The translations under genes and the position numbers were made by a program. The notes beneath the pieces are model-generated. The model searched no databases, was not told the origin of the DNA, and saw nothing but the letters and a program-made list of their open reading frames with translations. From the NCBI RefSeq assembly GCF_900129825.1, contig NZ_FQWZ01000001.1, forward strand, positions 62,001 through 126,000: a stretch of 64,000 nt of DNA. The letters are read 5' to 3'. This document shows positions 1-64,000 of this stretch, one piece after another. How positions within the stretch are numbered: the first letter of the stretch is position 1; every line of letters starts with the position of its first letter. The DNA is from Hydrocarboniphaga daqingensis (lineage in GTDB: Bacteria; Pseudomonadota; Gammaproteobacteria; Nevskiales; Nevskiaceae).

Positions 1-2
1 CG

Positions 3-161
3 CAACTGTCAGCGACGATCCGCAGTGGCGGCGCCTTGGTGCTGGCCGGACTGCTCGACCGTCAGGCCGACGAAGTCCGTGCTGCCTACGCACCGTGGTT
101 CGACTTCGAGCCCGACCATTGCCGCGACGGCTGGACTCGTCTGTACGGACGACGTCGCTAA
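3..161 (+). CDS. prmA: Ribosomal protein L11 methyltransferase, C-terminal end (partial)
   Basis: Only the last 52 codons are inside the window; the gene enters from the left. The readable tail contains SGGALVLAGLL, then RAAYAPWFDF and ends DGWTRLYGRRR before TAA. This is the usual end of PrmA, the SAM-dependent enzyme that trimethylates ribosomal protein L11. The SGG…L.GLL stretch is the last part of the Rossmann methyltransferase fold, and the W.RL.G ending is conserved in the family. The position upstream of fis also fits gammaproteobacterial gene order. A dusB gene, which in many relatives lies between prmA and fis, is absent here. The assignment rests on a short fragment. Confidence 0.8.
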   Translation, partial: QLSATIRSGGALVLAGLLDRQADEVRAAYAPWFDFEPDHCRDGWTRLYGRRR

Positions 162-313
162 GAGCCTTGCTGTCAACCGGGCTGCGGCACGGTTGAACGC
201 GGTCCGCGCTGCGGCGGCTCACTGCATCGGACATTTTCGACCGTTGCCAAGCGTTTGCGGAGCAATCGCAACGTAGCGTCGATGCCGTGCTTTTTTCGCG
301 AGGGGCTTGGCGC

Positions 314-319
314 TATGAT
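314..319 (+). promoter_or_regulatory. Candidate -10 box for the fis–purH operon
   Basis: TATGAT lies 82 bases before the fis start, in the 239-base gap after prmA. At 17-base spacing the -35 position (291–296) is only a T-run, so no good -35 hexamer supports it. The gap shows no other gene or convincing hairpin. This is a position-and-motif guess only. Confidence 0.3.
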
Positions 320-400
320 GCGCGCCCCCTATGAGAAAGACCTCGGGCGATGTACGCCGCCAGGGCGAGGTCGTGACGCATCGAAGCACAGAGGGCTTGT

Positions 401-670
401 ATGTCTGCACACCGAACGTCTTTCGACGCAAAGCCCTTGAGTCATTCGGTGTCCGAATGCCTCGACGATTACTTTCGCAGCCTGAACGGCCATTCGCCGG
501 CCGAGTTGTACGACATGATTCTTGACCAGGTGGAGCCGCCGTTGCTGCGCGCCACGCTGCGTTACTGCGACAACAATCAGTCGCGCGCCGCCGAAATGCT
601 TGGACTCAATCGCGCCACGCTCCGCAAGAAGTTGCGCCACCACCGCATCACCGCCAAGCCCGCACGATGA
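401..670 (+). CDS. fis: DNA-binding protein Fis
   Basis: This 89-residue protein is the normal size for the nucleoid protein Fis. Fis is a homodimer that bends DNA and modulates transcription of rRNA, recombination and many growth-related genes. The C-terminal half reads [21 protein letters not shown], a Fis-type helix-turn-helix (about residues 63–83). The N-terminal part includes YFRSLNG and DLYDM-like residues typical of the family. The ATG at 401 is preceded by a weak purine stretch (AGAGGG). The stop overlaps the purH start by four bases (ATGA), so the two are translationally coupled. The fis–purH pairing is known in pseudomonads and xanthomonads. Confidence 0.92.
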
Positions 671-2256
671 ACGCGATCGCCTCTCCCGCTCTGCGCGTGG
701 TTCGCCGCGCGCTGCTATCCGTGTCCGACAAATCCGGCATCGTCGATCTGGCGCGTGAACTGCGAGCACGCGGCGTCGAACTATTGTCTACCGGTGGTAC
801 GTACAAGCTGCTGGCTGATGCCGGCATCGACGCCACCGAAGTGAGCCGTCATACCGGCTTTCCGGAAATCATGGACGGCCGCGTCAAGACGCTGCATCCG
901 AAGATTCACGGCGGCATTCTCGGCCGTCGCGGTATCGACGACGACGTCATGAATCAGCACCAGATCGCGCCGATCGATCTGGTGGTGCTGAACCTGTATC
1001 CGTTCGAGCAAACCGTCGCGCGCGAAGGCTTCACGCACGCCGACGCCGTCGAGAACATTGATATTGGCGGCCCGGCGATGCTGCGCGCCGCTGCAAAGAA
1101 TCATCACGACGTCGCCGTGGTCGTTGACCCGTCCGACTATGCCAAGCTGCTGGCCGCACTCGTTGCTGGCGGCACGACACTGCTGCAGCGCGAACAGCTT
1201 GCGACCAAGGCGTACTCGCTAACCGCTCGCTACGACGCTGCGGTGGCCGGCTACTTCAGCAGCCGCATCGAAAACAGCGATGCGCTGAGTCACTTCCCCG
1301 GCACGCTGGGCTTGCAGTTCCACAAGCAGCAGGATCTTCGCTACGGCGAGAATCCGCACCAGCAAGCGGCGTTCTACGCCGAGCGTGAGCCGGCGCCGGG
1401 CACGATCGGCGCGGCGCGCCAGCTGCAAGGCAAAGAGCTGTCGTACAACAATATCGCCGACGCCGATGCGGCGCTGGAATGCGTCAAGGCCTTCGTCAAG
1501 CCGGCCTGCGTGATCGTCAAGCATGCCAATCCCTGCGGCGTGTCGGTCAGCCTCGACGGCATCGGCCGCGCCTATGACCTGGCGTACCAGACCGACCCAA
1601 CCTCGGCCTTCGGCGGCATCATCGCGTTCAATCGCCAACTCGACGAAGCAACGGCTGCCGCCATCGTCGGCCGCCAGTTCGTCGAAGTGATCGTGGCGCC
1701 ATCGATCAGCGACGGTGCGCGCAGCGTGCTCGCCGCTAAGCAAAACGTTCGCGTACTCGAGTGCGGCGAGTGGTCGATGTCCCCGGCTGCCAGCTTCGAC
1801 TACAAGCGCGTCGGCGGCGGCTTGCTGGTGCAGGACCTCGATCGCGGCATGATCACAGCCGAGGACTTGAAGATCGTCACGCGTCGCGCACCGACCGAAG
1901 CCGAAATTCACGATCTGATCTTCGCCTGGAAGGTTGCCAAGTTCGTCAAGAGCAATGCAATCGTCTACGCACGCGATCGTCAGACCATCGGCATCGGCGC
2001 CGGACAGATGAGCCGCGTCTATAGCGCGCGCATCGCCGGCATCAAGGCGGCTGACGAAAAGCTCGAAGTACGCGGCTCGGTGATGGCCTCGGATGCCTTC
2101 TTCCCGTTCCGGGATGGCATCGACGCCGCCGCTGCCGCCGGAATTTCCGCCGTGATCCAGCCGGGCGGTTCGATGCGCGATTCCGAAGTCATCGCCGCTG
2201 CTGACGAGGCCGACATGGCGATGGTGTTCACCGGCATGCGTCACTTCCGTCACTAG
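667..2256 (+). CDS. purH: Bifunctional AICAR transformylase / IMP cyclohydrolase
   Basis: PurH catalyses the last two steps of de novo purine synthesis: formylation of AICAR with 10-formyl-THF, then ring closure to IMP. The 529-residue length is normal. The N-terminal MGS-like cyclohydrolase domain (about 1–200) starts [16 protein letters not shown] and contains VVLNLYPF. The transformylase domain (about 200–529) carries KHANPCG at residues 285–291, whose Lys and His are catalytic in the family. It starts inside the fis stop (ATGA overlap). In many relatives purD follows directly; here the next gene is a histidine kinase, so purD has been separated or moved. Confidence 0.97.
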
Positions 2257-2267
2257 CGCCTTCGACC

Positions 2268-3320
2268 ATGAGCCACGGACGGCTACTGGTCATCAGCGAC
2301 ACACCGGATGACGCGCTCGATCTGATCGCCGCGTTGGTGAACGCCGGCTACGAAGCCGCGCAGTGCCATCCATCCCGTCTCGACGCACAAACCGATCGCC
2401 ACGACCTGCTGCTGATCGACCAACGCCACGTTGCGTCGTCGTCGACTTCGACGCCGCCACTCGTCGCATTGCCGCAGCGTCGCTCACCTCACCCGCCCGT
2501 GCTCGTGCTCGGCGCTCGCTGTGCAGCACCGAGTGACGCCGTGGAACTGCCGGCCGACATCGACTTCCGATCATTGGAAACGGTCATCGCCGCGATGATA
2601 CGCGGCCGGCGCGCCGAGCAACTGAAAGACGATTTTCTATCGACGGTGGCACATGAGCTGCGGACGCCGCTGAACTCCATCCAGGGTTGGGCCGACATCC
2701 TGATGCGGCAACCGCGTGAGGCCGACTTCAGCCAAGGCCTGGCGGCGATCGAGCGCAACGCGCGAGCACAGGCGCAGATGCTGGCCGACCTGCTCGACGT
2801 GTCGCGGATGATCTCCGGCACGCTGACATTGGACCTGGGGCCGGTGGAGCCCGGCTTCGTCATCGATAGCGCGATCAAGCGTCTTGCCGACACCGCCGCG
2901 GCCCGCCACATCGTGATCGATCGTCTCATCAAGGATCCACTGCCGACGGTCGAAGCCGACTTCGAGCGGCTGCAGCAGATCATCGTCTGCCTGCTGTCGA
3001 ACGCCATCCGCTTTTCGACCAAAAACGCTCGCGTCGTGCTGCGCGCTGATCGCGACGATCACGGCCTGCGAATCGACGTCACCGATACCGGTCGCGGCAT
3101 TGCACCCGCTGTGTTGCCGCAGTTGCTAGGTCAATTCAGCTCGCGCGCGCTGGGTACCTCACGCAGCGGCGGTCTCGGCTTGGGTCTGGTGATCGCGCAA
3201 CACTTGGTCGGGCTGCATCACGGTTCGCTGACCGCGTTCAGCGACGGCATCGGCAAGGGAGCCCGCTTCAGCCTGTGGCTGCCGCTGGACGGCACCAATC
3301 GCAATCAATTGGGCGCGTAA
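2268..3320 (+). CDS. Sensor histidine kinase with degenerate receiver-like N-terminus
   Basis: This 350-residue cytoplasmic kinase has no membrane segment. Residues 1–100 look like a weak receiver domain (LLVISDTPDDA at the start, LLLIDQ near 47–52), but the acidic pair and the distal Lys region are not clear. It then has HisKA with VAHELRTPLNS (His129), a PAS-less linker, and a HATPase_c domain with LLSNAIRFS (N box), DTGRGI (G1) and GLGLGLVIAQ (G2). It autophosphorylates on His129 by family knowledge; the cognate regulator is unknown. It starts 11 bases after purH. Its last 16 bases overlap the 3' end of the opposing kinase gene. Confidence 0.85.
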   Translation: MSHGRLLVISDTPDDALDLIAALVNAGYEAAQCHPSRLDAQTDRHDLLLIDQRHVASSSTSTPPLVALPQRRSPHPPVLVLGARCAAPSDAVELPADIDFRSLETVIAAMIRGRRAEQLKDDFLSTVAHELRTPLNSIQGWADILMRQPREADFSQGLAAIERNARAQAQMLADLLDVSRMISGTLTLDLGPVEPGFVIDSAIKRLADTAAARHIVIDRLIKDPLPTVEADFERLQQIIVCLLSNAIRFSTKNARVVLRADRDDHGLRIDVTDTGRGIAPAVLPQLLGQFSSRALGTSRSGGLGLGLVIAQHLVGLHHGSLTAFSDGIGKGARFSLWLPLDGTNRNQLGA

Positions 3321-4408
3321 CGCGTACTCGGATTGTCGTAGCCGACGCGCGGCAGCACGAACGAAAACACCGAACCGCCGCCTTCCCGGTCCTCGTACCA
3401 GAGGTGGCCGCTCATCCGCGTGATTTCTTCTTTTGATATCGCAAGCCCCAAGCCGCTGGCATGCTGCACATCATCGCTGGTCTGCAGCCGCACATAGCGC
3501 TTGAACAACTGCTGTTGGCGATCGCGCGGCACGCCGGGCCCGCGATCGGCGACCGATACGCGCGCCATCCCCGATCGGCCGGTTTCGCAGCGCACGCTGA
3601 TCGTGCCGCCAGACGGCGCATACCGCAGCGAATTCGAGATCAGGTTTTCCAGAACGTGGCGAACGGCGGTGGCATTGGCCATCACTTGCGGGTCATCGAC
3701 GATGTCGGCGCTGATCTGCATGCCGCGCTCTTGCGCCAGCAAGTTGAAGCTGTCGACGGTGGCCTTGATCACCGGCGCAAGGCTCAGCGCGCTGATCTCG
3801 ACCTTGCGCAGATCACTGCTCTTGGCCCAGCGGCCGAGATAGTTGTCGATAAACTTCAGGCAGTGCTGCGCACTCTCACGAATCTCGCCGACCATGCGCT
3901 CCGGCGTGTCCTGACCGCGATCCATCAAGTCGAGTGCGAACAGGATGCTCGACAGCGGATTCTTCAGGTCATGCGCGACGATCTGGGTCAGGTCGGCGCG
4001 CTCCTGCGCAATCAATGCCAGATGATCACGCGCGCGCTTGAGCTCGACATGCGTCTTGACGCGCGCCAACAGTTCTTCGGCAACGAAGGGCTTGGTGACA
4101 TAGTCAACCGCACCATGCTGAAACGCCTGGATCACGCCTTCACGCTCGCGTGCCGCCGTCAGGAAGATGATCGGCACATCGGCCGTACGCGGATTGGCGC
4201 GCAGGTGCTCGCAGACTTCGAAGCCATCCATGACCGGCATGCGCATATCGAGCAGCACGAGGCTGGGCGTGCGGCTCAGGCAGTGGTCGAGGACCTCCTC
4301 ACCGGACAACGCGGACACCACTTCGTAGTCGGCACGCTGCAGCAGCGCGGTGACGACTTCGATGTTGGACGCCTGATCATCGACGATGAAGATTAAATCC
4401 TTGTCCAT
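3305..4408 (-). CDS. Hybrid response regulator–histidine kinase (REC–HisKA–HATPase)
   Basis: This 367-residue soluble protein has an intact N-terminal receiver: the acidic pair D10–D11, phospho-acceptor D54 in LVLLDMRMP, T84 and K106. A HisKA domain follows with AHDLKNPLSS (His146), then HATPase_c with NLISNSLRYA, DRGPGV and GLGLAISKEE. An N-terminal receiver on a kinase suggests that another kinase phosphorylates it and thereby controls its own kinase activity; the convergent kinase next door is an obvious candidate, but this is inference. The 107 bases upstream, before the JAMM-like gene, show nothing recognisable. Confidence 0.88.
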   Translation of the reverse strand: MDKDLIFIVDDQASNIEVVTALLQRADYEVVSALSGEEVLDHCLSRTPSLVLLDMRMPVMDGFEVCEHLRANPRTADVPIIFLTAAREREGVIQAFQHGAVDYVTKPFVAEELLARVKTHVELKRARDHLALIAQERADLTQIVAHDLKNPLSSILFALDLMDRGQDTPERMVGEIRESAQHCLKFIDNYLGRWAKSSDLRKVEISALSLAPVIKATVDSFNLLAQERGMQISADIVDDPQVMANATAVRHVLENLISNSLRYAPSGGTISVRCETGRSGMARVSVADRGPGVPRDRQQQLFKRYVRLQTSDDVQHASGLGLAISKEEITRMSGHLWYEDREGGGSVFSFVLPRVGYDNPSTRYAPN

Positions 4409-4515
4409 GCGTCCCTATCGTTTACAGGTACGAGCCGCCGATCCTGGCGGCAAGAGGACGCAGGATACCCCAGGCCGATACGCGCCCTGCGGCGGTATCG
4501 GCGGCCGGTGTTGGT

Positions 4516-4860
4516 CTAATCTTCGACGCGCAGTTCCCGCTCGACCGGCTTGCCATCGATCAGCTCCCAGGCGCGCATTTCGAGCACGCCCTTGATGCTC
4601 AGCGATACGATCAGATTGATCAGGTTCTCACGCAGTTCGGCGGGCTGCGGCTCTGCCGGACCGTCCGGCTTGCTCCACAGCCGCGCCCACAGCACCTCGT
4701 CGGCACGATGCGTCCCCATGTTCGCAGTCGCCAGACGGAACGCCGCGGGGCGCCCGTCACGTTCATAGACCCAGCCGTGCATTACGGCGGGCTGAGCGAT
4801 CTGCGCCTCGTGCAGGATCTGGATTGCAAGGCGTCGGGGAAACAGCAGCAAGTCGTTCAT
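4516..4860 (-). CDS. Inactive JAMM/M67-like protein (metal ligands lost)
   Basis: The 114-residue product follows moeB by 7 bases, with no Shine–Dalgarno sequence, so it is probably translationally coupled. The overall pattern matches short M67 (JAB/JAMM, Mec-like) peptidases found next to ThiF/MoeB enzymes: LAIQILHEA…P…HG near the start, WSKPDGPAEP in the middle, and LINLIVSLS…EMRAWELIDGKPVE at the end. The family's catalytic residues are all replaced: the Glu before the Gly is V26, the HxH pair is W62 and K64, and the Ser and Asp of the S-x2-D part are Q72 and E75. It should therefore not bind zinc or cleave peptides. A structural partner of the E1 enzyme is one possibility. Fold assignment is by eye. 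Confidence 0.6.
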   Translation of the reverse strand: MNDLLLFPRRLAIQILHEAQIAQPAVMHGWVYERDGRPAAFRLATANMGTHRADEVLWARLWSKPDGPAEPQPAELRENLINLIVSLSIKGVLEMRAWELIDGKPVERELRVED

Positions 4861-4867
4861 AGGGGTT

Positions 4868-5614
4868 TCAATGTCGGGAAAGGCCGCAGACCGGGCAGCG
4901 CGGCTCGTGCCGCAGCTTCAAGGTCCGCCATTGTGAATCCAGTGCGTTCCACAGCCGCAGCGTGCCAGCCTCGTTGCCAAGACCCAGCAGCAGCTTGATC
5001 GCCGATAGCGCTTGCAGATTACCGATCGTGCCGACGACGGGGCCGAGAATTCCGGCCTCCTCGCAGGTTTCGGCGGCGTCGGCGTGCGGGTCGTCGGGGT
5101 ACAGGCAGGCGTAGCACGGCCCGCCGCGGCGCAGATCGAACACGGCGATCTGGCCTTCGAAGCGGATCGCCGCACCCGAAACCAGCGGCCGGCGCGCCGC
5201 ATGACACGCGCGGTTGACGGCAAAGCGGGTCGGGAAGTTGTCGGAGCAGTCGAGCACGACATCGACACGGCGCACCGCTGCCAGCAAGGCCGCATCGTCG
5301 AGCGGCCCGGCCAGCGCCTCGATCTGGCACTCAGGATTCAGCGCCCGCAGTGTCGCCGTGGCCGCCGCCAGCTTGTCGCGGCCGACGTCGTCCTGGCGAT
5401 ACAGCAGTTGACGCTGCAGATTGCTCACATCGACGCGGTCGATGTCGGTCAGCAGCACGCGGCCAAGCCCGGCACCGACGAGGTACGGCGCCGCTGCGCA
5501 GCCGAGCCCGCCGACGCCGACGATCAACACGCTGGAATCGCGCAGCAGCTGCTGCCCATTGACGCCGACTTCGCGCAGCACGATCTGACGGCGGTAGCGA
5601 GCCAGATCGCTCAC
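4868..5614 (-). CDS. moeB: MoeB/ThiF-family E1-like adenylyltransferase
   Basis: This enzyme adenylates the C-terminal Gly of a sulfur-carrier protein (MoaD or ThiS) for molybdopterin or thiamine synthesis. The 248 residues show the nucleotide loop GVGGLG (33–38), the DIDRVDVSNLQRQ signature, DCSDNFPTR (DNF), two zinc-type Cys pairs (C167/C170 and C240/C243) and C184 in ETCEEAGILGP, the position of the conserved MoeB cysteine. Translation starts at GTG 5614, overlapping the prmC stop by four bases (GTGA). This operon position after prmC matches pseudomonads. MoeB, ThiF and HesA are hard to tell apart by sequence alone. Confidence 0.88.
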   Translation of the reverse strand: MSDLARYRRQIVLREVGVNGQQLLRDSSVLIVGVGGLGCAAAPYLVGAGLGRVLLTDIDRVDVSNLQRQLLYRQDDVGRDKLAAATATLRALNPECQIEALAGPLDDAALLAAVRRVDVVLDCSDNFPTRFAVNRACHAARRPLVSGAAIRFEGQIAVFDLRRGGPCYACLYPDDPHADAAETCEEAGILGPVVGTIGNLQALSAIKLLLGLGNEAGTLRLWNALDSQWRTLKLRHEPRCPVCGLSRH

Positions 5615-6467
5615 GGCCGATGCCCGGCCGTCGCACGTTCGTTGCCGCCCAGATCGCGACGCGTCTGCACGCCGGCAAAGCCGGCCTCGTCGAACAGCGC
5701 GCGCACCTGCGCACCTTGATCGTGGCCATGCTCCACTAGCAGCCAGCCACCGGAGCGCAGCCGCGCAGGCGTGCCGGCGATGATCACCCGCAGGTCATCC
5801 AAGCCATCGGCGCCGGCCGTCAGCGCCGTGCGCGGCTCGGCGGCAAGTGCAGTCAGATGCGTGTCGCCGTCGGCGATGTAAGGCGGATTGGACACGACCA
5901 GATCGAAGGTGTCGGTGGCATCGAGCGCGGCCCACCAGGAGCCCGCGCACCACCGGCAGGTCAGCGCCAGCGATTCGGCATTGCCGCGTGCCACGGCCAG
6001 AGCGGCCTGCGAGGCGTCGGTGCCGGTGATCTGCCAGGCCGGCCGCTCGCGTGCCAGTGCCAGTGCGATCGCACCGCTGCCGGTGCCCAGGTCGATAACG
6101 CGACGAACCGTGCCAGCCGCGTCGTCGGGCCATAGCGACAGCGCCCACTCGACCAGCAGTTCGGTATCGGGCCGCGGCACCAGAACATCGGGCGTTACGC
6201 GCAGCCGCAGCGTCCAGAATTCCTTGTAGCCGGTCAGATACGCCACCGGCACCTGTCGCGCGCGCGCTTCAATCAGTTCGAGCAGACGCAGACGCGCAGG
6301 CTCGGCGATCGCGTCGCGGTCGTAGGCGAACAAGCTGCCGCGACTCTTGCCCAGCGCAAAGGCGGCCAGCACCTCGGCGTCGAGCCGCGGGCTGTCGCTG
6401 ACGGCCGCCAGACGCGCCGTGGCGTCGCGCAGCACCTGGCCGACGGTCGTGACCGCGGCCGGCTCGT

Positions 6468-6471
<4 letters not shown>
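5611..6471 (-). CDS. prmC: Release factor glutamine methyltransferase
   Basis: PrmC methylates the Gln of the GGQ motif of release factors RF1 and RF2. The enzyme reads [14 protein letters not shown] at the start, [13 protein letters not shown] in the middle, [15 protein letters not shown] as the SAM-binding motif and [11 protein letters not shown] as the catalytic NPPY motif. The reading frame stays open far upstream across prfA, but that extension is a shadow. I chose GTG at 6471, which overlaps the prfA stop (GTGA) and gives 286 residues, the family's usual length. Its substrate RF1 is encoded immediately upstream. Confidence 0.94.
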
Positions 6472-7550
<1,079 letters not shown>

Positions 7551-7620
7551 CCGTACATTATCGCCTTCAAGCCGCGGCCACGCATGGCCGGAATCGTACC
7601 GGCCGGCGCGTCAGCGCCGC

Positions 7621-8883
7621 TCAGCCCTCGTCGTCGGGGAGATCGAACAGCTTGCGCGCCGACGTCACCAGCATGGCTTGTTCGACGCTGCTGGCTGCCC
7701 GGAGCTGGGCACTGGGCGCATGGAGCAGCTTGTTGCTGAGCGTGTCGGCGACAAAGGTCATCACCTCTTCGGCCGTGGCACCGTTGGCGAGGCGGCGACG
7801 CGCCTTGTCGAGCACGTCGTCGCGATGCGCGCGCGCCTGCGCGCGGATCTGGGCGATCGTCGCGCCGGCGTCACGCCCCTCCAGCCAGCGCGTGAACTCC
7901 AGCGCGTACTCGGCAATCAGCACCTCGGCCTGCTTGGCCGCCTCGGTGCGCGCCTTGAGGTTGTCCTGGACCACGTCGCGCAAGTCGTCGAGCGTGTACA
8001 GGTAGATGTCTTCGAGCTGGCCGATGCGGGGATCGATGTCGCGCGGCATTGCCAGGTCGATCATGAAAACCGGCTTGCGGCGGCGCTTCTTGATCGCCGT
8101 CTCCATCGCCGCGCGCTCGAGAATATGGCCGCGCGCGGCGGTCGACGACACCAGCAGGTCGACATCGGGCAGGTATGCGGCCAGATCGGTCAGCGGAATG
8201 GCGTAGCCCTGAACTTCACGGGCCAACTTCTCGGCCTTGTCGAGACTGCGGTTGGCGACGATCAGCCGTTGCACGCCCTGCCCGCGCAGATGCCGCGCGA
8301 GCAACTGCACGGTCTCGCCGGCACCGATCAACAGCGCCGTGGTCGAGCGAAAGTCGGTAAAGATGCGCTTGGCCATCTGCACGGCGGCATAGGCCACCGA
8401 CACCGGATGCGCGCCGACCTGAGTCTGGCTCCGCGCGAGCTTGGCCACCGCAAACGAATGCTGGAACAAGCGCGACAGCACCGGCCCGAGCACGCGCTGG
8501 CTCTGCGCGGTGGCGAAGCTCTGCTTCATCTGCCCCAGAATCTGCGGCTCGCCGATGATCATCGAATCCAGGCCCGCCGCCACCCGCAAGCTGTGCAGCA
8601 CGGCAGCCTGGTCGCGGTGGGTGTAGACGAACTGGTGAATGTAGTCCTGCGGCGCGTTCAACTCGCGGCGCCACCATTCCAGCAGCCGCGCCTCGTCGTC
8701 GACCGATGCGACGGCGTGGATTTCGGTGCGGTTGCAGGTCGACAGGATCGCCGCTTCTTCCACGCCCGGCAGCGCCCTGAGCCGCGCCAGCGCGGCGGGC
8801 AGGTCTGCTTCGGTAAAGGCGAGCCGCTCGCGCGCCTCGACCGGCGCACTGTGGTGGCTCAGCCCTAGAGTGATCAAGGCCAT
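7621..8883 (-). CDS. hemA: Glutamyl-tRNA reductase
   Basis: HemA reduces glutamyl-tRNA to glutamate-1-semialdehyde with NADPH, the first step of C5-pathway haem synthesis. The protein has 420 residues. The N-terminal catalytic domain has LGLSHHSAPVE and ILSTCNRTE with the active-site Cys50. The NADPH domain carries LLIGAGETVQLLARHL, and VSSTAARGHIL and MIDLAMPRDI are also family signatures. It is the first gene of the prfA operon and is divergent from the TPR gene; the 184 bases between them must hold both promoters, but I see no clear hexamers. Confidence 0.97.
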   Translation of the reverse strand: MALITLGLSHHSAPVEARERLAFTEADLPAALARLRALPGVEEAAILSTCNRTEIHAVASVDDEARLLEWWRRELNAPQDYIHQFVYTHRDQAAVLHSLRVAAGLDSMIIGEPQILGQMKQSFATAQSQRVLGPVLSRLFQHSFAVAKLARSQTQVGAHPVSVAYAAVQMAKRIFTDFRSTTALLIGAGETVQLLARHLRGQGVQRLIVANRSLDKAEKLAREVQGYAIPLTDLAAYLPDVDLLVSSTAARGHILERAAMETAIKKRRRKPVFMIDLAMPRDIDPRIGQLEDIYLYTLDDLRDVVQDNLKARTEAAKQAEVLIAEYALEFTRWLEGRDAGATIAQIRAQARAHRDDVLDKARRRLANGATAEEVMTFVADTLSNKLLHAPSAQLRAASSVEQAMLVTSARKLFDLPDDEG

Positions 8884-9067
8884 GGGCTACCTGTGTTGAC
8901 GGCGCATTGTCCCGTAGCGCCGTACGCCGAACAAGCGCCGACGTGACCGGCGGTGCCTCGCCGCGGCTCCAGCGAGGAACCGCGCTACCATGGCGTTGTC
9001 CGATGGCAGCAGCCTCCCGAGCGGATGCCGCGCCTCCCTCCCCCGTCGAACTGCACCGGCAACTCTC

Positions 9068-10789
9068 GTGACCTCCAACCTCCGCCTCGCCCTCGCCCCC
9101 GCCTTGATGCTCGCGCTGCTGAGCGTTGCGGCCGTGCAAGCGGCCGACGCCGACCTGCCTTCGCCGCCGGCGCCCGAACGTAGCGACGTCGGCGTCAGCG
9201 ACCCGGAAGCGCAGTTCCACATCATGCTCGGCGAGATGGCCGCCAACCGCGGCGAAGCCGGCGTTGCCGCCAGCGAACTGCTGGCGGCGCTGCGCACCGT
9301 TCCCGACCCGGCGCTGGCCGCGCGTGCGACCAGCCTGGCGATCAGCGCCGGCAACGGTGGACTGCTGGAACTGGCCGCCCGCCGCTGGCTGGAAATCGAA
9401 CCCAACAATATGGATCCGCGGGAAGTGATCCTGCAGATGGGCTTGCAGCGCGGCGATGCCGACGAGGCCTTCGAGCAGGCCGATGCGATCGTCAACGGCC
9501 ATGGCGGCGGGCGTAGCGACGGCTTTCGCCATGTCGCGGTGCTGATGGCGCAACACCCCGGCAAGTCGGACACGGCGATTTCGGTGATCAAGCGCCTGGT
9601 TGAGCAATACCCGGCCGAACCCGGCGCGTACTACGCCAGCGCATTGCTGGCACTGCGCTACAACCAGCTCGACGCTGCCGAAGTTGCGGCGCGCGAAACC
9701 GTGCGTCTCAAGGCCGATTCGCGCGACAACACGCTGCTGCTGATCGGCGTGCTGGTCAAGCAAGGCAAGCTCGACGAATCCGACGCCACGCTCGACGCAC
9801 TGGCCAAGCGCAACAAGAAGGAAAGCGCTGATCTTCGCCTCGCCTACGCCAAGCTGCTGCTGGAGTCGAGCCAGCGCACGCGGGCGCGCGGCCAGCTCGA
9901 ACGCATCCTGAAAGACAGCCCGAAGAACACCGACGCTCTGTATGCGCTGGCCGTGTTCAACGCCAACGACGGCCAGTACGACGTCGCGCGCAAGCAGTTC
10001 CAGTCGCTGACGCAGAACCTCGACCGAGGCAGCGACGCGCACTTCCAGCTCGGACGCATCGCCGAACGGCAGAAGGACTGGAACACGGCGCTATCCGAGT
10101 ACGAAGCGGTCAGCGGCGGCCCGCAAGCGCTCGACGCCGCTGTTCGCCGCGCTGCCGTGCTGGCCCAACTCGGTCGCACCGGTGAGGCGCGTGCGACGCT
10201 GGCGCAGATGCGCCAGCAGTTCCCGCCGCTGGCGCCACGCCTGCGACTGGCCGAAGGCGAAATCCTGCTCGAAGCCGGCAAGCCCGACGAAGCACTGGCT
10301 GCATACAACGACGCGCTGACCGCCACGCCCAACGATGCCGACCTGCTGTACGGACGATCGCTGGTGCACGACCGTCGCGGTGATGCCGCCGCGTCGGAAG
10401 CCGACCTGCGCGCGATCATCGCCAGCAAGCCCGACGATGCGCGCGCACTCAATGCGCTGGGCTATCTGCTGACCGTCAACGGCAAGGCCGAGCGTCTGCC
10501 CGAGGCCAAGCAGCTGATCGACCAAGCTCTCAAGCTTGAACCGGACGACTCGGCGATCATCGACAGCATGGGCTGGGTGCAATACAAGCTCGGCCGCAAT
10601 GAGGACGCGCGCGGCTACTTGCAGAAAGCCTATGCGCAGACGCCCGACCCTGAAATCGCGGCGCACCTAGGCGAAGTGTTGTGGGTGCTCGGACAGCGTG
10701 ACGAAGCGCGCGCGGTGTGGTTACGCGCACTCGAGACAGCGCCCGGCCATCAAGCCGTGCTCGAAACGATGAAACGTCTCGCGCCTTGA
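9068..10789 (+). CDS. Exported tetratricopeptide-repeat protein (PA4667-like)
   Basis: The frame is open from 8990, but I chose GTG 9068. From there the protein begins with a clear signal peptide: a short basic start, LALAPALMLALLSVAAV, and an AQA-type cleavage site before ADAD. The mature part of about 550 residues is a chain of TPR-like helical repeats, for example RDNTLLLIGVLVKQGKLDES, DALYALAVFNANDGQYDVA, PNDADLLYGRSLVHDRRGD and DSAIIDSMGWVQYKLGR. TPR proteins are scaffolds; this one lies between hemA and lolB just as PA4667 does in Pseudomonas. A periplasmic or outer-membrane-associated role is likely; the exact function is not known to me. Confidence 0.8.
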   Translation: MTSNLRLALAPALMLALLSVAAVQAADADLPSPPAPERSDVGVSDPEAQFHIMLGEMAANRGEAGVAASELLAALRTVPDPALAARATSLAISAGNGGLLELAARRWLEIEPNNMDPREVILQMGLQRGDADEAFEQADAIVNGHGGGRSDGFRHVAVLMAQHPGKSDTAISVIKRLVEQYPAEPGAYYASALLALRYNQLDAAEVAARETVRLKADSRDNTLLLIGVLVKQGKLDESDATLDALAKRNKKESADLRLAYAKLLLESSQRTRARGQLERILKDSPKNTDALYALAVFNANDGQYDVARKQFQSLTQNLDRGSDAHFQLGRIAERQKDWNTALSEYEAVSGGPQALDAAVRRAAVLAQLGRTGEARATLAQMRQQFPPLAPRLRLAEGEILLEAGKPDEALAAYNDALTATPNDADLLYGRSLVHDRRGDAAASEADLRAIIASKPDDARALNALGYLLTVNGKAERLPEAKQLIDQALKLEPDDSAIIDSMGWVQYKLGRNEDARGYLQKAYAQTPDPEIAAHLGEVLWVLGQRDEARAVWLRALETAPGHQAVLETMKRLAP

Positions 10790-10797
10790 GCGCGGGC

Positions 10798-11445
10798 ATG
10801 CAGCGCCTGGGGCGGCTGCGCAACACGCTGGCAGCGCTACTGCTGACAGCCGGCAGCAGCGCTTGCGTTACAACCGGCGGCGAGGCGCCGGCGCGTTCGC
10901 CATCAACGACCGGCGACGTCGCCACGCAGTGGCGGATGCGGCAGGCGCAGTTGCGGGAGATCGACGCATTCCTGATGTCGGGGCGCGTCACCAGCGCCGA
11001 GCTGGGGCTGCGCGCCGATCTGCGCTGGCGCGAATCGAATGACGGGCAGTACGAGCTGCGTCTGTCGGGGCCGTTCGGTGCAGGCGCCGTGGAGTTGCGT
11101 GGCAATGCGGCCGGCGTCGAAGTTCGCAACAGCGACGGCAGCCAGTACACGTCCGACCCCGAAGGCTGGATTCGCGCCCGCTACGGCTGGACGCTGCCGA
11201 TCACCGGCCTGCGCCACTGGGCGCTGGGCCTGCCGATCCCCGACGTCGCCGCCGACTCTGTGCTGGACGATCGCGGCCGGCTGGCAACGCTGACGCAAAG
11301 CGGCTGGCAGCTGCATTACACGGAGTATCAGCAGCAGAACGGTTACGATCTGCCTCGTCGCTTCGAGGCCGACAATGGCCGCGTGAAGCTCAAACTACTG
11401 ATCGATCAATGGGACGAGCTGCCCCCCACACCCGCGATTCGCTGA
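10798..11445 (+). CDS. lolB: Outer-membrane lipoprotein insertion protein LolB
   Basis: LolB receives lipoproteins from LolA and places them in the outer membrane. The product (about 215 residues) has a basic start (MQRLGRLRN), a hydrophobic stretch and a Cys in LLTAGSSACVTTGG. The lipobox is weak, with Ser rather than Leu at -3. Later parts fit LolB: LRADLRWRESNDGQYELRLSGPFGAGAVEL, the GWTLPITGLRHWALGLPIPD loop and a C-terminal KLLIDQW. ATG 10798 starts 8 bases after the TPR gene; an in-frame TTG overlapping that stop (10786) is an alternative. The end overlaps ispE by 37 bases. Confidence 0.88.
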   Translation: MQRLGRLRNTLAALLLTAGSSACVTTGGEAPARSPSTTGDVATQWRMRQAQLREIDAFLMSGRVTSAELGLRADLRWRESNDGQYELRLSGPFGAGAVELRGNAAGVEVRNSDGSQYTSDPEGWIRARYGWTLPITGLRHWALGLPIPDVAADSVLDDRGRLATLTQSGWQLHYTEYQQQNGYDLPRRFEADNGRVKLKLLIDQWDELPPTPAIR

Positions 11446-12299
11446 CCCACCCCTTCGCGGTCGATACAGCCTGGCCCGCACCGGCAAAGCTGAATCTGTT
11501 CCTGCATGTGACCGGACGCCGTCGCGATGGCTATCACGAGCTGCAGACGGTCTTTCAGTTCCTCGACTACTGCGACCTGCTGTACTTCGTCCCGCGCGGC
11601 GACGGGGTCTGCCGACGCGTCGAGGGACCCGACGAAATCCCAGCCGATCGCGATCTGGTCGTGCGCGCTGCGCGGCTGCTCAGCGAGGTCAGCGGTGCCG
11701 GTCTGGGCGCCGACATCCGCGTCGACAAGCGCATCCCCATCGGCGGCGGCCTCGGTGGCGGATCAAGCAATGCCGCCACCACGCTGGTGGCGCTGAACCG
11801 CATCTGGAACCTGGGCCTGCCGTTCGACGAAATCGCTGAACTGGGCCTGCGCTTGGGCGCCGACGTGCCGGTGTTCGTTCGGGCTCATGCGGCTTGGGCC
11901 GAAGGCGTCGGCGAGCGACTGTGGCCGATCGACCTGCCCGAGCCCTGGTACCTGGTCGTCACCCCGCCGCTGTCGGTGTCCACTGCTGCGGTGTTTGCCT
12001 CGCCCGACCTGCGCCGCGACACCCCGCTGGTCGACCTGCAGGCATTTCGCAGCGGCGTGGTCGGCAACGACTGCGAGCCGGTCACGCGCGCGCTGCACCC
12101 CGAAGTCGGCGAGGTACTTGACTGGCTTGCGGGCCACGGCATCGCCAGAATGTCGGGCACCGGTGCCTCATGCTTCATCGCTTGCGATACGATTAAGCAG
12201 GCCGAAGCCATACGCCACGAGGTTCCGGCGCAATGGCAAGCTTTTATTGCGCGCGGGCTGAATCGTTCGCCACTCGCGGATATAATGCGCGGCCTCTGA
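11409..12299 (+). CDS. ispE: 4-diphosphocytidyl-2-C-methyl-D-erythritol kinase
   Basis: IspE phosphorylates CDP-ME in the non-mevalonate isoprenoid pathway. The protein (296 residues) is a GHMP kinase: PAPAKLNLFLHVTGRRRDGYHEL at the start, the ATP loop PIGGGLGGGSSNAATTL, and the C-terminal motif MSGTGASCFIA. The ATG at 11409 lies inside lolB; no start codon between it and the conserved PAKLNLFL motif looks better. The overlap suggests coupling with lolB. It is followed directly by tRNA-Gln, the usual order. Confidence 0.94.
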   Translation: MGRAAPHTRDSLTHPFAVDTAWPAPAKLNLFLHVTGRRRDGYHELQTVFQFLDYCDLLYFVPRGDGVCRRVEGPDEIPADRDLVVRAARLLSEVSGAGLGADIRVDKRIPIGGGLGGGSSNAATTLVALNRIWNLGLPFDEIAELGLRLGADVPVFVRAHAAWAEGVGERLWPIDLPEPWYLVVTPPLSVSTAAVFASPDLRRDTPLVDLQAFRSGVVGNDCEPVTRALHPEVGEVLDWLAGHGIARMSGTGASCFIACDTIKQAEAIRHEVPAQWQAFIARGLNRSPLADIMRGL

Positions 12300-12327
12300 G
12301 CCCCGGCTCAGACAAAAACCAGTTCAT

Positions 12328-12402
12328 TGGGGCGTAGCCAAGTGGTAAGGCAGCGGGTTTTGATCCCGTCATTCGGTGGTTCGAATCCATCCGCCCCAGC
12401 CA
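12328..12402 (+). tRNA. tRNA-Gln (anticodon TTG)
   Basis: A complete cloverleaf of 75 bases with encoded CCA. The acceptor stem is TGGGGCG/CGCCCCA. The D arm has TAGCCAAGTGGTAAGGC. The anticodon loop TTTTGAT gives anticodon TTG (UUG). The T arm is GGTGG-TTCGAAT-CCATC. It is placed between ispE and prs as in many gammaproteobacteria. Confidence 0.97.
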
Positions 12403-12428
12403 GTTTCACCAGGCAGTTTCAGAGGAAA

Positions 12429-12485
12429 GCCAAAGCGGGTTTTGATCCCGACTCACTCAATGGGTTCGAATCCATCCGCTCCAGC
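12429..12485 (+). pseudogene. Degenerate second tRNA-Gln (truncated)
   Basis: Twenty-seven bases after the real tRNA-Gln, the anticodon arm is repeated exactly (GCGGGTTTTGATCCCG), followed by an altered variable region and a copy of the T loop and 3' acceptor (GGTTCGAATCCATCCGCTCCAGCC). The 5' acceptor strand and D arm are missing. The T stem is broken: ATGGG cannot pair with CCATC beyond two bases. It cannot fold as a tRNA. It is probably the remnant of a tandem tRNA pair, or less likely a scar of integration into the tRNA 3' half. Confidence 0.85.
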
Positions 12486-12553
12486 CCGCTTTAGATCCGC
12501 TACACCGCCCAGCCGCATCCCTCCCAGCCGCGCCTAGCCACGAGAATCGCCCC

Positions 12554-13507
12554 ATGGCCGACAGTCAGTTGATGCTCTTTACGGGCAACGCCAACCCGCA
12601 GTTGGCCCGTGAAATCGCCAACTACATGCGCATCCCTCTAGGCAAGGCCGCCGTCAGCCGGTTCTCCGACGGGGAAGTCCAGGTCGAGATTCTGGAGAAC
12701 GTCCGCGGCAAGGACGTGTTCGTGATCCAGCCGACCTGCGCGCCGACCAATGACAACTTCATGGAGCTGGTGATGATGCTCGACGCGCTCAAGCGCGCGT
12801 CGGCGCAGCGCATCACCGCGGTCGTGCCGTACTTCGGCTACGCGCGCCAGGATCGCCGCCCGCGCAGTGCGCGCGTGCCGATCAGCGCCAAGGTCTGCGC
12901 CGACATGATCGGCGAATGCGGCGCCAACCGCGTGCTCACCGTCGACCTGCACGCCGACCAGATTCAGGGCTTCTTCGACATCCCGGTCGACAACGTCTAC
13001 GCCAGCCCGGTGTTGCTCGGCGACATCTGGCGCCAGAAGTACGAAAACCTGATCGTCGTCAGCCCCGATGTTGGCGGCGTGGTGCGCGCCCGCGCGGTCG
13101 CCAAGCGGCTCGACGATGCGGACCTCGCGATCATCGACAAGCGCCGTCCGCGTCCGAACGAAGCCAAGGTGATGAACATCATCGGCGACGTGCGCGGCAA
13201 GACCTGCGTGCTGGTCGACGACCTCGTCGACACCGCCGGTACGCTCGGCCAGGCCGCCGGCGCGCTGAAGGATGCCGGTGCGATCGCCGTGGTCGCCTAC
13301 GTCACGCACCCGGTGCTGTCGGGCGCAGCGATCAGCAACATCACCAACTCGCGGATCGACAAGCTGGTGGTCACCGACACGATCCCGCTGACGGCCGAAG
13401 CGGCCGCCTGCCCCAAGATCCGTCAGCTGTCGATCGGCGGCCTGCTCGCCGAAACCATCCGCCGCGTCAGCGCCGAAGAATCGGTCAGCTCGCTGTACCT
13501 CGACTAA
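12554..13507 (+). CDS. prs: Ribose-phosphate pyrophosphokinase
   Basis: Prs transfers pyrophosphate from ATP to ribose-5-phosphate, giving PRPP for nucleotide, His and Trp synthesis. The 317-residue length is standard. Signatures are [38 protein letters not shown] (flexible ATP loop), [15 protein letters not shown] (metal-binding) and [14 protein letters not shown] (the PRPP-binding loop). The start ATG 12554 follows the tRNA region. In relatives rplY comes next; here the accessory block begins. Confidence 0.97.
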
Positions 13508-13511
13508 GCAA

Positions 13512-13557
13512 CAAAAACCCGCCCCGGGCAAACCGCGAGGTTTGCGTCCGGGGCGGG
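13512..13557 (-). terminator. Rho-independent terminator of degP
   Basis: A long hairpin (CCCGCCCCGG paired with CCGGGGCGGG, inner arms GCAAACC/GGTTTGC) is followed on the minus strand by TTTTTGTT. It lies just after the degP stop. No T-run follows on the plus strand, so it should stop degP best, though the stem could also slow transcription coming out of prs. Confidence 0.85.
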
Positions 13558-13581
13558 CGCAATTGGCGCGTGCTGCGCCGA

Positions 13582-15081
13582 TCAGCCCAAGTCGAGCGGC
13601 ACGAAAATCCGCGAGTCACCGCGCTGGATCAGCAGCGCGATATTGCGGTCGGCCTTGGCCGTCGCCTCCCGCAACTGCTTGACGCTATCGACCGGCTTGC
13701 CATTGGCCGACAGCACGATGTCGCCCGGACGGATGCCGGCGTCAGCCGCTGCCGCTGCGACGTCCTGCACCAGCAACCCACCACTGACCTCGACCTGCTT
13801 GCGTTCTTCCGGGGTCAACGGGCGCACGGCCAGGCCCAGCTTGCCCGCGTTCTGCGCGCTGTTGCCCGCCGCATCGTCGTCGGCGCTGGCCACGTCGCGG
13901 TCGCCCATCGTGTCGAGCTTGGCGCTGAGCGTTTTCTCGCGTCCGTCGCGCCACACGGTCAGTTCGATCTTGCTGCCCGGCGCCATCTGCGCCACGGCCG
14001 CCGGCAACTGCACGGTGTCGTCGATCGGCGTGTCATTGAGCTTGACGATCACATCACCCGGTTCCAAACCCGCGCGGTCGGCCGCGCTGCCCTTCTCGAC
14101 GTTGGCGACCAGCGCGCCGCGCGGCTTGTCCAGGCCAAAGCTCTTGGCGAGATCCTGATTGACGCCCTGGATCGTCACACCGAGCTTGCCGCGCGTGACG
14201 CGGCCGGTGGTCTGCAACTGCTTGCCGACGTTCATCGCCACGTCGATCGGGATCGAAAAGCTGACGCCCTGGAAGCCGCCGCTGCGCGTGTAGATCTGCG
14301 AGTTGATGCCGACCACTTCGCCGTCGAGGTTGAACAGCGGGCCGCCGGAATTACCGGGATTGATCGCCACGTCGGTCTGCAGGAACGGCACGTAGGAGCC
14401 GTCGGGCAGCGTGCGGCCCTTGGCGCTGACGATGCCCTGCGTCACGGTGTTTTCGAAGCCGAACGGGCTGCCGATCGCCACGACCCACTCACCGACCTGC
14501 AACTGCGCTGGGTCACCGATCTTCACCGTCGGCAGATCGCGCGCATCGATCTTCAACACCGCGACATCGCTGGTGGCGTCCTGGCCGATCACCTTGGCCG
14601 TGAACTCGCGCCGATCGGTCAGCTTGACGGTCACTTCCTTGGCGTCGGCCACGACATGGGCATTGGTCAGGATCACACCGTCAGACCCGACAATGAAGCC
14701 CGAGCCTTCGCCGCGCGTGATCTGATCCGGCGCCTGCTGCTGCGGAAACTGACGGAAGAACTGCGAAAACGGATCGTCGCCATCACCACCGCCAAAGCCA
14801 GGGAAGCCGCGCGGCAGGCCGCCGCGCGCCGACGTCTTCACATTGCCCTTGGTGGCGATGTTGACCACGGCCGGGCCATAGGCGCGAACCATCGCGCTGA
14901 AGTCGGGCAAGGCCGCGCGGCCGACGACATTGGACGCCTGCGGCACCGGCGCGGCGACCGGCACCGTCGGCGCGGTGGTCTCCCGACCCATCGCAAACAA
15001 GGCTGATGCCGGCAGGCCAACCGCCGCCGCGCCGATCAGCGCCGCGGCCAGGGGTTTACGCACAAAGCTTTGCAAGGCCAT
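13582..15081 (-). CDS. DegP/MucD-family periplasmic serine protease
   Basis: HtrA-type protease of 499 residues with a signal peptide (basic MALQSFVRK, hydrophobic stretch to about residue 30). The trypsin-like domain carries the catalytic triad His142 (TNAHVV), Asp172 (SDVAVL) and Ser245 (GNSGGP). Two PDZ domains follow (about 285–375 and 405–490), each with the carboxylate-binding and GDVI.. features (LEPGDVIVKLNDTPI and IRPGDIVLSANGKPV). The family degrades or refolds misfolded envelope proteins. It is transcribed alone, ending at a strong terminator. It is the first gene of the block between prs and rplY. degP and mucD cannot be separated by eye. Confidence 0.92.
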   Translation of the reverse strand: MALQSFVRKPLAAALIGAAAVGLPASALFAMGRETTAPTVPVAAPVPQASNVVGRAALPDFSAMVRAYGPAVVNIATKGNVKTSARGGLPRGFPGFGGGDGDDPFSQFFRQFPQQQAPDQITRGEGSGFIVGSDGVILTNAHVVADAKEVTVKLTDRREFTAKVIGQDATSDVAVLKIDARDLPTVKIGDPAQLQVGEWVVAIGSPFGFENTVTQGIVSAKGRTLPDGSYVPFLQTDVAINPGNSGGPLFNLDGEVVGINSQIYTRSGGFQGVSFSIPIDVAMNVGKQLQTTGRVTRGKLGVTIQGVNQDLAKSFGLDKPRGALVANVEKGSAADRAGLEPGDVIVKLNDTPIDDTVQLPAAVAQMAPGSKIELTVWRDGREKTLSAKLDTMGDRDVASADDDAAGNSAQNAGKLGLAVRPLTPEERKQVEVSGGLLVQDVAAAAADAGIRPGDIVLSANGKPVDSVKQLREATAKADRNIALLIQRGDSRIFVPLDLG

Positions 15082-15371
15082 CGTGAATCTCCATTCGTTG
15101 GACGGGACCGTCGGTCCCGGGACGAACAGCAGATTGCGCGGCCAGACTTAAGAAACCGTTAAGAGCGCACGGCGCCGTTTGCATCCTTTTGTAACTTGGA
15201 AGCGAACACCCATCGCCCAAGGTCAGCACATCGGGATGCCCTCGCGGAAAGTTCGCGTGAAGCATTTGAGAACCGAGCTCAAGCCCAGAAAGGGGTAATT
15301 TATGAGCGTCGCGGGAGCCGCTATATCGCCCCATGCGACCCGTGCGAGCCAGTCAGGGATCGGAACCGCGC
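15082..15371. other. Intergenic region upstream of degP, no gene seen
   Basis: This 290-base gap must hold the degP promoter on the minus strand. I see no credible coding sequence, tRNA or strong hairpin. The base composition falls towards the right, where the hsdR relic begins. The left edge contains the short dyad GGGACCGTCGGTCCC just upstream of the degP start, a possible regulatory or hairpin element. Confidence 0.4.
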
Positions 15372-15781
15372 ATGGGCGGGCAGAACGGATTAAGCGTAGA
15401 CGACATCAGTGTGAAATTCATCACACTCGCCCTGCGCAAGGCCGGCTGGGATGAAACCATGCAGATTCGTCGACAGGTATCGTCCACCAATGACAGCGTC
15501 ATCGAGCGTCGACAGCTAGACAGCCGCCACATCCCGCTGGCGCTGACCGCAGCGAAGAAGGCGATATTCGTCAAAGCGCATGGCACTCAGCAGGCGCTCG
15601 ACTGCGCTGCTCGCCTCGATATTCCTTTTGTGTCTGCTGGCAACAGCGAGGTCTCTGCCTTTAACGATAAGACCGGCAGAGGGAATCTTGGGGAAGTTCA
15701 CCGTCGCTCGATGCCTACTCCTCACCCGAGCAGCAGTGGGGCAAGTGCCAGACATTGGAAGGGATGAGCACAGCTGGCTAA
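15372..15781 (+). pseudogene. Type I restriction HsdR N-terminal remnant (frameshifted)
   Basis: The reading frame from ATG 15372 gives LSVDDISVKFITLALRKAGW, then QIRRQVS, then IPLALTAAKKA and HGTQQALDCAARLDIPFV. This is the pattern of the N-terminal nuclease part of EcoEI-type HsdR (family form LSEADI…FITPAL..AGW, QIRREV, IPLAVIEAKDN, GMQQALDYA..LDIPF). The stretch expected to carry the D..E.K nuclease residues is deleted or altered: no ADY, and EAK is AAK. The following family motif LDaFPSPe.LW.ry appears only in another frame from 15704 (SLDAYSSPEQQWGKCQ), so a frameshift is present. The helicase part and hsdM/hsdS are absent. This is a dead fragment. Confidence 0.72.
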
Positions 15782-15980
15782 CAGAATGCTTAACCCGATG
15801 TTTTGCTGATTTGCATTCGTTGATGTTGAGGCACGGCCAGGCATTGTTGAAACCACAACAGATGTAAGCAAGAAAAATTTTGTACTTTTCTGTTTGCCAC
15901 AGAAGCTAAGACCAGTATGTCCAACTCAATCGCTTTTGGTGATGTCAACCGATAGCTGAGCAGGATCGACGGAGAGATTT
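15782..15980. other. AT-richer leader before the giant helicase gene
   Basis: These 199 bases are clearly richer in A and T than the flanking chromosome (for example around 15868–15895, with AAGAAAAATTTTGTAC). They should contain the promoter for the helicase gene. TTGAAA (15846) and TTGTAC (15890) are possible -35 boxes, but no well-spaced -10 partner stands out, so I name none. A GGAGAG ribosome-binding site ends the region at 15971–15976. Confidence 0.45.
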
Positions 15981-18900
15981 GTGACTTGGAAGGTAGAAGC
16001 TGTTGTCGCAGCGAAGATTGGCTTCGCAACACATCAGAATGCTGTCCCCATAATCCGAGAGCTTCGCGTTTCAGCGCTAGACGAGGGATCCGAAGAATCG
16101 ATGACCTTGGTTGTCTCGGCGGATCCCCCGTTCGTCGGTGAAAAAACTTGGCGCCTCGACCTTATGTCCGCCGGCGACACGCTGCCGATCAACGATCGCA
16201 ACGTGCCCCTTAATGCCACGCTGCTGCAAGGGCTCACGGAGAGTCTTTTCGGCACGCTCAAGCTCTCTCTTCGATCGAAGGACGGCGTCCTCCTCGCCGA
16301 AGCCCACTATCAGGTTGAGCTCCTCGCACACAATCAGTGGGGAGGCGCAGGCACGATGTCGGAGCTGCTGCCGGCCTTTGTCATGCCCAACGACCCCGCA
16401 GTGGACCGCGTACTCAAGGCGGCGTCCGAGGTGCTTCGCCGTTCTGGGCGCCCGGATGCAATCGACGGCTATACCGCTCAGTCGCGCGAACGGGCTTGGG
16501 AGTTCGCGTCTGCAATCTGGGCTGCCATTGGGGGCCTTCGCCTATCCTATTCGCTGCCGCCAGCGAGTTTTGAGGTCCAAGGCCAGAAGGTTCGGACGCC
16601 TTCGCAGATCCTGGATGGCCGAATAGCGACGTGCCTAGACACCGCACTGCTCTTTGCGGCCGCACTTGAGCAGGCGAGCTTTAACCCGCTGATCGTGCTC
16701 ACGAAGGGCCACGCCTTCGTCGGTGTTTGGCTTCAACCGATCGAGTTCACGACGCTCGTCGTCGAAGAAGCCGCGGCGCTGCGACGCCGTATCGATGTGA
16801 AGGACATGATCCTGTTCGAGACCACTCTCGCCACCCAGAGCCCGCCGGCGTCGTTCAGCCAAGCGATCGCTGAGGCTTCAAGGCAGCTTGAAGAAGCGAA
16901 CGAAGCCAATTTTCACGCGGCGATCGACATTCGACGCGCCCGCATGCAGAAGATTCGTCCGTTGGGGGTTGCCGTTCGCAGCGAAGGCGTACAGAGCGAG
17001 GAAGCCCCCGTCTTCTCCGAAGGCCTCGAAACAGCGCCGCGACTGCCCGGTTTCGATATCGATGCCCCTGATGATGCTCCGACAGCTTCCGGGCGCGTGT
17101 TGCAATGGCAGCGCAAGCTCCTCAATTTGACGACGAGCAACAACCTACTCAGTCACCGTGCGACTAAAAGTGTTGTCCGGCTTCTCTGCCCCGATCCAGG
17201 ATCGCTGGAGGACCTGCTGGCCACCGGCAAGAAGGTCCGCATCATCCCGCTTCCCGATCTCGGCGTTGGTGGGCGCGATGAGGAGACTTACAGACAGCAG
17301 ACCCGTAGCAGCCTGCGAGATGAGGTTGCCAATCAGGCGATGCGCCGCGGCGAGGTGCTATCCGATATGGGTAAGGACGCGCTCGACGCAGCACTCATTG
17401 AGCTCTATCGCAAGGCGCGCTCCGACATGGAGGAGGGCGGCTCGAATACGTTGTTCCTCGCCCTCGGCTTCCTGAAATGGAAGAAGCTGGCCACGGACGA
17501 CAATGCCTACCGTGCGCCGCTGATCCTGCTTCCTATCCGCCTCGAGCGCCGCAATGCGATGGCGGGTGTGACGATAGTCGCTCACGAAGACGAGCCTCGC
17601 TTCAACCTGACCCTGCTGGAGTTGCTCCGTCAGGACTTTGAGCTTGAGCTCCCCGCTCTCGAGGGTGAGTTGCCGAAGGACTACAGTGGCATCGACGTCG
17701 AGGGGGTCTGGGCCATCGTTCGGTCGCGCATCAAGGACATTCCAGGATTCGAAGTAGTCCCGGACGTCGCCATAGGCACGTTCTCATTCGCGAAGTACCT
17801 GATGTGGCGTGATCTTGTTGACCGCGCTGACCAGCTCAAGGACAGCCCTGTCGTGAGGCACCTGATCGAGCGTGATGGGTCGGTCGACATCGACAAGGGC
17901 AACTTCCCACATCCCGATTCCCTTGATCAGAAGATTGACCCGGCGCAGCTGTTCACACCCCTCCCGGCTGACAGCTCTCAGTTGGCTGCTGTCGTCGCGT
18001 CCGCTGAGGATCGAGACTTCGTTCTGGATGGGCCGCCCGGCACTGGCAAGTCGCAGACCATCGCAAACATCATCGCCCACAACCTGGCGCTTGGTCGCCG
18101 CGTTCTCTTCGTCGCCGAGAAGCGCGCTGCGCTGGACGTGGTGCAGCGGCGCCTTGCTGACAAGGGCCTTGCACCTTTCTGTCTGGAACTTCATTCAGCC
18201 AAAGCGACGAAGACCGCTGTCCTCAAGCAGCTTGACAGGGCCTGGACAGCACGCGAGACGCTTTCCGAGGCTGAATGGATGCGCGAGGCCGGCGAATCGA
18301 AGCGCCTTCGGGACGAGCTCAACAGCGTGGTGTCTCTCCTGCATCGACGAGAGCCCAACGGTTGGTCGATTCATCGCGCGATTGGCCAAACCGTTCGAGA
18401 CGACGCTGATCGGTTTCCTAAGCTTGAGTTCCCCCGTGGTGCCAGGCACTCCTCGGATCAGATGGACGCCTTCCGGGATATCATTCGCAGGCTCGGAATT
18501 GCCTACAAGTCGGTTGAAGGCCTATCGCAAGACCTTGAAGGGGTAACGCGTAGCGACTGGACCAACGAGTGGCAGGAACAGATCGTCGATGCCTCCCGAC
18601 GGATTCCGAGCGCACTCGATGCAGTCGAGCAGGCACGAGACAAGCTGGCAGCGGTGACTAAGCTCCCGATTGCCGCGGCTGATCAGCAGGGAATGGCTCG
18701 GCTCCTTCGGTTTGTGGAGCTGTGCCTCGGCTTCCATGGGAAGGATGTCCGATTTGCCTTCGCACCAGACTTGTCAGAGCGCGTCGCAGCGGCTCGCGAG
18801 TCGGCCAAGCTCGCCGACGCATACCGGCGGGACGAGGCGGCCCTAAGCGCACCGTACGTTGCAGAAGCGGCCCGCCGAGTCGACCTCGATGGATTCAAAA

Positions 18901-21857
18901 AGGCATACGCGGAGGCTGGGACGAAGTTCTGGTTCTTAGCCAAGCTTGCACAGAAGAAGGTTGCGCGCTCGCTGGCGGATGCTGGCGGCGTTAGCGCACC
19001 GGTGAACCCCGCTGCCGATCTTCCTCGGCTCGGCGCCATGCGTGATGTGCTGACGCGACTCGACACGCTTGCGCCTCTGGCTTCTGGTATCCCCGGATGG
19101 GCGGGCCTGTCTTCTGACGGTGCTCAGATTGAGTACGCGATACAGCTTGGCGAAAAGCTCCGCTCCGCGATCGCAGCCGAAGCCGACAGCCCGGAGGCGC
19201 TCCTCGCGATGCGCGGTGCGACCTCGACACTCGTTTTCGAGGCCAACGAGATCCTGGGTGCTGAGGGTCCCGTTGCGGTAGCTGCGCTTCGTCTACGCCA
19301 GGCGCTAGACCATTTCGACACGATCCTGACTGACTTCACCCGACTAGCAGGAGGCGTCGATAGCCCGGACCTCGATGCGCTTCGGGCCCGCGCGGACCAA
19401 ATCTCGAAAAACGGCCGTCGACTGCGGGATTGGACAGCGTGGCGCCGCGTCCGGATGGAGGCGATGCAGGCTGATATGGCCTCGATTGTGGTGGGTCTTG
19501 AAAGCGGGCAGGTCTCTGCCAACCGCGTTCTGGAGGTCTTTGAGGCTGCCTATGCCCGCTGGTTCGCCTTCGGCCGGATCGACGAGGAGCCGCTGCTGAG
19601 GGATTTCATGTCCGGGGAGCATGAAGACCGAATCGAGCGATTCCGCGTGCTCGATGACCGGATGAGCGATCTTGCGTCCCGCTACATCCGAGCGAAGCTG
19701 TGCGGCCAGATTCCTGACAAGAACGTGGTCGGGAAGAAAGATGGCTACGGCACGCTGAAGCATCAGCTTCAGCTGCAAAAACCGAGCATGCCGATACGCA
19801 AGCTCGCGGCTGAGATGGGCGACGCCTTCACCCGGCTTGCCCCGTGCATGCTGATGAGCCCGCTGTCGATCGCCCAGTACCTTCCCGCCAATCAGGCCAT
19901 GTTCGACCTCGTGATTTTCGACGAGGCTTCGCAGATCCCGCCATGGGACGCGATCGGAGCAATGGCCCGCGGCAAGCGAGTGATCATCGCTGGCGACCCC
20001 CGGCAGATGCCGCCAAGCAACGACTTTGCACGAGCCGCCGGCGGCGCACCTGCAGACGATGACACCACGCCGGATATGCCGAGCATTCTCGATGAATGTC
20101 TCGCGGCCGGTGTGCCGAAGCATAGTCTCGACTGGCACTACCGCAGTCGCCACGAGAGCTTGATCTGCTTCTCGAACACTCGCTATTACGGCAGCCAACT
20201 CGTCACCTTCCCGGCCCCGGAGACCCGCCCTAGCGCCGTTACATGGGAGCGAGTTCAAGGCGTCTACACCCCTGGTGCACGAACCAACCCGGTCGAAGCA
20301 CAAGCTCTCGTCGACGAGGCAGTGAGGCGGCTTCGCGATCCCAGCTTCGTTGACGATCGCGGGAATCCCCTGTCGCTCGGCATCATCACGATGAACGCGG
20401 AGCAGATGCGGTTGGTCGAGGATCTTCTAGACCGTGCTCGCCGAATTTACCCCGAGATCGAACCCCACTTCGACGCGGACACGCGGCTTGAGCCGGTCTG
20501 CATCCGTAACCTCGAGACGGTGCAGGGTGACGAACGCGATCTGATCCTGCTCGGCATCAACTTCGGCCCAACCGTTCCTAGCGGAACCACGATGTCGATG
20601 ACCTTCGGGAAGCTGAACGCGAACGGCGGATGGCGGCGTCTCAATGTCGCCGTAACGCGCGCTCGCAGAGAAATGAAGGTCTTTAGTTCCTTCGACCCCG
20701 GCATGATCGATCTCACGCGCACTTCTGCTGAGGGGGTGCGCGACCTGAAAGCCTTCATCGAGTACGCAGACCGCGGCCCGCGCGCGCTGGCTGAGGCGAA
20801 TAAGGGTTCCATGGGTGCGGCCGATTCGCCCTTCGAAGAAGCGGTGACCGCTGCGCTTCGCGACCGAGGCTGGACGCTCATACCTCAAGTAGGCGTGTCG
20901 AAGTTCCGCATCGACATGGGTCTTGTTCACCCGGATCGCCCGGGCGACTTCTTGGTTGGTATCGAATGTGATGGCGCGACCTATCACAGTGCAGCGACCG
21001 CGCGAGATCGCGACAAGGTGCGCGCTTCGATCCTCAAGGGGCTGGGTTGGTCGCTGATACGAGTCTGGTCGACCGACTGGTGGATCGACAAGCAGCGCGC
21101 AACGGACATCTTGCACGCGAAGATCGAGGAGACGCTCGCGGCGGATCGGTTGGCTGTACAGGAGCGCACCCTTCGTGAAGCGGAAGCCCGTGCCGAGCAG
21201 GAAGCTCGTCAGCAACTCGAGCGCGAGGCTGATGAGGCGCGCGCTCAGGCAATCGGGGCGGGCATCGATGTCAACCCGATTGCGGACGGTCCTGAGCCTG
21301 CTGCACAGCCAGAGTCCGCGACTGCGCTGCCGTTCAGCGACCCTGACTCTGCTGCAGCGGAAGGATTCATCGCTCGATCCGACCGGAAGGACCGCTACGT
21401 AGTCGCGGATTTCTCGCGCCTATCAGTTTTGGCTAATCCAGATCTTTTCTACGACCCTGGGTATGACGCGACCCTGACCGCGCTCATCGACTACGTGCTG
21501 GCGAAGGAGGCCCCAATTGCTGAGCGCCAGCTCGTACAGCGTGTTGCCCGTGCACACGGGTTTCAACGCGCGGGCCGTGTCATCCGCGATCGGGTCATGT
21601 CGGTAGCGGGCATGCACTATCTGATTGATCAAGAGGATGGCGGCGGCCAATTTGTCTGGTTAGACAGTGCTCAACGTGAATCTTGGAATATCGCTCGGTC
21701 GCCAACGCGACCGGAGGAGATTCGTCCGATCGAAGATATCCACCTCGATGAGATCCGGATCGCCAGAGACGAGGTCGCTGATCCCGTGGAGGTTGCGCGC
21801 CTATTCGGGATTCGTCGACTCTCGGCTGCGTCGAGGCAGCGAATCGAAAATGCCTAA
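15981..21857 (+). CDS. Giant defence-type helicase–nuclease (TGase-like, DUF4011, SF1 helicase, Vsr-like, DUF3320)
   Basis: A single 1,958-residue protein. Start GTG 15981 has GGAGAG four bases upstream. In order it shows: a transglutaminase-like core (about 140–300) with Cys218 (RIATCLDTALLFAAAL) and His244 (KGHAFVGVW); DUF4011 (about 375–650; RVLQWQRKLLNLTTSNNLL); SF1 helicase motif I GPPGTGKS at 684–691; a long insert; Walker B DEAS at 1314–1317; GDPRQMPP; YRSRHESLI; VQGDERDLILL near 1513; and VAVTRARRE near 1556. It then has a Vsr/MTES_1575-type nuclease with D1645 (FRIDMG) and E1662/D1664 (GIECDG), followed by RVWSTDWW, and last a DUF3320-like tail. All core ATPase and nuclease residues are present, so it looks active. 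The architecture resembles single-gene Hhe-type anti-phage proteins (from memory). GC content and neighbours suggest transfer. Confidence 0.9.
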   Translation: MTWKVEAVVAAKIGFATHQNAVPIIRELRVSALDEGSEESMTLVVSADPPFVGEKTWRLDLMSAGDTLPINDRNVPLNATLLQGLTESLFGTLKLSLRSKDGVLLAEAHYQVELLAHNQWGGAGTMSELLPAFVMPNDPAVDRVLKAASEVLRRSGRPDAIDGYTAQSRERAWEFASAIWAAIGGLRLSYSLPPASFEVQGQKVRTPSQILDGRIATCLDTALLFAAALEQASFNPLIVLTKGHAFVGVWLQPIEFTTLVVEEAAALRRRIDVKDMILFETTLATQSPPASFSQAIAEASRQLEEANEANFHAAIDIRRARMQKIRPLGVAVRSEGVQSEEAPVFSEGLETAPRLPGFDIDAPDDAPTASGRVLQWQRKLLNLTTSNNLLSHRATKSVVRLLCPDPGSLEDLLATGKKVRIIPLPDLGVGGRDEETYRQQTRSSLRDEVANQAMRRGEVLSDMGKDALDAALIELYRKARSDMEEGGSNTLFLALGFLKWKKLATDDNAYRAPLILLPIRLERRNAMAGVTIVAHEDEPRFNLTLLELLRQDFELELPALEGELPKDYSGIDVEGVWAIVRSRIKDIPGFEVVPDVAIGTFSFAKYLMWRDLVDRADQLKDSPVVRHLIERDGSVDIDKGNFPHPDSLDQKIDPAQLFTPLPADSSQLAAVVASAEDRDFVLDGPPGTGKSQTIANIIAHNLALGRRVLFVAEKRAALDVVQRRLADKGLAPFCLELHSAKATKTAVLKQLDRAWTARETLSEAEWMREAGESKRLRDELNSVVSLLHRREPNGWSIHRAIGQTVRDDADRFPKLEFPRGARHSSDQMDAFRDIIRRLGIAYKSVEGLSQDLEGVTRSDWTNEWQEQIVDASRRIPSALDAVEQARDKLAAVTKLPIAAADQQGMARLLRFVELCLGFHGKDVRFAFAPDLSERVAAARESAKLADAYRRDEAALSAPYVAEAARRVDLDGFKKAYAEAGTKFWFLAKLAQKKVARSLADAGGVSAPVNPAADLPRLGAMRDVLTRLDTLAPLASGIPGWAGLSSDGAQIEYAIQLGEKLRSAIAAEADSPEALLAMRGATSTLVFEANEILGAEGPVAVAALRLRQALDHFDTILTDFTRLAGGVDSPDLDALRARADQISKNGRRLRDWTAWRRVRMEAMQADMASIVVGLESGQVSANRVLEVFEAAYARWFAFGRIDEEPLLRDFMSGEHEDRIERFRVLDDRMSDLASRYIRAKLCGQIPDKNVVGKKDGYGTLKHQLQLQKPSMPIRKLAAEMGDAFTRLAPCMLMSPLSIAQYLPANQAMFDLVIFDEASQIPPWDAIGAMARGKRVIIAGDPRQMPPSNDFARAAGGAPADDDTTPDMPSILDECLAAGVPKHSLDWHYRSRHESLICFSNTRYYGSQLVTFPAPETRPSAVTWERVQGVYTPGARTNPVEAQALVDEAVRRLRDPSFVDDRGNPLSLGIITMNAEQMRLVEDLLDRARRIYPEIEPHFDADTRLEPVCIRNLETVQGDERDLILLGINFGPTVPSGTTMSMTFGKLNANGGWRRLNVAVTRARREMKVFSSFDPGMIDLTRTSAEGVRDLKAFIEYADRGPRALAEANKGSMGAADSPFEEAVTAALRDRGWTLIPQVGVSKFRIDMGLVHPDRPGDFLVGIECDGATYHSAATARDRDKVRASILKGLGWSLIRVWSTDWWIDKQRATDILHAKIEETLAADRLAVQERTLREAEARAEQEARQQLEREADEARAQAIGAGIDVNPIADGPEPAAQPESATALPFSDPDSAAAEGFIARSDRKDRYVVADFSRLSVLANPDLFYDPGYDATLTALIDYVLAKEAPIAERQLVQRVARAHGFQRAGRVIRDRVMSVAGMHYLIDQEDGGGQFVWLDSAQRESWNIARSPTRPEEIRPIEDIHLDEIRIARDEVADPVEVARLFGIRRLSAASRQRIENA

Positions 21858-21865
21858 GAATTGAG

Positions 21866-22123
21866 TTAGTCCTTCATCATCAGCGTCGTGTTAATGGTCG
21901 ACAACTCTGAGGTGATGTTCGTCAATTCACCATGCAAGTCTGTCAGGTTGTACCCCGTGCCGCCAACGATGTCACTAGTGACCTCATCTAACTTGGCAAC
22001 TACGTCATCAAGGCTGTAGGTCCCGTTGAGATTCTCGAGCTTCCCAGAAATCTCCTCCAGCGAAGACGCTACTTCGGTCATCTTTGCGAGTAGCTGATTG
22101 AGCAGATTCTCAACTTCAGTCAT
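21866..22123 (-). CDS. Small acidic coiled-coil protein, function unknown
   Basis: Start ATG 22123 is supported by GGAG seven bases upstream; the frame runs further up but without a better site. The 85 residues form heptad-like stretches of Leu, Ile and Val: ENLLNQLLAKMTEVASSLEEISGKLENL, DDVVAKLDEVTSDIV, and LHGELTNITSELSTINTTL. There is no Cys, signal peptide or membrane segment. It ends 8 bases from the end of the giant helicase gene, facing it. Codon use is AT-rich compared with the core genes, like the rest of the island. I do not recognise the family. A regulator or partner of the helicase is possible but untested. Confidence 0.6.
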   Translation of the reverse strand: MTEVENLLNQLLAKMTEVASSLEEISGKLENLNGTYSLDDVVAKLDEVTSDIVGGTGYNLTDLHGELTNITSELSTINTTLMMKD

Positions 22124-22268
22124 TTGGGCTCCGCTTAAGACAATGAATGGTATTGGGGGCTGGGGCGACCGAATGCGAGGCTCAATCAATCTGCGTAACA
22201 GCCGCCGGGTTCTACCCCGTTTTCACGGACACTTTCGAGAAGGCCGAGACTAGCCGCAAGGAGTGTTC

Positions 22269-22410
22269 ATGTCGAAGAGAAGGAAGTTCAGTTCGCAGTT
22301 CAAGCAAGGGGCTGTCGAGCAAGTCCAACAGCCTGGTATTAACTGTGCGCAGGTGGCGCGTGAGCTGGGTAACGGCGCCAATCTGCTGACCCGCTGGCGC
22401 CGTGAAGCGG
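22269..22410 (+). pseudogene. IS3-family OrfA fragment (HTH)
   Basis: ATG 22269 follows AAGGAG at 22257–22262. The product begins MSKRRKFSSQFKQGAVEQV and continues CAQVARELGNGANLLTRWRREAEAE, the helix-turn-helix DNA-binding part of IS3-family OrfA. The leucine-zipper half that should follow is absent. After about 22405 the frame reads OrfB sequence out of phase and produces meaningless protein. Confidence 0.8.
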
Positions 22411-22992
22411 AAGCCGAAGCCCCGGCGTTCGTCGTCGAGGCGGCCGATTGGTCGTCGGCCGCGAGTCGAAGCTTTGCCATCGAAGGCGCAGGCGCCGAAT
22501 CAGCGCTGGGCAACCGACTTGTGCCGCGTTTGGGCAGGCCGGGACGGCTGGGCGAGCTTGGCGGTGGTCATCGATTGCCACACACGCGAGCTGCTGGGCT
22601 GGCATCTGTCACGCACGGGCCGTGCAACGACGGCCAGTGCTGCCCTGGAGCAAGCGCTGATCGCTCGGTTCGGGACCCTGGGGCGCGTTCCGGTGCCGTT
22701 TCTACTGCGATCCGACAATGGCTTGGTCTTCACGAGTCGGCACTACACGGCGCTGGTTCGCAGCTACGGTCTGAAGCAGGAATTCATCACGCCGCACTGC
22801 CCACAGCAGAACGGCATGGTGGAGCGTGTGATCCGATCGCTGAAGGAGCAATGCGTGCACCGGCATCGCTTCGAAACCCTGCAGCATGCCAGCCGACTGA
22901 TCAGTAACTGGATCGCGTTCTACAACCATCGGCGCCCGCATCAGGCGCTGAAGATGAAAGCACCCGCCGAGGCATTCGCCTTAGCGGCCTGA
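22411..22992 (+). pseudogene. IS3-family OrfB fragment (DDE integrase core)
   Basis: The frame reads GRRPRVEALPSKAQAPNQRW, then ATDLCRVW (first Asp), RSDNGLVFTSRHY (second Asp) and QQNGMVERVIRSLKEQC (Glu), ending FYNHRRPHQALKMKAPAEA. This is the rve integrase core of an IS3-family transposase with the complete DDE triad, but the N-terminal HTH_21 part is deleted and there is no start of its own. A cryptic start could yield only an isolated catalytic domain. Confidence 0.85.
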
Positions 22993-23133
22993 CCTGCGCA
23001 GGTTTCGGTGGGTCATTAGAGTGGCGCGATAATCGGTCGGCAGGTCTAGACCGCAAGATGGGAGTAAGCCGATTGAAAGCCGCCTACCGCCGCTGCGCGC
23101 CGCGCGTTTTTGAAGTGGCGCGGCAGCGAATCC

Positions 23134-24459
23134 CTAGAGGTTTTCTTCCGGTCGGGCCGAATCGCCGAATCGGACGCTGACCTGCAGCCCTCGCCCGTCC
23201 GGCCCTTCGCCCAGTTCCACGCTGGCGCCGTGGGCGTCGGCGATGCTGCGGACGATCGCCAGCCCCAGGCCGCTGCCGCCGGCTGCGCTGCCGGCGACGC
23301 GGTAGAAGCGGTCGAATACGCGGCCACGCTCGTCGGCTGGGATGCCGGGGCCTTGGTCGATGACGCGCAGCTGTACCGCGCCGGCGATGCGCTCGACGAC
23401 GATCTCGACCTGCGACAACTCCGGTGCATAGCGAAGCGCGTTGTCGATCAGGTTGCGCAGCAGCGCGCGCAGGCCATCGGCATCGCCGTGTATCGCGCCC
23501 TCGTCATCGGCGCTCAGGCCCAGCTCGATCTGTCGCGCATCGGCGGTGGGCAGCAGGTCGGCGATGACCTCGCGCGCCAGCTCGGCCAGTTGCAGCGGCG
23601 ACCACGCGGCGGCGCGCGATTCCGGCGCGTCCTGCCGTGCCATCACCAGCATTTGCTCGACCAAGCGCGCCGCGCGATCGATGCCGGCGCCCAGCGCATG
23701 CGCCGCATCGCGGCGCTCGTCGTCGCTGGCCGCGTCCAGTCCGCGCAGCTGCAGGCGCAACGCGGTCAGCGGCGTGCGCAGCTCGTGTGCGGCATCGGCG
23801 ATGAAGCGGCGCTCGCGATCGCGAAGCGCCGCGAGGCGCGCCAACAGATCGTTCAGCGCCGTGACCAGCGGCTGCACTTCGTCCGGCAGCGGCCTGACCG
23901 GCAACGGCGCCAGCTCGCGAGCCGGTCGCGCACCGACTTCGTCGGCGAGGCTGCGCAGCGGTCGCAGCGCGCGGCCCACGGTGAGCCAGATGATCAAGCC
24001 CAACATCGGCAAGGCCAGCGCCAGCGGGGCCAGCAGGCGCAAGGCCAGCCGCGCCGCACGCGACTCGCGTACCCGCATCGGCTGCGCAACCTGGATCACG
24101 TTGAACGGCGTCTGCAGGCCATAGACGCGCCAATGCGCGTCGGGCGTCTTGACGCTGGAAAACCCAAGCGTGGTCAGGCCCGGCATGCTGGCGTAGCGCT
24201 GCGACGAGTACACGCGCACACCGGTCAAGCTCCACACTTGGACGACCAGATCGGCCGCTGCCTCGCGCTCGCCGTAGGTCGGCGACGTCGGCAGGAAGCT
24301 GCGGTCGCGCAGCGCCAGCGCGGTTTCCTGCAGCTGCTCGTCGAACACCCGGTCGGCTTCATCAAGTGCCCGGTGGTACAGGCCGACGCCGACCGCGATG
24401 CCGACCAGCAGCAGCGCGCCAGTCAGCCACAGCAGCAAGCGCGCGCGCAGCGAGCTCAT
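23134..24459 (-). CDS. Membrane sensor histidine kinase (QseC/TctE-like)
   Basis: 441 residues: a transmembrane helix (about 8–27), a periplasmic sensor of about 110 residues, a second helix (about 137–162), HAMP-like linker, HisKA with DAAHELRTPLTALRLQL (His225) and HATPase_c with NLIDNALRYA, DQGPGIP and GSGLGLAIVR. This domain order and the paired OmpR-type regulator match QseC/TctE/PmrB-type sensors of cations, carboxylates or envelope state. The signal cannot be read from the sequence. Its start overlaps the regulator's stop by four bases (ATGA), so they are co-expressed. Confidence 0.9.
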   Translation of the reverse strand: MSSLRARLLLWLTGALLLVGIAVGVGLYHRALDEADRVFDEQLQETALALRDRSFLPTSPTYGEREAAADLVVQVWSLTGVRVYSSQRYASMPGLTTLGFSSVKTPDAHWRVYGLQTPFNVIQVAQPMRVRESRAARLALRLLAPLALALPMLGLIIWLTVGRALRPLRSLADEVGARPARELAPLPVRPLPDEVQPLVTALNDLLARLAALRDRERRFIADAAHELRTPLTALRLQLRGLDAASDDERRDAAHALGAGIDRAARLVEQMLVMARQDAPESRAAAWSPLQLAELAREVIADLLPTADARQIELGLSADDEGAIHGDADGLRALLRNLIDNALRYAPELSQVEIVVERIAGAVQLRVIDQGPGIPADERGRVFDRFYRVAGSAAGGSGLGLAIVRSIADAHGASVELGEGPDGRGLQVSVRFGDSARPEENL

Positions 24460-25112
24460 GGCGCCAGCCGCCAGCCGATGCCGCGTACGTTCTGGATCGT
24501 TCCGGCTGGCAGCTTCTTGCGCAGTCCGCTCAAGTGCACCTCGACCGCGTTGCTGTCGACGGCGTCGTCCCAGCCATACAGCCGGTCTTCGAGCTGACCG
24601 CGCGACAGCACTTGGCCGGGCCGCTCGATCAGGGCCTGCAGGATCGCGTATTCGCGCGGCGACAGATGCAGCGGCTGGCCGTCGCGGCTGACGCCATGCG
24701 TGGCCGGATCCAGCGTCAGGCCGCGATGTTCGATGACCGGCCCGGCAGCGCCCGCGCGGCGCCGCTGCAGCACGCGGATGCGCGCTGCCAGCTCGTCCGG
24801 GTCGAATGGCTTGACCAGATAGTCGTCGGCGCCGGCATCCAGGCAGGCGACCTTGGTCATCACGGCCTCGCGCGCGGTCAGGATCAGCACCGGCACGCTC
24901 GAGCCGCGCGCGCGCAGCTGGCGCAGCACGTCCAGGCCGTCGCCACCGGGCAGCCCCAGGTCGAGCAAGAGCAGCTCGTAGTCCTGCGCCGCGATGGCCG
25001 TCAGCGCGTCAGGCGCGCTGCGTACCCAGTCGATCACGTGGCCACGCCGGCGCAGGTCGAGCCGCAGGCCATCGCCGATCATCGCGTCGTCTTCTATCAG
25101 CAGGATGCGCAA
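24456..25112 (-). CDS. OmpR-family response regulator
   Basis: 218 residues: receiver domain with D8–D9, phospho-acceptor D51 (LLLLDLGLPG), the Thr of LILTAR and the Lys of YLVKPF, followed by a winged-helix DNA-binding domain (HLSPREYAILQAL, GQVLSRGQLEDRLYGW, SNAVEVHLSGLRKKL, VRGIGWRL). Phosphorylation by the downstream kinase should activate it. The pair is divergent from rplY; both promoters lie in the 157 bases between them. Confidence 0.93.
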   Translation of the reverse strand: MRILLIEDDAMIGDGLRLDLRRRGHVIDWVRSAPDALTAIAAQDYELLLLDLGLPGGDGLDVLRQLRARGSSVPVLILTAREAVMTKVACLDAGADDYLVKPFDPDELAARIRVLQRRRAGAAGPVIEHRGLTLDPATHGVSRDGQPLHLSPREYAILQALIERPGQVLSRGQLEDRLYGWDDAVDSNAVEVHLSGLRKKLPAGTIQNVRGIGWRLAP

Positions 25113-25197
25113 GGGCGTCGCCGGGACCAGGGAGCGGCATAGCCTGCCGGCTCGGGGGCAAAGGTCAAGCCCGGTCGCAATCGACCCGCCCGGTCAG

Positions 25198-25203
25198 TAC
25201 AAT
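25198..25203 (+). promoter_or_regulatory. Candidate -10 box for rplY
   Basis: TACAAT occurs 66 bases before the rplY start. The best upstream partner, GTCGCA at 18-base spacing (25174–25179), is a poor -35 box. It is the only TATAAT-like hexamer in the gap between the response regulator and rplY. Confidence 0.35.
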
Positions 25204-25269
25204 GCGCGCCCCTCGCCGACTGGTCGCGGCCGGCGTGGTTGTCCATTGCGGTATTACCTAGAGAACACC

Positions 25270-25968
25270 ATGAAACAGAAATTCACGATTGAAGCCGAAC
25301 CGCGTACGGAGCAGGGAACGGGTGCGAGCCGCCGTCTGCGCCACGCGGGTCGCGTCCCGGCCATCGTCTACGGCGGCAAGTCCGAGCCGAAGATGATCTC
25401 CGTCAACCACAACGAGCTGTGGAAGCACCTCAAGCACGAGGCGTTCTACTCGGCGATCCTGACGCTGAAGATCGGCGAAGAGTCCGAGCAGGTCGTGCTC
25501 AAGGACCTGCACCGTCACCCGGTGCGTGAAGCCGTTCTGCATATGGACCTGCAGCGCGTGCTCGCCGACGTGGCGCTGCGCATCCGCGTGCCGCTGCACT
25601 TCAAGGGCGCCGACGTGGCCCCGGGCGTCAAGACCGGTGGCGGCATGGTTGAGCATCTGCTCAACGACGTCGAAATCGAAGCGCTGCCGGCCAACCTGCC
25701 GGAATACTTCGAGATCGACGTGTCGGGCCTGAACCTCAACGAGTCGATCCATCTGTCGCAGATCGCGCTGCCGGCCGGCGTCGAGCTGGTCGAACTCAAG
25801 CACGGCAACGACCAGGCGGTCGTCGCGATCCATCTGCCGCGCGCGATCGAAGAAGAGCCCGCTGCCGAAGCCGCCGAAGTGCCGGCGACGGCGCAGAAGG
25901 CTGCCGATGCCAAGGGCGGCAAGGCGGCTCCGGCTGCCAAGCCGGCCGCTCCGGCCAAGAAGAAGTAA
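25270..25968 (+). CDS. rplY: 50S ribosomal protein L25, long form (CTC family)
   Basis: L25 binds 5S rRNA. The long form found here (232 residues) has the 5S-binding domain (about 1–90: TEQGTGASRRLRHAGRVPAIVYGG, DLHRHPVREAVLHMDLQRV) plus the C-terminal TL5/CTC beta domain (about 95–190: RVPLHFKGADVAPGVKTGG, EALPANLPEYFEIDVSGL) and an Ala/Lys-rich tail. The frame is open upstream, but ATG 25270 follows GAGAACACC and matches the family start. In relatives it follows prs; here it is about 11.8 kb away. A terminator follows. Confidence 0.96.
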   Translation: MKQKFTIEAEPRTEQGTGASRRLRHAGRVPAIVYGGKSEPKMISVNHNELWKHLKHEAFYSAILTLKIGEESEQVVLKDLHRHPVREAVLHMDLQRVLADVALRIRVPLHFKGADVAPGVKTGGGMVEHLLNDVEIEALPANLPEYFEIDVSGLNLNESIHLSQIALPAGVELVELKHGNDQAVVAIHLPRAIEEEPAAEAAEVPATAQKAADAKGGKAAPAAKPAAPAKKK

Positions 25969-26006
25969 GACCGCCGACGCGGGCTGCGATCGGCCCGGTC
26001 TGCACA

Positions 26007-26035
26007 AGCCCCGCCCTCACCGGCGGGGCTTTTTT
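26007..26035 (+). terminator. Rho-independent terminator after rplY
   Basis: AGCCCCGCC pairs with GGCGGGGCT (9 base pairs) around a 6-base loop, followed by six T. It separates rplY from pth. Confidence 0.93.
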
Positions 26036-26049
26036 GTTAGTTTTGCGCC

Positions 26050-26655
26050 ATGCCAGAAATCCCCAGCAAACTCAGTCAAATCGCGATCGTCGGCCTCGGT
26101 AATCCCGGCGCCGAATACGAGCGCACCCGCCACAACGCAGGCTTCTGGTTCGCTGACTTGGTGGCCGACCGCCATCGCGGCAGTTTCCGGAGTGAATCGA
26201 AGTTCTTCGGCGCCACCGCGCGCGTCAAGATCAGCGGCATCGACGTGCTGCTGCTCAAACCGACCACATTCATGAACCGCAGCGGCCAAGCGGTCGCCGC
26301 GCTCGCGCACTTCTACAAGCTGACGCCGGACCAGCTGCTGATCGCCCACGACGAGCTGGACCTGCCAGCCGGCGCGATGCGCCTGAAGCTGGGCGGCGGG
26401 CACGGTGGGCACAACGGCCTGCGCGACATCCACAAGTCCCAGGGCGAGGCTTATCGGCGCCTGCGCGTCGGCATCGGCCATCCGGGCGACAAGAATCTGG
26501 TGCTCGACTACGTGCTCGGCAGGCCGTCGAAGGCCGACGAGACGGCGATATTCGATGGCCTGGCGCGATCGCTCGACGCCGTCGAGACCTGGCTGGCCGA
26601 CCCCGCCGGCAAAGGCTGGGACAAGGGCCTGCAACAACTGCACACGTCGGGCTAG
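26050..26655 (+). CDS. pth: Peptidyl-tRNA hydrolase
   Basis: Pth frees tRNA from peptidyl-tRNA dropped by the ribosome. The 201 residues show VGLGNPGAEYERTRHNAGFW (catalytic His in RHNAG), LLLKPTTFMNRSGQAV, LIAHDELDLPAG and LGGGHGGHNGLRDI, all family signatures. It follows the rplY terminator directly, in its usual order before ychF. It may be transcribed by read-through or by a short promoter inside the 14-base gap region, which I cannot identify. Confidence 0.96.
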   Translation: MPEIPSKLSQIAIVGLGNPGAEYERTRHNAGFWFADLVADRHRGSFRSESKFFGATARVKISGIDVLLLKPTTFMNRSGQAVAALAHFYKLTPDQLLIAHDELDLPAGAMRLKLGGGHGGHNGLRDIHKSQGEAYRRLRVGIGHPGDKNLVLDYVLGRPSKADETAIFDGLARSLDAVETWLADPAGKGWDKGLQQLHTSG

Positions 26656-26670
26656 GCGCCCTGCCCGGCC

Positions 26671-27243
26671 TTACTCGGCGGGCGGCGGCGGTGGCGGCGG
26701 TATCGCCAGCGGTCGAGGCTTGACCGGCGCGTCGAGCGTCAGCGGCGTCTGCGTGGCCCGCGGGGCCGGCGCGGGCGGTGGCGGCGCGGGCGAGCCCGGT
26801 ACGGCGCCAGCACCGGCCGCGGCCACGTCCACATAGGCACGCACCAGCAAGGGGCCGTCGACGGTGACCGTTTCGCTGCTGTTGGTCGTGCCGAGGAACG
26901 AGGGCATCGTGAACGAGGTCAGCTGCAGCAAGCTGCCTTTGCGCAGCTGATAGACCTGCAGATCGAGCATCACTTGGCCGTCGACACCCGGCAGCGCCAC
27001 CGCGCGGCCGTAGGCGCGCAAGCTGCCGATTGGCTCGACGATCAGCTCGACGCGGTCGACGACGCCGACAACCGTCGGCGCCACCTTGAAGCTGCGACCC
27101 TGCCACCCGATCTCGAGTTGCAGCGAATAAGCCGACTGCGCCTGCGCGGGCACCAGCACGCCAAACGTCAATAGCAACGCGGCACCGAACCGGCACGCAA
27201 AAACGAGGATAATACGGCGCACTGTCTCAGCTGACGGTCGCAT
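26671..27243 (-). CDS. Exported protein with Pro-rich C-terminus, unknown function
   Basis: I chose ATG 27243, preceded by GGAGAG. It gives 190 residues with a signal peptide ([27 protein letters not shown]). The mature part is beta-rich ([43 protein letters not shown]) and ends in a Pro/Ala-rich tail ([23 protein letters not shown]) like a cell-wall spacer. I recognise no known domain. It is inserted between pth and ychF on the opposite strand, which is not part of the standard pth–ychF order. Confidence 0.6.
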
Positions 27244-27377
27244 GGGCTCTCCGGAATGGTGATAGATCGAGACCGAAAGCCTGTTTAGCACCCGCTGCTG
27301 CGCTGGTACAAGCCAAACCCCGAGTGCGATGCCCGGCATCGCACGTGACGCGTCACCGCCACAAACAGGAATCTCCC

Positions 27378-28472
27378 TTGGGCATCAAATGCGGCATCGT
27401 CGGCCTGCCTAACGTCGGCAAGTCCACCCTCTTCAACGCGCTGACCAAGGCGCAGATCGCAGCGGAAAACTACCCGTTCTGCACCATCGAGCCCAATGTC
27501 GGCGTCGTCGGCGTCCCCGACCCGCGCCTCGACGCGCTGGCCGCCATCGTCAAGCCGCAGCGCATCCTGCCGGCGGCGGTGGAATTCGTCGACATCGCCG
27601 GCCTGGTCGCCGGCGCCAGCAAGGGTGAAGGCCTGGGCAACCAGTTCCTGAGCCACATCCGCGAGACCGACGCGATCACGCACGTGACGCGCTGCTTCGC
27701 CAACGACGACATCATCCATGTCGCCGGCGGTGTCGATCCGATCCGCGACATCGGCATCATCAACACCGAACTGGCGCTGGCCGACCTCGACAGCGTGACC
27801 CGCGCCGCCGACCGCGCCGCCAAAGTCGCCAAGACCGGCGACAAGGCCGCCCAGGCAAGGCTCGAAGTGCTGAAGCTGTGCATCGCGCAGCTCGACCAGG
27901 CGCTGCCGGTGCGCGCACTCGGCCTCGACGCCGACCAGAAGGCGACGATCCGCGACCTGCACCTGATCACCGCCAAGCCGCTGCTGTACATCGCCAACGT
28001 CGATGAAGCCGGCCTGTCGGTCGAGAACGAATACCTGAAGGCGGTGCGCGAACTCGCGGCCCGCGAGCACGCCGAAGTGGTGCCGGTATGCGCGGCAATC
28101 GAAGCCGAGATCGCGCAGCTCGACGAAGCCGACAAAATCGACTTCCTGAAAGACTTGGGCCTGGAAGAGCCCGGCCTGAATCGCGTGATCCGCGCCGCGT
28201 ACAACCTGCTCGGCCTGCAAACCTACTTCACCGCCGGCGTACAAGAAGTCCGAGCGTGGACCGTCAAGGTCGGCGCCACCGCCCCGCAAGCGGCCGGCGT
28301 GATCCACACCGATTTCGAAAAAGGCTTCATCCGCGCCGAGACGATCAGCTACGCCGACTACATCAGCTACAAGGGCGAATCTGGCGCCAAGGAAGCCGGC
28401 AAATGGCGGCTTGAAGGCAAGGACTACATCGTCAAGGAAGGCGACGTGCTGCATTTCCGGTTCAACGTTTAA
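27378..28472 (+). CDS. ychF: Ribosome-binding ATPase YchF
   Basis: YchF is an OBG-family P-loop protein that prefers ATP over GTP and binds ribosomes, linked to translation and stress. I chose TTG 27378, which follows AGGAAT and makes the protein begin [17 protein letters not shown] like its relatives and 364 residues long; the upstream extension is a shadow. Signatures are GLPNVGKST (P-loop), [22 protein letters not shown] (switch II), and the C-terminal TGS domain ([28 protein letters not shown]…FEKGFIRAE). Confidence 0.95.
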
Positions 28473-28498
28473 ACGATCACCGCCACCAGCCGGCGCTC

Positions 28499-29617
28499 TC
28501 ACTCCGCATCCAGCTCGCCGCCGGGCACTGGGTCGTTGAAGGCCGGCTGCGTGCGCAGCAGGCCTTTGCGCAGCTGGTAGAGATAGGTCAGCACCGCCGC
28601 GACGGCCTTGTACAGATCGCTGGGGATTTCCTGGTCGAGGTCGACGCTGCGATACAGCGCGCGCGCCAGCGGCGGCGCTGATACCAGCGGGACTTTGCTC
28701 TGGGTGGCCAGTTCGCGGATCGCCGCGGCGATCACGCCGGCACCTTTGGCGACGACGACCGGCGCGCGCATCTTGCCGGCGGTGTAGCGGATCGCCACCG
28801 CGTAATGCGTCGGGTTGGTGATGACGACGTCGGCGGTCGGGACTTTTTCCATCATGCCGGCGCGCGACATCTGGTGCTGCAGCTGACGGATACGAGCCTT
28901 TACTTCGGGGCGGCCGTCGGATTCCTTCATTTCATCGCGCACTTCCTTCTTGGTCATGCGCAGCTCTTTGTTGTGCTTCCACCACTGGTACGGCGCGTCG
29001 ACCATCGCCACGACGATCAGCGCGCCGGTCATCCAGATGACGCACCACAGGCTCAGCGACACCGCTTGGGCGATGGCTTGATTCAAATCCAGCATCGCCA
29101 GCCGCATCAACTGGTCGCGATGGCCCCAGATGTAAGCCCAGCCCACGGTGCCGATCACGGTGAATTTCAGCAGGCTCTTGCCCAGTTCGACCAAGGCGGT
29201 CGCCGATACCATGCGCGCCAAGCCTTTCAGCGGGTTGAGTCGCGACAGCTGCGGCTGAAACGCTTCGGCGCTGAAGTTCCAACCGCCAATTAAAGCCGGC
29301 GCGATCAACGCCGCCAGCAGCGCGGCGCCGAGCAGTGGCGCAATCGCCAGCATCGCGTCGAGCAAGCGCACGAACAGCGAGCCGACGACGCGAGTCGGAT
29401 CTTCGAGCAGGCGCGCGTCGAAGCTCAGGCTGTCGCGCATCAGGCTCAAGCCCTGCCCCGCCAAGTGCCCTCCCATGCCGATGATGGCGATCATCGATGC
29501 GGCGACGACCAGCGCCGTCGACAGTTCGCGCGAGCGTGCAACTTGACCCTTCTTGCGTGACTCGCGTTCTCGCTTGGGTGTGGCTTTTTCGGTTTTGTCT
29601 TGCGTGCTGTCGGTCAT
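28499..29617 (-). CDS. flhB: Flagellar export switch protein FlhB
   Basis: FlhB sits in the inner membrane at the flagellar type III export gate and switches substrate from rod/hook to filament proteins by cutting itself. The 372 residues show four membrane segments (about 32–210) and the cytoplasmic autocleavage motif NPTH at 268–271 (VVITNPTHYAVAIRY). Lys/Arg-rich KATPKRERESRKKGQVA starts the protein. It ends the fliL–flhB operon; its start overlaps the fliR stop (ATGA). Confidence 0.96.
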   Translation of the reverse strand: MTDSTQDKTEKATPKRERESRKKGQVARSRELSTALVVAASMIAIIGMGGHLAGQGLSLMRDSLSFDARLLEDPTRVVGSLFVRLLDAMLAIAPLLGAALLAALIAPALIGGWNFSAEAFQPQLSRLNPLKGLARMVSATALVELGKSLLKFTVIGTVGWAYIWGHRDQLMRLAMLDLNQAIAQAVSLSLWCVIWMTGALIVVAMVDAPYQWWKHNKELRMTKKEVRDEMKESDGRPEVKARIRQLQHQMSRAGMMEKVPTADVVITNPTHYAVAIRYTAGKMRAPVVVAKGAGVIAAAIRELATQSKVPLVSAPPLARALYRSVDLDQEIPSDLYKAVAAVLTYLYQLRKGLLRTQPAFNDPVPGGELDAE

Positions 29618-30399
29618 GGCAGCGCTCCTATGCCGGCCATTTGCGCCATGAACATCCAGGCCTGCTCCAGCTGCGCGCCAAACACCAAGCGCAAGCTGGG
29701 CAGATCGATCTGCATCAACACCAGCCCCGCCGCGAGCGATAGCGGGAAGCCGACCGACAAACCGTTGAGCGTCGGCGCCGAGCGGCTCATGACGCCGAAC
29801 GCGAGGTTGACGAGCAGCAGGGCCGACATCGTCGGCAGCGCCAGCGACAAACCGGCCGCGAACATCGTGACGCCGCTTTCGGCCATCGTCTGAAAGCTAC
29901 GTGGCCCGAGCAGCACCGAAGCATCCGGTGCAACCTTGAAGCTGGTGGTCAGCAACTCAATCAAACGCAGATGACCGTCGAGCGCCAGGAACAACAGCGT
30001 GGCCAGCAAGCGCAGAAAGTTGCCGATCACCGGCACGTCGGCGCCCCGAATCGGGTCGGCCATCCGCGCAAAACCCAGGCCCATGCTGTTGCCGATCAAC
30101 TCACCACCGAGCACGACGGCCTCGAACACCAGCTTGAGCACGAAGCCGAGCATGATGCCGAGCAGCGTTTCCTGCGCCATGCGCAGCCACCATGCTGCCG
30201 TGAATGCCGGTAGCACCGGCATGTCGGGCAACAGCGGCACGACGATCATCGTCAGTACCAGGGCGAACATCAGCCGCACGCGGCCCGGCGATGATTTGTC
30301 GCCGATCACCGGGGCGCTGATCAGCACACCACCGATCCGCGCCAGAGGAAACAGCGCGACTTGAATCCAGGCCTGCAGTTGCGCGTCGCTGATGTCCAC
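29614..30399 (-). CDS. fliR: Flagellar export protein FliR
   Basis: FliR is a core subunit of the FliPQR export pore. The product (261 residues) has six hydrophobic helices and FliR patterns such as LFPLARIGGVLISAPVIG, VLGGELIGNSMGLGFARMADP and LPTMSALLLVNLAFGVMSRSAP. It begins at GTG 30399, ten bases after fliQ. Gene order fliP-fliQ-fliR-flhB is intact. Confidence 0.95.
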   Translation of the reverse strand: MDISDAQLQAWIQVALFPLARIGGVLISAPVIGDKSSPGRVRLMFALVLTMIVVPLLPDMPVLPAFTAAWWLRMAQETLLGIMLGFVLKLVFEAVVLGGELIGNSMGLGFARMADPIRGADVPVIGNFLRLLATLLFLALDGHLRLIELLTTSFKVAPDASVLLGPRSFQTMAESGVTMFAAGLSLALPTMSALLLVNLAFGVMSRSAPTLNGLSVGFPLSLAAGLVLMQIDLPSLRLVFGAQLEQAWMFMAQMAGIGALP

Positions 30400-30409
30400 A
30401 GACGAAGGA

Positions 30410-30679
30410 TCAGTGAATCAGCGACGGAATGCTTTCGATCAGCCGGCGTGTGAACTCGGTCAGCAAGCGCAGCATCCATGGGCCGAGAAACACCAACACG
30501 GCGGCCATCGCCACCACTTTCGGGATGAACGACAGCGTGGCTTCGTTGATCTGCGTCGCGGCCTGGAACATGCCGACCAGTAAGCCGATCGCCAGTGCTA
30601 CCAGCAGCATCGGCGCGCCGATCAACAGTGCCAGCTGCAAGGCCTGCTGACCTTGGGTCATGACCTCTTCGGGCGTCAT
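30410..30679 (-). CDS. fliQ: Flagellar export protein FliQ
   Basis: 89 residues with two hydrophobic helices: MTQGQQALQLALLIGAPMLLVALAIG and LVGMFQAATQINEATLSFIPKVVAMAAVL. This is the standard FliQ sequence and size, one of the pore subunits of the flagellar export gate. It overlaps the fliP stop by four bases. Confidence 0.95.
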   Translation of the reverse strand: MTPEEVMTQGQQALQLALLIGAPMLLVALAIGLLVGMFQAATQINEATLSFIPKVVAMAAVLVFLGPWMLRLLTEFTRRLIESIPSLIH

Positions 30680-31455
30680 TTGATGAAGCTCCCGGCCAGC
30701 GACCCCATCACCAGACTCCAGCCGTCGACGAGCACGAACAGCATCAGCTTGAACGGCAGCGAGATCAGCATCGGCGACAGCATCATCATGCCCATGCTCA
30801 TCAGCACGCTGGATACGATCAGGTCGATGATGATGAACGGGATGAACAACAGAAAGCCGATCTCGAAGGCCGTCGTGAGCTCGCTGGTCATAAACGCCGG
30901 AGCGAGGATCCGGAATGGCACCGCCTCGGGTGATTCGAAGCCCTGCTCCATGCCAGCGATGCGCGCAAACGTCATCAAGTCAGCTTCGCGCGTCTGCGTC
31001 AGCATGAATGTGCGCAGCGGCTTGACCCCGGCCTCCAGCGCCGGCGCGAACTCCATCGTGCCGTCCAGATACGGCTTGGCCGCGGTGTCGTAGATCGCGT
31101 CCATCGTCGGCTGCATGATGAACAGCGTCAGAAACAGCGACAAGCCCAGCAGAATCTGATTTGACGGCGTGTTGCCGGTACCAAGCGCCTGACGCAGCAG
31201 GCCGAGCACGACGATGATGCGCGTGAACGAACTCATCATCAGCAGCGCGGCCGGCAGCAGCGTGATGCCCGTCATCAGGATCAGAGTCTGCACGCTCAGC
31301 GAGTACGTCTGGCCACCGCCAGCGGCCGGCGTAACGTTCAGCGCCGGCAGACCTGGCGCTGCGCTAGCCGCCAGTGGCAGCAGCAGCGCCATCATCACAG
31401 ACAACCCACGCAGCCATGGTTGCCAAGCGCGACCAATACCGAAGCTGATCGACAT
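30676..31455 (-). CDS. fliP: Flagellar export protein FliP
   Basis: FliP is the main pore subunit of the flagellar type III export gate. I chose ATG 31455, two bases after the fliO stop; longer readings run into fliO. The 259 residues start with a signal-like hydrophobic stretch (LSVMMALLLPLAASAAP) and contain MSSFTRIIVVLGLLRQALGT, PSNQILLGLSLFLTLFIMQP and PFIIIDLIVSSVLMSMGMMM, all hallmarks of FliP. Confidence 0.96.
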   Translation of the reverse strand: MSISFGIGRAWQPWLRGLSVMMALLLPLAASAAPGLPALNVTPAAGGGQTYSLSVQTLILMTGITLLPAALLMMSSFTRIIVVLGLLRQALGTGNTPSNQILLGLSLFLTLFIMQPTMDAIYDTAAKPYLDGTMEFAPALEAGVKPLRTFMLTQTREADLMTFARIAGMEQGFESPEAVPFRILAPAFMTSELTTAFEIGFLLFIPFIIIDLIVSSVLMSMGMMMLSPMLISLPFKLMLFVLVDGWSLVMGSLAGSFIK

Positions 31456-31457
31456 CT

Positions 31458-31820
31458 TCACTCGGACCGTCCCAGTGCTTTCTTCAGTAGATCGCCGAAG
31501 TTCGGCGGTGTCGGCGATGACATCAGCGTCGGTTCGGCGCACGTAACATCGGGCGCGGTATCGAACACATGCAGCGTGTTGACGCGTCCGGGTGCAACCC
31601 CGATCAGCAGATGCTGACCGCCGGCCTCAATCCACAGCACGCGCTCGCGCTGCCCGACCGAGATGCCGCTGTGCACGCGCATCGCGCCAGCCGTTCGGGG
31701 CCGCAGGTTCTGTACGCGGCGCAATAGCCAAGCCAGCACGAAGATCGCCGCGATGACCAGCACCAAGCTCAGCAGCGACTGCATCAGGCTTGTCGTTTCC
31801 ACGAGCGACGTCCCGATCAA
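31458..31820 (-). CDS. fliO: Flagellar assembly protein FliO
   Basis: FliO assists assembly of the FliP pore. The 120 residues have one membrane helix (LMQSLLSLVLVIAAIFVLAWLL) followed by a small cytoplasmic domain (VGQRERVLWIEAGGQHLLIGVAPGRV). FliO is poorly conserved; size, helix and position between fliN and fliP support the call. It overlaps the fliN stop by four bases. Confidence 0.85.
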   Translation of the reverse strand: MIGTSLVETTSLMQSLLSLVLVIAAIFVLAWLLRRVQNLRPRTAGAMRVHSGISVGQRERVLWIEAGGQHLLIGVAPGRVNTLHVFDTAPDVTCAEPTLMSSPTPPNFGDLLKKALGRSE

Positions 31821-32170
31821 CGCAGCTTGCGGATGCGTTCGGTCGGGCTGACGACATCGGTCAGCCGCACACCAAAGCGATCGTTGATGACGACCACTTC
31901 GCCGTGGGCAATCAAGGTTCCGTTCACGTAGACGTCGAGCGGCTCGCCTGCGGCACGCTCAAGCTCGACGACCGAGCCCGGATTGAGCTGCAACAGGTTA
32001 CGAATCGGGATGCGCGCGCGGCCCACTTCCATCGACAGTGTCACCGACACATCGAGAATCACGTCGAGGCTGGCGTCGCCATCGGGGCGTGTCGCGGCCG
32101 CATCGCTGGTGAGGTTCTGGAAGCTGGCGCGCGGCAGTTCGGGCGCGCCGTTGGAAAGCGGTGTGTTCAC
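31817..32170 (-). CDS. fliN: Flagellar motor switch protein FliN
   Basis: 117 residues. The C-terminal SpoA domain reads ILDVSVTLSMEVGRARIPIRNLLQLNPGSVVEL…GEPLDVYVNGTLIAHGEVVVINDRFGVRLTDV, the canonical FliN core. FliN forms the cytoplasmic ring of the switch with FliM and FliG. Starts inside the fliM stop (ATGA). Confidence 0.97.
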   Translation of the reverse strand: MNTPLSNGAPELPRASFQNLTSDAAATRPDGDASLDVILDVSVTLSMEVGRARIPIRNLLQLNPGSVVELERAAGEPLDVYVNGTLIAHGEVVVINDRFGVRLTDVVSPTERIRKLR

Positions 32171-33174
32171 TGGCGAGGTCCAATGGCAAGTTTCAGGGGA
32201 GCGGCGCGACGAATCACGTCGGTGACACGTACTGCGTTGCGGCCGTTGGCGATACCGAAGGTGCCGCGAAACACGGGCAGATCTTCGACAAACAAATCGA
32301 CCGTCTTGGGCATGTTGATCGGGATCACGTCGCCGGCTTTCAGGTTCATCAGTTGGCGCAGGCTGATCGTGGCCGTGGCGAGCTGGCTTTCGACATCGAC
32401 TTCGGTGTCCTTGATCTGCTGCTCAAGCGCCTCGGTCCAACGCTCGTCGCGTTCGGCGCGATCGGACTGCAAGCCGGCATCGAGCTGGTCGCGGATCGGC
32501 TCGATCATCGAATACGGAATCGTCACGTGCAGATGGCCGGAGCCGCCTTCCAGATCGATCTTGAAGCGCGATACGACGACGATATCGGACGGGCTGACGA
32601 TGTTGGCGAAGTGCGGGTTGACCTCGGACTGCTGGTATTCGAAGTCCAAGTCCAGCACCGGCGACCATGCCTCGCGCAGATCGCTGAACACCTGCTTGAG
32701 CAGCAGTTGAATCACACGATTTTCAGTCGGTGTGAATTCACGACCTTCGATCTTGATCGCATTGCGGCCATCGCCGCCGAAGAAGTTGTCGACGACCGTG
32801 AAAACCAGCTTGGGCTCAAAAATGAACAAGGCACTGCCCCTCAGCGGCTTGATCTTCACCACGTTGAGGCTGGTCGGCACGTACAGGCTGTGCGTGTATT
32901 CGGCGAACTTCTGCATCTCGATGCCGATGACGGTCAACTCGGGCGTGCGCCGCAGCATGTTGAACAGTGAGATACGGAACAGCCGCGCGAAGCGCTCGTT
33001 GATCATCTCCAGCGTCGGTAGCCGGCCACGGACGATGCGGTCCTGGGAGGCAAAGTCATAGTTGCGCGCCTCGTTCGGCGCTGCCGGCGCCGGCGTCGTA
33101 TCGACCGCGCCGGAATCGACGCCATGCAGCAGCGCGTCGATTTCGTCTTGCGACAGCAGCTCGCGAGCGCTCAT
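32167..33174 (-). CDS. fliM: Flagellar motor switch protein FliM
   Basis: FliM binds CheY-P and sets motor direction. The 335 residues have the N-terminal CheY-binding peptide (LLSQDEIDALLHGV, residues 5–18), a CheC-like middle domain (LPTLEMINERFARLFRISLFNMLRR) and a C-terminal SpoA domain (ATISLRQLMNLKAGDVIPINMP). It overlaps the fliL stop by four bases. Confidence 0.97.
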   Translation of the reverse strand: MSARELLSQDEIDALLHGVDSGAVDTTPAPAAPNEARNYDFASQDRIVRGRLPTLEMINERFARLFRISLFNMLRRTPELTVIGIEMQKFAEYTHSLYVPTSLNVVKIKPLRGSALFIFEPKLVFTVVDNFFGGDGRNAIKIEGREFTPTENRVIQLLLKQVFSDLREAWSPVLDLDFEYQQSEVNPHFANIVSPSDIVVVSRFKIDLEGGSGHLHVTIPYSMIEPIRDQLDAGLQSDRAERDERWTEALEQQIKDTEVDVESQLATATISLRQLMNLKAGDVIPINMPKTVDLFVEDLPVFRGTFGIANGRNAVRVTDVIRRAAPLKLAIGPRQ

Positions 33175-33728
33175 TGCATCACGAAGTTCGTGAAGTACAG
33201 GCCGGACACCTGGGGATCGCCCGTTTCTTCTTTCAGCACGCCCTGAACGGCCTCAAGCGAGCGCTTCTGCAGCGTCTCCTTGCCATCACGGCTGACGATG
33301 TCGTCGTAGCGCTGCTGCGTAAACAGCATCATCAGCGTGTTGCGGATGCGCGGCATATGCAGCTTGGCGGCTTCGACGCCGGCCGAGGTACGGGACATCA
33401 GCTCCATGTCGACCGACAGGTAGCGCATCGTGACGTTGTCATCGAGATTGACGACGATCGCCGGGCTGATCGGCAGGTACTGTGCGGCGCCCGCCGCCGG
33501 TCCCGCGTCACCGTGGCCCCCGCCGTGACCGCCGCCATGCTCATCCGCCTTGGCGGGGGCACCATGCTCGCCGGCCGCAGCGGGAGCCGAGCCCGACTTC
33601 TTGGCGAAAAAGTACATGCCGCCGCCGGCCGCAGCTGCCGCGACGACGGTGCACAGCAGCATCGGGATCAACATCCCTTTCTTTTTGGGTTCAGCGGCAG
33701 CGGGTGCAGGTGCAGCAGCGGTGGCCAT
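33171..33728 (-). CDS. fliL: Flagellar basal body-associated protein FliL
   Basis: FliL is a single-pass inner-membrane protein around the stator. The 185 residues have a basic start (EPKKKGM), one helix (LIPMLLCTVVAAAAAGGGMYFF), a His/Gly-rich linker (DEHGGGHGGGHGDAG) and the stomatin-like C-terminal domain (ISPAIVVNLDDNVTMRYLSVDMELM…IRNTLMMLFTQQRYDDI). The His-rich linker is longer than I usually expect. It is the first gene of the fliLMNOPQR–flhB operon, with a sigma-54-like site upstream. Confidence 0.9.
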   Translation of the reverse strand: MATAAAPAPAAAEPKKKGMLIPMLLCTVVAAAAAGGGMYFFAKKSGSAPAAAGEHGAPAKADEHGGGHGGGHGDAGPAAGAAQYLPISPAIVVNLDDNVTMRYLSVDMELMSRTSAGVEAAKLHMPRIRNTLMMLFTQQRYDDIVSRDGKETLQKRSLEAVQGVLKEETGDPQVSGLYFTNFVMQ

Positions 33729-33760
33729 GGCGCGTCTCCAGTGTGTGACGAGCGCTTAGT

Positions 33761-33775
33761 ACAAGCGCTGTGCCA
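33761..33775 (-). promoter_or_regulatory. Sigma-54-like promoter of the fliL operon
   Basis: On the minus strand TGGCAC-N5-TTGT has the exact spacing of a -24/-12 element; only the last base of the -12 GC is changed to T. It lies 32 bases before the fliL start, in the 200-base gap after fliK. The site is within the dyad AGCGCTT-agtac-AAGCGCT (33751–33769). RpoN2 and FleQ are encoded 9 kb upstream, which fits. Confidence 0.6.
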
Positions 33776-33928
33776 GCCGTGGAGACAGGCGATGCCGGTT
33801 CGCTTCAGGATGCGACGCCCGTTGACGACAGGAATTTGACGGCAGCCCCAGGATCACCGGAGATGCGACCCTGTCGGGAATGCGTCACCGAAGGACCGAG
33901 CGCAGATGTTCGGTCGCAAACGACCAGA

Positions 33929-35092
33929 TCAGGCGAACTGATCCAGCAGCCCCACCCGCTGACGCGTGATCCGCGCCGGCTCTACGCTCGGCGCGTCGGT
34001 GGGGCTCGGCTCGCCATCCGGGTTGGCGGCCGGAGTCTGCGAAGGCCGCTGCTGCGCGTCCGATGAGGACGGCTGCTGCGACAGGCCACCCGACAGCTCG
34101 AAGCTCGAGTGGGTCGCCATCACGACTTGGCTGCTCAGCAACTCGCGCAGCTGCGGCAAGGAGCTTTCGATCGCCTGCCGCGCTTGGGGGGTCTCGACGT
34201 CGAACAGCACCTTGGCGTTGCCGTTGCTGTCGATCTGAACGCGAATCTGCAGGCTACCGAGCTCGGCCGGATGCAGGTTGATCCTGGCCTCCTGCAGGCC
34301 GCCCGCCTGCAGCTTGGCACTGTCGGTCATCCAGACGATTTGCTCGGCGAGCGGTTCGACGATTTCGCCGGGCGCCGTCGGCAGTGAATGAGTCGGAGCA
34401 GCTGACGGGGTCGGTGCGACACCGGTCTGACTTGAAGGCGGTGCGGCGGCAGTGAGCGCCATCAGCGCATCGAGCGCAGCGCCATCGGCGCGGTCTGAGG
34501 ACAGCGCTGCTAGGTCTGCAACCGGCGTCGCATCGGATCGCAATGCTGCTGCGGCGTCGGTCGTGCGGCTGGCCGCTTCGGCGTCGACGCCAGTGGCAGC
34601 CAGTGAGGTCAGGTTCGCAATCGTGTTGGACGCCGTTACCGGTGCCGTCGCGTCGGGCGGCATGCCGTTGCCGCCGGCGCCTGCGTCGGCAACGGTCAGC
34701 GCGATGACTTCGACGCCTGTGGCGTTACCTGCCACGGTGGTGTCGAACGACGGCCGCACGCCGTCCGGGGTCTGACGCTGCGGCATCGCCAGTATCGTCT
34801 GCAGCAAGGTCGACACCAGGTCCAAGCCCGTGGGCGATCCATCCTCGACGCGCTCGTCGGCGACCTCATCTGACTCGGACGTCGCGCTTGAATCGTCCGC
34901 CTTCACCACGGTGCTGGGCTCATCGGCAGCAGACCCGGCTGAGTCGTTACCGTCCAAGTAGTCATCAAATCGAGGTTCATTGCGCGCCTCGGCGGGCTTT
35001 CGTGTCGCGCGCGCCGCATCGGGCGCGGTGACGGAACCCGAGGTCGCCATCGCGACAGCGCCCGTGACGACCGCCACGTTCAATGCATTCAT
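33929..35092 (-). CDS. fliK: Flagellar hook-length control protein FliK
   Basis: FliK measures hook length and triggers the FlhB switch. The 387 residues are mostly low-complexity (Ala, Thr, Asp, Ser) with a conserved C-terminal Flg_hook domain: AGGLQEARINLHPAELGSLQIRVQIDSNGNAKVLFDVETPQARQAIESSLPQLREL (about 270–325). ATG 35092 overlaps the fliJ stop; GTG 35095 is an alternative. Last gene of the fliE operon. The long variable part is typical of FliK. Confidence 0.88.
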   Translation of the reverse strand: MNALNVAVVTGAVAMATSGSVTAPDAARATRKPAEARNEPRFDDYLDGNDSAGSAADEPSTVVKADDSSATSESDEVADERVEDGSPTGLDLVSTLLQTILAMPQRQTPDGVRPSFDTTVAGNATGVEVIALTVADAGAGGNGMPPDATAPVTASNTIANLTSLAATGVDAEAASRTTDAAAALRSDATPVADLAALSSDRADGAALDALMALTAAAPPSSQTGVAPTPSAAPTHSLPTAPGEIVEPLAEQIVWMTDSAKLQAGGLQEARINLHPAELGSLQIRVQIDSNGNAKVLFDVETPQARQAIESSLPQLRELLSSQVVMATHSSFELSGGLSQQPSSSDAQQRPSQTPAANPDGEPSPTDAPSVEPARITRQRVGLLDQFA

Positions 35093-35511
35093 CACCGTGC
35101 TCGGAGCGCTGACGCGCGCAAGGCCAGTTCGTCGAGCTCGCGCTGTGCGCGGCGGTCCTGTTCGGCCTGCTCATGCGTACGAGCACGGTCGATCAGCTTG
35201 TCGTAGAGCTGTGTTTGCTGATGTGAGGCCAGCCATCGCTGACGTGTCTGCTCGACATGGCGGCGTGCCAGCTCGACGACACGCCGCTGCTGGACGATCG
35301 CGTCCGCCAGGCGCAGCCGAAATGCTTCACGATTGCGCAGCATCTCGGCGCTGATCGCCGCCGTCGACGGCTCGCGATAACCCTCCAGCTCGCGCAACTG
35401 CGCCTCGCGCAGCGCCAGCTGCTGGCGCGCTTCGCTAAGCTCCCGTGCAACCTCGTCCTCGCGGCGTTCGGCCAGATCGTGGATCGGTTCCAGGCGTTTC
35501 TGCTTCAGCAT
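35092..35511 (-). CDS. fliJ: Flagellar export chaperone FliJ
   Basis: 139 residues, almost wholly charged coiled coil: LEPIHDLAERREDEVARELSEARQQLALREAQLRELEGYRE and VVELARRHVEQTRQRWLASHQQ. FliJ couples the FliI ATPase ring to the FlhA gate. FliJ is weakly conserved; length, coiled-coil nature and position between fliI and fliK support it. There are 33 bases between fliI and fliJ. Confidence 0.85.
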   Translation of the reverse strand: MLKQKRLEPIHDLAERREDEVARELSEARQQLALREAQLRELEGYREPSTAAISAEMLRNREAFRLRLADAIVQQRRVVELARRHVEQTRQRWLASHQQTQLYDKLIDRARTHEQAEQDRRAQRELDELALRASALRAR

Positions 35512-35544
35512 CTGCGATATCCCGAGTGGTCAAGCGATGGTGAT

Positions 35545-36900
35545 TCAAGTCGCGAAGATCGAGGCCAGGGCTCTGCGGCTGACATCGGCGCTGGCACCCT
35601 CGGCAACGTCTTGCCGCAGAAAGGCTTCGACACGCGGCCACAACGCCAGCGCCTCGTCGACGCGAGGATCGGAGCCGCGCTGATACGCGCCGATCGCAAT
35701 CAAGTCGCGATTGCGCTGATACGTCGATACCAGCGCACGGAAGCGTCGCGCCAGTAGCTGGTGTTCGTTGCTGACGATGCTCTGCATCACGCGCGAGATC
35801 GATGCTTCGACGTCGATCGCCGGAAACACGCCCGATTCGGCGATATGCCGCGACAGCAGGATGTGACCGTCGAGCACGCCACGCGCGGTATCGGCAATCG
35901 GGTCCTGCGGATCATCGCCCTCGGTCAGCACGGTGTAGAACGCGGTGATCGACCCGCCGCCTTTGGTGCCGTTACCCGCCCGCTCGACCATCTTCGGAAT
36001 CAGCGCGAACACGCTGGGCGGATAGCCCCGCGTGGTCGGCGGCTCACCAATCGCCAAGCCGATTTCGCGCTGCGCTTGGGCAACCCGCGTCAGCGAGTCC
36101 ATCAGCAGCAGCACGTTCTTGCCGCGATCGCGAAAGCTCTCGGCGATCGACGTCGCCAGCCAGGCGCCGCGCAGGCGCTGCATCGGCGAGCGGTCGGCCG
36201 GCGTGGCGACGACCACGGCGCGGCGTCGACCTTCTTCGCCCAGGCTATGGTCGAGAAAGTCGCGCACTTCGCGACCACGCTCGCCGACCAGACCGACGAC
36301 GATCACGTCGGCATTGGTGTATCGCGTCATCATGCCCAGCAGCGTCGACTTGCCGACGCCGGTGCCGGCGAATAACCCGAGTCGTTGACCGCGGCCGACC
36401 GTCAGCAGCGCGTTGATCGCACGCACGCCGGTATCGAGCACATCGCGGATCGGTTCTCGCGACAAGGGATTGATCGGCGCCTGCCCGACCGTGGCGCGGT
36501 CACAGACCAAGCGACCGATATCGTCGAGCGGACGGCCTTCGCCGTCGAGCACGCGGCCGAGCAAGCCGTCGCCGACCGGCACGGTGGCGGTCTTCGACAG
36601 CGGCACGACGCGCGCATTGGCCTGAACCCCGCGCAGATCGCCGATCGGCATCAGATAGGTGCGGTCGCCGGAAAAGCCGACGACTTCAGCCTCAACTGCG
36701 CCGCCGTCCGCGTTGAGTACGCTGACGCGACTGCCCAGACGCACCTGGCAGCCGACGGCTTCCAGCGTCAAACCGGTGACGCGCTTGAGCAGACCTTCGA
36801 CGACGACCGTTTGCGACTCCGCAACGCGGCTGCGCGCGTTGCGCAGCGCGCTGCCGAGCTTGCGGTCGCGCTGCTGCTGCCAATGACTGGCGGTATTCAT
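35545..36900 (-). CDS. fliI: Flagellum-specific ATPase FliI
   Basis: FliI is the hexameric ATPase of the flagellar type III export apparatus. I chose ATG 36900 (ATGA overlap with the fliH stop), giving 451 residues; an open upstream extension is a shadow of fliH. Signatures: Walker A GLFAGTGVGKST (176–186), Walker B VLLLMDSLTRVAQAQREIGLA, and GEPPTTRGYPPSVF, typical of FliI/SctN. Confidence 0.97.
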   Translation of the reverse strand: MNTASHWQQQRDRKLGSALRNARSRVAESQTVVVEGLLKRVTGLTLEAVGCQVRLGSRVSVLNADGGAVEAEVVGFSGDRTYLMPIGDLRGVQANARVVPLSKTATVPVGDGLLGRVLDGEGRPLDDIGRLVCDRATVGQAPINPLSREPIRDVLDTGVRAINALLTVGRGQRLGLFAGTGVGKSTLLGMMTRYTNADVIVVGLVGERGREVRDFLDHSLGEEGRRRAVVVATPADRSPMQRLRGAWLATSIAESFRDRGKNVLLLMDSLTRVAQAQREIGLAIGEPPTTRGYPPSVFALIPKMVERAGNGTKGGGSITAFYTVLTEGDDPQDPIADTARGVLDGHILLSRHIAESGVFPAIDVEASISRVMQSIVSNEHQLLARRFRALVSTYQRNRDLIAIGAYQRGSDPRVDEALALWPRVEAFLRQDVAEGASADVSRRALASIFAT

Positions 36901-37538
36901 TCGCCCTCGCCCATCAGTGCACGAGCGACACCGGCCTGGCGCGTATCGAGCAAGGCATCGACGACGGCATTTTCGGTCACCAAGCGTACGTCGCCACGAC
37001 GCAGACCGGCATCGGGCACCAAGCGCCATGAGGTGACGTCGGCTGGCGCCGGCAGATCCTGCAGCAAGCTCGCGTCGTCGGGATGCAGATGGACGCGGAC
37101 TTCGCGCGGTGGCGGCGACAGGCTGGCGATGGCGGTGCGCACGGCAGCGGCGGTCAAGCCCGGATCCAGTTGCAACTGCTCGTCGACCAAGCGACGCGCG
37201 ACTTCGATCGTCAGCGCCACCAGCGTTCGCTCGACATCGCCATCGAGATCGGCCAGCGGCTGCGCGAGATGGGCGATCAACTGGCGCAGCCGCTGAGCTT
37301 CTTCGGCGATGGCGGCGGCGCCTTGGCGACGACCTTCGGCGCGACCTTCGGCAAGTCCGCGGGCATAGCCGTCTGCATGGGCCGCCGCTTCGATCGCTTC
37401 GATCTCGGCAGCGGTCGGCGGTGGCCGCTGGTCTTCGACATTCTGACCGAAGCTCAGCAGCGGCACTTCCCAGCGCCGCGCCGATGCACCCGCCTCGCTG
37501 AACGCCAGCGCGTCGGCCTGATTCAACGCGTCAGACAA
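36897..37538 (-). CDS. fliH: Flagellar export regulator FliH
   Basis: 213 residues. FliH binds and restrains FliI at the export gate. Here it has an extended charged region with GLAEGRAEGRRQGAAAIAEEAQRLRQL (the Gly-repeat helix typical of FliH) and a conserved C-terminal domain (VERTLVALTIEVARRLVDEQLQLDPGLTAAAVRTAI…VRVHLHPDDASLL). It overlaps the fliG stop by eight bases. Confidence 0.9.
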   Translation of the reverse strand: MSDALNQADALAFSEAGASARRWEVPLLSFGQNVEDQRPPPTAAEIEAIEAAAHADGYARGLAEGRAEGRRQGAAAIAEEAQRLRQLIAHLAQPLADLDGDVERTLVALTIEVARRLVDEQLQLDPGLTAAAVRTAIASLSPPPREVRVHLHPDDASLLQDLPAPADVTSWRLVPDAGLRRGDVRLVTENAVVDALLDTRQAGVARALMGEGE

Positions 37539-38547
37539 AGTCGTCTCCCTTGCCGCCCAGCTGGATCTCGCCCGATTCGGACAGACGCCGCGCGATCAAC
37601 AAGATCTCCTTCTGCGCCGCTTCCACGTCGGCAAGCCGCACCGGACCCTTGGCGGCCATGTCTTCGACGAGCATGTCGGCGGCGCGCTTGGACATGTTCT
37701 TCAGCACCTTGTCCTTGACGCGGCTATCGGCACCCTTCAACGCCATCGTCAGCAAATCGCCGTTGACTTCACGCATCAGCGCCTGGATACCGCGGTCGTC
37801 GACATCGCCCAGATCGTCGAACACGAACATCAGATCCTGGATGCGCTGCGACAGATCGGTATCGATTTCGTTGATGCGGTCAAGAATGGCCGACTCGACG
37901 GTTGAATCCATCAAGTTGAGGATATTGGCGGCGACCTTGATGCCGCCAACGCTGGACGACTTCAGGTTGGTGCCGCCGGAGAACTGCTTCTCCATGATCT
38001 CGTCGAGCTCGCGCAGCGCAGCAGGCTGGATGCCGTCGAGGCGTGCGATCCGCATCAGCACGTCACTCTTCATCCGCTCGGGCAACAGACTGAGCACTTC
38101 GGCGGCCTGGTCGGAATCCAGATACGCCAGCACGATGGCGACGATCTGCGGGTGTTCGTTGCGAACCAAGTCAGCGACGGCGCGCGTCTCCATCCACTTA
38201 AGCGCTTCGAGTCCCTTGCTGTTGCGACCCAGCAGAATACGGTCGATCAAGCTGCCGGCCTTGTCCTCACCCAACGCGCCGACGAGCACGCGCCGCACGT
38301 AGTCATCGGAGCCGACACCGATCGAGGTCTGCGTGTCGAGTTCGGTGACGAAGCGCGTCACGACGTGGTCGACGCGCTCGCGCGATACGTTGGCCAGAGA
38401 TGCCATCGCCTGGCCGACACGTTGCACATCCTTGGCGCCCATATGCTTGAGCACTTGCGCAGCCTCACCTTCACCCAGCGACATCAGCAGAATCGCTGCG
38501 CGCTCCGGGCCGGAGATCTTGCCGTTGTCTGCCTTGGGCTCAGCCAT
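37531..38547 (-). CDS. fliG: Flagellar motor switch protein FliG
   Basis: FliG transmits stator torque to the rotor. The 338 residues show the N-terminal domain that meets FliF (GPERAAILLMSLGEGEAAQVLKHM), the middle EHPQ motif (VRNEHPQIVAIVLAYLD) and the C-terminal torque domain (FVFDDLGDVDDRGIQALMREV…LTMALKGADSRVKDKVLKNMSKRAADMLVED), with its charged ridge residues. ATG 38547 is chosen; GTG 38553 is an in-frame alternative. It overlaps the fliF end. Confidence 0.97.
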   Translation of the reverse strand: MAEPKADNGKISGPERAAILLMSLGEGEAAQVLKHMGAKDVQRVGQAMASLANVSRERVDHVVTRFVTELDTQTSIGVGSDDYVRRVLVGALGEDKAGSLIDRILLGRNSKGLEALKWMETRAVADLVRNEHPQIVAIVLAYLDSDQAAEVLSLLPERMKSDVLMRIARLDGIQPAALRELDEIMEKQFSGGTNLKSSSVGGIKVAANILNLMDSTVESAILDRINEIDTDLSQRIQDLMFVFDDLGDVDDRGIQALMREVNGDLLTMALKGADSRVKDKVLKNMSKRAADMLVEDMAAKGPVRLADVEAAQKEILLIARRLSESGEIQLGGKGDDFV

Positions 38548-40279
38548 CTTCACTCAACCAGGTTTTAACGAGTTGCGCGACGCGCTTCGGGTCTTGCGTC
38601 ACCGCCGTACGTGCTGCGCTCAAGTTGGCTTCGTAAGCCGACGACGGCAGGGCCGCCTGCGCTGCTGACGCCGTGCCGACCGGACCGCCAATCGACGCCG
38701 TCGTCATCGCGGCGGGCTGCTGCGTCAGCGATAGGGAATCGGCCGCCAAGTGTTCGCCGCTGAGAGCTTCCGGCGCTCCGTCGGCGGCGACGGCCAGTGC
38801 GCGCGGTGCATCGTCTCGCGGACGACCGCTGATCAGAGTGCGCAGCATCGGCCGCAGCACGAACAGGATCAGCGACAGCACCGCAATAGCGCCGGCACCC
38901 TGACGCGCGTAGTCCCGCACATCGCTGCGTTGCCACAGCGGCAGCTCCGGCTGCGGCTCGACCGGCTCGACCACGAACGGCGCGTTCTGCACCGTGACGG
39001 TGTCACCACGCGCGGCGTCGAAGCCCACCGCCTGCTTGACCAAGGCTTCCACCTTGGCCAGTTCATCGGCCGTCAGCGCCACGCTGGTCGGCTTTCCTTC
39101 GGCATCAACGCGCTGCAGGTTATCGATCAGCACCGCGATCGACAGCCGCTTGAGCCGGCCCAGCTGTTGGCGCGTGTGGCTCAGTGTGCGATCGACTTCG
39201 TAGTTGCGGGTTTCCGAGCGCGTGCTCTGCGTGGGCGTGGCCGGTGCGGCAGCGGCAACGGCGGCTGCGGCAGGCGCGCCGGCGTTGGCCGCCGCTGGCG
39301 CGGCCGGCGGCGGTTGATTGCTGGTTGCGCCCGGAATGCCCGCTGCTTCCGTCGTGCTGCCGTCGCGGCGCTGGGTTTCGCTGGTCTGCTCGCTGCGGAC
39401 CACTGAGTTCTGCGGGTTGTAGATTTCGCGCGCTTCTTCGGTGACCGAGAAATCGTATTCGGCTGCGACCTGTGCGCTGAGCCGATTGGCACCCACCATC
39501 GGCGCGATCAGCGACTCGATGCGCCGCACGTAGTCCGCCTCGGCGCGCCGGGTGTACTGATACTGCTCGGTGCTCTGCGCGAACTCGTCGTTGTCCTTGT
39601 CGCTGCCGAGCAGCCGGCCGTACTGGTCGATCACGGTCACTGCCGTCGGCGACAGATTGGGCACGCTGGAGGCGACGATGTGCTGAATCGAATCGACTTG
39701 GTTGCCTTCGAGCTGGCGCCCGGCCTTGAGTTCGACAACGACCGACGCCGAGGCCGCACCGCGGCTGCCGCCGGTGAAAGCGCTCGGCTTGGGCACGGCC
39801 AGATGGACGCGCGCGCTCTTGACCGGCTGCAGGCTCGACACCGTGCGCGCCAGCTCCGTCTCCAGTGCGAGTTGGTAGCGCGCGTTCTCGATGAACTGCG
39901 ACACGCCAAAACCCTGATCCTGCTGGATCATCTCGAAGCCCTGCGCGCCGCCCTTGGGCAGGCCCTGCGCGGCCGCTTTCAGCCGCGCGGCATGCACCTG
40001 GTCTGGCGCCACCGTCACGGCACCACTGCCACCATCGAGCCGGAAGTCGATGTTCGCCGTGCGCAGTGCATCGGCCAGATCAGCCGAATCGGTGTCCGAC
40101 AGGCCGGGATAGACCGGCACGTACAGCGGCTTCTGCGTCCAGTTGTACAGCGAAAGGCCGAGCGCCACGGCGATCGCGACGCCGGCAAACATCGCCAGTT
40201 GGCGCAGCAGCGGCACATCCTTCAATCCCTGCATTTGACGCAGGCTGGCCATCGCGCCAGTGGTGGCCACCTCAGCCAT
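38540..40279 (-). CDS. fliF: Flagellar MS-ring protein FliF
   Basis: FliF forms the MS ring in the inner membrane. The 579 residues contain an N-terminal helix (LAMFAGVAIAVALGLSLY), the ring-building motif domains (YVPVYPGLSDTDSADLADAL, PKGGAQGFEMIQQDQGFGVSQFIENARYQLALETEL), a disordered Ala/Pro-rich part, a second helix (GAGAIAVLSLILFVLRPML) and a cytoplasmic FliG-binding tail (DPKRVAQLVKTWLSED). ATG 40279 has GGGGAA upstream and is preferred over GTG 40294. Confidence 0.96.
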   Translation of the reverse strand: MAEVATTGAMASLRQMQGLKDVPLLRQLAMFAGVAIAVALGLSLYNWTQKPLYVPVYPGLSDTDSADLADALRTANIDFRLDGGSGAVTVAPDQVHAARLKAAAQGLPKGGAQGFEMIQQDQGFGVSQFIENARYQLALETELARTVSSLQPVKSARVHLAVPKPSAFTGGSRGAASASVVVELKAGRQLEGNQVDSIQHIVASSVPNLSPTAVTVIDQYGRLLGSDKDNDEFAQSTEQYQYTRRAEADYVRRIESLIAPMVGANRLSAQVAAEYDFSVTEEAREIYNPQNSVVRSEQTSETQRRDGSTTEAAGIPGATSNQPPPAAPAAANAGAPAAAAVAAAAPATPTQSTRSETRNYEVDRTLSHTRQQLGRLKRLSIAVLIDNLQRVDAEGKPTSVALTADELAKVEALVKQAVGFDAARGDTVTVQNAPFVVEPVEPQPELPLWQRSDVRDYARQGAGAIAVLSLILFVLRPMLRTLISGRPRDDAPRALAVAADGAPEALSGEHLAADSLSLTQQPAAMTTASIGGPVGTASAAQAALPSSAYEANLSAARTAVTQDPKRVAQLVKTWLSEDG

Positions 40280-40360
40280 GAGCGTGTTCCCCACCAGGCG
40301 GCAGCATCGAGTGAGTGGATATCGTGGAGTTCATCGTCGTCTCGGTGGTGCGGTGGCCGC

Positions 40361-40714
40361 TTAGAGCGGCATGTTCATCACGTCCTGATACGCGCTGACG
40401 ACACGGTTGCGGACTTCAACCATCGCGCGGAACGACACCTGGGCTTTGGCCGAGGCCACCATCACGGTCGCCAGGTCGGTATTGGGGTCACCGAGCTCGA
40501 AGGCCTGCTGCAAACGGCCGGATTCGCTCTGCGCCGCGGCAACCTGCTTGATGCCGCTCTGGATCATTGCGCCGAAGCCTTCGGCCGGCTTGGCTGCTGC
40601 GGTACCGATCGCCTCACCGGTCAACAGCGGAGGCGTGATGCTCGGACGCACGCCGACTTGCTGATTCAGTGAACGAATCTGCGAAAGCACGCTGTTGATG
40701 TCGATGCTGCTCAT
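40361..40714 (-). CDS. fliE: Flagellar hook–basal body protein FliE
   Basis: FliE links the MS ring to the rod. The 117 residues match: QIRSLNQQ near the start, FGAMIQSGIKQVAAAQSESGRLQQAFELGDPNTDLATVMVASAKAQVSFRAMVEVRNRVVSAYQDVMNMPL at the end. ATG 40714 begins MSSIDINSVLSQI; the longer frame upstream lies over the promoter. First gene of fliEFGHIJK. Confidence 0.95.
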   Translation of the reverse strand: MSSIDINSVLSQIRSLNQQVGVRPSITPPLLTGEAIGTAAAKPAEGFGAMIQSGIKQVAAAQSESGRLQQAFELGDPNTDLATVMVASAKAQVSFRAMVEVRNRVVSAYQDVMNMPL

Positions 40715-40754
40715 CTGCGTGTAGCCCGAATTCCGGTATAGACGCAGGCCTACT

Positions 40755-40770
40755 GGCAAGCCGTGTGCCC
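40755..40770 (-). promoter_or_regulatory. Sigma-54-like promoter of the fliE operon
   Basis: On the minus strand GGGCAC-N5-TTGC has the exact -24/-12 spacing and both key dinucleotides (GG and GC); only the first T of the consensus is G. It lies 41 bases before the fliE start, giving a 5' leader of about 30 bases. In Xanthomonas and Pseudomonas, fliE operons are transcribed by RpoN with FleQ; both regulators are encoded just upstream here. Confidence 0.72.
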
Positions 40771-40996
40771 GGTACCTGGAATGAGGCGGCAGAGGGATGC
40801 GCCGTGATTCCGACGCGAGTTTGCGTCGCCCGGGTGATCTCGGCGTCGGATCGTCGACGCGAAAACCCGGAACCATCGATCGATCCGCAACACTGCCAGG
40901 CCAGCCGGATCGATTCCGCATGCCAAGCAGCGGATTCGGTCCGCAGACCGCCGCGCGGTCAGGGACGGCGATTCATCGATATTGGGGGGCACAGCC

Positions 40997-41014
40997 GCAA
41001 GCGCTCACGCTTGC
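40997..41014 (-). other. Hairpin downstream of fleQ, possible terminator
   Basis: GCAAGCG-ctca-CGCTTGC forms a perfect 7-base-pair stem 22 bases after the fleQ stop. No T-run follows on the minus strand, so it could be a weak or Rho-assisted stop or an RNA-stabilising element. The rest of the 321-base gap between fleQ and fliE shows the sigma-54 site and no gene. Confidence 0.35.
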
Positions 41015-41035
41015 TCGTACTACGCAAGCGCGTGG

Positions 41036-42550
<1,515 letters not shown>

Positions 42551-42572
42551 GGAGTCGGGATCAGCCCGCGGT

Positions 42573-42944
42573 CTAACGGTTCAAGTTCGCCGCGAGGAAC
42601 TGGGAAATCTGCGCTTCGTAAGCGTTTTTACCAACGAAGCCGTCAGCGCCTGCCGCAGCGGCATGTTCGCGGTGTTCGGCGTCGTCATAGTAACTTGCAA
42701 TGACGATCTGCGGGGCTCGTTCCTGCGCCTTGATCAAGCGCGTCGCCTGCAAGCCCCCCATGCCGGGCATCACCAGATCCATGATGATCAGATCGGGGTG
42801 CAGTTCTTCGGCCAAACGCACCGCGTCAAAACCGTCGTAACCGAAGCCGATGACTTCGACGGACGGCATCGGGGCCAACAGATGCTTGGACAACGCCAGG
42901 AAAGCCTGGTTGTCGTCGACGAGCAAGGTACGCAGCAGTTTCAT
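42573..42944 (-). CDS. vemR: CheY-like single-domain response regulator VemR
   Basis: VemR is the receiver-only regulator between rpoN2 and fleQ in Xanthomonas, where it is known to affect motility and virulence through FleQ. The 123 residues keep all active-site residues: D10–D11, phospho-acceptor D56 ([13 protein letters not shown]), and the Lys in [15 protein letters not shown] chose ATG 42944 (GGAAG upstream); ATG 42959 (MNGSD) is an in-frame alternative. There is no DNA-binding domain. Confidence 0.85.
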
Positions 42945-43000
42945 GTCGCTTCCGTTCATCAATGGTCCACCGCCGACCCAATGGGTGTGACCGTTAGGGA

Positions 43001-44467
43001 TCATCCAGCCACAGCCTGTGGCCGCTGCAATCGCAGCGGTGCGGACGGGATCCGCATCGCCTCTCGATACTTTGCCACTGTTCGTCTCGCAACGGTCACA
43101 CCGCGACGAGCCAACAGCGCTGCCACGTCGCCGTCGGACAGCGGACTGCCGCGGTTTTCGGCGTCGATGATCTTGCGGATCATCGCGCGTACCGCGGTGC
43201 CCGACGTATCCGCGTCGCGACCTGCAATCTGCACGGGGAAGAATGCCTTCAACGGATAGACTCCCCAAGGCGTCAGGGCGTACTTGTTGGCAACGACGCG
43301 ACTAACGGTCGATTCGTGCATACCAATGGCTTCGGCGACGTCCGCCAAGTTCAGCGGTGCCATCGCCTCCTCGCCCGAGCGTAGGAAGCCGGATTGACGC
43401 TCAAACACGACGCGCGCCGTCTTCAACAAGGTTTCGTGACGCATTTCGAGGCCGCGAACCAGCCAGCGCGCCTCATTGAGCTGGTCGCGCAATGCCCGGT
43501 GCTGACCCGCCCCGGTGCCGATCGCGCGCTCGTAGCTGCGATTGATCCGGACGCGCGGCAGCGTTCCCGAATTGAGTTCGACCTTCCAGGCCCCGCGCTG
43601 ACCGGTGACGATCACCTCGGGCTCGACCGCCTGGGCCGGCATTGCGCCTGCAGCGCCCGGCTTGGGGTCCAGCGCTTTGATCAAGGCCAGTGCCTGGTGA
43701 ATCTGGTCGATGCGGTAGTCGAGCAACACCGCCAGCGCGTGCTCGGTCAGCGTGCCGAGCTCCTCGAGATGTTGGTCGACGATGCGCAGCGCCAACGCGC
43801 GCCCTGGCGTCCGGGTCGGCAGCGCATCGAGCTGCAAGCGCAGGCACTCGGCCAGACCCCGGGCGGCGAACCCTGTGGGCTCGCAGGACTGCACCAACTG
43901 CAGCGCAGTGTGCAATTCGTCCATCGTGTAGCCAGCAGCGACCGGCAAGGTCTGGATCAGCTCTTCCAGCGACACGCTCAGATAGCCACTGTCATCGACC
44001 GCATCGATGATCGCCGCGACCAGTTCGGCTTGGCGCGCGTCGTTGACCAGCAACTGCAATTGCGCGAGCACTTTGAGGCGCGGGTCCGTCGGCAACGCGT
44101 CCGGAATACGTGATGCTGCCGACTCGCCTTCTTCGTCGGTCGGCTCGCCGCCGCTCCAGCTTTCGCTACTCGACCAATCGAAATCGGCCTCGACATGCTC
44201 GCGCGCACCCGCGTCGGCACCGCTTACCTCGAGCGCTGACGGCGCGATCTCCGGTTCAAGCACCGCGTCCGCTGCGCTGTCGAAGGCATCGTCCTGGGTT
44301 TCGACTTCGTCGGCTTCGAGCATCAGGTTGGAGTCGAGCGCCTGTCGGACTTCGAGTTCGAGCTCCTGCGACGTCAGCTGCAGCAGGCGAATCGACTGCA
44401 GCAACTGCTGCGTCATCACCTGCGACTGACCGGCCTGCATTCTCTGGTGCGGCTTGATGTTGCTCAT
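43001..44467 (-). CDS. rpoN: RNA polymerase sigma-54 factor (flagellar RpoN2-type)
   Basis: 488 residues with region I (RMQAGQSQVMTQQLLQSIRLLQLTSQELELEVRQALDSN), an acidic region II, and the core and DNA-binding domains (VARVVANKYALTPWGVYPLKAFF, near the end the RpoN box ARRTVAKYREAMRIP). ATG 44467 has GAGGAGA upstream. Position next to vemR and fleQ points to the flagellar paralogue rpoN2 of xanthomonads; another rpoN near lptB would be expected elsewhere in the genome. It reads sigma-54 promoters as seen before fliE and fliL. Confidence 0.93.
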   Translation of the reverse strand: MSNIKPHQRMQAGQSQVMTQQLLQSIRLLQLTSQELELEVRQALDSNLMLEADEVETQDDAFDSAADAVLEPEIAPSALEVSGADAGAREHVEADFDWSSSESWSGGEPTDEEGESAASRIPDALPTDPRLKVLAQLQLLVNDARQAELVAAIIDAVDDSGYLSVSLEELIQTLPVAAGYTMDELHTALQLVQSCEPTGFAARGLAECLRLQLDALPTRTPGRALALRIVDQHLEELGTLTEHALAVLLDYRIDQIHQALALIKALDPKPGAAGAMPAQAVEPEVIVTGQRGAWKVELNSGTLPRVRINRSYERAIGTGAGQHRALRDQLNEARWLVRGLEMRHETLLKTARVVFERQSGFLRSGEEAMAPLNLADVAEAIGMHESTVSRVVANKYALTPWGVYPLKAFFPVQIAGRDADTSGTAVRAMIRKIIDAENRGSPLSDGDVAALLARRGVTVARRTVAKYREAMRIPSAPLRLQRPQAVAG

Positions 44468-44566
44468 GGCGCTCTCCTCAACCCCGGAGCCCTGTAGAGG
44501 CTCTTTCTTGGGAGCATCGTCGCGCCGCATAGAGAGACTACAAATCGGAGATTACCCGACCGATTG

Positions 44567-44581
44567 TCAGGTTTAACCTGA
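44567..44581. promoter_or_regulatory. Perfect 15-base palindrome upstream of rpoN2
   Basis: TCAGGTTTAACCTGA is a perfect inverted repeat of 7 bases each side of one T, 100 bases upstream of the rpoN2 start, in the 159-base gap after the NarL-type regulator gene. Its size and symmetry suit a dimeric regulator operator. A nearby small hairpin CGGC-aac-GCCG (44586–44598 area) may terminate the regulator gene. Confidence 0.45.
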
Positions 44582-44626
44582 TCCATCGGCAACGCCGATC
44601 GGCAGGAAGTCCGCTGCACCTGAGCG

Positions 44627-45274
44627 CTACACCGCCGTGCCGTCCTCGACTTCGTGCCGAACCGCATAGTGCAGCAAAGCATTGATATTGTTCAGGTCCA
44701 GGGCCTGCATCAACCGGGCGCGGTGGGTTTCAACGGTCTTGACCGACAGGCCCAGCAGCGATGCGATTTCCTTGGTCGTTTTTCCGCGGCCCAGCATTTG
44801 CAGGACCTCACGCTGACGCGTCGGAAGTCTGACGCTGTGGACGTCCTGGCGACTGCGGCGCCGGTCGATCGCAAATCGCGCGAAATGCGGGCTCAAATAA
44901 GGATTGCCGTTGGTAACGGCACGGAGCGCGATCTCCAGCTCCGCCGGATCGCCGGCCTTGGACACGAATCCCAGCACGCCCGCCTTTAGTGCGGACTGCA
45001 CTTGCGCACTGTCGATCTGGGTCGACAACAGCAGCACGCGCACGCCCGGCAAGTGCCTTGCGATGCGACGCGCGACTTCGATCGCGGCGGCGCCCGGCAC
45101 ATTCATCTCGGTGATCAGAACATCGGGACGGCGAGCCGTCAGTTGCTCGAGCAACTCGGTGCCCGTGCCGACCTCGGCCTGTACCGTGACACCGCGCATC
45201 TGCGTCAGCAGCAAACGCAGTCCAGCCCGAATCAACGGGTGCGGATCGGCCAGCAGAACCTGAATGGATTTCAA
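44627..45274 (-). CDS. NarL/FixJ-type response regulator with Glu at the phosphorylation site
   Basis: 215 residues: receiver domain then LuxR-type HTH (LPTRQREVLQMLGRGKTTKEIASLLGLSVKTVETHRARLMQAL). In the receiver, the acceptor position reads VLITEMNVPG with Glu56 where Asp is normal, and the first acidic position is only A9–D10. The Lys (FVSKAG) and Ser/Thr (LLLST) remain. It therefore probably is not phosphorylated and may be locked active, as Glu can mimic phospho-Asp. No kinase gene is adjacent. It is monocistronic between rpoN2 and tRNA-Pro. Confidence 0.85.
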   Translation of the reverse strand: MKSIQVLLADPHPLIRAGLRLLLTQMRGVTVQAEVGTGTELLEQLTARRPDVLITEMNVPGAAAIEVARRIARHLPGVRVLLLSTQIDSAQVQSALKAGVLGFVSKAGDPAELEIALRAVTNGNPYLSPHFARFAIDRRRSRQDVHSVRLPTRQREVLQMLGRGKTTKEIASLLGLSVKTVETHRARLMQALDLNNINALLHYAVRHEVEDGTAV

Positions 45275-45332
45275 GACGAGCCCTTGCGGCAGCCCCAGTG
45301 GGTACGTCGAATGATACGACGTGGCAAGGAAT

Positions 45333-45409
45333 TGGTCGGGGCGACAGGATTTGAACCTGCGACCCTTTGCCCCCCAGGCAAATGCGCTACCAGGCTGCGC
45401 TACGCCCCG
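45333..45409 (-). tRNA. tRNA-Pro (anticodon GGG)
   Basis: 77 bases with CCA encoded. Acceptor CGGGGCG/CGCCCCG, D arm TAGCGCAGCCTGGTAGCGCA, anticodon stem TTTGC/GCAAA around CTGGGGG (anticodon GGG), T loop GTTCAAATCC. It closes the infC–pheST–ihfA–merR cluster as in other gammaproteobacteria. Confidence 0.97.
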
Positions 45410-45519
45410 ACCGGATGAAACGTTTGCCGAAGACCGGTACTGCCGCGGTTGAGGGAAGCCGCGCCGGTTCTCGGAAGGCCGCGCATGTTAGCGGATGGCG
45501 GCGCTGGTGCAAAGGATGC

Positions 45520-45550
45520 AAACGCCGCCCGCCGGTCTGCGGCGGCGTTT
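45520..45550 (-). terminator. Hairpin after merR, probable terminator without T-run
   Basis: AAACGCCGCC pairs with GGCGGCGTTT (10 base pairs) five bases after the merR stop. No T-run follows on the minus strand (GCATCC), so termination would be weak or Rho-assisted; it may also act as a 3' stabiliser. Confidence 0.5.
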
Positions 45551-45555
45551 GTCTG

Positions 45556-45984
45556 TCACCGCTCGGGCAGCAGCTTGAGCAATGACTCGAGGTCGGCTCG
45601 CAGACTCTTGATCTCGGAGTTGCGGCGCGGGGCTGCGCTGCGCTCGCCCGCGTCGACAACACTGTTGGCAGCGGCCGGAGCCGTCAACGGACGCAAGGAC
45701 GCAGCCGCGCTGGCCTGGCCTTCCTTCAGACGGAGACGTGCGCCACCAATGGTGAAGCCCTGCTCGTACAGCAGGCTGCGGATGCGGCGCACCATCAGGA
45801 CATCGTCCTGCTGGTAGTAGCGACGATTGCCGCGACGCTTGACCGGCTTGAGCTGTGGAAACTCCTGCTCCCAATAGCGGAGCACATGCGGCTTGACGTC
45901 GCACAGTTCGCTGACTTCACCAATGGCGAAATAGCGCTTGCGTGGAATCTCTGGCAGCTCAACCTTGAGCTCAGCCGGTCGCAT
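45556..45984 (-). CDS. MerR-family transcriptional regulator
   Basis: 142 residues. The N-terminal MerR HTH reads [47 protein letters not shown] (about 17–65), followed by a short wing helix ([19 protein letters not shown]) and a Ser/Ala-rich coil. There is no Cys-rich effector domain, so it is not a metal sensor. It matches the conserved MerR gene downstream of ihfA. ATG 45984 has GAGGG upstream and overlaps the ihfA end by 14 bases. Confidence 0.9.
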
Positions 45985-46264
45985 CAAGTTCAACCCTCAA
46001 ACGAAGTTTTTGGCCGGGACGGAACGTCACCACACGGCGGGCCGAGATCGGGATCTCTTCACCGGTTTTGGGATTGCGTCCGGGACGCTGATTTTTGTTG
46101 CGGAGTTCGAAATTGCCGAAGCCCGACAATTTCACTTCCTTGCCACTTTGGAGCCGTTCACGGATCTCTTCGAAGAACAGATCAACGAACTCCTTGGCTT
46201 CTCGTTTGTTCAACCCCAACTCGTCGAAGAGCGCCTCCGCGAGTTCTGCCTTCGTCAATGCCAC
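45971..46264 (-). CDS. ihfA: Integration host factor alpha subunit
   Basis: 97 residues of the HU/IHF family: [34 protein letters not shown], the beta arm [25 protein letters not shown] with the intercalating Pro, and [21 protein letters not shown] alpha pairs with beta to bend DNA; it is needed for many sigma-54 promoters, relevant to the flagellar genes here. Placed after pheT as is typical. Confidence 0.96.
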
Positions 46265-46306
46265 AGTGCCCTCTCCCTAAACCACCCGCGCGTTTCGAAC
46301 AAGCCT

Positions 46307-48676
46307 TCAGGCCCTGACGGTTGCCCCAAAACCTTGATGCAAAGACTGCGCAATGACGGCTACCGCAGCGTCGACTTCGTCCAAGGTTAGGGTGCGTGAC
46401 GCGTCCTGAAAATGCAACTCCAAGGAGACGCTCTTGGCTGACGCATCACCGTCGTCCGCGCGATAGACGTCGAACACATTGGCGCGCATCAGATGGACGC
46501 CGCCGGCCTGTCGCGCCAAGTCGCACAACGCTTGTGCCGGTACGTCAGAGGGCACCATCAGGGACAGGTCGCGACGAGATGAAGGAAACTCGCTGAGCTG
46601 GCCCGGCGCCGGCATCCGCGCCTGCGACAGCGCGGTCCAGTCGAGTTCGAACAGCAACGGCTGCTCGGGAAGATCGAGCGCTCGGGCCACGCGAGGATGC
46701 AGTCGGCCGATCCAGCCAGCAGGCTCTCCGCCAAGCGTGATGCGCGCGGTTTGTCCGGGATGCAAAGCAGGATGTTCGGCAGCGTGGAAAGCGATCGGCG
46801 CGCCGCTGGTTTCCAGCAGGGCCACGACGTCGGCTTTGATGTCGTAGAAATCGACCGCTCGTGCAGGCACACCCCATTGGCGGCTGGCGACGGTACCCGA
46901 GGCCAGACCGGCGAGGCGCGCCGTCTCCACGATATGGCCGTCGACGTCTGCGAAACAGACACCGGATTCGAACAGCCGCATCCGGGTGACCTGCCGGGCC
47001 CGGTTGTGCAGCCACGATGCGATCAAGCCACTCCACAAGGTGCTGCGCATCAGCGAGTGGGTTTCGGCAATCGGGTTGTCGAGCGGGATCGCGTGGATCT
47101 GCGGCGTCAGTGCCTCATGCATGCGCCGCTCTTCGAATGCGAGGTTCAGTACTTCCTGCCAGCCGCGTGCAACGAGCAGGTCTACCACCCGGGCGCCGCT
47201 ACGCTGGCGCTCGGACGGACGCGACGGCGCCAACTGGGCGGCATACGGACGGGCCGGTATGCGGTCGTAACCGTACAGCCGCGCCACCTCCTCGATCAGA
47301 TCCGCTTCGATGCGAAGGTCATGGCGATAGCTCGGTACGCGCGCCATCCAGGCACCACTGTCTTCCTGGGTCAGCGTGATCGACAGCCGGGACAGCAGCG
47401 CTTCGACTTCGCGCGCTTGAATTTCCTGACCGGTCAGCTGCACCAGTCGCGAGCGGCGCAGACGCACGTGAACCGGCTCGGGCTGGGTCCGGCCGACATG
47501 GGTAATCGGTCCCGCCTCACCACCGCAAATTTGGATCGCCAGCTCGCTGGCGCGCTCCAATGCGGCCCGCTGCAACTCGGGGTCCACGCCGCGCTCGAAG
47601 CGATACAGCGCATCGGACGTGATCTTGTGGCGTCGACCAACACCGGCGACGGCCTGCATGCCGAAGCAGGCCGATTCGAAGAACACTCGAGTGGTCGTCG
47701 CACTGACGGCTGACGCTGCGCCCCCCATTGCACCCGCCAAACCGAGCGGACCATTGTCGTCGGTCACCAACAGTTCGGCGTGGTCGAGCTTGATGTCGGC
47801 GTCGTTGAGCAAGCGCAGCGTTTCGCCGGGCCGGGCCCTGCGAACGCGCACCGTCCCCTTGACCTTGTCGGCATCGTAGGCATGCATCGGCTGGCCCAGC
47901 TCGATCATCACGTAGTTGGTGATGTCCACCAGCGGATGAATGCTGCGGATGCCGCTGCGGCGGAGTCGCTCGCGCATCCAGTCCGGCGTGTGTGCCTTCG
48001 GGTTCAATCCGTTGATGACGCGGCCGGAAAAGTTGCTGCAGTCGGTCGTGCTTTCCAACTCCACGGCAAAGCGCTGGTCGTGCACGACGACCGCCGATTT
48101 CACGCGCGGACGCGACAACGGCAACGCATACAAGGCGGCCACTTCGCGCGCCAAACCTTGTACCGACAAACAGTCGCCGCGATTGGGCGTCAGCTCGAGA
48201 TTCAAAATCTGGTCATTGAGACCCAAATACTGCTCGATCGGCTGACCGACACGCGCCTCGGCGTCGAGCTCCATCAAGCCATCGGACTTCTCGGCCAGGC
48301 CCAGTTCCTTGGCCGAGCACAACATGCCTTGGGATTCGACACCACGCAGGTCACCGACGTTGATCTTGACGCCGCCCGGCAGCGTGGCGCCCGGCAGCGC
48401 GCAAGGCGCAAGCAGACCGACGCGCGCATTGGCCGCACCGCAGACGATCGTCGGCATGCCGGCGGCACCGGCGTCGACGGTGCAAACCCGCAGCCGCTCG
48501 GCATTCGGATGCGGAGCAATTGACACGATGCGCCCGACAACGACCTGCTGCGACGGCTCGGCAACGGCGGGTTCGATCTCGAGTTCGAGACCTCCCATGA
48601 CCAGACGCTCGGCGATCTGTTGCGCACTCGCCTGCGGATTGACCCACTCACGCAGCCAGTTTTCGGAGACTTTCAT
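46307..48676 (-). CDS. pheT: Phenylalanyl-tRNA synthetase beta subunit
   Basis: 789 residues. PheT forms the alpha2beta2 enzyme with PheS. The N-terminal tRNA-binding OB fold reads MKVSENWLREWVNP…VVGRIVSIAPHPNAERLRVCTVD, then the B3/B4 editing domain (LVDITNYVMIELGQPMHAYDADKVKG), B5 (KITSDALYRFERGVDPELQRAALERA is in the catalytic-like region) and a C-terminal FDX-ACB anticodon domain (LSEFPSSRRDLSLMVPSDVPAQAL). Thirteen bases after pheS. Confidence 0.96.
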   Translation of the reverse strand: MKVSENWLREWVNPQASAQQIAERLVMGGLELEIEPAVAEPSQQVVVGRIVSIAPHPNAERLRVCTVDAGAAGMPTIVCGAANARVGLLAPCALPGATLPGGVKINVGDLRGVESQGMLCSAKELGLAEKSDGLMELDAEARVGQPIEQYLGLNDQILNLELTPNRGDCLSVQGLAREVAALYALPLSRPRVKSAVVVHDQRFAVELESTTDCSNFSGRVINGLNPKAHTPDWMRERLRRSGIRSIHPLVDITNYVMIELGQPMHAYDADKVKGTVRVRRARPGETLRLLNDADIKLDHAELLVTDDNGPLGLAGAMGGAASAVSATTTRVFFESACFGMQAVAGVGRRHKITSDALYRFERGVDPELQRAALERASELAIQICGGEAGPITHVGRTQPEPVHVRLRRSRLVQLTGQEIQAREVEALLSRLSITLTQEDSGAWMARVPSYRHDLRIEADLIEEVARLYGYDRIPARPYAAQLAPSRPSERQRSGARVVDLLVARGWQEVLNLAFEERRMHEALTPQIHAIPLDNPIAETHSLMRSTLWSGLIASWLHNRARQVTRMRLFESGVCFADVDGHIVETARLAGLASGTVASRQWGVPARAVDFYDIKADVVALLETSGAPIAFHAAEHPALHPGQTARITLGGEPAGWIGRLHPRVARALDLPEQPLLFELDWTALSQARMPAPGQLSEFPSSRRDLSLMVPSDVPAQALCDLARQAGGVHLMRANVFDVYRADDGDASAKSVSLELHFQDASRTLTLDEVDAAVAVIAQSLHQGFGATVRA

Positions 48677-48688
48677 TGGAGCAGACCT

Positions 48689-49690
48689 CTATTTGAAGGC
48701 TTCGAGGAAGCGCAGATCGTTCTCGAAGAACTGGCGCAGATCGTTCACGCCATAGCGCAGCATCGCCAAGCGCTCGACGCCCATGCCGAACGCGTAGCCG
48801 CTGTAGCGCTCCGGGTCGAGGCCAACGGCTTCAAAGACCTTGGGATGCACCATGCCGCAGCCCAGCAGCTCCAGCCAGCGTCCTTCGAGCTTCATGTGGA
48901 CGTCGGCGCCCGGCTCCACGAACGGAAAGTAGCTCGGGCGGAACAGCACTTCAGCGTCACGCTCGAAAAACCGCGACAGGAAGGTCATCAAGTCGTACTT
49001 CAGATCACTGAACGCGACGTTCTCGGCCACATACAAGCCTTCGACCTGATGGAACATCGGGCTGTGCGTCCGGTCGGAATCGACTCGATAAACGCGACCC
49101 GGACAGATGATCCGGATCGGCGGCTTGATACCGTTGCGCACATAGCGCTCCATCGTCCGGATCTGCACCGGGCTGGTGTGCGTGCGCAGCACATAGCCGC
49201 CATCCTTGACGTAGAACGTGTCCTGCATCGCTCGCGCAGGATGCGCTTCGGGGATGTTCAATGCGCCGAAGTTGTGGAAGTCGTCTTCGATTTCCGGGCC
49301 TTCGACGGTGGCAAAACCCAGCTCACCGAACAGCTGTTCGATGCGCCGTATCGTGCGCGTGATCGGATGAATGCCGCCGACGCCGTCGCCGCGGCCGGCC
49401 AGCGTGACGTCGATGGTCTCGGCCGCCAGCTGCGCCTGCAGTGCGGCTTCGGCGAGCAGCACCGCACGGGCCTCGATCGCACGCCACACCGCATCCTTGA
49501 CACGATTGACGCGGTCGCCAAATGTCTTGCGGTCGTCGGGCGACATCGTGCCGAGCTGCTTGAGGCGTTCGGTGACGCGCCCTTTCTTGCCCAGGTAGTC
49601 GATACGCAGCTGTTCGAGTACGCGTGCGTCGCCCGTTGCCTCGATCTCCTGCAGCGCTTGCGCCTGCAGCTCATCCAGCGAATCCGTCAT
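48689..49690 (-). CDS. pheS: Phenylalanyl-tRNA synthetase alpha subunit
   Basis: 333 residues; the class II catalytic subunit charging tRNA-Phe. N-terminal coiled coil ([33 protein letters not shown]), motif 2 ([31 protein letters not shown]), and motif 3 ([44 protein letters not shown]). Preceded by a terminator-like hairpin, which suggests attenuation. Confidence 0.97.
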
Positions 49691-49708
49691 GCGAAATTCC
49701 CCACCGCC

Positions 49709-49741
49709 AAAAAGAAGGGGAGCGGCCTTGCGGCGCTCCCC
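49709..49741 (-). terminator. Terminator/attenuator between rplT and pheS
   Basis: On the minus strand GGGGAGCG pairs with CGCTCCCC (8 base pairs) and is followed by TTCTTTTT, 19 bases before the pheS start. It can end infC–rpmI–rplT transcripts and, by analogy with the pheST attenuator of enterobacteria, may control pheST read-through. A short upstream reading frame (GTG CAT … TGA, 10 codons) has no Phe codons, so a pheM-like mechanism is not supported. Confidence 0.8.
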
Positions 49742-49798
49742 TGGTCACTCACGGTAACGAGCCGGCAGCGAATGCACGGCTCACACCTGTCGGGTTGC

Positions 49799-50155
49799 TT
49801 ACGCCAGCTGCGCCTTGGCCTGCGCCACGAGCGCCGCAAAACCCGGCTTGTCGTTGACGGCCAGATCGGCCAGCACCTTGCGGTCCAGCGTGATGCCAGC
49901 CTTGTTCAAGCCGTTGATGAACAGGCTGTAGGACAGACCCAGTTCCTTGGTCGCAGCGCCGATACGCTGAATCCACAGCGCGCGGAACTCGCGCTTCTTG
50001 ACGCGACGATCGCGGTAGGCGTACTGACCGGACTTGATGACCTGCTGCTTGGCCGCACGGAATACGCGTGAGCGTGCGCCGTAGTAACCCTTGGCCTTCT
50101 TCAGAACTTTCTTGTGACGAGCGCGAGCGGTCACACCACGTTTTACACGAGCCAT
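49799..50155 (-). CDS. rplT: 50S ribosomal protein L20
   Basis: 118 residues, [41 protein letters not shown]…[41 protein letters not shown]. This is a complete L20, which is needed for 50S assembly and in many bacteria also represses its own operon. It lies 12 bases after rpmI. Confidence 0.98.
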
Positions 50156-50167
50156 TGATCAGTCTCC

Positions 50168-50365
50168 TTAGGCGTACGGAAGCAGCTGCTTCACTTCTTT
50201 GACGTCGGAGGGATTGACCTGGGTCTCGCCGCGCAGCTGGCGGATGGTCTTGCCGTTCTTCTTGGTCAGAATGTGGCGCTTGAAAGCGTGGCTGCGCTTG
50301 AAGCCGCCTTTTCCAGTCTTGGAAAAGCGCTTCGCTGCGCCCTTGTTGGTTTTCATCTTGGGCAT
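50168..50365 (-). CDS. rpmI: 50S ribosomal protein L35
   Basis: 65 residues, [46 protein letters not shown], a standard L35. The start follows GGAGT-like purines (CTGGAGTATCCA before ATG). Second gene of the infC operon. Confidence 0.97.
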
Positions 50366-50493
50366 TGGATACTCCAGTTTTGATTGCCGGCGTCACATCG
50401 GAACCACCCGAGCTGACCGGGCCCGCCTAAACCGCTTAGACGGGACTTCTTATGGAACCGGCCACCACGGCCGGTTCGCGTCCAGGCTTGCGC
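50366..50493 (-). promoter_or_regulatory. infC–rpmI leader with two hairpins
   Basis: This 128-base gap has two hairpins on the minus strand. First, GAACCGGCC/GGCCGGTTC (9 base pairs, 50455–50477), 16 bases after the infC stop. Second, CCCGTCTAA/TTAGGCGGG-type stem with one mismatch (50422–50444). Neither has a T-run. In other bacteria L20 binds a structured leader here to repress rpmI–rplT; such a function is possible but not shown. Confidence 0.45.
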
Positions 50494-51057
<564 letters not shown>

Positions 51058-51186
51058 GAGCAGGCCTCAGGGCTTTGCTCAGAGCCGCGCATTCTAGGTA
51101 ATGGCCTGTCAAAGCTCAAGCGTTGAGACCGGCCGACCGATCTGGTTCAGATTCGGGCCGGCTGCCGCGGCTAAGCTGGCATCGCT

Positions 51187-51987
51187 ATGGAAGGCAATAC
51201 CACCACCACGCGGGTCGATATCCCGTCTGCGGACTCGACGCCTACCCGCCGGCGCGAGCCGCCGCCACTGACGGCGTCATCAGCACTCTATCTGGATTTT
51301 GACGGCACCTTGGTCGAGTTGGCATCGACCCCCGATCGGGTCGAATGCGCACCCTCACTGCTGCCGCTGCTGGCCTCGTTGCATCAGTTGCTGGACGGGG
51401 CTCTGGCAATCATCACGGGTCGTCGACTCGAATCCGTTGATCCGCTGCTGGCACCACTGACGCTATGCGGTGCCGGCCTGCACGGTGCCCAGATCCGACT
51501 GCAGTCGTCGGCGCAGGACATCGAACGGGCCCCGCCCGAGATGCGGCGGCTGGCAGCTGAACTCGCCACTCACTTCACCCGTGTGCCGGGCGTACTGATT
51601 GAAGACAAAGGGGGCGCCGTCGCCCTTCACTATCGCCTGGCGCCCGAGCGCGCCGACGAATGCCAGGGGCTGATGCGACGCCTGGCAGCCGCCTATGGAC
51701 TCGACACCATCATGGGCCACTGCGTGATCGAAGCGCGCCCTACCGGCATCAACAAGGGCCTGGGCCTGCATCGACTCTCCGAGACGCCGCCATTTTCCGG
51801 GAGAGTCCCGATATTCGTCGGCGACGACACCACCGACGAGGACGCAATCCTCGCCGCGCAGGCACTCGGCGGCAGCGGAATCCGCGTCGGTTCGCAGCCG
51901 AGTGCGGCGCAGTATCGGCTCAGGGACGTATCGGCCGTCCACCGATGGTTGGCAGACAGCGTCACGCATCTTGAGGCAGCACAATGA
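51187..51987 (+). CDS. otsB: Trehalose-6-phosphate phosphatase
   Basis: OtsB removes phosphate from trehalose-6-phosphate, the second step of trehalose synthesis for osmotic protection. HAD-fold motifs are present: YLDFDGTL with Asp37 (nucleophile) and Asp39, ITGRR (motif II), and FVGDDTTDEDA (motif IV). The protein is 266 residues, normal size; the first 30 residues are a polar extension. The stop overlaps otsA by four bases (ATGA). The 129 bases upstream separate it from infC on the other strand. Confidence 0.95.
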   Translation: MEGNTTTTRVDIPSADSTPTRRREPPPLTASSALYLDFDGTLVELASTPDRVECAPSLLPLLASLHQLLDGALAIITGRRLESVDPLLAPLTLCGAGLHGAQIRLQSSAQDIERAPPEMRRLAAELATHFTRVPGVLIEDKGGAVALHYRLAPERADECQGLMRRLAAAYGLDTIMGHCVIEARPTGINKGLGLHRLSETPPFSGRVPIFVGDDTTDEDAILAAQALGGSGIRVGSQPSAAQYRLRDVSAVHRWLADSVTHLEAAQ

Positions 51988-53345
51988 GTCCGCGCCTCGT
52001 CGCCGTATCCAATCGGATCAGCTCGGTGCGCGGCGCACCCTTGGCCGGCGGTCTGGCGGTGGCCTTGGTCGACGCGCTGCGGGAGAAGCGCGGTCTCTGG
52101 TTTGGCTGGAGCGGCAAGACGGCGGACCAGAGTACGGACACCGCCAACGTCAGCCAGGAAGGCGATGTGACGCTGGCCACCGTGGATCTCAGCCAAGAGG
52201 ACCACGACGCCTACTACTCAGGCTTCGCCAATCGATGCTTGTGGCCCCTGTTTCACTTCCGGCTCGATCTGACCGGATACGACCGCGCGCACTTTGAAGC
52301 CTATCAGCGCGTCAATCGGCGTTTTGCCGGCGCACTCAGCCCCCTGCTGCGCGACGACGACTTGATTTGGGTCCACGACTATCACCTGTTCCCGTTGGGC
52401 TCCGAACTGCGCCGTTTGGGTGTCACGCAGCGCCTCGGCTTCTTTCTGCACATTCCGTTTCCGCCGCGCGAGCTGCTGACGACCTTGCCTCAGCATCGCA
52501 GCTTGGTACGCAGCCTGTTCGACTACGACTTGGTTGGGTTTCAGATCGAAGATGACGTGAAGCGGCTGGCGTCCTACGTCGAGCAGGATCTCGGCGGTAC
52601 GGTCGGCGACGGCTGGATGGAGGCCTTCGGTCGACGTCTCAATATAAGGGCGTTTCCGGTCGGAATCGACACCGCGCGCTATCACGACTTTGCATTCTCG
52701 TCGCATGGCCAACGCGAATACCTGCGACTGCGCGAGTTCTTGCGCGATCGCGACCAGATCATCGGCGTTGATCGGCTCGACTACAGCAAAGGCCTGGTGC
52801 GACGGATGAACGCCTATGAGCTGCTGCTGGAAAGCCAAGCCGCTGCACATGGTCGCATTACGTATCTGCAGATCGCGCCGATCAGCCGCGGTGAAGTGGC
52901 CGCCTACCAAGATTTTCGCCGGGAACTGGAGCAGCACGCCGCCAACATCAACGGCCGGTTTGGACAGGTGGACTGGGTGCCGATCCGCTACGTTAACGAA
53001 GCGATTCCACGACGACGACTCGCCGGACTGTATCGCGCCAGCCGCGTCGGGCTGGTGACGCCGATGCGTGATGGCATGAACCTGGTGGCCAAGGAATACG
53101 TGGCGGCCCAGGACGAGAAAGACCCCGGCGTGCTGGTGCTTTCACGCTTCGCCGGGGCTGCACAACAGATGCGCGACGCGCTGCTGGTCAATCCGTATGA
53201 CACCGAGGAAGTCGCCGGCGCACTGGAGCAGGCGCGCACGATGCCACTCGACGAACGACGCAACCGCCATCACAAGCTGATGGAAGGACTGCTACGCGAC
53301 GACGTATCGGACTGGCGCCGACGCTTCCTTGAGGCACTGGGCTGA
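51984..53345 (+). CDS. otsA: Trehalose-6-phosphate synthase
   Basis: OtsA joins UDP-glucose and glucose-6-phosphate. The GT20 enzyme has 453 residues: [85 protein letters not shown], and [23 protein letters not shown], which hold the UDP-sugar and acceptor residues. Order otsB–otsA as a coupled pair. The end is convergent with mscS, 9 bases apart. Confidence 0.96.
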
Positions 53346-53354
53346 ACGACAGCC

Positions 53355-54272
53355 TTAGCGTGGCGGTAGCGGGGATGTCGCGGGCGGCGGACCGGGCATC
53401 TCGATACCCCGCTCGATGAACACCTGTTTGATGCGCCGCAGGAACGCGCGCCCGACGTCGGATTGAACGCCCGGCCGGGTCTTGATGCGCCCCTGTATCG
53501 TTGCCGCCGTCCCATCGAGCTTGTCGACACCCCAGATTTCGACATCGGCGACGATATTGGCACCGACGACGGGATCGCGGCCCAACTCGGCAAAGACATC
53601 GCGTATCGCCTGCACTGCGACATCGGTGTCCTGACGATACGCAACCTGCAGATTGAAGATGTACGCCGACCAGTCGCGAGTCGCGTTGCTCAGCGTGGTC
53701 ACGACGCCATGCGGAAACACATGGACGGTGCCGGTGCCGTCACGCAGCACGACGGTACGCAGCGTCAGCACTTCGACCAAGCCGCTGGTGCCGTTGATCG
53801 TGACCACGTCGCCCACCCGAATCTGATTCTCCAGCACCATGAAAAAACCGGTGATGATGTCGCGAACCAGGTACTGGGCACCGAAGCCGACGGCGACACC
53901 GATGATGCCGGCACCGGCGATCAGCGGGCCCACCTGCACGCCAAGCTGCATCAGCAGCACCAGCGCCAGAATGACGAACAAGAAAATGTTGACGACCTGC
54001 TTGAGCAGGCTGACCAATGTGCCGACGCGCTTGCGGACGTCGAATTGCGACTCGGTCTTGAGGTCGGCCGTATCGAGCAGGCGCTGTTCGAGCCTTCGTA
54101 CCAGCAACCGCACAAGGCGGTGCAGGCCGTACCAGACGATAACGATCAGCGTCAGGCGGATTGCTGGCTCGAGCCAAACGGCCAGATAAGGCGGTACATC
54201 GAGCTCGCGCAGGATACCGGCCAGCGCGCTGGCCTCGCGTGAGTCCAGCGCGGCAACCCGGGCACTTGCCAT
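53355..54272 (-). CDS. MscS-family mechanosensitive channel
   Basis: 305 residues. Three hydrophobic helices (about 40–62, 100–125, 128–150); the pore-lining third helix is AGAGIIGVAVGFGAQYLVRDIITGFF, followed by the MscS beta domain with NQIRVGDVVTINGTSGLVEVLTLRTVVLRDGTGTVHVFPHGVVTTLSNATR. Such channels open on osmotic downshock. I chose ATG 54272 (TGATG overlap with the nuoN stop). It is the last gene of the nuo run, and is convergent with otsBA, itself an osmotic-stress operon. Confidence 0.9.
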   Translation of the reverse strand: MASARVAALDSREASALAGILRELDVPPYLAVWLEPAIRLTLIVIVWYGLHRLVRLLVRRLEQRLLDTADLKTESQFDVRKRVGTLVSLLKQVVNIFLFVILALVLLMQLGVQVGPLIAGAGIIGVAVGFGAQYLVRDIITGFFMVLENQIRVGDVVTINGTSGLVEVLTLRTVVLRDGTGTVHVFPHGVVTTLSNATRDWSAYIFNLQVAYRQDTDVAVQAIRDVFAELGRDPVVGANIVADVEIWGVDKLDGTAATIQGRIKTRPGVQSDVGRAFLRRIKQVFIERGIEMPGPPPATSPLPPR

Positions 54273-55726
54273 CAGTGTTGGGCGAGCTGGCCGCTGAGTA
54301 GGTACAGCGGCTGCGGATAGACGCCCAGCCACAGCATCACGATCATCGCCACGACGAGCATCAAACCACCGAACGACTGCGCCCAGCCCATCGGCTCGCT
54401 AACCCGCTCGGACCCTGCCGCAACGGCGCTGAACAGTGCGCTGACGATGCGCAGGTAGTAGTAGATGCTGATCGCGCTGCTGACGATCAAGCTGCCGACG
54501 AGCAGCCACTGCGCCGCACCGACGCCCGCCGAAATGACCGCAAATTTACCGATGAAGCCGGCGGTCAGCGGGATGCCGGCGAGCGACAGCAGCATCGCGG
54601 TCAGGATCGAGGTCAGGTACGGGCGACGCCAGAACAGACCGCGATAATCATCGATGTGCTCGGCGTCGCGTTCGCCCATCGGGCTCGATACCAACGCCAT
54701 CACGCCGAACACGCCAAGCGAGGTCACCAAATAAGTGGCCAAGTAGACGCCAGCCGCACGCAGCGACTCGTCACCCGGAACGGCCAGCACGATGGTCAGG
54801 TAACCGAAATGGGCAATCGACGAGTACGCCAGCAGACGCTTGAGGTTGTTCTGCCGCAGTGCGAGTAAGCTGCCGACCAGCATCGAGGCCACCGCCAGGC
54901 CAACCAGCGCGGTCAGAATCAACGGCGAAATCGGGCTGCTGCCGTAGTGGAACAAGCGCAGCACGACAACAAAAACGCCGAGCTTGGACACGGTCGCCAG
55001 ATAGGCCGTGATCGGCGTGGGCGCTGACTCGTAGACGTCGGGCGTCCACTGATGAAACGGAACCAGCGACAGCTTGAAGCCGAGGCCTGCGATCATCATC
55101 GCCGCACCGGCCAGCACCAGCGGCTGGTCGAGGCTGGCAGCCGACAGCGCTTGCGACATCGCCGACAAGTCCAGCGAACCGATGTGCGCGTAGATCAGCG
55201 CAACGCCGAAGAACAGCGCGGCCGACGCGGCTGCCGACAGGATCAGATACTTAATGCCACCTTCGATCGCGCGCCGCTCGTCCATCGAATACGCGACGCC
55301 CGCCACCATCGGCAGCGACAGCAATTCGATGCCCACCAGCAGCGTCGCCGTGTGGGTCGCGCATGCCAGCGTCAGCGCGCCAAGCGTGCCCAAGCCGATC
55401 AGCAGATAGATCTCTTCCCGATTGCGCTTGTAGCCTTCGAAGTAGGCGTGGCACAGCGTCAGCACGCCCAGCGTCGTGACCAGGATCAGCACCATCCCGA
55501 AACGAGCGGCGGCATCAACCGTCATCAAACCGGTGACCGGCACAGCGAGGTTGTCGCCGGTAATCAGGTCATAAACGACCGCGATCAACGCCAGGTTCAT
55601 ACCGCCGACGGTGACACTGGCGCAGAAGCGATGGTGGCGGTACACCGCGATCGCCAACATCGTCGCGACGATGCTCGCGGTGGCGATCAACAGCGGCAAC
55701 AGTGCCCAGAGCTGCACCGAGGTCAT
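54272..55726 (-). CDS. nuoN: NADH-quinone oxidoreductase subunit N
   Basis: 484 residues, about 14 membrane helices, an antiporter-like subunit of complex I. Typical stretches: LIGLGTLGALTLACATHTATLLVGIELLSLPMV, MMIAGLGFKLSLVPFHQWTPDVYESAPTPITAYLATVSK (with the conserved proton-channel Lys) and NNLKRLLAYSSIAHFGYL. Starts inside the nuoM stop. Confidence 0.97.
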   Translation of the reverse strand: MTSVQLWALLPLLIATASIVATMLAIAVYRHHRFCASVTVGGMNLALIAVVYDLITGDNLAVPVTGLMTVDAAARFGMVLILVTTLGVLTLCHAYFEGYKRNREEIYLLIGLGTLGALTLACATHTATLLVGIELLSLPMVAGVAYSMDERRAIEGGIKYLILSAAASAALFFGVALIYAHIGSLDLSAMSQALSAASLDQPLVLAGAAMMIAGLGFKLSLVPFHQWTPDVYESAPTPITAYLATVSKLGVFVVVLRLFHYGSSPISPLILTALVGLAVASMLVGSLLALRQNNLKRLLAYSSIAHFGYLTIVLAVPGDESLRAAGVYLATYLVTSLGVFGVMALVSSPMGERDAEHIDDYRGLFWRRPYLTSILTAMLLSLAGIPLTAGFIGKFAVISAGVGAAQWLLVGSLIVSSAISIYYYLRIVSALFSAVAAGSERVSEPMGWAQSFGGLMLVVAMIVMLWLGVYPQPLYLLSGQLAQH

Positions 55727-57309
55727 GGATTGGCTCCGGTCACGGCGACGACGCTCGGCGTCGTCGCAGCCTTGTAGATGGTTTGCACGGCCTGGACCGG
55801 CGCCTTGGCCGTGTCCATGACGATCTGCGGGTACAAGCCCAAGCCCATCAGCAGCGCCATCAGCGACAACATCATCACCAACTCGCGCTTCGACAGGTCT
55901 TTGAGCAGACCCTGCTTGTTCAACTGCACGCCCTCGGGCAGCGGCTGCGGCGCACCGTGCAGCGCGCGCTGCACCAAGTACAGCGAATAAACCGCGGCCA
56001 GGATCAGGCCGCTCGCGGCGATGATCGTGACCACCGGCGCGGCATCGAAGCTACCGACCAGGATCAGGAATTCACCGACGAAGTTGCCAAGCCCCGGTAG
56101 CCCCAACGATGCGGCGCTGAAGAACAGCATGATCGGCGGAAGATTCGGGAAGCGCGACCACAGCCCGCCCATCTTGCTGATATCGCGGGTGTGCAGACGC
56201 TCGTAGATTTCACCGCACAAGATGAACAGCGCGCCGGCCGACAAGCCATGGGCAATCATCTGCACGACGACGCCCTGCAGCGCCTGCTCGGTGCCGGCAT
56301 AGATGCCGATCACGATGAAGCCCATGTGGCTGATGCTGGTGTAGGCAACGAAGCGCTTGATGTCGGTCTGCGAGAACGCAACGACGGCGCCGTAGATGAT
56401 GCCGACCACGCCAAGCCACATCGCCACCGGAGCAAAAGCCGCCGATGCATGCGGAAAGAACGGAATGCCGAAGCGCAGCAAGCCGTAGGCCGCGGTCTTC
56501 AGCAGGATGCCGGCAAGGTCGACCGAACCCGCGGTCGGTGCCTGACCGTGGGCATCGGGCAGCCACGTGTGGAACGGCACGACCGGCATCTTGACCGCGA
56601 AGGCGCCGAAGAATCCGAGCATCAGCCACCACTCGACTTGCGCGCCCATCGGCGTGTTCAGCAGGTCGTGGTAGTCGAAAGACAGCTTGCCGGTGGCCTG
56701 CTGGTGCAGGAACACCATGGCCAGAATGCTGACCAGCATCAGGAAGCCGCTGGCCTGGGTGTAGATGAAGAACTTGATCGCCGCGTAGACCCTGCCCTTG
56801 CCGCCGGGGATGTTGTGCCCCCACAGCGCGATCAGGAAGAACATCGGCACCAGCATCATTTCCCAGAAGAAGAAGAACAGGAACATATCCAGCGCCAGGA
56901 ATATGCCGACGACGCCGCCCAGGTTCCACAGCAGGTTCAAGTGGAAGAAGCCGACGTTGCGCTCGATTTCCTTCCAAGAGCAGGCGATGGCCAGCACGCC
57001 GATCAGATTGGTCAACACCACCAGCAGCAGCGACAGACCGTCGAGCCCCAAGTGGAAGCTGGCGCCGATGCTGGGAATCCACTGCGCCTGGAATTCGATC
57101 GTCCACGACGGCGTTTGCCCGGCCGCAGCCGCGAAGCCGGTGCCGGTGATCGAATAGTCGCCGGTGGCCCACAACCAGATCGAGGTGCCGAGTACGCCGG
57201 CCATCGTCAGCAAGGCGATCCAGCGCGGTAGGCCACGCGAGTAGCGTTCGGCCTGCCAGCTCAGCAGGCCGCCGATGAACGGAATCAAAATCAGCCAGAC
57301 GAGAATCAT
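55723..57309 (-). CDS. nuoM: NADH-quinone oxidoreductase subunit M
   Basis: 528 residues, multi-helix antiporter-like subunit of complex I. It contains MFLFFFFWEMMLVPMFFLIALWG (conserved Glu on helix 5), AVKMPVVPFHTWLPDAHGQAPTAGSVDLAGILLK and TDIKRFVAYTSISHMGFIVIG. It follows nuoL by 12 bases. Confidence 0.97.
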   Translation of the reverse strand: MILVWLILIPFIGGLLSWQAERYSRGLPRWIALLTMAGVLGTSIWLWATGDYSITGTGFAAAAGQTPSWTIEFQAQWIPSIGASFHLGLDGLSLLLVVLTNLIGVLAIACSWKEIERNVGFFHLNLLWNLGGVVGIFLALDMFLFFFFWEMMLVPMFFLIALWGHNIPGGKGRVYAAIKFFIYTQASGFLMLVSILAMVFLHQQATGKLSFDYHDLLNTPMGAQVEWWLMLGFFGAFAVKMPVVPFHTWLPDAHGQAPTAGSVDLAGILLKTAAYGLLRFGIPFFPHASAAFAPVAMWLGVVGIIYGAVVAFSQTDIKRFVAYTSISHMGFIVIGIYAGTEQALQGVVVQMIAHGLSAGALFILCGEIYERLHTRDISKMGGLWSRFPNLPPIMLFFSAASLGLPGLGNFVGEFLILVGSFDAAPVVTIIAASGLILAAVYSLYLVQRALHGAPQPLPEGVQLNKQGLLKDLSKRELVMMLSLMALLMGLGLYPQIVMDTAKAPVQAVQTIYKAATTPSVVAVTGANP

Positions 57310-57321
57310 CGGTCTAGGTTC

Positions 57322-59226
57322 TCAGTGGAGTGCGACAACGGCGATCAGCAGGCACAGCCCGGCGCCTGCTACGGCGGCGTACCAGCGCAAGCCACCGGTT
57401 TGGGTTGCAGTCGCCAGCGAAGCGGCCCCGCGCAGACCGGCGGGAATCAGGCCGATCAGGCCATCGATGAAGTCGTTGCGGTTGATACGGGCTGCCCAAA
57501 CGAACGGCGCCTTGAACAGCGCATCGTAGAGCCAGTCGAAGCCCCAGGCGTTCTTCCACAGCTTGCCGATCCAGGCCGTTGCGGCACCACGCGCCAGTGC
57601 CGCTGGAACCTGCGGGAACTGGAGGAACAACAGCCAAGACACGACCAGACCGGCCATCGACGCAACGAACGGCAGATGCGCGATGTAGGCAGGGCCGTGA
57701 TCGCCACCGGCAATGTGAGCTTCGGGCAGCACCGCCGACAGCGGCAGGTGGATGTAGCCGCCGACCACTGCCAACACCAGCAGAATCGCCAGCGGGATGT
57801 GGTGATCGAGCGTGTGCGCACCGTGCGGCTCACCCGCGCCATGACCGTGGTCGTCATGGCCGTGACCGTGCCCATGGGCTTGTGCCTGACGCCAGCGCTC
57901 CGGACCGAAGAACGTGATGAAGATCAGGCGGAAGCTGTAGACCGCGGTCAGGAACGCGCCAAACAGACCGGCCGCCCACAGTTCGTAGTGGCCTGTCAGA
58001 TACGCCTGATGCAGGATCTCGTCCTTCGAGAAGTAGCCCGACGTGAACGGGAACGCCGTCAACGCAAGCGTGCCGATCAACATGCACGCGAACACGAACG
58101 GAATCTTCTTGTACAAGCCGCCCATCTTGAAGATGTCCTGCTCGTGGTGCATCGCGAGGATCACCGAGCCGGACGACAAGAACAGCAGCGCCTTGAAAAA
58201 GGCATGCGTCATCAAGTGGAACACGGCCGGCTGGTAGGCGCCGGCGCCTTCCGCCAAAAACATGTAGCCGATCTGGCTCATCGTCGAATAGGCCAGGATC
58301 TTCTTGATGTCGGTCTGCATCAGCGCCGTAAAGCCGGCCAGCAGCAGCGTGACGGCACCAATGCCGCCGACCCACTGCATCGCCACTGGCGACAACTCGA
58401 ACAGCACATGCGTACGCGCAATCAGATAGACGCCAGCGGTGACCATCGTCGCCGCGTGAATCAGCGCGGAAACCGGCGTCGGGCCGGCCATTGCATCCGG
58501 CAGCCAGGTCTGCAGCGGCAACTGCGCGGACTTGCCGACGGCACCGCCGAGCAACAGCATCGCGGTTGCGGTCGCCAGCGGCGCACCGACGGCCCAAGCC
58601 TGTGGCGCCAGGCGCTGCAGCTCGTCGATGTTCAACGTACCGAACTCGCGGTACAGGATGAACAGCGCAATCGCCATGAACGTGTCGCCGACACGCGTGA
58701 TCACGAAGGCCTTGCGTGCGGCGGCGCCGTTGGCCGCGTCCTTGTACCAGAAGCCGATCAGCAAGTAGCTGCACAAGCCGACGCCTTCCCAGCCGAAGTA
58801 CAGAAACAGCAGGTCATCGCCGAGCACCAGGAACAGCATGCTGGCGACGAACAGGTTCATGTACGACAAGAAGCGGCCGTAGCCGTCGTCGCCGCGCATG
58901 TACCACGACGCGAACAAGTGAATCAGAAAGCCGACGCCGGTGATCACCGACAGCATCGTCAGCGACAGCCCGTCGAGCTTGAGCGCGAATTCGACGTTGA
59001 AGGTGCCGACGCTCATCCACGTCCACAACGGAACGACGTAGGCGCCGCTCGCCGGCAGATGCGTCAGGAAGTCGTAACCGACGTAAGCGGTCGTCGCAGC
59101 CGACAGGCCGACGCTACCAACGCCGACGATGGCCGCCAGATTCTCTGACAGCCGGCCTCGACCGAACGCCAGAATCAAAAAGCCAATCAGCGGAAAAACG
59201 AAGACCAAGGGCAGATAGCTGATCAT
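57322..59226 (-). CDS. nuoL: NADH-quinone oxidoreductase subunit L
   Basis: 634 residues, the distal proton-pumping subunit with the long lateral helix. Seen: LFLYFGWEGVGLCSYLLIGFWY, GKSAQLPLQTWLPDAMAGPTPVSALIHAATMVTAGVYLI and TDIKKILAYSTMSQIGYMFLA. A His-rich loop (HGHGHGHDDHGHGAGEPHGAH, about 450–470) is present near the C-terminal third; it is a common variable insert. Confidence 0.97.
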   Translation of the reverse strand: MISYLPLVFVFPLIGFLILAFGRGRLSENLAAIVGVGSVGLSAATTAYVGYDFLTHLPASGAYVVPLWTWMSVGTFNVEFALKLDGLSLTMLSVITGVGFLIHLFASWYMRGDDGYGRFLSYMNLFVASMLFLVLGDDLLFLYFGWEGVGLCSYLLIGFWYKDAANGAAARKAFVITRVGDTFMAIALFILYREFGTLNIDELQRLAPQAWAVGAPLATATAMLLLGGAVGKSAQLPLQTWLPDAMAGPTPVSALIHAATMVTAGVYLIARTHVLFELSPVAMQWVGGIGAVTLLLAGFTALMQTDIKKILAYSTMSQIGYMFLAEGAGAYQPAVFHLMTHAFFKALLFLSSGSVILAMHHEQDIFKMGGLYKKIPFVFACMLIGTLALTAFPFTSGYFSKDEILHQAYLTGHYELWAAGLFGAFLTAVYSFRLIFITFFGPERWRQAQAHGHGHGHDDHGHGAGEPHGAHTLDHHIPLAILLVLAVVGGYIHLPLSAVLPEAHIAGGDHGPAYIAHLPFVASMAGLVVSWLLFLQFPQVPAALARGAATAWIGKLWKNAWGFDWLYDALFKAPFVWAARINRNDFIDGLIGLIPAGLRGAASLATATQTGGLRWYAAVAGAGLCLLIAVVALH

Positions 59227-59233
59227 GCCGGGC

Positions 59234-59551
59234 TCATCCCTTCATCGAACTGGCGGCGTCCACGTCCAGCGTGCGGAAGCGGCGGTACAGCTGAATCACC
59301 AGCGCCAATGCCACGCAGGCTTCTGCGGCAGCCAGCGTCAGCACCATGACGAACATCACCTGTCCGTCGGCCTGCAGCCAGCGACTGCCGGCGACGACGA
59401 AGGCCAACGCGGTCGCGTTCATCATGATCTCGACCGACAGCAGCATGAACAGGATGTTGCGGCGGACGATCAGTCCCCCGAAACCGACGGCGAACAGAGC
59501 CATGGCCAGCAGCAGGCCGTGCTCCATCGGGATGGCGGGCATGGAAGTCAT
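59234..59551 (-). CDS. nuoK: NADH-quinone oxidoreductase subunit K
   Basis: 105 residues with three helices: [44 protein letters not shown] carries the conserved Glu of helix 2 and the following Glu-type position ([14 protein letters not shown]). I chose ATG 59551, which overlaps the nuoJ stop (TGATG); the longer frame is a shadow of nuoJ. Confidence 0.96.
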
Positions 59552-60048
59552 CAGTCGTCTTGTCGTCCCAGGTGGTAGGCGGCCACGAGGCCGGCCAGCA
59601 ACAACGTCGAGGCCAGCTCGACCGCCAGCAGATACGGTCCGAACAAGGCGATACCCACCTGTTTGGCATCGATGACCGTGGTGCCGATCGGCGCCGTCGT
59701 CTGCAACGGCTCCAGCACCAGCAACAGCTGCACGAGCAGGATCGCCGACAGCACCAATGGCCCGACCCAACCCGAGGCGGTCAGCCAGCTGCGCTCCTGG
59801 GCCACGGTCTTGGCACCGAGGTTGAGCATCATCACGACGAACACGAACAGCACCATGATCGCGCCCGCGTAAACGACGACTTCGAGCGCGCCGGCAAACG
59901 GTGCGCCGAGCGTAAAGAACACCATCGCCACCGACAGCAGCGACAGCACCATGTACAGCAGCGCGTGCACCGGATGCGTGTTGACGACGACCATCACCGT
60001 CGAGAACAGCGCGACCGTGCCGGCCACATAGAAAGCGAATTCGACCAT
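59551..60048 (-). CDS. nuoJ: NADH-quinone oxidoreductase subunit J
   Basis: 165 residues, five helices. [57 protein letters not shown] is diagnostic of NuoJ. ATG 60048 ([10 protein letters not shown]) is chosen; the upstream codons are a shadow. Sixteen bases after nuoI. Confidence 0.96.
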
Positions 60049-60064
60049 GTGCGGTTCCGTTGCG

Positions 60065-60613
60065 TTACGGCAGCAGCGACTTGACGTCGACGGGCGCAAC
60101 TTCGTTCAAAGCCTCGCCCTTAGCCTTGCCCGCGACCGCCATGCCGGCGACGCGATAGAAGTTGTAGTCGTGATACTTGCCGGTGCCCGAGATCATCAGA
60201 TGCTCTTTCTCGTAGACCAGATTCTGACGGTCGTACTCGCACAGCTCGTAGTCCGGCGTCAGCTGGATCGCTGTGGTCGGGCAGGCTTCTTCGCACAGAC
60301 CGCAGAAGATGCAGCGCGAGAAGTTGATCCGGAAGAACTCCGGATACCAGCGGCCATCTTCGGGGCGCTCGGCCTTCTGCAACGAAATGCAGCCGACCGG
60401 ACAGGCGACCGCGCAGAGATTGCAGGCCACGCAGCGTTCGTCGCCGTCAGGATCGCGCGTCAGCACGATGCGGCCGCGATAACGCGGCGGCACCGGCGGC
60501 TTGACCTCCGGATAGGCGATCACGTCGCGCGGGCGGAACGAGTGCATGAAGATCATGCCGATCGACCGCAGCTGGGTCCAAATGCCATGCAGGATGGCAA
60601 CAGTCTGGCTCAT
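60065..60613 (-). CDS. nuoI: NADH-quinone oxidoreductase subunit I
   Basis: 182 residues, with two 4Fe–4S motifs: [15 protein letters not shown] and [15 protein letters not shown]. It carries clusters N6a/N6b between NuoG and the quinone site. Starts 4 bases after the nuoH stop. Confidence 0.97.
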
Positions 60614-60617
60614 TGGA

Positions 60618-61640
60618 TTAATTCCCCGCCCAGAGTACGAAGCCGGCCGTGACGAGCATGTTCACCAGCGACAACGGCAGGCAGATCTTCCAGGCGAACG
60701 ACATCATGTGGTCATAGCGCGGACGCGGCAGCGCGGCGCGCAGCAGGATGAAGGACGACATGAACAGGAAGCACTTGATCGCGAACCACAGGAAGGGCAC
60801 GGTCTTGAGCGCGGGAAACACGCTGCTGAACGGCGCGTCCCAGCCACCGAAGAACAGCGCCGTGGTCAGCCCCGACACCATCACGATGCCGACGTACTCA
60901 CCGACGAAGAACATGCCGAACTTCATGCCCGAATACTCGGTGTGATAGCCGGCCGCCAGCTCCGATTCGGCTTCGGGCAAGTCGAACGGCGTACGGTGCG
61001 TGACCGCGACGCCGGCCAGGCACCAGACCAGAAAGCCGAAGAACTGCGGTAGCACGAACCACAGGTGCTGTTCCTGGTAGAGCACGATCTCGCGCAGGTT
61101 GAACGTGCCAGCCTGGATCACGACGCCCATCAGCGACACGCCCATGAACACTTCGTAGCTGATCGTCTGCGCCGTCGAACGCAGGCCGCCGAGCAAAGCG
61201 TATTTGCTGTTGGACGACCAGCCGCCGAGCATCACCGCGTAGACGGCAAGGCCGGCAATCGCGAAGAACAGCAGCATGCCGATGTCCGGCGCGAACACAC
61301 CCCAGTTCGGCGTGATCGGAATCAGTGCGAACGCCAGCATCATCAGCGACATCGCGATGAACGGCGCCAGGATGAACGTGAACTTGTCGACGAACGGCGG
61401 CGTCCAGTCTTCCTTGAAGAAGATCTTGATCATGTCGGCAATCACCTGGCCCAAGCCGAACGGCCCGATCCGGTTCGGACCATAGCGGTCCTGCCACAAC
61501 GCCAGCAGCCGGCGCTCGAGCCAGATCATGTAGGCCGCTGATAACACCAGCGTCAGCAGGATGATGACCGCCTTGGCCGCGGCCCAGATCGCGCCGAGTA
61601 CGGCCGGCGTCAGCAGCGCTTGTATCGGCTCGAGCATCAC
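60618..61640 (-). CDS. nuoH: NADH-quinone oxidoreductase subunit H
   Basis: 340 residues, eight or nine helices. Diagnostic regions are [42 protein letters not shown] and [31 protein letters not shown], which form the quinone-binding E-channel. Overlaps the nuoG stop by four bases. Confidence 0.97.
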
Positions 61641-64000
61641 GCCTCCTTGGCGATGGTGACCGTGGCGCCGGCGTAGGACGCGGGCAGACCGCCAGCGCCG
61701 ACCGGAACGCCGACCAGGCCGATCGGAAAGTCGATCCGGACTTTGACCGGCAGCGTCAGCGTGGCGTCACCGACGCGGACCGTGGCCTGGCTGGCGTGTT
61801 CGATGCCGAGGCGCTGCGAATCGGCCACCGACAGCGTCACCGTCGCCGGCGTCATGCGCTGCTGAATCGGCTCGGCCAGACTCGACAGCTCGTCCGAACC
61901 GAAGTGGCGCCACAGGGGCTGGAACGCTAGGCCGCTGGCGGGCGCTGCAACGTCGGCGGCGTAGTAACCGGCCGCGCTGGCATGGCTGCGGAACAGGAAC
62001 ACGCCGGAGTCGCCGCCCTTCATTGCACCGCCGACTTCGGCCTGGAACTTGTTCCATGCCTGCGGGCTGTTCCAGCCCGGGGCCCAAGCGTAGGGAACCA
62101 GACCCGAGGGACGATCCTGGCTGCCGACGCCGTTGTAGCCTTCCATCGAGAACGACATCGCCGTATCGGCGTCCTGGGTCGAACGCGGCTCGTGCACGAA
62201 CACCTTGGCGCGGGCCGCCGTGCGGCCCGACTGGCGCGGCGGCGCACGGTTGATCTTCATGCCCTGGATGCGGAAGCTGGCATTGGGCGCTGCGTTGGCG
62301 ATACCGCGCAGCTGAGGCACTTGCGCCTCGCATTCGGCGAGCACGGCGTCGAGATTCTCGCCAGCGGTTTCACCACCGCGGATGCGGTCGATCCAGCGCC
62401 AGCTTTCGCTGGTGTCGACGTGGCGGTCGTAGTACGCCGGGTCAAAGTTCTGGAAGTAGCGCTGAGCCCTGCCCTCGAAGTTGACCATCGTGCCGTCGCC
62501 TTCGGCGAAGCTCGCGGCCGGCAGCACCACATCAGCACGCTGCGCGGTGGCCGTCATCTGCTGGTCGATCACGATCAGCGTGGACGCCGACAGCTTGGCG
62601 ACGGCCGACGCCGGCAGGCGCCAATCGAGGTCATTTTCGAGCACGACGACGACGGCGTTCTGGCCCGCAACGCGTTCGATCGCAGCGTCGACGCTCGGCG
62701 CTTCCAGCAGCGCCACGCCAAGGCTGTTGGCCTCGGCAACGGCCAGGCTGATCAGCGTCGCGCTGTTCTGACGATGCAAAGCGGTGGCGATGTTGGCAGC
62801 GGCCTGGATCACCGCGAGCGAACCATTGGCGGTGCCCGACACAACCAGCGGCTTGCCGGCAGCACGCAGCGCGGCCGCGATTTCGGCAGCCACGGCCTTG
62901 AGTTCGGCCGACAGCTTGGCCGGTACCGGCGCGGCGGCATCGATCTCGTGCGCGATCGCAAAGCCAAGCGTTGCAATCTCGTCCGGCGCCAAGCGCAGCC
63001 CACGGCGCGCGGTATCGTCCAGGCGCGTCGCCGACGGCGTCACGACATACATCGGGTTCAGCTCGTGCTGGGCAATGTCAGCGGCCGAATAGGCCTGCCA
63101 GTCCGGTACGCGCTTGTCGCGCGCCATCTGCAAGGCGCGACCGCGCGCAGCCTGACGCAGCGCCAGCGCAACGCGCGGCGCGGTCGCGAGCACGTCTTCG
63201 CCGAGCACCAGCACGGCGTCCGCGTCTTCGATCTGGCGGATCGTGGCAACCGGCACTTCACCGTCGCGCAGCACCTTCAGAACGGCAGCGGTCAAGGCTG
63301 CGTCCAGCTCGCTCATGCCGCTGCTGAAGTTCGCTGCACCGACCAGCGTCCGCAACATCACGTTGGCTTCGAGGCTGGCACGCGGCGAACCGATGCCGAG
63401 CACCGGCCGGCCGGCGCGAAGCAGCGACTGCACTTGGCTCAGCGCCTCGTCGGCTTCGACCGTGACGAACTGGCCGGCGCGCTTGATCTGCGCCTTGCGC
63501 GGACGGTCCTTGCGGTTGACGTGGCCGTAGCCGAAGCGGCCGCGGTCGCACAGGAAGTAGCCGTTGAGCTCACCGTGATAGCGATTCTCGATACGACGCA
63601 CTTCGCCGTAGCGCTCGCCCGGCGAGATGTTGCAGCCGACCGCGCAGCCCGTGCAGATGCTCGGCGCAAACTGCATGTCCCACTTGCGCACGTAGCGATC
63701 CGAGTGGGTTTTGTCGGTGAAAACGCCGGTCGGGCAGACCTCGGCCAGATTGCCGGAGAACTCGTTCTGCAACGTGCCGGGCCGCTCGCGGCCGAAGTAC
63801 ACATTGCTGGCCGTGCCGAACACGCCCAGATCGTTACCGCCTGCGTAGTCCTTGTAATAGCGCACGCAGCGATAGCAGGAAATGCAGCGGTTCATCTCGT
63901 GCGCGATGAACGGACCGAGGTCCTGGTTCAAGTGCGTGCGCTTGGTGAAGTGATATTGCCGGCTGTGATGGCCGGTCATCACCGTCATGTCCTGCAGGTG
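61637..64000 (-). CDS. nuoG: NADH-quinone oxidoreductase subunit G (5' end outside window)
   Basis: The gene runs off the right end: the frame is open to the last base, where it reads [21 protein letters not shown], a motif that normally follows the 2Fe–2S cluster region. So about 100 N-terminal residues are missing. Seen: [20 protein letters not shown] (4Fe–4S), [45 protein letters not shown] (second 4Fe–4S), then a molybdopterin-oxidoreductase-like domain without clear cofactor use, as in complex I. 787 codons are in the window. Confidence 0.96.

What the first reader, a model, noticed from the sequence alone, without database searches (positions are those of the whole stretch)
15981..21857. 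Giant single-gene helicase–Vsr nuclease with an N-terminal transglutaminase-like domain
The ATPase motifs (GPPGTGKS, DEAS, GDPRQ, VTRARR) and the nuclease residues (D1645, E1662, D1664) are intact. The architecture DUF4011–helicase–Vsr-like–DUF3320 resembles Hhe-type defence proteins, as I recall. The additional Cys218/His244 domain resembles a transglutaminase or cysteine-peptidase fold. A protease-like module joined to a helicase–nuclease hints at a two-output mechanism (DNA cutting plus protein processing or sensing), which I do not know to have been tested.
Basis: partly seen in the sequence, partly recalled or inferred. Interest (0 to 1): 0.88.

Follow-up and report, generated by a model that had tools for sequence, protein, structure and literature searches.

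The report
Phage-defence helicase-nuclease with protease-like domain
One very large bacterial gene joins a DNA-unwinding motor, a DNA-cutting domain and a well-preserved protease-like domain; it belongs to an anti-phage family already named in databases, and what the protease-like part does is an open, directly testable question.

Summary
Window 15981-21857 (+) is one intact 1958-aa ORF with the cited motifs and residues. It is not Hhe but fits NCBIfam NF058533, "anti-phage protein ProA": 2067 bits, cut-off 1500; Hhe 751, cut-off 2000. The transglutaminase-like claim, sub-threshold in Pfam, is upheld by structure: residues 117-328 model at pLDDT 95 and match PNGase, TglA and TG2, VIA Z 8.7-9.6. 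C218/H244 stand in 111 of 111 and E280 in 112 of 112 aligned sequences that cover them. Exceptions outside that alignment: two divergent relatives lost the triad together with a nuclease acid; a cyanobacterial member has Asn for E280. The module's dN/dS (median 0.047, 25 pairs) is near the nuclease's (0.035) and below the helicase's (0.095). It maps to one clade; some relatives carry an M48 peptidase or kinase in that position. The gene lies in an ~8-kb insertion. Architecture and protein cleavage were predicted in 2013 (PMC3710099). Activity and its role in defence remain untested here.

The parts
15981..21857 (+). ProA-family gene, 1958 aa, GTG start
   Evidence: the start lines up with the ORF start of the relative L032 (sequences)
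15987..16322 (+). N-terminal beta-sandwich, residues 3-114
   Evidence: AlphaFold model, mean pLDDT 95; VIA matches to beta-sandwich domains of factor XIII, HAP2 and a CARDB domain
16329..16964 (+). transglutaminase-like cysteine-peptidase-fold module, residues 117-328
   Evidence: model pLDDT 95.1, pTM 0.92; fold matches
16632..16634 (+). C218 codon, putative nucleophile at the start of helix 218-231
16710..16712 (+). H244 codon, putative catalytic His at the start of strand 244-250
16818..16820 (+).
17115..17627 (+). DUF4011, residues 379-549
   Evidence: Pfam 8e-44
17970..18269 (+). SF1 helicase first core, AAA_11 residues 664-763, Walker A GPPGTGKS with K690
20088..20684 (+). SF1 helicase second core, AAA_12 residues 1370-1568; DEAS (1314) and GDPRQ (1338) lie just before it
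20832..21125 (+). Vsr-like nuclease MTES_1575, residues 1618-1715 with D1645, E1662, D1664
   Evidence: Pfam 1.3e-33; conservation
21441..21590 (+). DUF3320, described as winged HTH, residues 1821-1870
   Evidence: Pfam 3.7e-15; wHTH description from PMC3710099
15165..23165 (.). ~8-kb insertion absent at this site in two same-genus genomes
   Evidence: homology to G001 stops at 15164 and resumes at 23166, with 145 bases between in G001; in G002 about 1.1 kb of other DNA lies there; htrA and rplY on the flanks located
15333..15767 (+). remnant of a type I restriction R subunit (N-terminal part only)
   Evidence: PADLOC REase_I 1e-11, profile 8-134 of 807; no Pfam match
22263..22992 (+). IS3-like transposase remnant
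   Evidence: rve domains in 22402-22992; the IS3 label is my reading

Best explanation
The gene encodes a single-protein, horizontally acquired anti-phage enzyme of the ProA family. Shown here: an SF1 helicase core with intact motifs, a Vsr-type nuclease with intact acids, and an N-terminal beta-sandwich plus transglutaminase-fold module whose C218-H244-E280 triad is intact, almost invariant in the family and under purifying selection similar to that on the nuclease. Inferred: the helicase moves on invading or replicating phage DNA, recognised perhaps by the faster-evolving parts (beta-sandwich, helicase insert, C-terminal linker/wHTH), and the Vsr domain cuts it. No conserved partner gene was found and no methyltransferase was seen beside the gene in the window, so discrimination is probably by DNA state rather than by methylation. 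Inferred: the transglutaminase-like module is a working amide- or peptide-cleaving enzyme that acts as a second output or as an activation step in the same pathway.
For: Family: NF058533 2067 bits against cut-off 1500 over residues 15-1934. Fold. Triad: C and H in 111/111 and E in 112/112 aligned sequences that cover these positions, of 118 in the alignment, and in L057, L058, L059, L061. Selection: dN/dS medians TG 0.047, DUF4011 0.040, Vsr 0.035, helicase 0.095, beta-sandwich 0.136, helicase insert 0.155, linker+wHTH 0.238 over 18-25 pairs. In L060/L065 the triad and nuclease acid E1662 are both lost, with some helicase motifs altered. The 46 rows with the module, of 70, lie on one side of a single branch, SH-aLRT 98. 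No conserved partner gene among 83 loci including the window. Mobile setting: ~8-kb insertion, HsdR remnant, 81 plasmid records with a match to the module, 69 of them over at least 80% of the query and 25 of the 81 typed conjugative.
Against: No experiment. The anti-phage label comes from the NCBIfam name; I found no paper on it (ProA was a term; the architecture), so whether the module was ever mutated is unknown to me. L072 and L073 keep the triad but have M and L at nuclease position 1662, so the two activities are not strictly linked. Relatives without the module exist (L040-L045), and 23 of 118 family sequences show every other domain but no DUF3320-type match, so a wHTH is not needed by all. 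Most neighbours in the window are housekeeping genes, not a defence island.
Confidence: 0.68

Rival explanations
1. The transglutaminase-fold module is a non-catalytic recognition or assembly domain, as in Rad4/XPC, which use this fold to bind damaged DNA.
For: Rad4 structures are among the fold matches, VIA Z about 8. Two divergent relatives have lost the triad and keep a complete ORF.
Against: C and H kept in 111/111 and E in 112/112 and low dN/dS; where the triad is lost, a nuclease acid is lost too, which looks like general decay into a pseudo-enzyme.
Confidence: 0.17
2. The module is an enzyme but not a protease: a deamidase, amidase or cross-linking transglutaminase acting on a phage or host protein.
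For: The fold matches include PNGase, TglA, TG2/TG3 and pseudomurein endoisopeptidases as well as putative or known proteases; fold does not tell the reaction.
Against: None direct; the 2013 authors favoured protein cleavage (PMC3710099).
Confidence: 0.25
3. The protein is a DNA-repair or stress factor rather than a defence enzyme.
For: A DUF4011 gene is a core gene flanking defence hotspot cDHS1, found in every P. aeruginosa isolate (PMC10250203, passages), so DUF4011 proteins as a class need not be defence genes. TerB-M48 relatives exist.
Against: Curated anti-phage family cut-off met, patchy distribution (3 of 61 genomes over cut-off, own genome included), insertion absent in two same-genus genomes, plasmid carriage.
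Confidence: 0.1
4. The module's triad serves autoprocessing: the protein cuts itself to release the helicase-nuclease.
For: The end of the modelled stretch, residues 331-345, just after the module, has low confidence (pLDDT about 52), as a flexible linker would.
Against: No conserved cleavage motif was looked for; low confidence at the end of a cut-out stretch is weak evidence; relatives without the module exist.
Confidence: 0.12

Closest known systems
NCBIfam NF058533, anti-phage protein ProA
   Same: Full-length match over residues 15-1934, well above cut-off; same domain order in most of the 118 family sequences.
   Different: Nothing essential found. The source publication of the name was not found in the library searched.
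Hhe (NCBIfam NF042953; PADLOC Hhe)
   Same: Shares the DUF4011-SF1 helicase-Vsr core (751 bits NCBIfam, 523 bits PADLOC).
   Different: Below the Hhe cut-off of 2000 bits; best-scoring stretch is residues 1129-1752.
PADLOC PDC-S37 (candidate defence protein)
   Same: 1110 bits over residues 373-1957.
   Different: The match does not cover the beta-sandwich and transglutaminase-like module; relatives L040-L045 lack it altogether.
[quoted passage not shown] 2013, PMC3710099)
   Same: Transglutaminase-like, SF-I helicase, Vsr REase and DUF3320/wHTH in one protein; protein cleavage already proposed.
   Different: No N-terminal HEPN domain in the window protein: residues 3-114 are a beta-sandwich, 117-328 the transglutaminase fold.
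PNGase, TglA, TG2 and ciliary transglutaminase-like proteins (solved structures)
   Same: Fold of residues 117-328; Cys-His-acid order.
   Different: Sequence identity 8-17% in the rows listed for these chains; third residue is Glu here; none of the titles listed names a helicase-nuclease fusion.

Membership tests
ProA (NCBIfam NF058533) | whole-protein score at or above curated cut-off of 1500 bits | tested here: met
   2066.8 bits, residues 15-1934 on profile 2-1881 of 1903
ProA (NCBIfam NF058533) | demonstrated anti-phage activity | not testable with these tools
   no experiment; family name only
Hhe (NCBIfam NF042953) | whole-protein score at or above curated cut-off of 2000 bits | tested here: not met
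   751.2 bits
PDC-S37 (PADLOC) | match to the PADLOC model over its length | tested here: inconclusive
   1110 bits over profile 10-1528 of 1550, but no cut-off is given and the N-terminal 372 residues lie outside it
Transglutaminase-like superfamily | transglutaminase/papain-like fold | tested here: met
   model of residues 117-328; VIA 3esw Z 9.6, rmsd 3.9, 157 aligned; 3kd4 Z 9.4, 3.1, 134; 9crn TglA Z 9.4, 3.0, 132; TG2 6kzb Z 8.7, 4.2, 167. Foldseek best E 1.1e-3, none at 0.001 or better
Transglutaminase-like superfamily | Cys-His-acid residues in canonical order and secondary-structure positions (positions recalled) | tested here: met
   C218 at helix start, H244 at strand start, E280 just after strand 276-279; C, H 111/111 and E 112/112; geometry not measured
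Transglutaminase-like superfamily | Pfam gathering score (DUF553 or Transglut_core) | tested here: not met
   DUF553 15.7 bits against 20.5; no Transglut_core match listed
Transglutaminase-like superfamily | peptidase, amidase or transglutaminase activity | not testable with these tools
   needs biochemistry
MTES_1575 Vsr-like REase (PF18741) | gathering score of 38.2 bits | tested here: met
   115.3 bits
HEPN-transglutaminase-helicase-Vsr-wHTH giants (PMC3710099) | N-terminal HEPN domain | tested here: not met
   residues 1-345 fold as beta-sandwich plus transglutaminase fold; no HEPN match at E 1
HEPN-transglutaminase-helicase-Vsr-wHTH giants (PMC3710099) | transglutaminase, SF-I helicase, Vsr and wHTH/DUF3320 in one chain | tested here: met

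The most novel reading that the evidence does not exclude
ProA is a two-output defence enzyme: engagement of phage DNA by the helicase-nuclease licenses the C-H-E transglutaminase-fold enzyme to cut or modify a phage or host protein. More widely, the N-terminal position of DUF4011-helicase-Vsr proteins is an exchangeable enzyme slot (transglutaminase fold in ProA; M48 metallopeptidase with HELGH plus TerB in L165 and L197; protein kinase in L161 and L164; HEPN RNase added to the transglutaminase domain in the published MTES_1575 class), so that one DNA-sensing platform drives several kinds of output.
Probability: 0.3. Interest if true: 0.75.

Novelty: new member of a known kind. Interest (0 to 1): 0.43.

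Why it matters
If the triad works, ProA would couple a DNA-sensing motor and nuclease to a protein-modifying enzyme in one chain, a coupling proposed in 2013 for which I found no test in the searches listed. The E280 assignment, the near-invariance of the triad, its selection level and the joint loss of triad and nuclease acid in one lineage turn a recalled resemblance into specific point mutants. The varying N-terminal domains suggest a wider design: one DNA-engaging platform with several outputs.

Tried and rejected
Hhe membership: rejected on score. HEPN domain at the N terminus: none found; none either in the N-terminal ORF of a Microbacterium plasmid relative (no Pfam match at E 0.01). 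A conserved partner gene: none among 83 loci; the largest neighbour cluster (15 loci) joins ORFs of very different length on both sides and strands and looks like an artefact of single-link clustering, and the others are small or follow genus synteny. Five loci (L073, L079, L140, L144, L151) share two neighbour clusters, and four of them a third whose letters read like an HsdS subunit; I take these for type I restriction genes by eye, not from a family search. The window's HsdR fragment did not match the neighbours of these loci (best other hit E 0.67); it matched PADLOC REase_I instead. Extra N-terminal residues in L058: not identified. Modules in L048-L055 sit inside longer proteins that read as secreted NHL/TPR-like proteins (my reading of the letters); I take them for distant homologues outside defence. 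Sequence search of solved structures with the module profile found no transglutaminase (only match VPS26, E 1.9). E. coli complete genomes: no near match to the E. coli E69 gene L134. Ten searches of the open paper library: none brought a paper on an anti-phage ProA. Fold search with the whole N-terminal model listed mostly beta-sandwich matches, with three transglutaminase-fold rows among 50 reaching the second domain, so the module was modelled alone. A second MTES_1575 match in the own genome is a DUF559 domain within an HrpA-type helicase, not a second ProA. Rows dropped: L122 and L133 were left out because the longest ORF was not the target; L005 and L006 because they are not ProA; L003 because it repeats the window; 135 core sequences were thinned to 70 for the tree by similarity; six of 88 loci were left out. 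Some rows may be the same organism in two collections (L002 and L106 lie on contigs of the same length), and L066/L067 are near-copies, so 111 is not 111 independent genomes. The dN/dS values are simple pairwise counts on one fast alignment without confidence limits; pairs were chosen by dS 0.15-1.2 over residues 117-700, and a few have high dS or odd dN. Minus-strand loci were misread and redone.

Full report
Observation. The window carries one uninterrupted ORF at 15981-21857 (+), 1958 aa with a GTG start. Pfam finds DUF4011, two AAA helicase domains, the MTES_1575 Vsr-like nuclease and DUF3320 above their cut-offs; the transglutaminase signal is DUF553 at E 0.044, below cut-off. By sequence the helicase resembles SMUBP2, Sen1 and DNA2. 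The genome gives one match to the protein.

Family. NCBIfam NF058533, 'anti-phage protein ProA', scores 2066.8 bits against a cut-off of 1500, over residues 15-1934; Hhe scores 751 against 2000. PADLOC gives PDC-S37 at 1110 bits over 373-1957 and Hhe at 523. In 398 genomes of the phylum 32 exceed the ProA cut-off; in 61 relatives 3 do, the own genome included in both counts. A relative of the module is encoded in 287 stretches of the genome collection; the best 80 were kept, and by the genus and family names in their titles they include Pseudomonadota, Verrucomicrobiota, Desulfobacterota and Bacteroidota (phyla assigned from recall). Matches also lie in 8 loci of the viral-contig collection, in 81 plasmid records, 69 of them over at least 80% of the query and 25 of the 81 typed conjugative, and in one unannotated phage record. 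A few of the weakest plasmid matches are other proteins, such as a stand-alone gene in Bacteroides.

The N-terminal module. Residues 1-345 were modelled with an alignment of 56 sequences at mean pLDDT 95.3 and pTM 0.91: a beta-sandwich at 3-114 and an alpha/beta domain at 123-322. The second domain modelled alone (117-328, 36 sequences) has pLDDT 95.1 and pTM 0.92. Foldseek gives no match at E 0.001 or better, but its first ten rows are ciliary 96-nm-repeat (9e5c, 9y6s), putative protease, PNGase, TgpA, putative cysteine protease and TGase chains, best E 1.1e-3. VIA-align puts 28 chains at Z 8 or more: yeast PNGase 3esw Z 9.6 (rmsd 3.9, 157 aligned), 3kd4 Z 9.4 (3.1, 134), TglA 9crn Z 9.4 (3.0, 132), TG2 6kzb Z 8.7 (4.2, 167); Rad4 is also there at about 8. 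I take 9e5c_1m and 9y6s_8G to be DRC7-like from recall; the listing does not name the chain. By the model's secondary structure C218 begins a helix, H244 begins a strand and E280 follows a strand, the order of the superfamily's Cys-His-acid triad (recalled). Geometry could not be measured.

Conservation. Of 118 aligned ProA-type sequences, C218 and H244 are kept in all 111 that cover them and E280 in all 112; of the 7 gapped at C218, six (L040-L045) begin at DUF4011 and L039 lies at the end of its contig. K690 is kept in 117/117, D1645 and D1664 in 111/111, E1662 in 109/111, the two exceptions being viral-contig loci L072 (M) and L073 (L). Outside that alignment L057, L058, L059 and L061 keep the triad. 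Results against invariance: L060 and L065, divergent relatives in two genomes of one genus, have Ala for Cys, Met for His and Asp for Glu; they also have Ile for nuclease acid E1662 and changes in some helicase motifs, with Walker A and DEA kept. A cyanobacterial plasmid member keeps Cys and His but has Asn at position 280; a Microbacterium plasmid member keeps all three by eye. In 118 sequences 23 show every domain except DUF3320.

Selection. Over disjoint pairs of moderately close genes, median dN/dS is 0.047 for the transglutaminase-like domain (25 pairs), 0.040 DUF4011 (25), 0.035 Vsr (23), 0.095 helicase with insert (24), 0.136 beta-sandwich (24), 0.155 helicase insert (24) and 0.238 linker plus wHTH (18). 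So the module is held about as tightly as the nuclease, while other parts change faster. That the faster parts touch the targets is inference.

Evolution and the N-terminal slot. On a quick tree of 70 core sequences, thinned from 135, the 46 rows with the module fall on one side of one branch (SH-aLRT 98), 0 of 500 shuffles as low. Among relatives outside ProA, L165 and L197 carry an M48 metallopeptidase domain followed by TerB, with HELGH readable in both, and L161 and L164 carry a protein kinase domain. The other N-terminal stretches scanned (L162, L163, L005, L006, L159, L198, L199, L200, L201, L202) gave no family above its cut-off other than DUF4011; L005 is the same gene as L197, cut short. 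The paper PMC3710099 describes HEPN beside the transglutaminase domain in the MTES_1575 class (passages read). I therefore read the N-terminal position as an exchangeable enzyme slot; this is inference from few examples. Long branches meet in that part of the tree, so the joins there are unsure.

Setting. Homology to same-genus genome G001 stops at 15164 and resumes at 23166, with 145 bases between in G001; in G002 homology breaks at nearly the same points, with about 1.1 kb of other DNA between. The insertion holds a remnant of a type I restriction R subunit at 15333-15767, the gene, a small ORF and an IS3-like remnant. Its G+C by kilobase is 0.56-0.63 against 0.64-0.71 in the three kilobases on either side, though other parts of the window also fall to about 0.60. 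No partner gene recurs among 83 loci. PADLOC on ten other ORFs nearby gave only the REase_I remnant and weak or generic protease, kinase and phosphoribosyl matches.

Mechanism. Shown: intact motifs, fold, conservation, selection, insertion and plasmid carriage. Inferred: the motor moves on phage DNA, the Vsr domain cuts, the module cleaves or modifies a protein in the same pathway. The strongest hint that module and nuclease belong to one pathway is their joint loss in L060/L065; L072 and L073, with the triad but without E1662, weaken it. Rivals are a non-catalytic scaffold, a non-protease enzyme, autoprocessing, and a repair role; each has a mutant test.

Prior art. Anantharaman et al. 2013 (PMC3710099; passages read) described this kind of giant protein, predicted independence from modification and suggested protein cleavage by the transglutaminase domain as a further line of defence. 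PMC10250203 (passages read) uses a DUF4011 gene as a core marker beside a P. aeruginosa defence hotspot. PMC10318531 (passages read) classifies papain-like enzymes; the passages returned for helicase, DUF553, phage and defense do not mention this fusion. No paper on an anti-phage ProA was found in the open library (ProA as a term); subscription papers are mostly not held there, so a test of the module may exist in print.

Verdict. Real, correctly located, a member of a named family with a fold now supported and a third triad residue assigned. Novelty is modest; the open question is whether the transglutaminase-like module is a working second effector.

Noticed in passing
   Followed up: partly
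L197 4809-11060 (+); L165 3225-9446 (-): Giant DUF4011-helicase-Vsr proteins with an N-terminal M48 metallopeptidase domain (HELGH) and TerB; L197 is from a genome of the same genus as the window.
   Followed up: partly
L161 1461-8561 (+); L164 2637-8963 (-): DUF4011-helicase-Vsr relatives with an N-terminal protein kinase domain.
   Followed up: partly
L196 1037-6139 (-), own genome contig C4: HrpA-type DEAH helicase (DUF3418, OB, HA2) with a DUF559 Vsr-like nuclease domain at residues 641-746, E 5e-38.
   Followed up: no
window 12328-12490: tRNA-Gln followed by what reads as a partial, degenerate copy of itself (by eye).
   Followed up: no
L057 4300-10159 (-): In G343, the nearest relative on the tree (L038), the N-terminal module lies in two ORFs, with the break near the Cys motif.
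   Followed up: no
L048-L055: Distant homologues of the transglutaminase-like module, with a Cys-His-Glu pattern, inside long proteins that read as secreted NHL/TPR-like proteins.
   Followed up: partly
L238 6992-13402 (+): Cyanobacterial plasmid version in two ORFs, with Asn instead of Glu at the third triad position.
   Followed up: no
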